A stretch of DNA of 33,980 nucleotides from an uncultured Pseudomonadota bacterium. GTDB taxonomy: Bacteria; Myxococcota_A; Bradymonadia; Bradymonadales; Bradymonadaceae. The first letter of the stretch is position 1. Each line of letters opens with the position of its first letter. The notes under the pieces are model-generated. The model saw only the letters and a list, made by a program, of their open reading frames with translations, made no database searches and was not told the origin of the DNA. Location of the stretch: assembly GCA_950059285.1 (NCBI GenBank), contig CATLTV010000038.1, positions 1 to 33,980 of the forward strand, written 5' to 3'. This document shows positions 1 through 33,980 of this stretch, one piece after another. The translations under genes and the position numbers were made by a program.

Positions 1-43
1 AACAGGCCGCCCCTTCGCTTTCCTCATTGTTCAGGTAGGTCAT
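1..43 (-). CDS. possible 5' end of a further gene (partial)
   Basis: An ATG lies directly after the TAG stop of the PepSY gene (TAGATG), and the frame stays open to the window edge for 14 codons, reading MTYLNNEESEGAAC. This would fit a small downstream partner in the same operon. No Shine-Dalgarno sequence is visible, and the stretch is too short to identify, so this is only a tentative call. Confidence 0.25.
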   Translation of the reverse strand, partial: MTYLNNEESEGAAC

Positions 44-1231
44 CTAGGAGGTTGCTTTCTGTTTTAATTTGTCCTGCTTTGCTTTCCAGCGCGTGAAGCG
101 TCTCCAGGAGAGCATCAGTCCGGTGACAGAGAGGACGGCGCCAGCAAGAGCAGCGAGCAAGGAGAGGATGGTACCAAGACCACCTGCGACCTCTCCCGTA
201 TGACCAAAACGAATCAAACCACGCACCTGTTGTGAGCGACTTGCTCCAAACCAGTCTGACTTGCTCGTGATTTTCAGCGGTTCGCGTGAAACTTCATAGT
301 CTACATGCAGTTGTACCTGCCGACCATTACCTTCCTTGACCGTGATTTTCAGGGGTTCGGTGGCGGTTTTGGGGGTGCTCACATCGACATAACTCCAGTC
401 AGGCATATCCTGTGTGACGAGCGCCACGGCGCTGTCTGCTCCCACAAGATGGGCTGCCCAGGGTTCAATCTCTTTAACACTGTCGTCTTTTTCTGGCGCT
501 TGTTTTGGAGCAGGAGGACGCTTGCCTTTATTCTGTTTTGGTGCCTCTCCACCAGCCAATACAACAGTGGCTTGATTGAGCCACTTGTATGAAATGGCAG
601 CACCTGTAAATGCAATAAAACAAAGGGGAATAACAAACCAGATACCAAGCACATTGTGCCAGTTAAAGTCGCGAGCCTTGCCCTTCAAACCACGACGAAA
701 CCAGATCACCTGGCGCACCGCTTTCCAGCGCCACTTACGAGGCAACCAGATAAGAATACCTGTCAGCGTAATGAGTACGAAGGTAAGCGCCACTGTACCT
801 GTGATGACCTTGCCCACGTCACGCCCGGCACCTTCAAGAGAGAACCAGCGGTGAAAACCCATCACGGCGTGAAAGAGGTCTCGTATCTCCTTGGGTTTAT
901 CACCGAGGGACTCACCTGTGTGAGGATTAAGCCAGGTTTGCTTCTTTCGTGCGATGTTTACCACGGCCAATTCTGTGGGCTCACGGGCGATGGTGATGCT
1001 TTGAGGTTGTGCGTTTCCATCTTTTTCATAGGCGCTCGCAAGCGCCTCGATGGATGGAGTCTGTTGTGTGATGGTTGCTGGATCAATAAGTTTGCTGTCA
1101 GACCACTTTGTGACAGGAAGTTCAAGGCTCATAAAGCCACCAGTGATGCACATTGAGAGAATGATAATCGACGTGACAACGCCCGCGATCAGGTGCATCC
1201 AGAAGAATACAGGTCTTACTTTTTTAAACAT
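44..1231 (-). CDS. PepSY-associated transmembrane protein (iron/siderophore reductase-like)
   Basis: The 395-residue protein has the layout of the PepSY_TM family: an N-terminal membrane helix with a histidine (FFWMHLIAGVV), a periplasmic PepSY-like segment, a central pair of helices around FHAVMGFHRWF and DFNWHNVLGIW, a second extracytoplasmic domain with a Pro/Lys-rich insert, and a last helix before a basic tail (SWRRFTRWKAKQ). Such proteins (PiuB, FoxB and relatives) bind haem through paired His residues and act in reductive release of iron from siderophores at the inner membrane. The role here is inferred from the family, since no TonB receptor or siderophore gene is in view. The frame stays open upstream to 1306, but the start MFKKVRPVFFWMHL at 1231 matches the usual N-terminus. 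Its Shine-Dalgarno is poor. Confidence 0.8.
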   Translation of the reverse strand: MFKKVRPVFFWMHLIAGVVTSIIILSMCITGGFMSLELPVTKWSDSKLIDPATITQQTPSIEALASAYEKDGNAQPQSITIAREPTELAVVNIARKKQTWLNPHTGESLGDKPKEIRDLFHAVMGFHRWFSLEGAGRDVGKVITGTVALTFVLITLTGILIWLPRKWRWKAVRQVIWFRRGLKGKARDFNWHNVLGIWFVIPLCFIAFTGAAISYKWLNQATVVLAGGEAPKQNKGKRPPAPKQAPEKDDSVKEIEPWAAHLVGADSAVALVTQDMPDWSYVDVSTPKTATEPLKITVKEGNGRQVQLHVDYEVSREPLKITSKSDWFGASRSQQVRGLIRFGHTGEVAGGLGTILSLLAALAGAVLSVTGLMLSWRRFTRWKAKQDKLKQKATS

Positions 1232-1540
1232 TTTTAATACTTTACATGAGTAAATGAAGCGCGAAATAACCCGCGCTACGAAAGTACAATTGTGAAACGT
1301 GAACATGGTTGTAAATATAGAACCAGAGATAAAAACTCTGGCCCAGGATACACCCTAGTCATAAAACACCAGGATGAACATGAAATGTTTATGTCAGAAT
1401 GTTTCAGCAGTTCTGATGCTCCCTCAAAATATAGTGAATAACGATAAAAAGAGGCGGCCCTGAACATGTTCAGGGCCGCCTCTTTTTGTGTCGTGATGAT
1501 GGTTGTTGTGTGTTGCCAAGTATATAAACTGTAACGTGAA
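1232..1540. other. intergenic region between fliI and the PepSY gene
   Basis: This 309-base gap has no convincing gene. It holds the fliI-end palindrome (1446-1487) and the AT-rich 5' region of the PepSY gene. Two short hairpins lie in that 5' region: CCAGAG/CTCTGG (1323-1328 and 1336-1341) and AGCGCG/CGCGCT (1258-1263 and 1272-1277). A clear Fur box was looked for because of the likely iron role and was not seen. Confidence 0.5.
1446..1487. terminator. perfect 42-bp palindrome, end of the fliFGHI operon
   Basis: Both arms are 21 bp and meet without a loop (centre AACATGTT). The stem is GC-rich and the ends are AAAAA and TTTTT, so the RNA of either strand folds into a stem followed by a U-run. 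It lies 54 bases past the fliI stop. It is most likely an intrinsic terminator that works in both directions. Confidence 0.85.
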
Positions 1541-2968
1541 TTACAAATTGTTTTTATATGCCTTTGCACTGGTGTGCGGCTGTTTTGGAGGCTGCCTTGG
1601 GGCAGCCGCACGTTGAGGATGCAAGACCTGTTGAAGTTCTTGAATCGAATCCTCAAACGAGACGTGGTCATCAGGAGCTTGCTTGATGAAGTCAAGCACG
1701 CTCTGACCAAGTTCGAGAGCGCGGTCAAACGCTGTATTCGCACCGCGTGTGTAGGCACCAAGGTTTACAAGTTCGCGGACCTCATCGTAATCACGAAGAA
1801 TGGTGCGCAGCTCCACAGCGAGCGCCTGGTGTTCAGGTGTCGTCACCTGACGCATCACACGGCTAATACTGCGGTTAATGTCAATCGCAGGATAAATACC
1901 ACGCTCGGCCAGCTCGCGAGACAGGATGATGTGACCATCCGTGGTGCCTCGCACCGCATCACTGATAGGATCAACCTCATCACCCCCATCAAACAGTGTG
2001 GTATATACCGCTGTCATTGCACCACGTTCGCCCATACCTGCACGCTCAAGCAACGCAGGAATCAGCGCAAAGGCGCTTGGTGGATAACCACGCTGTGCAG
2101 GAAGTTCTCCTGTGGAGAGTCCAATTTCACGCTGAGCCATGGCGACACGTGTCAAGCTATCGAGCAAAAGAAGTACACGTAAGCCCATGACATCTCTGAA
2201 ATATTCAGCAATTGCTGTGGCCGTGTACGCTGCGCGCAGTCGCATGGATGGTGGCTCATCACTGGTGGATGCAACCACACAAATGCGGCGAGCACTCTCG
2301 GCGTGTGCGCCAATCTCCTCGGCGACAAATTCCTGGACCTCTCGACCACGTTCACCAATCAGAGCCACGACCACCACATCCACGCTTGCGTTACGCGCCA
2401 TCATGCCAAGTAAGGTTGATTTACCCACACCAGCGCCTGCTGCGATGGCCAGACGTTGACCATGTGCCATGGTCAACGTCGCGTTGAGTGCGCGCACACC
2501 CAGATCAAGCTTCTCGTTGACGGGCTGTCTTAACAACGCCGACGGCGCAAACGCATGCAGTGGCGCCGAGTTATCTGCACGCACCTCGCCTTTCCCGTCA
2601 ATGGGACGACCAAGTGCATCAAGAGCTCGTCCAAGACATTGAGTTCCAACAGGAATCACGCTTTGAGAACCAAGGAGCTTCACCTTTGCTCCAGCACGAA
2701 TACCTCGCATGGAACCCATTGGCATCATCAGCGCGGACTTCTCACGCAGCGCCACAACCTCGGCGTAAAGCTCGCTTTCCTTGTGTTTTGAGCTGTGCAC
2801 ATGATCCAACATGATCTGACATGTCGCACCCACCCTGGCATTGGGAAGCGTGGCTTCAATAATCATCCCCGAGACGCGCAGCACGCGCCCATAGAAGTCA
2901 AAGGAGTCATCCACCGCGATGCTGTCCAGCAGAGGTTGCACCATGATCTGTTCGCGCATCTGTTGCAT
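1541..2968 (-). CDS. fliI: flagellar export ATPase FliI
   Basis: FliI is the ATPase of the flagellar type III export apparatus; it forms a hexamer at the cytoplasmic base and delivers substrates to the export gate. The 475-residue protein has an F1-beta-like N-terminal barrel, the P-loop AGAGVGKST near residues 177-185, a Walker B strand (RVLLLLDSLTR), and the family stretch GERGREVQEFV. The start is set at 2968, where AGGAG lies 8 bases upstream and the fliH stop is 2 bases away. An earlier in-frame ATG at 2998 lies inside fliH and is disfavoured. A Pro/Gln-rich tail (PRQPPKQPHTSAKAYKNNL) follows the catalytic domain. It is the last gene of fliF-G-H-I. The fliJ gene that commonly follows is absent. 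Confidence 0.97.
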   Translation of the reverse strand: MQQMREQIMVQPLLDSIAVDDSFDFYGRVLRVSGMIIEATLPNARVGATCQIMLDHVHSSKHKESELYAEVVALREKSALMMPMGSMRGIRAGAKVKLLGSQSVIPVGTQCLGRALDALGRPIDGKGEVRADNSAPLHAFAPSALLRQPVNEKLDLGVRALNATLTMAHGQRLAIAAGAGVGKSTLLGMMARNASVDVVVVALIGERGREVQEFVAEEIGAHAESARRICVVASTSDEPPSMRLRAAYTATAIAEYFRDVMGLRVLLLLDSLTRVAMAQREIGLSTGELPAQRGYPPSAFALIPALLERAGMGERGAMTAVYTTLFDGGDEVDPISDAVRGTTDGHIILSRELAERGIYPAIDINRSISRVMRQVTTPEHQALAVELRTILRDYDEVRELVNLGAYTRGANTAFDRALELGQSVLDFIKQAPDDHVSFEDSIQELQQVLHPQRAAAPRQPPKQPHTSAKAYKNNL

Positions 2969-2970
2969 GA

Positions 2971-3804
2971 TTAATACTCCTGTTCGTCTTCGTCCCACTC
3001 GGCAAATTCCGAGAGCGCACGTTCACGACATGTTTGCACGAGGTGTTTCAGGCGTTTTTCAAGCTCGGCTTCCACCGCGCCGCCATCGACCTCAATACGA
3101 AAATCACCTGGTTTGAGCTTGTCATCCGCGATGACTTTGACCTCCACATGGTCAGGATGTAACTCCTTGATTCTGTCCGAGTTTGCGACCAGTTCTGCGA
3201 CCGCAAACGTGGGCACATAAAGGCGAGGATTGGCAAAACCGACGAGCGTGTGGAGCGCAGATTTCATGGCATCAATGTAACGCTCAGGTTGATCCATCAA
3301 CGCATCCTGAACAAGATGCATGGTCAGCGTCTCGGTCAACCTCAACAGCAACTCCGTGCTCTGGTGTGTAATTGCCTCTCTCCAGCGCTGAAACTCCTCG
3401 ACGCTCCTGGCAATGGCCTTTGTCTGCTGTTCTTTCAGCTCCTCAATGGCTTGTTGATGCTCCTCTTCAAGCTCCTGACGAAGCTGCTCCTTGGCAAGCT
3501 CAATCGCCTCCTCCATGTGTTCCTTGGAGACGACCTCACCTGAAGATGTCAGCTCCTCAAGGAATGCCTTCTTGCGCTCAACCTCCGAGGTCTGTGCGTT
3601 GTGTTGGGCTTCCTGACCAAGGACACCACGTGCAAAATCTACGTGTTGCAGTGCACTGTCCTGTGGGCGAGGAGTGCTGTGTCCAGAGTAGTTGACAGCG
3701 CCCTCGACCTGGGTAAATCCTGATAATGCGACAGGTTTTGAAGCGGATGGTTTTGAAGCACCAAAGCTAAAGCCTTGTACAGATTGAGGATTTTGATTCG
3801 TCAT
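2971..3804 (-). CDS. fliH: flagellar assembly protein FliH
   Basis: FliH binds FliI and tethers it to the C-ring, acting as the peripheral stalk of the export ATPase. The 277-residue protein has a low-complexity N-terminus rich in Ser/Gly/Pro, a long Glu/Lys/Gln-rich coiled coil (about residues 70-130, KEHMEEAIELAKEQLRQELE), and a C-terminal FliH/YscL-type domain with ERYIDAMKSAL and HPDHVEVKV. The start codon overlaps the fliG stop (TAATG), which implies translational coupling. Identity rests on the architecture and on its place between fliG and fliI, because FliH sequences diverge widely. Confidence 0.9.
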   Translation of the reverse strand: MTNQNPQSVQGFSFGASKPSASKPVALSGFTQVEGAVNYSGHSTPRPQDSALQHVDFARGVLGQEAQHNAQTSEVERKKAFLEELTSSGEVVSKEHMEEAIELAKEQLRQELEEEHQQAIEELKEQQTKAIARSVEEFQRWREAITHQSTELLLRLTETLTMHLVQDALMDQPERYIDAMKSALHTLVGFANPRLYVPTFAVAELVANSDRIKELHPDHVEVKVIADDKLKPGDFRIEVDGGAVEAELEKRLKHLVQTCRERALSEFAEWDEDEQEY

Positions 3805-4805
3805 TAGAGATCTCCACGAGGCAAGATAAGGACGCCTTCACTGTCGAGTCTGAGCGCGACATCAAGGACCTGCTGTTGTGCAGCGGTGATATCGGCCACG
3901 CGGACAGGACCACCACTCTCCATGTCGTCTCGCAGCAGCTCGGCTGCACGAGAACTGATCGCGCTGAGGAATGCGTTCTGAAGTTCCTCGTCGACGTTGC
4001 GAAGAGCCACGCTGAGGTGTCTGGTATCGACCTCGCGCATGAGGCGCTGCATGGAACGGGAGTCGAGCTTGATGAGATCCTGGAAGGTGAACATTTTGGA
4101 GCGAAGTTGTGCTTCCAGCTCCTGGTCTTCCACGCCAATCTCGAGCATGAGCGCGTCGCTCTTGTCCTCGCCCATCTGCTTGAGGAGCTTGATGGCGATA
4201 TCCTCTCCATCGCGTCGTATACCACCTGATTTGGAGCCTCCAGAGGACCTGAACTCGTCGCGCAAGGTCATGCTAAGTTCGCGTACAATATCAGGGTCAA
4301 TTGGACCGAGTGTCGCGATACGTCGCACGATCTGGGCGGCGTGAAGTTGAGGCAGTGTGTCGAGCACTTCAGCGGCGCGCTTGGCATCAAAGAAAGAGAT
4401 GACAATGGCACTTGTCTGAGGGTGCTCATTGGCGAGCACACGACCAAGAGCAGAGACCTCAACATGGTTGCAGAACTCAAAGGGAGTCTCTTCACGGCTG
4501 ACCTGAAGGATGGCCTGGGCACGATCCTCGCCGAGGCCTCGCTCAAGCATGAACTGGAAGACCTGGCCAGCGCTTTGCTCGGGTACAAAGTCACCCGAGA
4601 AGGTCAACTTGAACTCTTCCAGCGTGGAGAGCACCTCGCCTACGCTGACATCATTGAGCTGTTGTGCGACCTGATTGAGCTGCTTGAGCTCGGGCTCGCT
4701 GAGCCTCCTGAAGACCTCACGGGCGACATCATCACCGAGTGTGAGGAGCAGGATTGCTGCTTTTCTGCTGCCGCTATGTTTGGGGTAGACAAATTCTGCT
4801 GCCAT
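3804..4805 (-). CDS. fliG: flagellar motor switch protein FliG
   Basis: FliG sits on the MS-ring and transmits torque from the stators; with FliM and FliN it sets rotation direction. The 333-residue protein has the usual length. The N-terminal domain (SRKAAILLLTLGDDVAREVF) binds FliF, the EHPQ motif of the middle domain is at residues 127-130 (ANEHPQTSAIVISF), and the C-terminal torque domain has the family segment FTFQDLIKLDSRSMQRLMREV. It starts 39 bases after fliF with an AGG-type ribosome site and overlaps fliH by one base. Confidence 0.97.
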   Translation of the reverse strand: MAAEFVYPKHSGSRKAAILLLTLGDDVAREVFRRLSEPELKQLNQVAQQLNDVSVGEVLSTLEEFKLTFSGDFVPEQSAGQVFQFMLERGLGEDRAQAILQVSREETPFEFCNHVEVSALGRVLANEHPQTSAIVISFFDAKRAAEVLDTLPQLHAAQIVRRIATLGPIDPDIVRELSMTLRDEFRSSGGSKSGGIRRDGEDIAIKLLKQMGEDKSDALMLEIGVEDQELEAQLRSKMFTFQDLIKLDSRSMQRLMREVDTRHLSVALRNVDEELQNAFLSAISSRAAELLRDDMESGGPVRVADITAAQQQVLDVALRLDSEGVLILPRGDL

Positions 4806-4844
4806 GATGTCAACCTATCTCAAGATGTTGATATTGTGGTTAAA

Positions 4845-6635
4845 TTAGCTTGCTTCTTCGATAAGATCATCGTCGCTTTCGTTCTTGATCCTGAGGTCAT
4901 CATCCATTCTGAGCCACTGGCTAATCACCTGGCTAGTACGGTCCATATCCGTGGTGGTGAGGTGCAGGACTTCGGCACGAAGCTGTTTTTGATGCTCTTG
5001 CACAGGGTCGATGCTGCTGAGTTCAAGTGTGACGCCATCTTCCACTTCATCGATGATTTCGGCCACGCTTTTACCCACAAGCTCGGGCTCCTGGAGTGTA
5101 CGCTTGGGTGCAGCTGCCAGGCCTGTCTCTGCGGTCGCAGGTGAGACTGCCGCGCCCTTGTTGCCTTCCTTGATTGCTGTGCTCAAAGAGGACACCATGG
5201 GACGAGCCACAAAGAGAATCAGGAGCAGTGCGATGAGGGCCAATACAGCGTTTCGGATGCCTGACTGAATGAAGGCAGGCTCTTGATAGAATGGAATCTC
5301 CTCCAGGGCCACGCTCTCAAGAGGCTGGAAGCGCTGCATGGAGAGTTCAATGCGGTCACCACGTGTTTGATCCAGACCCACAGCACCAGCGACAAGTGCG
5401 GAGAGCTTTTCAAGGTCGGGAGGTGTGGGCGCAGGCTCACCCTCCTTGGCAGGAGGCATCATGACGTTTTCATCAAGCAACACGGCGATGGAGAGCCTTG
5501 AGAGACGAGGTGATGTTTCGGTGACCTGTCGAATGGTCTTGTCAATCTCGTATTCAGTGGCCTCACTTGCACGTGAGTTCTGATTGTTGTTGGTGTTTGC
5601 GTTGCCAGCGTTCTGACCGTTGAGCTGAGCGTTGGCTCCCACAATACCACCTGCATCACCTTGATTTGATTGGCTTAATTCTTCGGTACGTTGTTCACGT
5701 CTTACCGCAGTCTTGTCAGGATCATAGCTCTCGGAGGTCTCGGAGACGACGCGATGGTCAAGCTCCACGGAGGCTTCCACGCGAGCACCATGAGGACCCA
5801 CAAGAGGTGCCAGCAAGGCCATGACGCGAGTTTCGAGCTGTTGCTCCATGTTTTGAGCCACGCGCATATGCTCACCATCACCACCGCCAAGCATACCAAG
5901 TGCGCCTTCCTGACGAGGAGCCGCAAGCAGTTCGCCTGATTCATCCACGAGCGTAATGTCGCGTGAATCAAGACCTTCCACACCAGAGGCCACGAGGTGA
6001 CGAATGGAGCGAATGGCTGCGGAGTCAAGCTCACGTCCTGGCTTGAGGCCAAGAATCACAGATGCTGTGGTGGAGCGCTGGTCATCCTTGAAGAGCGAAC
6101 GCTCGGGAATGACAAGGTGAACACGCGCCTGTCGTACAGAGTCAAGATGCTTGATTGTACGTGCAAGCTCGGCTTCCATGGCGCGTTGATAGTTCACCTT
6201 TTGAGTGAAGGCTGTCATGCCAAATTCATTCTTATCAAAAAGCTCAAATCCAGAACCATTTCCAGCAGATGGCAAACCTTGACCTGCAAGTTGAACGCGC
6301 GCCTCGTGTACCATCTCGGAGGGGACCTTGATGGAGGAGTCACTGTTCAGCTCGTAAGGAATCTGGTTTTCCTTGAGTGCCTGTGTGATCTGGGCGCTTT
6401 GCTCAGGAGACAGGCCGCTGTAAAGGGTCTGGTACTCCCCTTGAGAAGCAGAGAGCGTGATCCAGAGCAACCCACCAAAGGTGAGAAGCGTGGTCAGGAT
6501 ACCTGCAACTTTTTGCCCTGTAGGGAGGTTTCTCCAGATCTCCTTGACGCGATCAAGCGCGTTAGGCTTGAGACCCTGGGGCAAGTTACTTGAAGGGGTT
6601 TTGGATGAGCCCTGATTTTTCTTTGGTGTGCTCAT
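4845..6635 (-). CDS. fliF: flagellar MS-ring protein FliF
   Basis: FliF forms the inner-membrane MS-ring on which the C-ring and export gate assemble. The 596-residue protein has two membrane helices, at about residues 42-61 and 461-480, that bracket the periplasmic ring-building domains (QGEYQTLYSGLSPEQSAQI, then RVHLVIPERSLF). A Gly/Asn/Gln-rich linker occupies about residues 322-353. The cytoplasmic tail (about 490-596) carries the FliG-binding end, RTSQVISQWLRMDDD. It heads the fliF-G-H-I operon behind its own promoter region. The Shine-Dalgarno AGGAG is rather far, about 12 bases, from the ATG. Confidence 0.97.
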   Translation of the reverse strand: MSTPKKNQGSSKTPSSNLPQGLKPNALDRVKEIWRNLPTGQKVAGILTTLLTFGGLLWITLSASQGEYQTLYSGLSPEQSAQITQALKENQIPYELNSDSSIKVPSEMVHEARVQLAGQGLPSAGNGSGFELFDKNEFGMTAFTQKVNYQRAMEAELARTIKHLDSVRQARVHLVIPERSLFKDDQRSTTASVILGLKPGRELDSAAIRSIRHLVASGVEGLDSRDITLVDESGELLAAPRQEGALGMLGGGDGEHMRVAQNMEQQLETRVMALLAPLVGPHGARVEASVELDHRVVSETSESYDPDKTAVRREQRTEELSQSNQGDAGGIVGANAQLNGQNAGNANTNNNQNSRASEATEYEIDKTIRQVTETSPRLSRLSIAVLLDENVMMPPAKEGEPAPTPPDLEKLSALVAGAVGLDQTRGDRIELSMQRFQPLESVALEEIPFYQEPAFIQSGIRNAVLALIALLLILFVARPMVSSLSTAIKEGNKGAAVSPATAETGLAAAPKRTLQEPELVGKSVAEIIDEVEDGVTLELSSIDPVQEHQKQLRAEVLHLTTTDMDRTSQVISQWLRMDDDLRIKNESDDDLIEEAS

Positions 6636-6683
6636 AGTCTCTACACTCTCCTGTGTAGTTCAAACAAGATTGGCCGTGGTTTT

Positions 6684-6700
6684 ACGAGTGAAATACTCGT
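6684..6700. promoter_or_regulatory. inverted repeat in the fliF 5' region
   Basis: ACGAGT and ACTCGT are separated by five AT-rich bases about 50 bases before the fliF start. It could be a small RNA hairpin or a protein site. There is no direct evidence for either. Confidence 0.25.
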
Positions 6701-6745
6701 GTTACGGCATCGAGAGAATCATCTGTGAAGAGGTAACGTCACGTC

Positions 6746-6801
6746 TGTCTGGAAATTTTAAGTTTGTCTGAATAAACACAAACCTGTCTGTTTTTTGTCT
6801 T
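6746..6801 (-). promoter_or_regulatory. cluster of CAGACA repeats upstream of fliF
   Basis: TGTCTG occurs at 6746, 6765 and 6785, with a TGTCTT variant at 6796. In the fliF orientation these read CAGACA, spaced 19, 20 and 11 bases apart. The 6765 copy has the form TGTCTGAATAAA, which matches sites upstream of four other flagellar genes. It is probably the promoter or activator region of the fliF operon. Confidence 0.45.
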
Positions 6802-6832
6802 TTAATACAAGTATTTACAGTAGTTATTTTTT

Positions 6833-6898
6833 ACACAAAAAGTACAGGGACGAGGAAGACACAAGCTTGTGTCTTCCTCGTCCCTGTACTTTTTGTGT
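6833..6898. terminator. perfect 66-bp palindrome, end of the flgBC-fliE operon
   Basis: Two 33-bp arms meet at AAGCTT with no loop. The outer ends carry A- and T-runs. It starts 16 bases past the fliE stop and separates the flgB-flgC-fliE unit from the fliF promoter region. It is read as a bidirectional intrinsic terminator. Confidence 0.85.
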
Positions 6899-6914
6899 GA
6901 TGTGTTGGAGGTCA

Positions 6915-7238
6915 TCAGATCTGAATACGTTGCAATTCTTGGTAGGCATTGACCATTTTCTGGCCGACTTTGATGCCAAGTCTCAATGTAATCTCGGCGC
7001 GTGAGAGCGCGATCATGGCTTCATGGAGGTTGGCACCCTGTGAGGAGACCATCTCCTGAACCTGTGTATCTGCCTGAACCTGTTCCTGGTTGATCTTGTT
7101 GATGCCCTCACTCAAAGCCTGCTGGAAGTCCGATGCAGAGTTGCCTGCACCCACAGAGGTTTGTGTGGATGGGAGCGCCCCGGGAGCATTGGGAGCGTAG
7201 ATCATCGACGGGTTGGAGAGGAGCGCGTTGATACTCAT
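6915..7238 (-). CDS. fliE: flagellar hook-basal body protein FliE
   Basis: FliE is the small periplasmic subunit that joins the MS-ring and export gate to the proximal rod. The 107-residue protein has the typical size and the conserved C-terminus: a helix around DTQVQEMVSSQGANLHEAMIALSRAEITLRLGI, then VGQKMVNAYQELQRIQI. The GAGG ribosome site is well placed. The gene closes the flgB-flgC-fliE operon, a common arrangement. Confidence 0.96.
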   Translation of the reverse strand: MSINALLSNPSMIYAPNAPGALPSTQTSVGAGNSASDFQQALSEGINKINQEQVQADTQVQEMVSSQGANLHEAMIALSRAEITLRLGIKVGQKMVNAYQELQRIQI

Positions 7239-7314
7239 AATGAGACCTCATGAATTCCATATCACATTGATTCAAAATGTGTTTTCAAGAATAGTCGTAA
7301 CAAAAAAATCAGAA

Positions 7315-7755
7315 TCACTCGCCAATTTGAAGCGCACGTTGAGCCATCTTCTTGAGGGTATCAAACGCGGTAGCGTTGGCCTCGAAGCTGCGAGAGGAGG
7401 TCATCATATCGACGACTTCTTCAAGCATATTGACGTTGGGCTTCTCGACATATCCATCGGCGTTGGCGTCGGGGTGTCCAGGATCAAACTCCATTCGCAT
7501 GGGCGTCTGGTTATCGTCGGTGATTTCATCGACCTTGACGCCACGAAGCGCCTGATTCAGCGAGTTGTTAAACGCCTGTGTGGAGGCTTGCATCTCGGTG
7601 GTGCTCAGTGAGACTTGCTTGCGTCGGTAAGCGCCCTGACCGTTGGCTGTGCGTGTGGTGTCAATGTTGGCCATGTTGGAGGAGGCCACGTTCATACGAA
7701 GTCGTTGAGCGCGGAGTCCACTGGCAGCGATTTCAAGACCTTGTAAAAAACTCAT
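7315..7755 (-). CDS. flgC: flagellar basal-body rod protein FlgC
   Basis: FlgC is a proximal rod subunit exported through the flagellar apparatus. The 146-residue protein opens with the rod-family motif LEIAASGLRAQRLRMNVASSNMANIDT and closes with the conserved coiled segment NMLEEVVDMMTSSRSFEANATAFDTLKKM. The RBS (AAGGAG) lies within the last codons of flgB, so the two genes are probably coupled. Confidence 0.97.
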   Translation of the reverse strand: MSFLQGLEIAASGLRAQRLRMNVASSNMANIDTTRTANGQGAYRRKQVSLSTTEMQASTQAFNNSLNQALRGVKVDEITDDNQTPMRMEFDPGHPDANADGYVEKPNVNMLEEVVDMMTSSRSFEANATAFDTLKKMAQRALQIGE

Positions 7756-7759
7756 GGTT

Positions 7760-8110
7760 CTAAGCTCCTTCGGAGATCACATAACGTAACATGGCAAGCT
7801 TGCGAGACATCGCCTTTCCACTCGCCTGATAGAGCGTGGCGTTTTGAGACAGGCGAGCCATCTGCATATCAAGATCCACGGCGTTACCATCGGGACCTGG
7901 GGCCTTGTCTGGACGATCAATCAGCGTATCAGGCTGAGCAGAGCCAGTTTCCATGGCTTGCTTGAGCGCATCCGCAAAGTTGACATCCTTGGGTGTGTAA
8001 CCAGGAGTATCAATGTTGGCCACGTTGGCGTTAAGCGCATTTTGTCGTGTCAGCGACAGGTTCAAGCCGTGGCCGATCATGGTCATGGTCGCGTCGAAGA
8101 TACCACTCAT
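7760..8110 (-). CDS. flgB: flagellar basal-body rod protein FlgB
   Basis: FlgB is the first proximal rod subunit. The 116-residue protein has the family motif LTRQNALNANVANIDTPGYTPKDVNF at residues 19-44. It is slightly shorter than enteric FlgB. A strong AAGGAG lies 7 bases before the ATG. It is the first gene of flgB-flgC-fliE, with about 170 bases of promoter region upstream. Confidence 0.96.
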   Translation of the reverse strand: MSGIFDATMTMIGHGLNLSLTRQNALNANVANIDTPGYTPKDVNFADALKQAMETGSAQPDTLIDRPDKAPGPDGNAVDLDMQMARLSQNATLYQASGKAMSRKLAMLRYVISEGA

Positions 8111-8240
8111 GGTCGTTCTCCTTCTCAGTCAAAGAGTAGTGACATGCTCGTCATCTTTTCGAGCATAGTGGTCATCGGCACGCGTTGTTTGGTTTTTAAT
8201 ATTATATTATAAGTGTTTGATAATTCATGTCTTTATATCG

Positions 8241-8256
8241 TTCATATCGATATGAA
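8241..8256. promoter_or_regulatory. 16-bp perfect palindrome upstream of flgB
   Basis: TTCATATCGATATGAA sits about 130 bases before the flgB start. It lies in an AT-rich region between the terminator of the neighbouring hydrolase and flgB. Its size and symmetry fit a dimeric regulator site. A TGTTTGATAATTC sequence nearby (8214-8226) resembles the TGTCTGA motif found at other flagellar operon heads. Confidence 0.35.
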
Positions 8257-8277
8257 GCACTTGCAAAGCATCGAGTC

Positions 8278-8321
8278 AAGAAACAAAAAGAGGGCGCACA
8301 GGCGCCCTCTTTTTGTTTCTT
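8278..8321. terminator. 44-bp inverted repeat, terminator of the hydrolase gene
   Basis: Two 20-bp arms (AAGAAACAAAAAGAGGGCGC and its complement) flank a 4-base loop. It begins 7 bases after the hydrolase stop, and both ends are A/T-rich. It is a standard intrinsic terminator that also insulates the flgB promoter. Confidence 0.85.
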
Positions 8322-8327
8322 TTTAAA

Positions 8328-9308
8328 TTACTTATCCACGCTCTTCACAAACTTTTTAAGCGCCTGATTGAACTTCACAGGAGCTTCCCACTGGGTCGCG
8401 TGACCCGAGTGAGGAATGACCTTGATTTCATCCTTGTAGAGCGTCGGCATGGAGAGCTGTTCCATGTATGCGAGGTTTGCGATTTGCTCTTCCTCGCCGT
8501 GAACGATGGCCAGTGGCTGTGTCATGTTGGCCACGGTCGCGATCTGGTCCGTGAAGCCGTTTGTGACCACGAGGTAACCAAGCGCATCGCGGAAGTTCGG
8601 ATCTGTGCGTGCCATGTCATCATAGAAGAACTGTGGCACGTAATAGGTGTTTGGCTTGAAGAACAGGTTCACGTAGTCCTCCTGATAGGCGGGAGGAAGC
8701 GCGCCCACAAAACCATAGTTGATCACGGGGTTAGGGTAATAAGGTGCCTCGGTGACAGGTGTCTGTGGAATGCCCAGAGGTGGGTGTCCAAACATGAAGA
8801 AGCCCTTGGCATCAGGAAGCATGGAGTAGGTTTCAAGCATGAGCGCTCCACCAAGGCTCCAGCCCACGAACACACCTTCATCCACATCAAGCTGGTCTGC
8901 TGTATCTGCCAACACGCGGCTCAAACCACCTGTGATGTAGAAGTTGATGTCTGCCGGATTGTCTGATTCACCATGTCCTGGCAAGTCGATGGCCACGATG
9001 CGGTACTTGTTTCCAAGAGAACCACAGAGCTGCTTTCGCCAGACCTTGGATGAAGATGAGTTGCCATGAATCAACATGATGCCTGGACCCTTCTTGCCCT
9101 TGCTCTCATAATAAGCAATGTCAAGCCCTTCACTCTGTACATAGCTTGGCTGCATACAACTCTTGAACCTGAGATCCTGTTGCTGCGTCACCAGCTCCTG
9201 AGACGACGTCTCCGTCTCCGATGTGGAGGTGTCATCTTGCATGGCACATCCAGAGATAAATAGTGTGGCGAGAGCGAATGTGATGGTCAAAAAAGTGCTA
9301 GTTTTCAT
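8328..9308 (-). CDS. alpha/beta-hydrolase lipoprotein
   Basis: The 326-residue protein has a lipoprotein signal peptide with lipobox ISGC (Cys21), a Ser/Thr/Glu-rich linker, and then a full alpha/beta-hydrolase fold. The fold shows the oxyanion strand LIHGNSSSSKVW, the strand VAIDLPGHGESDNP, the nucleophile elbow GWSLGG, and the catalytic-His region PHSGHATQWEAP. It is probably an esterase or peptidase anchored to a membrane facing the periplasm or exterior; the substrate cannot be read from sequence. The start is ATG 9308, with GAGGAG 11 bases upstream; an adjacent TTG at 9311 is possible. The gene sits alone between a divergent promoter region and its own terminator, so no link to flagella is implied. 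Confidence 0.85.
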   Translation of the reverse strand: MKTSTFLTITFALATLFISGCAMQDDTSTSETETSSQELVTQQQDLRFKSCMQPSYVQSEGLDIAYYESKGKKGPGIMLIHGNSSSSKVWRKQLCGSLGNKYRIVAIDLPGHGESDNPADINFYITGGLSRVLADTADQLDVDEGVFVGWSLGGALMLETYSMLPDAKGFFMFGHPPLGIPQTPVTEAPYYPNPVINYGFVGALPPAYQEDYVNLFFKPNTYYVPQFFYDDMARTDPNFRDALGYLVVTNGFTDQIATVANMTQPLAIVHGEEEQIANLAYMEQLSMPTLYKDEIKVIPHSGHATQWEAPVKFNQALKKFVKSVDK

Positions 9309-9597
9309 CAACTTGTAAACTCCTCATCAGGGTGAATCATTATCCTCTGCAAAAGCATCTATACAATGCTCTTGCAACACACGTCATTTGTCAGAACTTG
9401 AGTCAATTAAACACCATTAAGACATTGATTTATAATGATATTTACACCACTATAAACACAACGCACATGACGATGTATGTACAGGTCAGGACCCAACAAA
9501 ACCAAGTTATCAGAGATGATTAATCTATCTTCTAAATAGAGTAAAAGCTGTCTGTTAAATAAGCAAGAGCCATTTCAACAGACATACGATCATCCTG
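9309..9597. promoter_or_regulatory. divergent promoter region, hydrolase / RNB nuclease
   Basis: This 289-base AT-rich stretch separates two divergent genes and contains no convincing ORF. A possible promoter for the nuclease has TTAAAC and TATAAT 18 bases apart (about 9408-9437). Near the right end, TGTCTGTT (9549-9556) and AACAGACA (9577-9584) form an inverted repeat with a 20-base spacer, just before the nuclease start. Confidence 0.4.
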
Positions 9598-11451
9598 ATG
9601 AGTTTACTAAAAGCTCTCTCCCCCGAGTTCTCACATGGTGTGCAGATTGAAACGTGTTACAACACACAAAGCCAACATACACGGGTACAGATACGTCAGG
9701 TACATCTCATGAACGAACTTACGATGGACAACACACAACACACAGGGTGGACCATGGACCCCGAAGGGAGCAGGGATCTTGATGATGCTCTCCGAATGGA
9801 AACCCACGAGGATGGTACTGTCACACTCCACACCTACATCGCCGCTCCAGGACTTCACCTCTCCACATCATCCCCCGCGTTCAAGCGCGCCTTTCAGAAA
9901 AGAAGCACACGTTATCTCGCAAGTGGTAAGACCGTTGCCATGCTCACGCCTGACATGGAACATCAACACAGCCTCCTGCCTGGAGAATCGCGCGAAGCGC
10001 TCTACATCTGTTGCACAATCACAGCCGAGGGAGAGCTTCTTCAGGACAAAACTCACGTCGGCTTCGTACACTTCTGCTCCTCGGCCAGATACACCTACCT
10101 TGATGCCTACGAACAGGCCAATGCACCTCACTTTGAACTTGCCCGAAAGTTTGCGCTCATGCGCATCTCATCTCGACGCCTGCGAGGTGCGCCCACCTTT
10201 GTAGACCTCGATACTGGCGAATATACTGATGAACAGGGACAGCGTATCAAGCTCGTTAAACGCGAGGAAATCATCGGACATCTCATCGTCCAGGAGGCCA
10301 TGATCGCCTCCAATGAAGCGCTCGCCAGATGGTGCGCCGAACGTGGTGTCCTCGTGATCTACAGAACGCATGATGGTCCAGAATTTGAAAATACAGAGGA
10401 AAAACAAAGCTTTGATGACTTTTTAAAGACAGCACTTGAGAATCAGGACGAGCACGCGCTGGCGCTGATTGACTCCACCTTCAGTAACCGTCTTAAACCC
10501 GCCACATACAGCGCTGAACCTGGCACCCACTGGGCACTTCGAGCCCCCATGTACATGCACGGCACAAGCCCTCTAAGGCGAGTACAGGACCTTATCAGTC
10601 AAATGCAGCTTGCAGCGTATTTGAGGCAGGCTCCGCTCCCGTTTGACTGGCATGGCCTTGTCCAGTCTGTCGATCATCTGAATAGCGCCGATGAACAGTT
10701 TGAAAAGCGCATCAAGGAACGCTTCAAGGCTCGCACAGAGAAGTTGTTTCTTGAACAATTACTTGCAGATGAAGAACTTAGCAGCAAGCAGCTACGACGC
10801 GCCATCAAATACATCCTGCGACAGGCTGGCGATGGGCTTGATATCCAGAAAGAACAGGTTCTTGAACGCCTGAGACATATTATTCAGGAGTATCAATCAC
10901 ATCCATCAGGCACCGTCCCCGTCGCATTGCTTGATGTCATCCTTGAATCATCCTGGGAACCTGCTCGCAAACTCGCCCGAGACTTCCTTGACCCACATGA
11001 CTCGGGCTGGAAACAGCTCAAAGCACACGCGCTCGCTGTACGCGGCGATGAAGAATCATCCTGGTGGCAGCTCTACTTACTTGAGCATGATCCTGTCGAA
11101 CTTCAGGAGCAGGAGCTTCGCAAGGCGCGACAGGCGGACAGACAACAACAGGAACGTAAGCGCGAACAAAAAGCACAGAAAAAACGCGCCGCTCTCCTGG
11201 AAACCTCTCCCATGGCCTGGTTCAATGATCTCAAACTTCGCCATCAGCTTGACGTGACATTCACCTATCAGGAGCTTGAAAAAGACGATCCACGTGGCCA
11301 GTGGTCAGGGACACTACTTGTAAACAAACCTGATACAGATCAATCACCTGGAAGCTTTGAAGCCTTCGATCAGAGCAAGAAAAAGGTCCGTAAACAACTT
11401 GTGCAAGACGCCCTTAACTGGTGGGATGAGTCGTTATACGATCATTCCTAG
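9598..11451 (+). CDS. RNase II/R-family exoribonuclease (RNB domain) with a C-terminal dsRBD-like domain
   Basis: The 617-residue protein has the RNB catalytic signature TMDPEGSRDLDDAL at residues 52-65. Its four acidic residues D54, D60, D62 and D63 have the spacing of the metal-binding aspartates of RNase II. The second signature is HGTSPLRRVQDL (TSPLRR at 323-328). It should degrade RNA processively from the 3' end. The N-terminal cold-shock domains of RNase II/R are missing, since the RNB motif starts by residue 52, and no S1 domain is evident. Instead a charged linker (about 510-533) leads to a C-terminal segment (about 537-610). That segment has the alpha-beta-beta-beta-alpha pattern and the SKKKVRKQLVQDAL helix of a dsRNA-binding domain. 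The ATG has only a weak ribosome site. Confidence 0.88.
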   Translation: MSLLKALSPEFSHGVQIETCYNTQSQHTRVQIRQVHLMNELTMDNTQHTGWTMDPEGSRDLDDALRMETHEDGTVTLHTYIAAPGLHLSTSSPAFKRAFQKRSTRYLASGKTVAMLTPDMEHQHSLLPGESREALYICCTITAEGELLQDKTHVGFVHFCSSARYTYLDAYEQANAPHFELARKFALMRISSRRLRGAPTFVDLDTGEYTDEQGQRIKLVKREEIIGHLIVQEAMIASNEALARWCAERGVLVIYRTHDGPEFENTEEKQSFDDFLKTALENQDEHALALIDSTFSNRLKPATYSAEPGTHWALRAPMYMHGTSPLRRVQDLISQMQLAAYLRQAPLPFDWHGLVQSVDHLNSADEQFEKRIKERFKARTEKLFLEQLLADEELSSKQLRRAIKYILRQAGDGLDIQKEQVLERLRHIIQEYQSHPSGTVPVALLDVILESSWEPARKLARDFLDPHDSGWKQLKAHALAVRGDEESSWWQLYLLEHDPVELQEQELRKARQADRQQQERKREQKAQKKRAALLETSPMAWFNDLKLRHQLDVTFTYQELEKDDPRGQWSGTLLVNKPDTDQSPGSFEAFDQSKKKVRKQLVQDALNWWDESLYDHS

Positions 11452-11541
11452 CATTGAATATTTGCCATAAAAAGCACACCTTACTCGTCATCATCAGGGA
11501 TGTAATTGCATCTCACACATGGCTTGTACTGTAGGTTTATC

Positions 11542-12357
11542 ATGCACGCACAATGGCTCCTCGACACACACATCTCCTCGGAGATACAGGGCACCGATCA
11601 CATCCTTGATTTTCTGGAATCCATCCTTGCACGTCAGGGATTTTCACACATTAAATCCACACACACCACGCCAGCCAGGACCATCAAGGCCAAACGCGAC
11701 GGCGTAAAAGTTACCATGCTTGTGAGCCACGAAGCCCCCAACGACAGGCACTCAAAAAGTGCCTGGAGGCTTCATGTCAAGCTCTCAAAAACCCTGTTCG
11801 CATCTGATTTCGGAATCAGAGAATATCAAAAAAAAGCGTTACAAGACATACAGATAGCTATCGATGAACATATCCACACGGTATCATTGACCAGCTACTC
11901 CCCCCAACCCCAGCACCTCAGTGTGCGCGACCAGACAAAGCTGGCGATCTTCTATGGAAGAATCCTCGCCACTGACACCTCTGACTGGCCCGAATTACAG
12001 AGCGATGAGTCGCTGACACCAGACCAGTATCAACGCTGGATCTCGTCTAACATCACATGGCCAGAGACCGAACACTGGGGCCTGTACCGCATTGGTTACC
12101 GCAGCGCTCAGGCCCCAATCACATCCATCGCGCTTATTTATCATCCCTCGGTACAGGGCAGGTGGTGGTTTGAAGAAGGCTACGCTGACTTTGAAAATGC
12201 AGGCCACATACCACTTGATATCCAGGCGATGGCCTCATTCCATATCCCTGAAGAACACATGAACGAATGTGACACACTGGCCGAAATATTTGGTGATGAG
12301 GTGCTCGCAGAATGTGCATGGCAAGTCGTATCACTCGTTGACCTGAAACACACATAA
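11542..12357 (+). CDS. hypothetical protein
   Basis: I do not recognise the family of this 271-residue protein. It is soluble, with no signal peptide or membrane helix. It is rich in Trp and His toward the C-terminus (WRLHVKL, ITWPETEHWGLYRIGY, RWWFEEGYADF). It follows the RNB nuclease by 90 bases on the same strand and may be co-transcribed with it. The start is uncertain: ATG at 11542 is chosen, but TTG at 11506 with GGGA upstream would add 12 residues. It converges with the next gene at a gap of 11 bases, with no terminator hairpin visible between them. Confidence 0.7.
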   Translation: MHAQWLLDTHISSEIQGTDHILDFLESILARQGFSHIKSTHTTPARTIKAKRDGVKVTMLVSHEAPNDRHSKSAWRLHVKLSKTLFASDFGIREYQKKALQDIQIAIDEHIHTVSLTSYSPQPQHLSVRDQTKLAIFYGRILATDTSDWPELQSDESLTPDQYQRWISSNITWPETEHWGLYRIGYRSAQAPITSIALIYHPSVQGRWWFEEGYADFENAGHIPLDIQAMASFHIPEEHMNECDTLAEIFGDEVLAECAWQVVSLVDLKHT

Positions 12358-12368
12358 GTCAACACCCT

Positions 12369-13352
12369 TTAAAACGTCAGTATTTTAAACCCTTGCTGAG
12401 TCGTCATGATCGCTTTTTTGCCATCCTTACTGACATCAAGATAGGATGCATAACCTGTATCCGAGAAGGTCTCTACTGTGGTGTTGGCAAGATCCACGTG
12501 CATGATTCCCTGCGTTCCTGCGATAAGAAAACGCTCGTCATCAAGCCAGCCAGCCACCGATGTAATCGTCACGGGCAGCTCTTCAAGCGTGGCCAGTTGT
12601 TCAGATAAATCAGATGTTGCAACCAGCGTATGTGAGTCAATGCCATACTCGGAGTACACCATCTTTGATGCATCTCCACTGAAGTAGGGCTTGTGGCCTG
12701 AACCTATCTCGGTCGTCATCGCACGTGTGATCAGACCTCCTGTATACGATGCCCTGTTCAAAGAAGCACTCAGTCCAATAGAATCACCCCAGATGAGCGT
12801 GGCACCATCAGAAGAAATATCAAAACCACTGATTAATGTATTAATATCAATGATTTGCTCTGGATTACTTGAAGGAGAAGCACTCACCACCGAGATGGTG
12901 TCTTCATGACTAAACAAGATCTGCTCACCTGAAGGATGCCACCTCAAATCAGAAGAGTTTCCAAGCTGTTCGGAAGACGAGATAACCACATCAAATGTGC
13001 TGGCCTCAAGATCGGTGACCACCAGCTCGTAGGTCGATGTGCTGCTGTTCTGAGCAATCATCGCGAGCCTGTTTCCATCAGGACTAAACTGCACAGCCGC
13101 CGTCAACGTGTATTCTGTCAGCGTGATGTCCTGTGTTGTGTATGTGGTTTGTGTGGCGGGCTCTACAAATGTAGCCTCACCACCTGCGCCCTGATCATCC
13201 TGTGAGGAGCCTCCCATATCCTGAGATGGCGTGGGTGTAATTCCACCATCCCCACCAGAAGATCCATCGTTTGGACTTGGATCAAGAGGACCACACGCCA
13301 CACCCACACTCATCACAAACAACAACGCGACATAACCAGAAACACGAATCAT
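12369..13352 (-). CDS. lipoprotein with a predicted beta-propeller (TolB/WD40-like) domain
   Basis: The 327-residue protein has a signal peptide ending in lipobox GVAC (Cys20), a Ser/Gly/Asp/Gln-rich flexible linker, and repeated blades of the type VQFSPDGNRLAMIAQ, LRWHPSGEQILFSH, FDISSDGATLIWG, PYFSGDASKMVYS and LDVSKDGKKAIM. These are typical of TolB/WD40-like propellers. It is probably an outer-membrane-anchored binding or scaffold protein of unknown partner. ATG 13352 is chosen because AGGTG lies about 7 bases upstream and the signal peptide is then compact; ATG 13358 is equally possible. It follows fliR on the same strand by 83 bases, a place often held by flhB, but nothing ties it to motility. 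Confidence 0.8.
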   Translation of the reverse strand: MIRVSGYVALLFVMSVGVACGPLDPSPNDGSSGGDGGITPTPSQDMGGSSQDDQGAGGEATFVEPATQTTYTTQDITLTEYTLTAAVQFSPDGNRLAMIAQNSSTSTYELVVTDLEASTFDVVISSSEQLGNSSDLRWHPSGEQILFSHEDTISVVSASPSSNPEQIIDINTLISGFDISSDGATLIWGDSIGLSASLNRASYTGGLITRAMTTEIGSGHKPYFSGDASKMVYSEYGIDSHTLVATSDLSEQLATLEELPVTITSVAGWLDDERFLIAGTQGIMHVDLANTTVETFSDTGYASYLDVSKDGKKAIMTTQQGFKILTF

Positions 13353-13384
13353 TTTCATCACCTGTATAACACCAAAAGAAAAGA

Positions 13385-13401
13385 CATGAATTGCATTCAT
13401 G
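13385..13401. promoter_or_regulatory. short inverted repeat upstream of the lipoprotein gene
   Basis: CATGAAT and ATTCATG flank TGC in the gap between fliR and the propeller lipoprotein. It could be an operator or a weak hairpin. Confidence 0.25.
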
Positions 13402-13435
13402 CCTTTGACGTCTCTCCTGTGCATTGTATTCAAAT

Positions 13436-14254
13436 TTAGCGCGTTGCATTACTCCATGCAGCGAGGATCTCAATCATCGCCTGTGATGCAGCGCTTGCTT
13501 GCTCGACCATCAGCGTAATCGTCTGTGGTGAACTTAACCACAACGCAAATAACCCCCCTGGAATCGTCAGCGCAAAACCAAACACAAACAGGTTCATCGT
13601 CGGCGAGACCTTGACCAGAATGGCCATTGAGGCATACACCATGAAGCTCACCGCCAACACAGGCGCGCTTAACCTCAGCGCGATGACAAAGAGCTGACTG
13701 CACCGTGAGACAACCTCCATCGGATCAAGCAACAACACGGGCACCTGACCAGGCGGGAAAATCTCAAAGCCATGGAAGAAGATCTTCAGGATCTCAAGGT
13801 GTGCGCCCGTGATAATCACCACCAGTAACATCAATAACCAGCTCAGCTTTTCGAGGATCGTGGCGCTCCCTCCCATCGAAGGGTCCACAAAGTTTGCAAA
13901 CGCGAGACCGATGGCCTGACTGAGCAAGCTACCCATGCTCCTTGCACCATCAATCATCAGGCGCACGCTCAATCCCAGCGCGCTCCCCACCACAAACTCG
14001 CCAAAGAGCATGCCCACCATGCCCACAGCCCCACCATGCTCCTCGGGACGAATCACGGGCGCGCCAATGCCCCACATGATGATCATCGAAAAATGCAACG
14101 CAAACAACACGCTGAACTTCTTTGGAATCGCGGCGTAATACAAGAATGGAAGCCAGATCATCAACGCCAGAGTTCGCGCGCACACGAGCACATAACCAAG
14201 GGCCAAACCCTCCGCATACTGCTTCGCCAACGCGCCTGAAATAAGCTCCAACAT
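13436..14254 (-). CDS. fliR: flagellar export-gate protein FliR
   Basis: FliR is an inner-membrane subunit of the FliPQR export gate. The 272-residue protein is almost entirely hydrophobic, with several predicted helices. It has the family features LVCARTLALMIWLPFL near the N-terminus, GEFVVGSALGLSVRLMIDGARSMGSLLSQAIGLAFANFVDP in the middle (about residues 85-125), and the conserved VKVSPTMNLFVFGFAL toward the end. AAGGA upstream fits the ATG. Unusually, a palindrome separates it from fliQ, so it has its own promoter. The next gene is a lipoprotein, not flhB. Confidence 0.96.
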   Translation of the reverse strand: MLELISGALAKQYAEGLALGYVLVCARTLALMIWLPFLYYAAIPKKFSVLFALHFSMIIMWGIGAPVIRPEEHGGAVGMVGMLFGEFVVGSALGLSVRLMIDGARSMGSLLSQAIGLAFANFVDPSMGGSATILEKLSWLLMLLVVIITGAHLEILKIFFHGFEIFPPGQVPVLLLDPMEVVSRCSQLFVIALRLSAPVLAVSFMVYASMAILVKVSPTMNLFVFGFALTIPGGLFALWLSSPQTITLMVEQASAASQAMIEILAAWSNATR

Positions 14255-14278
14255 GACCCGTTCCTTTCATAAAGGTGT

Positions 14279-14290
14279 TGTCTGATTATT
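14279..14290 (-). promoter_or_regulatory. TGTCTGA-type motif upstream of fliR
   Basis: TGTCTGATTATT (AATAATCAGACA in gene orientation) lies 25 bases before the fliR start, between the fliQ-end palindrome and the gene. It matches sites upstream of fliN, fliC, flgI and fliF. The AT-rich half resembles a -10 element. Confidence 0.45.
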
Positions 14291-14312
14291 CACCATGCTG
14301 TTCATCGTAATG

Positions 14313-14386
14313 TCATGCGAAGAAATTAAACGAAAAGTTCAAGTTTCGTACGAAACTTGAACTTTTCGTTTAATTTCTTCGCATGA
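14313..14386. terminator. perfect 74-bp palindrome, end of fliNOPQ
   Basis: Two 37-bp arms meet without a loop at TTCGTACGAA. It lies 34 bases past the fliQ stop and before the fliR promoter. The stem is AT-rich compared with the other palindromes, so its strength as a terminator is less certain than its symmetry. Confidence 0.75.
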
Positions 14387-14419
14387 TTTTCAATTTTATA
14401 TTTAAAGATATGCACGAAT

Positions 14420-14695
14420 TTAAAACATGAACGGGACTTTCTCAATCATGCTAAAAAGCTCCACCGTGTAGGTTCCCCACTGCTCAAGGAGCCACCCGCC
14501 AAGAATCCAGATCATCAGCATCGCACCTGTCACCTTGGGGATAAAAGAGAGCGTCATCTCGTTGACCTGTGTCGCCGCCTGGACCACACTCACGCTCACA
14601 CCTGTCACAAGGATAATCCCCAGAATCGGTCCTCCGAGCGCGAGCATAATGGTCAGTGCTCCACGGTAAATCTCTGTAATTGCTTCGGGATTCAT
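14420..14695 (-). CDS. fliQ: flagellar export-gate protein FliQ
   Basis: FliQ is the small two-helix subunit of the FliPQR gate. The 91-residue protein has the expected size and motifs: LGGPILGIILVTGVSVSVVQAATQVNEMTLSFIPKV, followed by a second helix MLMIWILGGWLLEQW. It starts 3 bases after fliP, so the two are coupled. Confidence 0.97.
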   Translation of the reverse strand: MNPEAITEIYRGALTIMLALGGPILGIILVTGVSVSVVQAATQVNEMTLSFIPKVTGAMLMIWILGGWLLEQWGTYTVELFSMIEKVPFMF

Positions 14696-14698
14696 GAC

Positions 14699-15625
14699 TT
14701 ATGCTCCTCCAATCATAATCGATCGTGCAAGAGAACCCACAATCAACGCCCAGCCATCGACCATCACAAAGAGTAGCAACTTGACGGGCAGAGAAATCAT
14801 CGCTGGTGGCACCATCATCATACCCATCGCCATCAACACGCTCGCCACTACAAGGTCAATCACAATGAATGGGATGTAAATCAACGCTCCCATGATAAAC
14901 GCTGTACGCAGCTCGCTGAGCATGAACGCGGGCATCAACACCACAGTAGACACTTCATCAAAGTTCTGGGGGCGGTCGTTCTGAGTCATGCCCACAAAGA
15001 GTTCCAGCTCCTGAGGTCGAGTGTGCCTTGCCATAAAGTGACGCATCGGTTTCATACCTGCATCAAACGCCTCCATGTCGGACATCTGACCTGCCATGTA
15101 CGGTTGCACGGCCTGTTCGTTGACCTCCTGCATCACAGGAGCCATCGTGAACATGCAGAGGAACAGAGAGAGTCCAATCAAGACCTGGCTTGGAGGCAGG
15201 CTCTGAGCACCAATAGCCTGGCGTACAAAACCCATCACAATGACAATACGTGTGAACGATGTCATGCTCAGCACAAGCGCTGGCAAGAGCGTCAACGCCA
15301 TGAGCATCAACGCAAGTCTGAGCGCCGGGACAAGGTTGCCTTCACCAGGTTGACTTCCTTCAAACTCAACCTTCACGCCTGGCACCACAATGGACTGCGG
15401 GCTCTTCAGGTCACCCTGTCCAGCGGCCTGAACAAGGGATGGTCTCGCAGGAGTTCCAGGTTGCGCGGTCGTGGCCTGAGCCACGACCAGAGGAGCAGGT
15501 TGCTGAGCGAATGATGTCCCTGGGAAGGATGTGAAAACAAATATAATCAGAGCACTTGCAGCCATGAAGAGGCGCTTGAATCGGAGAGGCATCTGTTGAA
15601 ACTTCTGTGTGATGAGAGCATTCAT
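14699..15625 (-). CDS. fliP: flagellar export-gate protein FliP
   Basis: FliP forms the core of the export gate. The 308-residue protein has a cleavable signal peptide (FMAASALIIFVFTSFPGTSFA), a somewhat long periplasmic N-terminal region, and the conserved core: LTLLPALVLSMTSFTRIVIVMGFVRQAIG, PSQVLIGLSLFLCMFTMAPV, and the C-terminal GALIYIPFIVIDLVVASVLMAMGMMMVPP. Its ATG overlaps the upstream fliO stop by four bases (ATGA). Confidence 0.97.
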   Translation of the reverse strand: MNALITQKFQQMPLRFKRLFMAASALIIFVFTSFPGTSFAQQPAPLVVAQATTAQPGTPARPSLVQAAGQGDLKSPQSIVVPGVKVEFEGSQPGEGNLVPALRLALMLMALTLLPALVLSMTSFTRIVIVMGFVRQAIGAQSLPPSQVLIGLSLFLCMFTMAPVMQEVNEQAVQPYMAGQMSDMEAFDAGMKPMRHFMARHTRPQELELFVGMTQNDRPQNFDEVSTVVLMPAFMLSELRTAFIMGALIYIPFIVIDLVVASVLMAMGMMMVPPAMISLPVKLLLFVMVDGWALIVGSLARSIMIGGA

Positions 15626-16767
15626 CGTGATGCCTCCTCACGCATTGCTGCGAGTGCAATAAGCATGCTGTCAGACTCACGGCTACGACGTGTTTTCTGC
15701 TGCCTCATGGCACTTGCTGTGGTCGCAGTTGATGGCGCTTCATCGGCGTGGTGTACAGCGTCATGCTGCGCGAACATACCATCGTGACGCTCAATTTTTG
15801 AGGTATCAAAGGGAAGCACATTGCTGTTCTCTTCGAGCGTATAATCCTCGGTCTCATGCACGATGGATACGGCCTCATCGGCCTCCTCAAGCACGGGCTC
15901 CTGAACGGGTTCGGGCTCTTCGAGTGTGGGAACATCCACGGTCTGAGGTGCCACTGAAGGAGGAAGTCCTTCAAAAGACTTCGTATTATCAGCCACAAGC
16001 CTTGGCCTTGTTCTGTTCTCGGGGTCAGGTGTGTTCTTCTTCTTGGAGAGGTTTTCCTCACGTTGTTTAATCGCGGAGGTAAAGAGCTCATCCCAGTTTG
16101 AGGATGTCACCTCACTGGTCTTCTGTTTGGCCTCGGCTGCCTTGGTCTGAAGGTTTGTCAGCATCCCTTCCTCGCCCTGAGCAAACCACTGGTCGTCTTC
16201 TTCCTCAAGGTTTGCAAGCAGCGTAATCTGTGCGCTGGTCACGCCGATGACGAGCTGACGACCCTGTGCTTCGATAAGACTGATTTGATGTTTGGGGCTA
16301 AGACGAATGCTCTTCACATGCTTGAGGTGATGTGCAGGAAGACCTGACATCAAACCTCCCTGATTTTTCTGACGAGCAATCATGACGCCTGCACCAAGAC
16401 CACCTCCCACGAGGAAGAGTCCAAAGCCGAGCGCGAGCGCCGAAAACCCTCCAGAGGACGCAGGCATCGCGCCTGGTGTGTTGGATTTAATCTCGGCAGC
16501 CTTGCTCGCCGGGCCACCACCCTGCACCAGGAGGTCTTCCATGGAGGGGGGTGCTGGCATGGCGTTGGCTCCCGCTTCGAGCTGGGCGGGGTCTTGCTCG
16601 GTGGGGATTGCAACCTCTTCCTTTGCGTTCTCTATCTCGTTGCTTTCACTTGTAATTTCTGCCTTCTCCTGAGTTTTTGCCTTGGAAGGCCTCTTCTTTG
16701 CGAGGGCCGTGGAGCTGACCAGAGAGCAGCAAACAGAGATCATGATGATGGAGGTGAGTGTACGCAT
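15622..16767 (-). CDS. fliO: FliO-type flagellar biosynthesis protein, extended
   Basis: FliO is the membrane chaperone that stabilises FliP during gate assembly. The 381-residue protein is about three times the usual length. It has a signal peptide (MRTLTSIIMISVCCSLVSST, cleaved after ALA), a Glu/Ala/Pro-rich linker, one Gly-rich membrane helix (ALALGFGLFLVGGGLGAGVMIA), and the FliO domain (VKSIRLSPKHQISLIEAQGRQLVIGVTSAQITLLANL). A long acidic, Pro/Glu-rich cytoplasmic tail of about 180 residues follows. The start is ATG 16767, with AAGGA upstream; the frame stays open to 16812 but that segment does not resemble a signal peptide. Its position between fliN and fliP is typical. Confidence 0.85.
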   Translation of the reverse strand: MRTLTSIIMISVCCSLVSSTALAKKRPSKAKTQEKAEITSESNEIENAKEEVAIPTEQDPAQLEAGANAMPAPPSMEDLLVQGGGPASKAAEIKSNTPGAMPASSGGFSALALGFGLFLVGGGLGAGVMIARQKNQGGLMSGLPAHHLKHVKSIRLSPKHQISLIEAQGRQLVIGVTSAQITLLANLEEEDDQWFAQGEEGMLTNLQTKAAEAKQKTSEVTSSNWDELFTSAIKQREENLSKKKNTPDPENRTRPRLVADNTKSFEGLPPSVAPQTVDVPTLEEPEPVQEPVLEEADEAVSIVHETEDYTLEENSNVLPFDTSKIERHDGMFAQHDAVHHADEAPSTATTASAMRQQKTRRSRESDSMLIALAAMREEASR

Positions 16768-16827
16768 GAGAGCATCCTTGTGAAGAGCTTGAATCGTATA
16801 AAGGAGATACAAAGAACCGAGTGAAAC

Positions 16828-17199
16828 CTAGCCCGCAGCGATTTTTTCAGCGGCGTTGCTCATCACGGAGACGATGCGAACACCAAAGCGTTCATTGACG
16901 ATGACAGCCTCACCACGTGCGATGAGGACGCCGTTGACCTTGATGTCCAACGGCTCGCCATTGGCCTTATCAAGCTCAATGGTGGAACCTGGTCCGAGGT
17001 TTAGAATAGTTTCAAGGGGGAGGCTCTTGGCACCAAGCTCCACGGTGACTTCAAGTGGCACATCGTGCAAAAAGTCAAAGCGGACAGGGGCGTTGGGGTC
17101 CTTGACCAGAGGTGGCATGGGAGCGACGGGTTGTTCATTGGACTGTGGGTTTGAAAGTTCGTCTTGCATATCAACGCCTTGGTTATCCTGTTCAGACAT
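16828..17199 (-). CDS. fliN: flagellar motor switch protein FliN
   Basis: FliN forms the base of the C-ring and docks FliH-FliI. The 123-residue protein has a disordered N-terminus (about 35 residues) followed by a complete SpoA/SPOA domain: DVPLEVTVELGAKSLPLETILNLGPGSTIELDK, then NGVLIARGEAVIVNERFGVRIVSV. An AGGAG ribosome site is present. It heads the fliN-O-P-Q operon. Confidence 0.97.
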   Translation of the reverse strand: MSEQDNQGVDMQDELSNPQSNEQPVAPMPPLVKDPNAPVRFDFLHDVPLEVTVELGAKSLPLETILNLGPGSTIELDKANGEPLDIKVNGVLIARGEAVIVNERFGVRIVSVMSNAAEKIAAG

Positions 17200-17301
17200 G
17201 GTGGGTGCTCCTGTTGAAAAGCATCAATGTGTGACAGGAGTGAATGGTTATAGTTGCTGTGAGGCACTCCTGATTTGCTTACAGAAAGGATTTCGGCACG
17301 C

Positions 17302-17315
17302 TGTCTGATAATATT
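17302..17315 (-). promoter_or_regulatory. TGTCTGA-type motif upstream of fliN
   Basis: TGTCTGATAATATT lies about 103 bases before the fliN start and directly beside the fliM-end palindrome. It is in the same orientation as the fliR, fliC, flgI and fliF copies, and is probably part of the fliN operon promoter. Confidence 0.45.
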
Positions 17316-17318
17316 TAA

Positions 17319-17394
17319 CGGCGAAAATAAAAAAGATGTGGGAGGCGAGCTTCGCTAGCGAAGCTCGCCTCCCACATCTTTTTTATTTTCGCCG
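17319..17394. terminator. perfect 76-bp palindrome, end of the fliL-fliM operon
   Basis: Two 38-bp arms meet at GCTAGC. This is the longest loop-free palindrome in the window. The GC-rich core is bordered by AAAAAA and TTTTTT. It begins 17 bases past the fliM stop, so fliN is transcribed from a separate promoter. Confidence 0.85.
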
Positions 17395-17411
17395 ATTGAT
17401 CTCAAGAAAAC

Positions 17412-18386
17412 TTAATGTTCCTGGTCACTTGTAGAGAATATTGCTGCATCAAGTTCCACTGCAAGGTTGCCATGTTTGACGGTTGTCTTGGCGAGGAATT
17501 TGGGTTGTCCATTGACCTGAACGATGGTGGGCATATCAGGAGAACGGTCAAGACGCAGGACATCCCCCTCGGCGAGCACTGCGAGCTGTTCGAGTTTCAG
17601 GTGGGTGCGACCGAGCTCGGCAGTGAGTTCAAGTTGAACCTGTCGCAAGGAGTTTTCGATCTTGGTGCGACTCTCCTTTTCGGGCTCAACGCTGACATCA
17701 TAACGACCTGAAGCGAGCAGTTCCTTGAAGCGCCAGATGATCACTTTGGGGATGATGACATGGACCTGGCCCATGATTTCATCTTCCATCTGGAAGTCAT
17801 AGGTTTCAAAGATGACGGCCTCTTCAGCAGAGGTTAGCGCGACGCTCGCAGGGCGAGTGTCCACACGTAACGTGTTCATATGAATGGGCAAAATGGGCTT
17901 CCATGCCTGCTCCATGGAGAGGGCAAAGATGCGCACCAGGCGTTTAAGCACGCGAGATTCGATCGAGCTCAAGCGAGAGCGTGGCTCGGCGGCTGAGGCG
18001 GTCTGTTTGTAGCCAAAGACCTTCTCAAGCATGGAGAAAAAGAGGTGATGCTCAATGGAGATGATGGCGTGGCCACCCATCGCCTCGACCTCAAGGAGAG
18101 CATAACAGCCAGGATCTTCAAGGAGGGATTCTGCTTCACTCCATTTGATGATCTGAGTCTCCTGAGCCTTGATGGTGATGCCCGTCTGGAGGATTGTTTC
18201 AAACTGTGGAATCAGAGAGCGCGCGACGCGCTCCTCGATGATTGCGAGTGTGGAGATGGAGCCCAACGCACCCTGCTCAGATCGCCCGATAGAGAGGGGT
18301 CGTGGTGCATTTTCATCGTCTTCCTCAAAGGAGTCATTGACGATGTCTTCTTCTGGTTCGTCATCAAATATTGCGGCGCGTTCCAT
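17412..18386 (-). CDS. fliM: flagellar motor switch protein FliM
   Basis: FliM links FliG to FliN in the C-ring and is normally where CheY-P binds. The 324-residue protein has the CheC-like middle domain (MGGHAIISIEHHLFFSMLEKVFG; SIESRVLKRLVRIFALSMEQAW) and a C-terminal SPOA domain (QVQLELTAELGRTHLKLEQL; VLRLDRSPDMPTIVQVNGQPKFLAKTTV). The first 40 residues are acidic (EPEEDIVNDSFEEDDE) and lack the usual LSQxEIDxLL motif that binds CheY-P. An AGGAGG site is present. It follows fliL by 50 bases. Confidence 0.96.
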   Translation of the reverse strand: MERAAIFDDEPEEDIVNDSFEEDDENAPRPLSIGRSEQGALGSISTLAIIEERVARSLIPQFETILQTGITIKAQETQIIKWSEAESLLEDPGCYALLEVEAMGGHAIISIEHHLFFSMLEKVFGYKQTASAAEPRSRLSSIESRVLKRLVRIFALSMEQAWKPILPIHMNTLRVDTRPASVALTSAEEAVIFETYDFQMEDEIMGQVHVIIPKVIIWRFKELLASGRYDVSVEPEKESRTKIENSLRQVQLELTAELGRTHLKLEQLAVLAEGDVLRLDRSPDMPTIVQVNGQPKFLAKTTVKHGNLAVELDAAIFSTSDQEH

Positions 18387-18436
18387 GGTTTATATCCCTC
18401 CTGCCAGGGGTAACAAGTCATGTGGAATGGGGTCAA

Positions 18437-19039
18437 TTACTGTGTCAGAAACTCGGTGAAGTAGACGCCCTTGATGTCGCTATCACCCACTGTATCGCGT
18501 GTGAGATCAAGGAGTTCGTCACGGAGCGCGTCCTTGTCACGAGGACGTTTAAGATCGGAGAGTCGTTTGGATGAGAGCACGCTGATGAAGCTGTCTCGGA
18601 TGACCACAAGGCTCTCATCTACCTTGGCCAGAGACGCCTCTTCCTTGACCTCAAGATCAATGGAGACGCGCAAGTAGTGTGAGCCGCGAGGTTCATCGAG
18701 GTTCACCACAAATGGATCAAGCTTGTACATGGGGCCAGGAGCACCACGCTTGGTCTTCTTCTTTGTGGAGGCTTCCTCATCCTCTCCAGCAGGCTCTTCC
18801 TTGCTCTCTTCTTTTTCCTCGGGTGTATCGCTCTTGGCGACTTCCTCACCCTCGGGTGTGTTGGCAGCTTCAGCACCGCCACTGTCTGACATGAAGAACA
18901 CGGCCGCCCAGGCCACGTTACAAAGGACAACAACGATACCAGCGATCACCATGAGCTTCTTCTTGCCAGAGCTTGCAGCGGCAAGATCTTCAAAATCCTC
19001 AAGTTCGGCCAATTCTTCTTCCGTGATCTCGTCACTCAT
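18437..19039 (-). CDS. fliL: flagellar basal body-associated protein FliL
   Basis: FliL is a single-pass inner-membrane protein that surrounds and supports the stators. The 200-residue protein has a short acidic cytoplasmic start, a helix at about residues 29-50 (LMVIAGIVVVLCNVAWAAVFF), a Glu/Lys/Ser-rich linker of about 45 residues, and the periplasmic FliL domain (YKLDPFVVNLDEPRGSHYLRVSIDLEV; VVIRDSFISVLSSKRLSDL; VYFTEFLTQ). It immediately precedes fliM, as in many phyla. Confidence 0.95.
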   Translation of the reverse strand: MSDEITEEELAELEDFEDLAAASSGKKKLMVIAGIVVVLCNVAWAAVFFMSDSGGAEAANTPEGEEVAKSDTPEEKEESKEEPAGEDEEASTKKKTKRGAPGPMYKLDPFVVNLDEPRGSHYLRVSIDLEVKEEASLAKVDESLVVIRDSFISVLSSKRLSDLKRPRDKDALRDELLDLTRDTVGDSDIKGVYFTEFLTQ

Positions 19040-19138
19040 GATCTAAACTCCATCAAATAAGAGGTTCCACAACAGAAATCTCTGTAGGTTGTTGTTCATT
19101 CACAACATTTACAGGAGTGGATATCGACACATAGAAAG

Positions 19139-19171
19139 AGCGGATTTAGAAACAAGTTCCAAACCCGCTCG
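19139..19171. terminator. weak hairpin between the helical-repeat gene and fliL
   Basis: GAGCGGATTT and AAACCCGCTC pair over 10 bp with one mismatch. They lie about 60-90 bases past the stop of the upstream gene. There is no clear T-run, so it may attenuate rather than terminate. Confidence 0.3.
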
Positions 19172-19226
19172 GTCAAAACATAAAAACCAAACAATATCAA
19201 TGATTTAAACTATATAAATTCGTCTG

Positions 19227-20531
19227 TTATTCCATGAAAGCCAGGCCTGAAGAGCCCCAGAAAATTTCGGCCCAGAGAGGAGGTTTTGGCATGCGTTCAC
19301 TGATGAGCAAATCCTGGAACGCACCTGTCTCGGGCGTGGGCACGACAGAACATGCTGCGCTCCAGTAATGGTCAGGAGGACAGAAGCCTCTGTGTTCAGC
19401 GCGTTGCACAAGCACAGTAAACCTGGTGTCGGTATCCTCATCGATGCGTTTATTTTCCTTCATCCAGAGTTGAATGGCGCGCGCCTTGAAGGCGTCATGT
19501 TCTTCAAGATATGCCGTGGCGAGCTCGCCGTAGATCACCCAGGCGGGCTCCACACGTGGGATGATATGGTTGTAAAGTTCGATGGCCTCATCGGGCCTTC
19601 CTTGACGACGCATGGTACGTGCGAGCTGGCGTCTAAACCAGTCGGGTTGACGCTCTGCCCAGTGAGGATAAAGGTCGTAGAGTTCGAGCACCTTCTCATC
19701 ACGTTGTTCGGAGATGTAATAAATCATACTCCTGAGCAACCAGGCCTCGCCAAGTTGTTGAATGCGTTGTGTGGTGAGAGGTCCCTGATTCACATCGTAG
19801 CGTCGTCCCATCATGCGCGCTTCATCCAGTCTGTCGAGGGCACGCTCAAGCTGGTTGTTGTTGGCCCACATCAGCGCGTGGTGAAGAGCTGCGTGGCGAC
19901 GATATGTGGCCGAGAGCTCATCAAACTGCTCCAGATATTCTGGTTCAAGGGCGTTTTCATCCATCTGAGCTGCCTTGAGAAGCTCGCCCCAGGCGCGTAA
20001 TTCCATGTCTCGGATGCGTGCAAGCCACGCGTCCATATCCTCCTGTTCGATGTGAGGTTTGCCCTGACAGAGGTTGTCCCAGGCGTCACCAATTTCAGGG
20101 AACGGGAGCTTTGGCACCTCTTCCTGACAGGCCGATTTGCCAAGCCAGGCATAGCGTGGGTGCTCAAGAAGCTTGTTATCACGCGGGATACCAAGGATAA
20201 GACGGCCCTGTTTCCAGCGGTATGCGTGGACGTTGTAGGAGCGCAACATGATGTGCGTGGCATCCTGCTCGGACCACACCAGAAAGCCCACTTCATTGGA
20301 TCCCTGAAGACGCTTTAATCCATTGATATCAATTGATTTTTTAGGAACTTTCACAACACCTGATGCAGGGTTGTACACGGTTTTGGCGAGCGCATCTGGC
20401 CCGATGTTCAAGCTGATCATGGTGGACAAATTGGCGAGATCGTCCAGAGCAGGAAGCGGCTCATATACGGGCTTCTCGGGCGTAATGGACATGGCCAGAA
20501 CGGTCAATGCTGGGACAATACTTGGATGCAC
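19227..20531 (-). CDS. hypothetical protein with TPR-like helical repeats
   Basis: I do not recognise the family of this 434-residue protein. About residues 165-350 are helical and rich in Ala/Leu/Arg/Glu with TPR-like spacing (HHALMWANNNQLERALDRLDEARMM; LARTMRRQGRPDEAIELYNHII; YGELATAYLEEHDAFKARAIQLWM). The N-terminal 150 residues are mixed alpha/beta. It starts at GTG, with GGAG 8 bases upstream. It lies between the fliS/fliT-like pair and fliL, on their strand and without a strong terminator, so it is probably co-expressed with flagellar genes. It may act as an assembly or chaperone scaffold, but that is inference from context only. Confidence 0.7.
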   Translation of the reverse strand: MHPSIVPALTVLAMSITPEKPVYEPLPALDDLANLSTMISLNIGPDALAKTVYNPASGVVKVPKKSIDINGLKRLQGSNEVGFLVWSEQDATHIMLRSYNVHAYRWKQGRLILGIPRDNKLLEHPRYAWLGKSACQEEVPKLPFPEIGDAWDNLCQGKPHIEQEDMDAWLARIRDMELRAWGELLKAAQMDENALEPEYLEQFDELSATYRRHAALHHALMWANNNQLERALDRLDEARMMGRRYDVNQGPLTTQRIQQLGEAWLLRSMIYYISEQRDEKVLELYDLYPHWAERQPDWFRRQLARTMRRQGRPDEAIELYNHIIPRVEPAWVIYGELATAYLEEHDAFKARAIQLWMKENKRIDEDTDTRFTVLVQRAEHRGFCPPDHYWSAACSVVPTPETGAFQDLLISERMPKPPLWAEIFWGSSGLAFME

Positions 20532-20580
20532 AGGTCAATCTCCAAAATAAGAGCGTGGTAGTCAGCTCCACGCGTGCACG

Positions 20581-20619
20581 CATGAATCACCACACATTGT
20601 GTATGCGTGGTGATTCATG
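20581..20619. terminator. hairpin after the fliT-like gene
   Basis: CATGAATCACCAC and its complement form a 13-bp stem with a 13-base loop, just past the stop at 20623. There is no U-run on the transcript side, so it may be a processing or partial termination structure that leaves the following gene expressed. Confidence 0.45.
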
Positions 20620-20622
20620 TGT

Positions 20623-20961
20623 TTATGCTGCGGAGCCATACGCGCGACGAGCACGACGGTTTTGACCCATCTTGTTCATCTGAGCGCGTTGTTTCTCAAA
20701 GTTCTCCTGGAGCGCCTGTTCAAACATGGCCTCGGCCTCTCGCACACGCTCGGAGAGTTGTACAAACCAGGGTTCATGAGAGCGTCCAAAGTAGTCCTCG
20801 GCGCTCAATTCACGCAGATGTCCAAGCAGCTCCATGCGGCGCTGACTGAGCGCCTCGATCAGCTCGGGATTCACCTGGTGGAGAGCCGTCACGACCTCAT
20901 TGTAAAGCTCGATGACCTCGTTCAAGACCTCTTCAACACGGTTCTGATAGTAGTCAGACAT
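20623..20961 (-). CDS. FliT-like flagellar chaperone (putative)
   Basis: The 112-residue protein is predicted to be wholly helical (VEEVLNEVIELYNEVVTALHQVNPELIEALSQRR; LSERVREAEAMFEQALQENF) and ends in a basic tail (RRARRAYGSAA). It follows fliS by 44 bases with a good GAGGAG site. FliT, which guards FliD, is a small helical protein coded next to fliS, so size, fold and position agree. Sequence motifs alone do not prove it; an FlgN-like or FliJ-like role is possible. Confidence 0.5.
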   Translation of the reverse strand: MSDYYQNRVEEVLNEVIELYNEVVTALHQVNPELIEALSQRRMELLGHLRELSAEDYFGRSHEPWFVQLSERVREAEAMFEQALQENFEKQRAQMNKMGQNRRARRAYGSAA

Positions 20962-21005
20962 AACTCAATTCTCCTCTTTGCTCCTCGACTGCTATCTACA
21001 CTGTG

Positions 21006-21389
21006 TTATGCAGCGTCGCTGCGACGCAGTTCCATTAATGCTTCACTCCATCCCTGACGAAGCTCGCTCATCAACGTGATGACCTCTTGCAATGCCTCCT
21101 GGTCCTGTCTTGAGCTTGCGAGCAAGAGACGGTCACCGATGTACACATAAAGCGCCTCAAGCGCGGTGCTAATCTCGGGGGCAGGATCATGGTCAAGCGT
21201 GTCGAGCAACTCATTGACGATGTCCAGCGCTCGACCAATGGAGCGTGTTGCATCAATCTTGTCATTGCGTTTGAGGCTGGCCATGGCGCGGTGGGCAAAC
21301 TTCAAAAAGCCATCATAAAGCATCACCACGAGCTCGCGGGGGTCACTGGTCTGAATGGACACTTTTCGATAAATATTGGCTGGATGCAT
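21006..21389 (-). CDS. fliS: flagellin chaperone FliS
   Basis: FliS binds the C-terminus of flagellin in the cytoplasm and prevents early polymerisation. The 127-residue protein has the typical length. It has the family start YRKVSIQTSDPRELVVMLYDGFLKFAHRA, the IGRALDIVNELLDTLD helix, and YVYIGDRLLLASSRQD. The AGGAG site is 8 to 9 bases from the ATG. It heads the fliS-(fliT-like) group, downstream of the fliD palindrome. Confidence 0.95.
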   Translation of the reverse strand: MHPANIYRKVSIQTSDPRELVVMLYDGFLKFAHRAMASLKRNDKIDATRSIGRALDIVNELLDTLDHDPAPEISTALEALYVYIGDRLLLASSRQDQEALQEVITLMSELRQGWSEALMELRRSDAA

Positions 21390-21557
21390 GACAGTAGTAC
21401 TCCTGTATCATTAGTGTTTATTAAAAGGCTTATTCGCAATCATTTTCAATATGTTACAGAACACAAAAAGCCTTTTTATCATACGCCTACACACTACTAC
21501 TTCGACACATTGACGGGTGGATTTTACAAGGAACTATCAGACATTAAAAAAAGCAAT

Positions 21558-21621
21558 GAGAGGACACGCGACGAGGCGAGGAATTGGCTAGCCAATTCCT
21601 CGCCTCGTCGCGTGTCCTCTC
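21558..21621. terminator. perfect 64-bp palindrome, end of fliD
   Basis: Two 32-bp GC-rich arms meet at GGCTAGCC with no loop, starting 14 bases past the fliD stop. On the fliD side the next bases are low in T (CATTGC, then TTTTTTTAATG), so a short gap precedes the U-run. Confidence 0.8.
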
Positions 21622-21635
21622 GTATTTGGCGGTGA

Positions 21636-22988
21636 TCAGGAACCTGATGATGATGTCTGTACAGCAGGCAACATGCTCGCAAAGCGGCTGCTCATATCAC
21701 TGTAACCACTGATCATTTGCTCCATCGCCGTGAACTGACGCTTCAGGCGTGCTTCGTAAGCTTCAATGCGGAGCTCACCGCGTTCAATGGTCGCATCTGC
21801 GCTGGTGATTCTTGACTGCCACATGTCCTTGCTGCTCTTGATGAGGCCATCATAACTGTCTGTATAGCGCTCAATCAGAGAGTCCATACGAGACACAATG
21901 CCTGTGTCCTCGGTGCCAAAGAGTTCGACCACACCACTTGGGTCCTTGCTCATCGCCTCTTCAAACTTGGTCTTGTCCAGGATCAATCCACCTGTGTCCT
22001 TGCTTGTTGAGATACCGATGCTGGAGAGGTTCGGGAAGGAGGAGCCACTGACCGCATCGGTCATGGCCTTGCGCAAGCTGTTTGCGGCTGTTGTACCAAA
22101 GCGGTGGTCTTCGTTTTTGAGTGTGTTGGCCGCAGAATAAAGAGAGTTATACGACTTGATGAGATCTTCAACTTTCTCGGCGACCGCGCTGCTATCCTCA
22201 CCGACTGTGACCATGAAGGGTTCAGTGCTTTCGCCTTCAAGTTCAAGAGTCATCCCCTCCAAGACACCATCAACGCTGTTGTCCGTATGTGTGACTTGCT
22301 CACCATCCACATGGACAATGGCATTTTGAGCTGCGATTTCGGTGCTAAACCCAAGTGATTGTGGGTTGTTGCCGTTTCCGTTTCCGTTTCCGTTGCCATT
22401 TCCGTTTCCAGAGCCAGACTCGGTAATCACCATGCCCGCGCCACCATCATGACCTGTCTTTTGTGATGTCACAGACAGGTATGTGCCGCTGTCCACCTGA
22501 ATGATGGATGCGTTTACCTTCGCACCAGATCCCTGAATAAGGTCGCGTACATCGGTCAATGTCATCCCATCTTCAATGGTGATATCGACAGCATCTTCGC
22601 CCCAGACCTCGATGCTGAGCGTACCTGCCTTGACCTCGGCATCTGGAGAATCAAACGCAGTGGACTTGTCACGCTGGGCGCGCGCGAGCTGCTCGACCTC
22701 GACCTCCCAGGTGCCAGGTTGTGCATCACCTGTAGCCTTGACTGTCATGGCATCCTCATTCTCGGAGCCCACGGTCTTTGAGAGGAGCGAGCTTGCGCTG
22801 GAGAAGTCAGCGAGCTTGTCCTGGAAGTCAGAGAGCAAGGATGAAAATGAACCTAGCCTGCTGATCTGTCGAGAATAGGTTGTCTTCTGGGCAGCAAGAC
22901 GGCTTAGAGGTTGACGCTCAATGTTGACCAACTGACTGACGATGGACGATGTATCAACACCGCTGGCAAGACCTGATGCCTGTATCAT
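21636..22988 (-). CDS. fliD: flagellar filament cap protein FliD
   Basis: FliD caps the filament and helps flagellin fold at the tip. The 450-residue protein has the conserved N-terminus SGLASGVDTSSIVSQLVNIERQPL, a variable central domain, and the FliD C-terminal region (LSSIGISTSKDTGGLILDKTKFEEAMSKDPSGVVELFG; YEARLKRQFTAMEQMISGYSDMSSRFASM). A run of seven Gly-Asn units sits at about residues 193-206 in the central, exposed part. It is transcribed alone, between the fliC terminator and its own palindrome. Confidence 0.96.
   Translation of the reverse strand: MIQASGLASGVDTSSIVSQLVNIERQPLSRLAAQKTTYSRQISRLGSFSSLLSDFQDKLADFSSASSLLSKTVGSENEDAMTVKATGDAQPGTWEVEVEQLARAQRDKSTAFDSPDAEVKAGTLSIEVWGEDAVDITIEDGMTLTDVRDLIQGSGAKVNASIIQVDSGTYLSVTSQKTGHDGGAGMVITESGSGNGNGNGNGNGNGNNPQSLGFSTEIAAQNAIVHVDGEQVTHTDNSVDGVLEGMTLELEGESTEPFMVTVGEDSSAVAEKVEDLIKSYNSLYSAANTLKNEDHRFGTTAANSLRKAMTDAVSGSSFPNLSSIGISTSKDTGGLILDKTKFEEAMSKDPSGVVELFGTEDTGIVSRMDSLIERYTDSYDGLIKSSKDMWQSRITSADATIERGELRIEAYEARLKRQFTAMEQMISGYSDMSSRFASMLPAVQTSSSGS
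22371..22412 (-). repeat. hexanucleotide repeat within fliD (Gly-Asn)n
   Basis: About seven near-identical hexamers (GGAAAC in the coding orientation, with GGAAAT and GGCAAC variants) encode alternating Gly-Asn. The period is a multiple of three, so slippage would change length without breaking the frame. Confidence 0.85.
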
Positions 22989-23314
22989 GAGAGTACCTCT
23001 TGTTTAAAAATCCGTCTCGTGTGTAGACGTGTGTTATAATCGATGCTTTAGATGCGCAAAATCATTGAGAAAATATAATCTGATTTAAACGCAACATCCC
23101 CTCCCCTCCGCATCAATCAGGCAGGCGACTGATGGGGATAGAGAGGGGAGGCTGTGTGGAAGAACACCTGACCAGAGAGGGCGAATTATCTGACCAGATG
23201 GTGTGGTGTGGAGCGATTTGACCGTGTATGGAGGACCCGAGGTTTTCAAGTCTTGATGACTGTACAAGTCTTTCTCACCTCAGGCCCTCCTGGTCACATC
23301 ATCTCCTGCCGCAC
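22989..23314. other. intergenic region between fliC and fliD
   Basis: This 326-base gap holds the structured 3' end of the flagellin transcript and the fliD promoter region. No gene is supported. CTGACCAGA occurs twice (23168-23176 and 23190-23198). An AT-rich stretch around 23030-23045 (TTATAATCGATG on the plus strand) is the best place for a fliD promoter, but I see no clear sigma-28 or sigma-54 element. Confidence 0.4.
23100..23151 (-). terminator. imperfect two-tier hairpin downstream of fliC
   Basis: CCTCCCCTC (23100-23108) pairs with GAGGGGAGG (23143-23151). Inside it CATCAATC (23111-23118) pairs with GACTGATG (23127-23134), with one mismatch. It is the likely end of the flagellin mRNA. 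Unlike the other operon ends it is not a perfect palindrome. Confidence 0.55.
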
Positions 23315-24148
23315 TTAGCCAAGGAGGCCAAGGGCCGACTGCGGCTGGCTGTTGGCCTGAGCAAGCATGGATGAACCTGCCTGCATCAGCACCTGATTCT
23401 TTGTGAAGTCGGCCATTTCGCTTGCCACGTCGACATCCACGATGCGTCCGTGAGCTGCGCTCATGTTTTCGTAGGTGGAGCTCAGATTTTCGATTGCAGC
23501 ATCAAGGCCGTTCTGCTGAGCACCAAGCTTGGAGCGTTGACCAAGCACGGTTTCAAGTGCTGTGTCGATTGCTGCCATTGCTGTGGAGGGGTCACTACCG
23601 TCTGCGAGGTCGATTGTACCGCTGTCCACACCAAGTGTAGCAGCTGTCATGTCTTCGATCTCGATGGTGGCGACGTCGGAGGACTCGATACCAATCTGGA
23701 TGTCGATACCGCTACCAGAAGCGATGGTGCCATCAAGAAGTTTGTTGCCGTTGAACTCGGTGTTGCTTGCGATCCGATCGAATTCGGTCTGAAGCTGTGT
23801 GAATTCCTCGTTGAGGTTGTCACGCTGGCTGCCGCTCAAGGTGCCATCTGCTGCCTGGACGCTCAGCTCTCTCATACGTGTCAAGAGGTTGCCCTGTTGC
23901 TCAAGAGAAGCATCTGCTGTCTGAAGAACACTGATACCGTTGTTGGCGTTACGTTTTGCCTGAGTCAAGCTCTTCATATCTGTGTTCATCTCTTTGGAGA
24001 CGGCCAGGCCAGCTGCATCATCTGCTGCTGTGTTGATACGAAGACCACTGGAAAGGCGAGCAAGGTTTTTGTGCAACCCTTTCTGAGTGCGGTTAAGATT
24101 TCCTTGAGTAACGAGGCTTGCGGTGTTGTTGTGGATACTAATAGCCAT
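23315..24148 (-). CDS. fliC: flagellin
   Basis: The 277-residue protein is a short flagellin with only the D0/D1 parts. Its N-terminus is ISIHNNTASLVTQGNLNRTQKGLHKNLARLSSGLRINTAADDAAGLAVS. The D1 region contains VLQTADASLEQQGNLLTRMRELSVQAADGTLS. The C-terminus has VASEMADFTKNQVLMQAGSSMLAQANSQPQSALGLLG. The outer D2/D3 domains are replaced by a short loop (about residues 145-195). The start is MAIS at 24148, with AGGAG 8 bases upstream; the frame stays open to 24283 but the flagellin N-terminus is well defined. It is a single gene with a long 5' region. Confidence 0.98.
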   Translation of the reverse strand: MAISIHNNTASLVTQGNLNRTQKGLHKNLARLSSGLRINTAADDAAGLAVSKEMNTDMKSLTQAKRNANNGISVLQTADASLEQQGNLLTRMRELSVQAADGTLSGSQRDNLNEEFTQLQTEFDRIASNTEFNGNKLLDGTIASGSGIDIQIGIESSDVATIEIEDMTAATLGVDSGTIDLADGSDPSTAMAAIDTALETVLGQRSKLGAQQNGLDAAIENLSSTYENMSAAHGRIVDVDVASEMADFTKNQVLMQAGSSMLAQANSQPQSALGLLG

Positions 24149-24533
24149 GATTTGTCTCCTTGGTTGCCGACCAATGATGAATTGAACGGGTTTATAATAT
24201 TGGTTATAAAACCAGGAATAGCGGGCTTTCTGATCCTGATAAGTACAAGCTTTACCAGGGAGAGTTCCTGCCTGTTTGTACAAGCTACCGTCGGCTTGGT
24301 AACTCGCTTCGTTGCGGGCTCTCCGCCCGAAGACAAAGGTTTCATCGGCACAGCATTTGGGGCCTTTATGGATTTCATTGTCTGATTATAAATCCACGAT
24401 TTAACAGACAAAAAACACTTTCGTTTAATCAATATAAGTAATTGATTTCATTACAAAAATAATTCAATGTAATATTCTTCCATTTATTGAAAATATTAAA
24501 AAATCATCCAGCAATACCCTCAAGGAGACCCCC
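24149..24533. promoter_or_regulatory. divergent intergenic region, fliC / thioesterase
   Basis: This 385-base AT-rich stretch has no supported gene. It contains a 7-bp inverted repeat TTTATAA/TTATAAA (24191-24210) in the fliC leader and a small GC hairpin (24315-24329). A TAAAGCTT, which resembles a sigma-28 -35 element, lies at about 24250 on the minus strand, but the matching -10 (GATCAGAA) is poor. TGTCTGATTATA and AACAGACA lie at the far end. Confidence 0.4.
24379..24410. promoter_or_regulatory. TGTCTGA motif with inverted partner upstream of fliC
   Basis: TGTCTGATTATA (24379-24390) has the form seen before fliR, fliN, flgI and fliF. AACAGACA (24403-24410) faces it as an inverted partner. 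The site is about 230 bases from the flagellin start, so it could serve as a distal promoter, an activator site, or a site for the divergent thioesterase gene. Confidence 0.35.
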
Positions 24534-24965
24534 ATGACAGCCATGACAGCCCCCGAAATTTTTGCTCTGATGCACAAGGTCTTTCCCACCGTCAAAGCCA
24601 TGAACTTTGAGATCGAACAGCTCGATGACGACACCATCACACTCTCCCGTCACACCACTGACCAGGATCTGCGACCAGGACACACCATCTCTGGCCCCGC
24701 CATGATGACCATGGTGGACACCGCCGCCTACTTCCTGATCCTCTCACGCATTGGACCCGAGGCGCTGGCCGTCACCACAAACCTCAACATCAACTTCCTG
24801 CGCAAACCTGTTCCGGGGAAGCTCACCGCCAGAGGCGAGCTGCTCAAACTTGGCAAACGCCTCGTGATTGTAGAGGTCTCACTGTATACGGAGGCATCCG
24901 ATAAACGTGTCGCTCACGCCACCGTCACATACAGCATTCCACCACACACAAGCTCACAACCCTGA
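24534..24965 (+). CDS. PaaI/YiiD-type hotdog-fold acyl-CoA thioesterase
   Basis: The 143-residue protein has the features of the PaaI thioesterase family: the central helix region SGPAMMTMVDTAAYFLILSRIG, the strand AVTTNLNINFLRKPVPGKLTARGELLKLGKRLVIVEVSLY, and a last strand AHATVTYSIP. It would hydrolyse acyl-CoA thioesters in the cytoplasm; the substrate is unknown. A strong AAGGAG site precedes the ATG. It is a single gene oriented away from fliC and seems unrelated to motility. Confidence 0.85.
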   Translation: MTAMTAPEIFALMHKVFPTVKAMNFEIEQLDDDTITLSRHTTDQDLRPGHTISGPAMMTMVDTAAYFLILSRIGPEALAVTTNLNINFLRKPVPGKLTARGELLKLGKRLVIVEVSLYTEASDKRVAHATVTYSIPPHTSSQP

Positions 24966-24985
24966 GCTACACCCGCTCAAAGACA

Positions 24986-25045
24986 TGAAGGAAAAGAAGA
25001 AGGAGGTTTGATGTGCACATCAAACCTCCTTCTTCTTTTCCTTCA
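24986..25045. terminator. perfect 60-bp palindrome between convergent genes
   Basis: Two 30-bp purine/pyrimidine arms meet at TGTGCACA with no loop. It lies 20 bases past the thioesterase stop and 31 bases from the converging FHA-gene stop, so it serves both directions. Confidence 0.85.
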
Positions 25046-25076
25046 ACAGGACTGTATATTTGGATCTTTACTCGCT

Positions 25077-25604
25077 TCAGGCCACGCGCATACTCGCCAT
25101 TCTCCTGACGCGCTCCACAAATGTTCTGGCGCTCAAAAACTCAAACAAATAGCGACCAAGTACAAGCTCATCCTGATCCTCAAGCAGCAACACCTGACCC
25201 CTCCTGAGACGCTCACCATTCACCAGCGTCCCGTTATGGGAATCAAGATCCATGATTTGTAGGCGATTATCCTCACGCACCGAAAACTGGCAGTGAATAT
25301 GTGAGATAGAATACTCGGGGATGACCATGTCGTTGTCCGATGAGCGCCCCACGCGAATCGCTGCTGTCTGTGGTCCATAAGGTGACTTGACCACAGGCCA
25401 AATCCTACGATTTAAACTCTGCGCCTGTTGTTGCTGGCCATGGATTGCTGCAAGAAACGTCTGCGCCTCGCCGCGCTCACCATCCTCGCTCAAATCACCC
25501 ACCACGTTCAGGCCCATGATGACACACACCTCGTAGTCTCTTCTGAACTGCTGAATCCCCTTGATCTCATAAGCCCTTATATAATCATTGATATGGTGCG
25601 CCAC
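25077..25604 (-). CDS. FHA-domain protein in the flgI operon
   Basis: The 175-residue protein carries one forkhead-associated domain at about residues 80-155, with all key residues: GRSSDND (86-92), the Ser-x-x-His pair in SISHIHC (99-105), and HNGTLVNG (123-130). FHA domains bind phosphothreonine peptides, which suggests control by a Ser/Thr kinase. The N-terminal 75 residues have no recognised fold. The gene starts at GTG with a strong GAGGAGG site and lies 53 bases past the flgJ gene on the same strand, so it is probably co-transcribed with flgI-flgJ. Confidence 0.85.
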   Translation of the reverse strand: MAHHINDYIRAYEIKGIQQFRRDYEVCVIMGLNVVGDLSEDGERGEAQTFLAAIHGQQQQAQSLNRRIWPVVKSPYGPQTAAIRVGRSSDNDMVIPEYSISHIHCQFSVREDNRLQIMDLDSHNGTLVNGERLRRGQVLLLEDQDELVLGRYLFEFLSARTFVERVRRMASMRVA

Positions 25605-25657
25605 GGCGACCTCCTCGTATCGTAAATGCTCTCGTCCTTGAACTCATGTCTACCATG

Positions 25658-25996
25658 TTACACCTGCTTGACGCCCCAGTGCTTGAGCAGGCTGTGCGCA
25701 ATCCCAACACCTTCTGACTGCGTTGAAATATGCTCGGCCAGCGCCTCCTGACCCATACCCTTGTACATATCATTGCCCTGACTTTGCTGAATCGCTCCGC
25801 CCTGCGATGACCCCTGCATTTGACTCAGAAGCTGACGCAAAAAGATCGCCTCAAATTGCTGAGCTACCTTGATCTTGTCGCGATCCTCCTGGCTTAGCTC
25901 TCCTTGCTCAACCTGCTCTGGACGCTGAGACTCCGCAGCGGTCGAACGTATCGCTTGCTGACTCAATATGCCGAGGTTGGCTCCACCGACGTTCAT
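25658..25996 (-). CDS. flgJ: rod-binding protein, FlgJ N-terminal type
   Basis: The 112-residue protein matches the FlgJ N-terminal (rod-binding) domain: VAQQFEAIFLRQLLSQMQGSS, then NDMYKGMGQEALAEHISTQSEGVGIAHSLLKHW. It caps the growing rod. The C-terminal peptidoglycan hydrolase found in enteric FlgJ is absent, so a separate muramidase would be needed. It follows flgI by 46 bases with an AAGGAG site. Confidence 0.9.
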   Translation of the reverse strand: MNVGGANLGILSQQAIRSTAAESQRPEQVEQGELSQEDRDKIKVAQQFEAIFLRQLLSQMQGSSQGGAIQQSQGNDMYKGMGQEALAEHISTQSEGVGIAHSLLKHWGVKQV

Positions 25997-26042
25997 AAAA
26001 GCTCCTTTAAATCAACATGATAAGTCATGCCATCAACAGGCA

Positions 26043-27221
26043 TCATTGAATCTCAAGCTGTGCATCAAGCGCTCCCGCTGCCTTGATCGCCTGCAATATC
26101 GCGATCAAATCACGTGGTGACACACCAATGGCGTTCAACGCCGAGACCACCTCTGCAATCGTCGCTCCCTCTGGAATCACCTGAAGCTTGGTCTTGTCCT
26201 CTGTCGCGTCCACACCACTGTCAGGCAACACCGCCGTGTTCCCCTGACCTCCAAAGGCCGAGGGCTGGGACGCGTTATAATCTGTGGACACATTGAGCGT
26301 CAGGTTGCCATGCGCCACGGCCACCTCTCTGATGCGCACATTTCCTCCAAGCACCACCGTGCCTGTCCTCTCATTCACCACAACGCGGGCCACCGTATCG
26401 GGCGTCACTTCAAGCTTCTCAACCTTGGCGATAAACTGCGGTGCAAACTCCTGCCAGTCCGCAGGTACTTCCACACGAATTGTCGCGGCATCAATCGCCT
26501 GGGCAATGCCCTCCACGGGCTTTGTGGGGTCCACCGTCACGGAAGGATCTGCAAACGCTGCATTGATCACGTTGGCCATCTCCACAGCTGTGCTAAAATC
26601 TGCTTCAAACAGGTTCAATAACAAGGTCTGGGATTTGCCCCACTCCTGCTCGATACCCTTCTCGATCATGCCGCCATCTGGAATGCGTCCCACGTTGAGG
26701 TGATTGCGTTGACGCGAGTTTGCACCTGCGCCCTGCACACCAAATCCACCCACGCTTAACGCTCCCTGTGCCATCGCATATACATTGCCATCCACAGCCC
26801 TCAAGGGCGTCATCAACAAGGTGCCTCCTTTCAGGCTCCTTGCATCGCCCACACTTGAGATGGTCACATCCACGCTCTGACCACTGCGTGCAAAGGCTGG
26901 AAGCTCTGCGGTCACCATCACCGCAGCGACGTTGCGTGTCCTCAGATCCTTACGGTCAATCTTGATGTTCAAACGACCCAACATCGAGGCGATGGTCTGC
27001 GTTGTCAACGCCGCCTGACCCGTATCACCCGTGTTATCAAGACCCACCACAATACCATAACCTATCAACTGGTTGGCTCGTGCTCCCTGCACATGAGAGA
27101 TGTCCTTGATCCTTGCCGCATACACATCTTCAGGGCTGATAATCACCGCAAAGGTGATCGCCATAACCGAGATAGCTAGCTTATAAATTATTGATTTAAA
27201 AAGATTTTTATTAAAAAACAT
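26043..27221 (-). CDS. flgI: flagellar P-ring protein FlgI
   Basis: FlgI forms the P-ring in the peptidoglycan layer, proof of a diderm cell. The 392-residue protein has a signal peptide cleaved after VYA (about residue 35). It also has the conserved sequences ARIKDISHVQGARANQLIGYGIVVGLDNTGDTG, RNVAAVMVTAELPAFARSGQSVDVTISSVGDARSLKGGTLLMTPL and VVLGGNVRIREVAVAHGNLTLNVS. It heads flgI-flgJ-FHA. The L-ring gene flgH and the chaperone flgA are not nearby. Confidence 0.97.
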   Translation of the reverse strand: MFFNKNLFKSIIYKLAISVMAITFAVIISPEDVYAARIKDISHVQGARANQLIGYGIVVGLDNTGDTGQAALTTQTIASMLGRLNIKIDRKDLRTRNVAAVMVTAELPAFARSGQSVDVTISSVGDARSLKGGTLLMTPLRAVDGNVYAMAQGALSVGGFGVQGAGANSRQRNHLNVGRIPDGGMIEKGIEQEWGKSQTLLLNLFEADFSTAVEMANVINAAFADPSVTVDPTKPVEGIAQAIDAATIRVEVPADWQEFAPQFIAKVEKLEVTPDTVARVVVNERTGTVVLGGNVRIREVAVAHGNLTLNVSTDYNASQPSAFGGQGNTAVLPDSGVDATEDKTKLQVIPEGATIAEVVSALNAIGVSPRDLIAILQAIKAAGALDAQLEIQ

Positions 27222-27459
27222 TGCGCATCCTGCCTGTCATGCGTCGTGTCTGATTCTTACACCTGCAAAATCCTGTGGCGATGGTCTGAACCCATGCCCA
27301 GGCGAGGTGCCATGTCATACATCCTCTCCTATCGACTCAAAGACCTGCTCGCCTTTAATCCCTGCCACGTTTAGTCAGACGAATCGCTAAATTTAACAGT
27401 CAGCTGTGTCGTTTGCTCTTCATGTCTAACACTCGCTCTCACCATTCAGGATAGCTGTT
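27222..27459. promoter_or_regulatory. divergent promoter region, flgI / motE-like-fliK-flgD
   Basis: This region lies between the flgI operon (minus) and the motE-like operon (plus). TGTCTGATTCTT at 27247-27258 lies 26 bases before flgI and matches the motif at other flagellar operon heads. On the plus strand TTTAGTCAGACG (about 27371-27382) is a looser copy in the right orientation for the other operon. Confidence 0.45.
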
Positions 27460-28011
27460 ATGTCTTTACACACGCTCTCTCAGAACTTCCGAAAACACCT
27501 GCTGTTTTCCACACTCCTTACAGGAGCGCTCTTGCTTCCCATGTCCTCTGCGACCATCGCTCAGGAGGACACCACCAAGGCAAGCGCAACAAAAACAGCA
27601 GCTCAGGAAAAAGCTCCCGAGAAGGCAACAAAACAACCTGACACCACGGCAAAGTCTCAGGCGTCTGCACCTGACACCTCGGCATCCAGTGACAAGGAAG
27701 CGTGTCTCACAACCCCTTCCGAGCGTGAGCAAGTCGTCATGAGACTCAAAAAAATGAGGCCAAAACCTGCTGCAAAGCTGCTCTCGGCGCTCCCCCCACA
27801 GCTCGCGGCTGACTTGCTCATCCGCATGACACCTCGTCAGAGCGCCAAGATCATGAACGAGCTTCCTCCTCAAACGGGGGCCATGCTCGTGGTCCTCCTC
27901 AGTCAAGACACACAACCTCAGGCTCCTGCAACTGCTCCTGGAAACGCGCCCGTGGCCGCTGCCGACAAGACAGCTCCTGCTGCGTCCAAGGACACCACTG
28001 CAAAGCCCTGA
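27460..28011 (+). CDS. MotE/MgtE_N-like secreted protein (putative motility accessory)
   Basis: The 183-residue protein has a signal peptide (LLFSTLLTGALLLPMSSATIA), a Lys/Ala/Thr-rich linker, and a short repeat domain at about residues 95-150. The domain has the MgtE_N/FliG-like pattern of MotE: MRPKPAAKLLSALPPQLAADLLIRM, then TPRQSAKIMNELPPQTGAMLVVLLS. MotE is a periplasmic chaperone of the stator protein MotC in rhizobia, and relatives stand next to fliK and flgD in many flagellar clusters. The place directly before fliK supports the call. A Pro/Ala-rich tail follows the domain. Confidence 0.55.
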   Translation: MSLHTLSQNFRKHLLFSTLLTGALLLPMSSATIAQEDTTKASATKTAAQEKAPEKATKQPDTTAKSQASAPDTSASSDKEACLTTPSEREQVVMRLKKMRPKPAAKLLSALPPQLAADLLIRMTPRQSAKIMNELPPQTGAMLVVLLSQDTQPQAPATAPGNAPVAAADKTAPAASKDTTAKP

Positions 28012-28072
28012 TTCATATAAGAAATATACGCATACAAAGACACTACCAACTACTACGCACAAGGCCTGAACC

Positions 28073-29368
28073 ATGTCTTCCGTCCCCACATTCAGCATCC
28101 CAAAGCCGCCCATCTCATCCAGGCCACCCACGGCTCGTCTGATCCCCTCCCCGGATACCTCATCGGCGCTCTCCGATCTGTTCTCCGAAGATCTCTCTCA
28201 CAAAGGCTCGCGTGAACGTACCGATATGCTTCAAAGCCAGTCCTTCAAGGACACGCTCAATCGCATCTCGTCGCAACATGAACAGTACAAGGAAGACACC
28301 CCCGAAAACGACGCCGCCTTTCAGGCCCTCTTTGAGCCCATCCACACCGCTCAAAATATACAGGCCCTGAGCTCATCCACGTCCCAGGAGTTCATCTCCT
28401 TACACAAGAGTCTTATCATGCCTGATCGTCCCAAAACATCACCGTCCAAGTTGGCTCTCTCTGTCGTTCTTAAACCTGACGCATCCGAAGCCAGTGAGCT
28501 TCAGCACACCAGGAACCAGGCTCGTCTCAGGCTCCTCGCTCCTCTTGAAAATCAGGACGGACAGCCCTCCATTCGCTCCACACAGCGCCTTGATATTCTC
28601 AGCCACGCCGCTCCCTCAAGTGCCCCCACAGAAGAGGTCGAGGACGCGCCAAGAACGCTCTCCATGTATGGTTCGGACCTTGAGGATGTCTCCAACGACG
28701 ACCAAGAAAAACAGATTCGATTCAAGGGCTTGAATGAGCATCGTGAAGAGGCTGAGTTTGATAAACTTCAAGCCAAGGAACGTCTCCAGAAACCTCTGGA
28801 TCCCAACCCCTTCATGCGAAAGACAGGCTCACCTCTGAAGGTCACGATCCCTCCCACAGCGCAAGCTGCCGAGGTCGCTCCACAACCTGCTGTCCCCGAA
28901 AAAGCTCCCTCCCTGGTCAAGCTCAACCAACCCTCGGGTTCATCCCCCACGTTCACCTCTGATGCTGTCCTTCAGAGCCCCAAGGCACAACGTGTCGCGC
29001 TCTCCATGGAGCAGTCCCCACAGGGTCAGAAGCTTGAACTCGAAATCATGGACTCTTTTGGTAAGCCACTGACACTCAAGATTACATTTGAACATCAACG
29101 TGCACGTGCTGCCTGTTTTGGCTCTCACTTCCATGACCCCGCTCAACTTGAGTATGTCATCGATTCTGTACGCACTGCACTTGAAGCAAGCGGCTATGAG
29201 CTGGGTGACTTCATCACGCACCACCAACGCCAGCAGAGCAACAAACAGGGGCAACACGGCGGACCTGGTTACAACGATGGCGCTGACTTTGCTCAGGATG
29301 ATGAAGCTGCCACCAAAAAGCCACGCGAAGTCCTTCATGTTGTTGGCATCATCAACCGCATTGCCTGA
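28073..29368 (+). CDS. fliK: flagellar hook-length control protein FliK
   Basis: FliK measures hook length and switches export from hook to filament proteins. The 431-residue protein has a long Ser/Pro/Gln-rich disordered N-terminal two thirds, as expected of the ruler part. A C-terminal FliK-type domain at about 300-400 has LSMEQSPQGQKLELEIMDSFGKPLTLKITFEHQRARAACFG and YVIDSVRTALEASGYELGDF. A Gln/His/Gly-rich tail follows. Its place before flgD and flgE is the usual one. Confidence 0.85.
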   Translation: MSSVPTFSIPKPPISSRPPTARLIPSPDTSSALSDLFSEDLSHKGSRERTDMLQSQSFKDTLNRISSQHEQYKEDTPENDAAFQALFEPIHTAQNIQALSSSTSQEFISLHKSLIMPDRPKTSPSKLALSVVLKPDASEASELQHTRNQARLRLLAPLENQDGQPSIRSTQRLDILSHAAPSSAPTEEVEDAPRTLSMYGSDLEDVSNDDQEKQIRFKGLNEHREEAEFDKLQAKERLQKPLDPNPFMRKTGSPLKVTIPPTAQAAEVAPQPAVPEKAPSLVKLNQPSGSSPTFTSDAVLQSPKAQRVALSMEQSPQGQKLELEIMDSFGKPLTLKITFEHQRARAACFGSHFHDPAQLEYVIDSVRTALEASGYELGDFITHHQRQQSNKQGQHGGPGYNDGADFAQDDEAATKKPREVLHVVGIINRIA

Positions 29369-29438
29369 TACCAGAGATTCAAATCAATCAATACAAGTAT
29401 CTGGATTATAACGACAAACACACCGAGGATTCTTACTC

Positions 29439-30122
29439 ATGCAGATCACAACCTCTCAGTCAGTCAGCGCACAACAGGCGCTCAGCGGTACAGCCAACAC
29501 CACCAACAAGGAGCTTGATCGTGATGCATTCCTCAAGCTCCTCACCACACAAATGCAGGCTCAGGACCCCTTGAATCCGATGGACAACACACAGTTTGTC
29601 TCACAGCTCAGCCAGTTCACTAGCCTTGAGCGTCTTGAGTCCATGTCCAGCAGCCTCAACACCCTGGCGATGAGCACGGCCTCCAACACCAGCGCTCAGA
29701 TGGTCTCCTTCATCGGTAAGAACATCGATATCGCGCGCTCGGACATCACGCTTGATGGTTCTCGGCAACATACACCTGCACGACTTGCTCTGGCAGATGA
29801 TGCGAGCCAGATCACCATCAGCATCAAGGATGACTCGGGCAAGATCGTGCGCACCATCGAAATGGGACGCAATGAAGCTGGTGAAGTCGACCTTGAATGG
29901 GATGGACTCGCCGATGACGGCTCCCCCCTTGAGGAAGGAAATTACACAATTTCAGTACAGGCCCTTAACGAAGAGGGCGACCGCGTCGATACGCAGGTCA
30001 TTACCAAGAGACGTGTTTCTGGCGTGAGCTTTGAACAAGGGCTCCCTCGTCTGGAGCTCGAAGGTCTTGAAGATCAACCTGCTTCTCTTGGTGAAGTACA
30101 ACAGGTCACACAGGAAGGTTAG
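29439..30122 (+). CDS. flgD: flagellar hook-capping protein FlgD
   Basis: FlgD caps the hook during assembly. The 227-residue protein has the diagnostic N-terminal sequence LDRDAFLKLLTTQMQAQDPLNPMDNTQFVSQLSQFTSLER, then FlgD Ig-like and tudor-like domains (ITISIKDDSGKIVRTIEMGRNEAGEVDLEWDGLADDGSPLEEGNYTISV). The GAGGA site is good. It is the last gene of the motE-like-fliK-flgD group; a terminator lies 160 bases further on. Confidence 0.97.
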   Translation: MQITTSQSVSAQQALSGTANTTNKELDRDAFLKLLTTQMQAQDPLNPMDNTQFVSQLSQFTSLERLESMSSSLNTLAMSTASNTSAQMVSFIGKNIDIARSDITLDGSRQHTPARLALADDASQITISIKDDSGKIVRTIEMGRNEAGEVDLEWDGLADDGSPLEEGNYTISVQALNEEGDRVDTQVITKRRVSGVSFEQGLPRLELEGLEDQPASLGEVQQVTQEG

Positions 30123-30494
30123 GGCTTCAAGGTTCATAGCTTTCAACTGTTTGAAAAATAAGAAAATTCTTCTTCCAAAGAATGCATACCACTCCACATG
30201 TACGATCTGTATTAAAGCGTTTAACACCTCACCCTTTCGTTTTGAATCCAGGATGGTAGATGTGGAGTGCAGCATACTCGAGTGAAGAAGAACTGAAGAG
30301 AGGCCAGAGGGTGCGCACCCTCTGGCCTCTCTTCAGTTCTTCTTCATGCTCGTGAACCAAGTTCTTTTTAAACACGATTACCAGACGCGTCGATGACACA
30401 AGCTGTAGAACGCATGGGAATCCAGTCAAAAAGGCAGGTTGGAGAGACTATCACCCATGTCACACCCTATCCTCACAACCATGAGATAAGTATT
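30123..30494. other. intergenic region between flgD and flgE
   Basis: This 372-base gap holds a long-range inverted repeat, CACTCCACAT (30190-30199) and ATGTGGAGTG (30260-30269), then a perfect 64-bp palindrome, then the flgE leader. No gene is supported. An open frame from 30393 runs into flgE, but the extra residues have no match to hook proteins. Confidence 0.4.
30283..30346. terminator. perfect 64-bp palindrome between flgD and flgE
   Basis: Two 32-bp arms meet at GTGCGCAC with no loop. The GC-rich stem has no strong T-run directly outside it. It lies 160 bases past flgD and 148 bases before flgE, and shows that flgE is transcribed separately. Confidence 0.75.
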
Positions 30495-31736
30495 ATGAGC
30501 TTGATGAAATCAATTCGTATCGGAATGAGTGGACTTGACGCAAACTCTCGCGCGCTCGGCGTGGTCGGCGATAACATCGCCAACGCCAACACGGCAGGCT
30601 TCAAGTCATCGCGAGCCAACTTTGCGGATGTGCTCGCAGGCACTCAACTTGGCTCGGGTGTGCAGGTTGGCTCCTATCAACAGGACTTCTCTCAGGGCGA
30701 TCTGGAGATGACAGGCAACGCACTCGACCTCGCCATTAGCGGCCCTGGCTTTCTGATGGTCAAGGGCGAGGTTGGCGGACAGGAGGGCACCTTCTATACG
30801 CGCGCGGGCCAGTTCATGCTCAATGCTGATGGCTACGTCACATCTCCTGGTGGTCTTCGACTTCAGGGTTATGGCGTGGATGACAATGGCGATGTCAACA
30901 TGGGCGCGCTTGGTGACCTCCAGCTTGGCAACCTCAGGCAGCCCGCCAAACCCACCAACAATGTGGGCATTGATATCAACCTCTCTGCCACTGAAGAACC
31001 GATGGCAGCGGCCTTTGATCCCGCAAACCCCACCGAGACAAGCCATCACTCCACAAGCGTCACGATTTATGACTCACTTGGCCGTCCCATCGACGCGGAC
31101 GTCTACTACACCATGACCGCTCCTGGTGAGTGGTCCTACAATGTGCTCGTGGATGGCGAATCCATTGATGGTGGAACACCGGGCACAGCCACAGAGATTA
31201 CCAGCGGTACGCTCTCCTTTGACACCGATGGCAACCTCACCACACACACACCTGGTGCGACCACATTTAACCCCGCAAATGCCACACAACCTCAAGATAT
31301 TATTATGGATTTTGAGGGAAGCACACAGGTCGCAGCAGATTCATCCTTGAGAGGTCTCTCTCAGGATGGCTACGCCTCTGGTGAGCTGCGTGACATTGAA
31401 ATCAACGACAAGGGCGAGATCATCGGCATCTTCTCAAACGGCGAGAACCAGACCGTGGGTCGCGTCGCCATGACAGACTTTCAGGCCCCCGAAGGTCTTG
31501 ACCGACTTGGTGGTAACCTCTGGGGTGCCACCAGTGCCAGCGGTGAAGCGCTCGTGGGCGCACCTGGTACAGGCAAGATGGGAGGTCTTGTCTCGGGAGC
31601 CGTGGAAGGTTCCAACGTCGACATGTCTTACGAGTTCGTCAAAATGATCGCGTTCCAGAGGGGCTTCCAGGCTTCTTCCAAGTCCATCACCACGGGTGAT
31701 CAGTTGCTCAACGAAGTGATTAACTTGAAGCGCTAG
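30495..31736 (+). CDS. flgE: flagellar hook protein FlgE
   Basis: FlgE builds the hook. The 413-residue protein has the rod/hook N-terminus (SIRIGMSGLDANSRALGVVGDNIANANTAGFKSSRANF), the hook D1/D2 part (GDLEMTGNALDLAISGPGFLMV; SVTIYDSLGRPIDADVYYT), and the C-terminal motif GAVEGSNVDMSYEFVKMIAFQRGFQASSKSITTGDQLLNEVINLKR. ATG 30495 is chosen because the family N-terminus begins there; ATG 30504 is also possible. The frame extends to 30393, but that part is not FlgE-like. Confidence 0.96.
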   Translation: MSLMKSIRIGMSGLDANSRALGVVGDNIANANTAGFKSSRANFADVLAGTQLGSGVQVGSYQQDFSQGDLEMTGNALDLAISGPGFLMVKGEVGGQEGTFYTRAGQFMLNADGYVTSPGGLRLQGYGVDDNGDVNMGALGDLQLGNLRQPAKPTNNVGIDINLSATEEPMAAAFDPANPTETSHHSTSVTIYDSLGRPIDADVYYTMTAPGEWSYNVLVDGESIDGGTPGTATEITSGTLSFDTDGNLTTHTPGATTFNPANATQPQDIIMDFEGSTQVAADSSLRGLSQDGYASGELRDIEINDKGEIIGIFSNGENQTVGRVAMTDFQAPEGLDRLGGNLWGATSASGEALVGAPGTGKMGGLVSGAVEGSNVDMSYEFVKMIAFQRGFQASSKSITTGDQLLNEVINLKR

Positions 31737-31745
31737 TTCTCCCTA

Positions 31746-31785
31746 GAAATAACGTTATAACGTTATAACGTTATAACGTTATTTC
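31746..31785. repeat. AACGTT array 1 (four units, 8-bp period), 40-bp palindrome
   Basis: AACGTT occurs at 31751, 31759, 31767 and 31775 with AT between units, and the whole stretch is a perfect palindrome. It lies 9 bases past the flgE stop and upstream of the parA-RHH pair. It could be a set of operator or partition sites for the RHH protein; a terminator role is less likely given the low GC. Confidence 0.8.
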
Positions 31786-31815
31786 CTCCAACAGGCCGTC
31801 ATATAGCCATGACGT

Positions 31816-31857
31816 GAACAGCCTAAACCTTTTATTTATAAAAGGTTTAGGCTGTTC
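31816..31857. terminator. 42-bp inverted repeat between flgE and parA
   Basis: Two 20-bp arms (GAACAGCCTAAACCTTTTAT and its complement) flank a 2-base loop. It is the likely flgE terminator and insulates the parA promoter. Confidence 0.75.
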
Positions 31858-31879
31858 TATTTCAATTGGCGTTGACGAC

Positions 31880-31905
31880 ATAACGTTATAACGTTATAAC
31901 GTTAT
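31880..31905. repeat. AACGTT array 2 (three units, 8-bp period)
   Basis: AACGTT occurs at 31882, 31890 and 31898 in a 26-bp palindrome, about 100 bases before parA. It has the same unit and period as arrays 1 and 3. Its position in the parA promoter region suggests autoregulation, a partition site, or both. Confidence 0.8.
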
Positions 31906-32007
31906 TTACGTTCAAATTCATATCAACAGACCTGAGTTTGGACAGGATCTCAAGGACGAGATCCGCCATCACACTACCATTCACTGGCCATGTAACAGGA
32001 GGTTACC

Positions 32008-32733
32008 ATGCATGTGATCGCATTCCCTGGTCAAAAGGGAGGTACGGGTAAATCCACCATTTGCCTCAACCTCGCCGTCGAGCTTGCTCAACAGGACTAC
32101 CGCGTGGTGATCCTTGACGCTGATCCTCAAGGTTCACTCTCAAGCTGGTATCAAGCAGCTCAGGCCCACGAAGAAGAACACCCCGACTATAAATATCCCA
32201 CCGTCATCGGCGCGCTGGATAACCTGAAAAAGACGCTCGAATCTCTCGCGCCAGCATTTGATGTCGCCATGATCGATTTGCCCGGACGAGATGCAAAAAT
32301 TCAACGCCAGGCCCTCATGTGCGCCGATACCGCGTTGCTCGTCATCGCACCAGGTAGCTTTGATATCTGGACGCTTGAACACACCCTTGATTACGTCAAT
32401 CAGGCCAAGGAACTTCGCCAGGAACGCGATGAACTCCTTGGCACGGATAATCCCCTTCAGGCAGCCTTTATCCGCAATCGATTTGTCGCACAGCAAAACC
32501 TTTCAAAGCGCGTCTCCGAACTCCTTGGTGAGGTCGAAGAACCTATTCTTGAGAGCGCCGTGTCTGCACGCGTGGCCTTTGCTGAGGTCCCCGCAGAGGG
32601 TATCGGCGTCTCCCTGTATCATGACAAGAACGCAGCTCGTGAAATCAAGGTTCTGACACAGGAAATTACAGAAAAATTTGGTATTTCAAACATTTATAAC
32701 ACCATCGAAAAGAGCAAACTCCCCGCAGCTTGA
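32008..32733 (+). CDS. ParA-family partition ATPase
   Basis: The 241-residue protein is a small (type Ib-like) ParA without an N-terminal HTH. It has the deviant Walker A motif KGGTGKST (residues 10-17) with the signature lysine, the A' strand VVILDADPQGS (33-43), and the Walker B strand MIDLPG (88-93). Such ATPases bind DNA nonspecifically as ATP dimers and move cargo such as plasmids, chromosome regions or chemoreceptor arrays with a partner that stimulates hydrolysis. A perfect AGGAGG site precedes the ATG. The partner is probably the RHH protein coded next. It is not an FlhG-type MinD: no FlhF gene is near, and the family details differ. Confidence 0.93.
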   Translation: MHVIAFPGQKGGTGKSTICLNLAVELAQQDYRVVILDADPQGSLSSWYQAAQAHEEEHPDYKYPTVIGALDNLKKTLESLAPAFDVAMIDLPGRDAKIQRQALMCADTALLVIAPGSFDIWTLEHTLDYVNQAKELRQERDELLGTDNPLQAAFIRNRFVAQQNLSKRVSELLGEVEEPILESAVSARVAFAEVPAEGIGVSLYHDKNAAREIKVLTQEITEKFGISNIYNTIEKSKLPAA

Positions 32734-32761
32734 ACCCTCTTTGTGACAAGGAACGTCTACC

Positions 32762-33196
32762 ATGGCCAAGAAATCATCCCTCAGCCTCAAGCCCTCCACA
32801 CCTCGCTCCAAAAAGGCCGAGCTTCAATCCAGGATCGAAGCCTTTGAAGCTTCTGGAGAGCCCGTCGCACCAAAACTTCGTAAACAGGGCACGCTGACCG
32901 CTGTCCCAAAACTTGAAGACGCGACCGAGGACACCCCACAAGAAACCACCACCACATCCTCCACTTCTCTTCCCTCCACCATTTATCAACGCGCCAAGGG
33001 TGGTCAGAAGGACTACCGCTCCACCATTTATTTCCCCGTTGAGCTGCACGAGCTGCTCAAAAGCTACTGCTCCGCAGAGCGCACAAGCATCAGCACGCTC
33101 GTCACTCAAATCGTACAGAAGCATCTTGAAGAAATCGGTCCTGTGGATGATGTCAACGCGTTCATGGCCGCCTATTACAACAGTAAATCCAACTGA
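32762..33196 (+). CDS. ribbon-helix-helix protein, ParG/omega-like partner of ParA
   Basis: The 144-residue protein has a basic, disordered N-terminal half (KKSSLSLKPSTPRSKKAELQ, then a Thr/Ser-rich run) and a C-terminal RHH domain at about residues 85-125: strand RSTIYFP, helix VELHELLKSYCSAER, then SISTLVTQIVQKHLEE. This is the layout of ParG- and omega-type partition proteins, where the flexible N-terminus stimulates ParA and the RHH dimer binds short repeats. The gene starts 28 bases after parA with an AAGGAA site. The AACGTT arrays are the obvious candidate binding sites. A transcription-repressor role is also likely. Confidence 0.8.
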   Translation: MAKKSSLSLKPSTPRSKKAELQSRIEAFEASGEPVAPKLRKQGTLTAVPKLEDATEDTPQETTTTSSTSLPSTIYQRAKGGQKDYRSTIYFPVELHELLKSYCSAERTSISTLVTQIVQKHLEEIGPVDDVNAFMAAYYNSKSN

Positions 33197-33214
33197 TTTT
33201 TCTTCTCTGAGAAC

Positions 33215-33256
33215 AAGCACAGGCCCATGTATGTTCACATACATGGGCCTGTGCTT
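33215..33256 (+). terminator. terminator of the parA-RHH operon
   Basis: Two 20-bp arms (AAGCACAGGCCCATGTATGT and its complement) flank a 2-base centre. TTTTTT closes the right arm, which is a classic intrinsic terminator 18 bases after the RHH stop. Confidence 0.9.
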
Positions 33257-33289
33257 TTTTCATAATCCCCTCACCTGGAGGACCTTCTT

Positions 33290-33877
33290 TTGGCTACACT
33301 ACACACAGCTCGCCTTACTCTGAGACGATGGCAACCTGAAGATCATGAACCCTTCATCGCCATGAACCTTGATCCCGAGGTCATGCGTTATTTTCCATCC
33401 ACCTATACACGCGAACAAAGTCTTGAACACATCTCACGCATGAACGCCTTGATTGATGCTGAAGGCTGGGGGTTCTGGTCCGCAAGTACACGACAAGGTC
33501 ATGATTTTATTGGTGTAATCGGACTGATCGCTCGCGATCACACAAGCCCTCTTCCTCATGCGCCATGTGTGGAGGTGGGCTGGAGGGTTGCACAAAAGCA
33601 CTGGCGGCGAGGCTATGCCACCGAAGCCGCGCTCGCTTCACTGCAATACGCCTTTGAACATCTTCACAAGGCCGAGATTGTAGCGTTTACAGCTATCCAA
33701 AACACACCTTCACGCAAGGTCATGGAAAAGCTCGGAATGCACAACCTCCAAGAAGACTTTGACCACCCAAATGTGCCCGACCACAGCCACGTCAAACGTC
33801 ATTGTGTCTACAAGCTCACTCGTGAAGAGTGGCTCAATGCACATCCTTCACCATCGTATACCGTTGATATATCTTAG
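33290..33877 (+). CDS. GNAT-family N-acetyltransferase (RimJ/RimL-like)
   Basis: The 195-residue protein has the RimJ/RimL layout: TARLTLRRWQPEDHEPFIAMNLDPEVMRYFPS at the N-terminus, IGVIGLIARDH in the core, the acetyl-CoA loop VGWRVAQKHWRRGYATEAALASLQYAFEHL, and the C-terminal FTAIQNTPSRKVMEKLGMHNLQEDFDHP. It would acetylate an amine; the substrate is unknown. It begins at TTG, with GGAGG about 8 bases upstream. It lies behind the parA-RHH terminator, so it has its own transcript, and it is followed by AACGTT array 3. Confidence 0.88.
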   Translation: MATLHTARLTLRRWQPEDHEPFIAMNLDPEVMRYFPSTYTREQSLEHISRMNALIDAEGWGFWSASTRQGHDFIGVIGLIARDHTSPLPHAPCVEVGWRVAQKHWRRGYATEAALASLQYAFEHLHKAEIVAFTAIQNTPSRKVMEKLGMHNLQEDFDHPNVPDHSHVKRHCVYKLTREEWLNAHPSPSYTVDIS

Positions 33878-33884
33878 TTATTTG

Positions 33885-33922
33885 AAATAACGTTAAAACG
33901 TTTTAACGTTTTAACGTTATTT
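33885..33922. repeat. AACGTT array 3 (four units, 8-bp period)
   Basis: AACGTT occurs at 33889, 33897, 33905 and 33913. The spacer dinucleotides are AA, TT and TT rather than AT. The 38-bp stretch is a palindrome except for its central TT. It lies 8 bases past the GNAT stop. Confidence 0.8.
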
Positions 33923-33925
33923 TTT

Positions 33926-33961
33926 GAAAGATGCAGGTGCTGTACAGCACCTGCATCTTTC
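33926..33961. terminator. perfect 36-bp palindrome at the window end
   Basis: Two 18-bp arms meet at TGTACA with no loop. Directly upstream is the T-rich end of array 3. It is the likely terminator after the GNAT gene. The last bases of the window (AAGGAGACGAGGTG) look like a ribosome site with a possible GTG start for a gene further on. Confidence 0.8.
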
Positions 33962-33980
33962 TTGAAGGAGACGAGGTGGG

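Follow-up and report, generated by a model that had tools for sequence, protein, structure and literature searches.

A 617-residue protein encoded in a chromosomal flagellar gene cluster of an uncultured Bradymonadaceae bacterium (GTDB Myxococcota_A) is probably a diverged chromosomal member of a group of RNB 3′-to-5′ exoribonucleases associated with mobile elements, in which a dsRNA-binding domain (dsRBD) would hold duplex RNA for the RNB catalytic domain. The group itself, made up of RNB enzymes in which dsRBDs replace the usual handles for single-stranded RNA, looks like an undescribed bacterial family that resides mostly on plasmids and phage-like DNA. The chromosomal protein, here called P0001, looks like a lone chromosomal offshoot of it. 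The DNA studied is a stretch of 33,980 nt from contig CATLTV010000038.1 (assembly GCA_950059285.1), referred to as the window.

Domain architecture of P0001

Features of P0001 and of the open reading frame that follows it in the window:

9598-11451, + strand: P0001, putative RNB-dsRBD exoribonuclease, 617 aa, ATG start (ORF translation, Pfam, alignment, model)
9598-9741, + strand: short N-terminus of P0001, residues 1-48, with no cold-shock or HTH domain (model)
9742-10626, + strand: RNB catalytic domain of P0001, residues 49-343, with D54/D60/D62/D63, Y106, E233 and R327/R328 (Pfam RNB, alignment)
10633-11205, + strand: helical linker of P0001, residues 346-536 (family HMM, model, composition)
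11206-11439, + strand: C-terminal module of P0001 with predicted dsRBD fold, residues 537-614, alpha2 beginning SKKKVRKQLVQDAL (AF2, Foldseek, VIA)
11506-12357, + strand: P0002, orphan ORF, 283 aa from a TTG, first ATG near 11542, no Pfam family (ORF and Pfam scan)

The sole Pfam match in P0001 is RNB (residues 49-343, E 4.4e-44, 151.5 bits against a gathering score of 29.3), and a scan of the organism's own genome returned identical coordinates for it. The original prediction, made from the sequence of the window, had described the RNB signatures as intact, and the translation bears this out: the aspartates D54, D60, D62 and D63 and the motif TSPLRR at residues 323-328 are all in place. Together with Y106, E233, R327 and R328, the four aspartates are invariant across 15 aligned rows comprising P0001 and its plasmid relatives. 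We map these catalytic residues onto E. coli RNase II numbering with the help of the alignment. RNase R and RNase II (TIGR02063, TIGR02062) have the same RNB core with four aspartates and the conserved Tyr, Glu and Arg, and by analogy P0001 would be expected to share their 3′-to-5′ hydrolysis. The NCBIfam models for RNase R, RNase II and exoribonuclease II match the RNB part of P0001 far below their cut-offs, with equivalog cut-offs missed at 101.7 versus 597.85 bits for RNase R and at 63.3 versus 641.9 bits.

The difference from RNase R and RNase II lies in what surrounds the core: P0001 lacks CSD1, CSD2 and S1, and has instead a helical linker and a tail of predicted dsRBD fold. That cold-shock domains (CSDs) and an evident S1 domain are absent had also been predicted, and both statements agree with the model. 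No CSD was found in the 48 residues that precede the RNB domain, of which residues 1-41 are disordered in the full-length AF2 model (pLDDT <50). Likewise, no S1 domain was found beyond residue 345, where the model is all-helical, with helices starting at residue 351, up to the alpha-beta-beta-beta-alpha module at the C-terminus. The linker is common to the RNB-dsRBD family up to about residue 482. Residues ~485-536 form a charged, low-confidence helix at the place where the relatives have their first dsRBD; a description of this segment as a basic stretch was dropped on counting 11 K+R against 11 D+E.

Two other nucleases offer instructive comparisons. An RNase II family protein of Deinococcus radiodurans likewise lacks canonical CSDs and carries an N-terminal HTH and a C-terminal S1 domain. 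This short RNB protein (PDB 2r7d, 469 aa) is among the Foldseek matches of the P0001 model and matches residues 43-344 in sequence, and it differs in its HTH and S1 domains, both missing from the P0001 model. RNase III resembles P0001 in being a nuclease with a C-terminal dsRBD, and its model TIGR02191 is matched by seven of 15 proteins (the plasmid members and P0001). It has, however, another catalytic domain and another chemistry, acting as an endonuclease where P0001 is expected to be an exonuclease.

A family of RNB enzymes ending in dsRBDs

A tblastn search of plasmids with P0001 gave 168 records with a match. The best of these are annotated as 'RNB domain-containing ribonuclease' (examples are WP_208964486.1, WP_261891862.1 and WP_181718351.1) and cover residues 53-455 of P0001, past the RNB domain, with E-values down to 1e-32. 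We read 14 plasmid members, four from Rhodococcus, three from Acaryochloris, two from Streptomyces and one each from Mycolicibacterium, Mycobacterium intracellulare, Gordonia, Variovorax and Pseudomonas monteilii. RNB is present in all 14, and each matches Pfam dsrm at E<=1 (best 9.9e-23). Like P0001, these proteins have the order RNB, helical linker, dsRBD; their dsRBDs are detectable by Pfam and usually number two, whereas P0001 has a single, strongly diverged one by prediction and lies in a chromosomal flagellar cluster.

Scans with an alignment of the plasmid members added 13 further relatives. On virus-classed contigs, 80 loci were kept, 11 of them of the RNB-dsRBD kind (L129-L137, L140 and L164); the remaining loci obtain scores on the family HMM that are typical of canonical RNases, and proved to be such where they were read. 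On genome contigs, 80 loci were kept as well, and two of these, both cyanobacterial (L049 and L070), are of the RNB-dsRBD kind. All 13 match Pfam dsrm at E<=1 (best 4.3e-24). CSD and S1 are missing from the whole set of 27 relatives, each of which ends in one to three dsRBDs. Counted with a family dsRBD HMM at a limit of 20 bits, there is one dsRBD in 7 relatives, two in 18 and three behind a single RNB in 2, the last being the Variovorax and Pseudomonas plasmid members (L039 and L043). The final dsRBD stands apart from the first dsRBD position in 26 of the 27, and L129 alone stops after the first. Pattern scans with P0001 alone found nothing on genome contigs or viral contigs, nor did a search of plasmids with the P0001 tail.

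Existing libraries recognise parts of these proteins. Thirteen relatives and P0001 (14 of 14) share a match to a single PHROG, which bears the name 'nuclease'; none of the models returned by Pfam, NCBIfam or PHROGs spans the whole architecture. None of 15 proteins (the 14 plasmid members and P0001) matched the 2023 PADLOC library at E<=0.1. A search of the full-text literature, whose scope leaves out most subscription journals and all of bioRxiv, found no description of a bacterial RNB-dsRBD protein. A cyanobacterial review gives two or three RNB proteins per genome, and dsRBD occurs there once, for RNase III (PMC10989914).

The genomic surroundings of the relatives point to mobile elements in several cases. 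Members are found near parA/parB on the Rhodococcus plasmids pRZP4 and pRoPD630_2 and on Acaryochloris pREC4; most other plasmid loci read have no adjoining par genes. A Terminase_6N match is present on 3 of the 11 virus-classed contigs, and ParA-type AAA_31 on none of them. It is quite possible, if not the reading that we would choose, that the role of the family is plasmid maintenance, the clearance of antisense RNA or dsRNA, or counter-defence, and that P0001 is the relic of an integrated element. The plasmid locations, the par neighbours and the terminases agree with a role of this kind, and the many loci without par genes speak against it. P0001 for its part is no obvious relic, as its reading frame and catalytic residues are intact and it sits within a chromosomal flagellar cluster. 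At the level of enzyme activity, such a role overlaps with the reading that we prefer, an RNB exonuclease served by a dsRBD.

On two Rhodococcus plasmid stretches, the RNB-dsRBD gene and parA have a 50-bp perfect palindrome with GTTCACCGCGGTGAAC between them (L279:36809-36858 and L280:26295-26344). Judged from their appearance, the Rhodococcus repeats in this position are probably partition sites.

Fold of the C-terminal module

In the AF2 model of full-length P0001 (14 aligned sequences), the module consists of a helix at 538-548, strands at 552-559, 569-576 and 585-591, and a helix at 594-614. Residues 520-617 modelled alone (13 aligned sequences) give the same order of elements, with a pLDDT of 91-96 in the core block; the alignments of both runs held true dsRBDs, so the two models are not fully independent. 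The predicted topology is the alpha-beta-beta-beta-alpha that had been proposed at the outset, and neither another fold nor a hidden S1 domain appeared at the C-terminus. Foldseek searches with the whole P0001 model rank RNB enzymes first and dsRBDs next (Loquacious dsRBD1 at TMt 0.70, dsRBD3 at 0.72). With the isolated module the top matches are dsRBDs, the best at E 1.6e-3 and none at E<=0.001. Structural alignment with VIA-align places dsRBDs at Z 8 to 10.6 against the module. TRBP dsRBD3 aligns with 74 residues at 1.9 A (Z 10.1), and further top matches are Staufen dsRBD5, Loquacious dsRBD3 and DCL4 dsRBD2; the rows also include one ribosome hibernation factor (Z 8.0). Judged by these models, the C-terminal module looks like a dsRBD fold that is very diverged in sequence.

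Two sequence features of dsRBDs can be followed in the module. The basic start of alpha2 is a main RNA contact in RNA-binding dsRBDs, and in P0001 it reads SKKKVRK, aligned with the SKKxAK of the relatives (a basic KKxxK type); this is the hallmark helix of the original prediction. The GPxH loop, also a dsRBD hallmark, is absent between beta1 and beta2, where KDDPRGQ is found. Among the 27 relatives, the final dsRBD has GPxH in 15 and lacks it in 12. At -3, the charge of the P0001 module stands at the bottom of what is seen in the family (-3 to +6). The acidic charge and the lack of GPxH make it possible that the module binds RNA less well or binds protein instead.

The second option can be taken further, to a module that has the dsRBD fold and acts as a type-B-like protein adaptor, recruiting the nuclease to a partner such as P0002 or RNase III. 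For P0001 itself we count this as a real alternative, though an unlikely one. TRBP dsRBD3, Staufen dsRBD5, Loquacious dsRBD3 and DCL4 dsRBD2 make mainly protein contacts, and their rank among the structural matches fits an adaptor, as do the charge, the missing GPxH and the orphan P0002 just downstream on the same strand. On the other hand, RNA-binding dsRBDs score almost equally (1di2 at Z 8.5, and Aquifex RNase III from RNase III-dsRNA complexes at Z 8.3), the basic alpha2 start is retained, and the lack of GPxH and the charge are both within what the final dsRBDs of the relatives display.

In profile comparisons the module is far less conspicuous. Pfam dsrm has no match in P0001, and the tail scores -1.8 bits against the HMMER family dsRBD HMM from which P0001 was excluded, a value reached by 1759 of 2000 shuffles. 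With hhalign the whole dsRBD is aligned in register, weakly (P 0.014-0.018, probability 1-3%). A full-length PSSM alignment gives the tail a score of 2.2 versus -18.5 +/- 4.4 for shuffles; none of 400 shuffles and none of 146 canonical RNase tails score as high, and 3 of 1164 real-protein windows do. The sequence taken by itself thus lends weak support to a dsRBD. As to the original assignment of residues ~537-610, the part that stands is the fold, from the structure prediction of residues 520-617 and the fold searches, and the part that failed is detection by a dsRBD profile. The combination of RNB and dsRBD as such is strongly backed by the family, in which dsrm matches occur in 27 of 27 relatives.

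It could be argued that the tail is no dsRBD, that AF2 imposed the fold from an alignment containing dsRBDs, and that P0001 is a diverged RNB enzyme with an unrelated tail. The silence of Pfam and HMMER, an alignment depth of 13-14 sequences and the three real-protein windows would fit such a case, which we nevertheless consider quite improbable in view of the core pLDDT, the shuffles and canonical tails that fall short of the profile score, and the location of the tail at the place where a separate dsRBD closes 26 of the 27 relatives. Moreover, the alignment alone did not force a dsRBD fold, because residues ~485-536, which are aligned to the first dsRBD of the relatives, stayed a helix in the same run.

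Probable position of P0001 in the family, and its distribution in the lineage

A family HMM from which P0001 was left out aligns residues 46-482 of P0001, as far as HMM position 432 (of 603 in all); the alignments of canonical RNases get no further than ~375. The total bit score on this HMM fails as a separator (266 for P0001, 164-282 for canonical enzymes), and membership was judged by linker coverage and by a tree. The tree comprised 76 RNB domains, 26 from the family, 49 canonical and P0001, with the truncated L134 left out. The canonical rows split from the family plus P0001 at 100/97, and the family without P0001 is held together at 94/90. P0001 has an end branch of 1.59 and attaches between family and canonical rows, and its nearest rows by path and by identity are family members. 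From these alignments we read P0001 as a deep or fast-evolving member of the family, a placement for which the RNB domain alone is no proof.

Beside the gene for P0001, its genome (441 contigs, 6.6 Mb) has one further RNB gene, which codes for a canonical enzyme of 714 aa on contig C16, with ~31% identity to P0001 over the RNB domain only. It also encodes one dsRBD protein recognised by Pfam (contig C54), presumably RNase III, and one PNPase (contig C95). Candidate orthologues of P0001 among 95 relatives were rejected: 71 genomes gave matches, and the loci read match in RNB only and are canonical enzymes of ~660-850 aa. The tail, residues 346-617, has no counterpart in 57 genomes of the class except a marginal 71-residue match (E 0.00996). 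In a scan of 377 genomes of the phylum, with three candidates scored per genome and a query alignment that includes P0001, all of the matches listed stop by model position 370 except P0001 itself (5-611). That P0001 is an ordinary diverged RNase II/R paralogue, duplicated within its lineage from the likes of the second, canonical RNB gene, is very improbable, given its missing CSD and S1 domains, the low identity confined to RNB, the tail without counterpart, beyond that one marginal match, in the 57 class genomes and the rejection of a clade with the canonical RNases of its own lineage (p-AU 0.021).

P0001 and P0002, which follows just downstream on the same strand, both lie within the flagellar cluster. 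Among the 57 class genomes P0002 matches its own genome only; it is possibly a partner gene of P0001. Ranked by codon usage among 195 ORFs of the genome, P0001 comes at the 16th percentile and P0002 at the 7th, which makes P0001 mildly atypical. An insertion of both genes together is compatible with these data, not proven by them, and a horizontal arrival of P0001 is weakly supported. Further along the window, P0003 (12369-13433, - strand) adjoins fliR; it has a lipoprotein-like start, looks like a beta-propeller and gave no Pfam match at the limit used.

Long perfect hairpins in the genome

The long perfect hairpins that the original prediction attributed to this genome do exist: a count over the window gives 11 perfect inverted repeats (arms of 20-38 nt), mostly intergenic and several of them inside same-strand flagellar runs. 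Among them are the following, with arms of 20-38 nt and spacers of 0-4:

17319-17394: perfect inverted repeat
14313-14386: perfect inverted repeat
6833-6898: perfect inverted repeat
21558-21621: perfect inverted repeat
30283-30346: perfect inverted repeat
24986-25045: perfect inverted repeat
1446-1487: perfect inverted repeat
8278-8321: perfect inverted repeat
31746-31785: perfect inverted repeat
31816-31857: perfect inverted repeat

In 400 kb from 20 other contigs there are 61 repeats with arms of at least 20 nt, 32 of them with at least 30 and the longest with 41, so that the whole sample of this genome holds 72 repeats with arms of at least 20 nt in 434 kb. By comparison, 19 genomes of its taxonomic family, sampled over 566.5 kb, hold 2, and 886 kb around canonical RNase genes at 78 other loci hold none. 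The listed examples have arms of 20-41 nt and loops of 0-4 nt, and extrapolation leads to about a thousand in the whole genome. For 59 of the 72 a gene pair could be assigned, same-strand in 33 cases, convergent in 20 and divergent in 6; a further 11 lie inside a crude ORF call, and the last 2 are at the edge of a contig. Their distance past the stop codon has a median of 18 nt, and the repeats resemble transcription terminators that have been lengthened into perfect palindromes. A survey of 118,019 genomes reports that perfect inverted repeats are enriched at prokaryotic gene ends (PMC13155455). The kind of repeat is already known, and the oddity of this genome is the density of long ones.

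Several of the hairpins share the core GGGCGGCCATTTGAC (L253:19013-19088, L251:3911-3980 and L253:15045-15114), as if a repeat family had served as seed or a single recognised role were common to them. Near the contig end, palindromic AACGTT and TAACGTTATAACGTTA motifs recur (window 31746-31785, 31875-31902 and 33885-33922), which could be an operator or a repeat.

Repeats of this length are scarce where the relatives of P0001 are encoded. With arms of at least 20 nt there are 2 in 120.5 kb at the 14 plasmid loci and none at the 11 virus-contig loci (126.4 kb) or the two cyanobacterial loci (26.4 kb). Four plasmid stretches of 50 kb were also inspected: in the two from Rhodococcus, one of them with L035, such a repeat separates the nuclease gene from parA, and those from Acaryochloris and Mycolicibacterium have no repeat with arms of at least 14 nt. 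A general link between hairpins and nuclease was accordingly rejected, as the RNB-dsRBD family does not track hairpins and the sampled carriers lack them, apart from the partition-like repeats of Rhodococcus. The connection to hairpins, which had been put forward as speculation, rests on one genome, because the other sampled carriers are without long ones.

We give rather little credence to the idea that P0001, once captured from a mobile element, became a housekeeping remover of the RNA hairpins of its own genome, the two rarities having co-evolved. If this were true, transcripts would end in perfect duplexes of 20-40 bp, to be cleared by a dsRBD-tethered RNB exonuclease without a CSD gate. 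Ordinary RNase II cannot enter duplexes of 20-40 bp, and RNase III would leave stubs with 2-nt overhangs.

Proposed mechanism and significance

The usual description of an RNB exonuclease has CSD and S1 domains on either side of the RNB domain, and the way in which these enzymes gain access to structured RNA is under active study (PMC12320835). In the light of that RNase R review, P0001 is most likely a 3′-to-5′ exonuclease aimed at structured RNA, because its RNB domain has no CSDs and is followed by a linker and a module of predicted dsRBD fold. The original prediction had likewise suggested structured RNA as the target, which is a fair suggestion. What we observed is the architecture, the intact catalytic residues, the linker in common with the family, a dsRBD fold by prediction and the scattered distribution over plasmids and virus-classed contigs, and from these we infer how the enzymes might work. 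One or more dsRBDs would hold duplex RNA beside the RNB channel, which the absence of the CSD barrier would leave open. The RNB domain would then take the free 3′ end, and hydrolysis would pull the duplex apart. As natural substrates one would expect RNAs that are folded or paired and have a short 3′ overhang, for instance stubs cut by RNase III, antisense duplexes or hairpin-ended transcripts. P0001 itself may have arrived horizontally together with P0002 and subsequently lost its first dsRBD.

RNB enzymes with one to three dsRBDs instead of CSD and S1 domains provide a comparative system for studying the entry into structured RNA, and they could serve as reagents for its digestion. In the genome of P0001, the extreme density of hairpins makes the structured-RNA hypothesis directly testable. 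More broadly, the RNB-dsRBD family may show by what means plasmids and large phages deal with antisense or duplex RNA.
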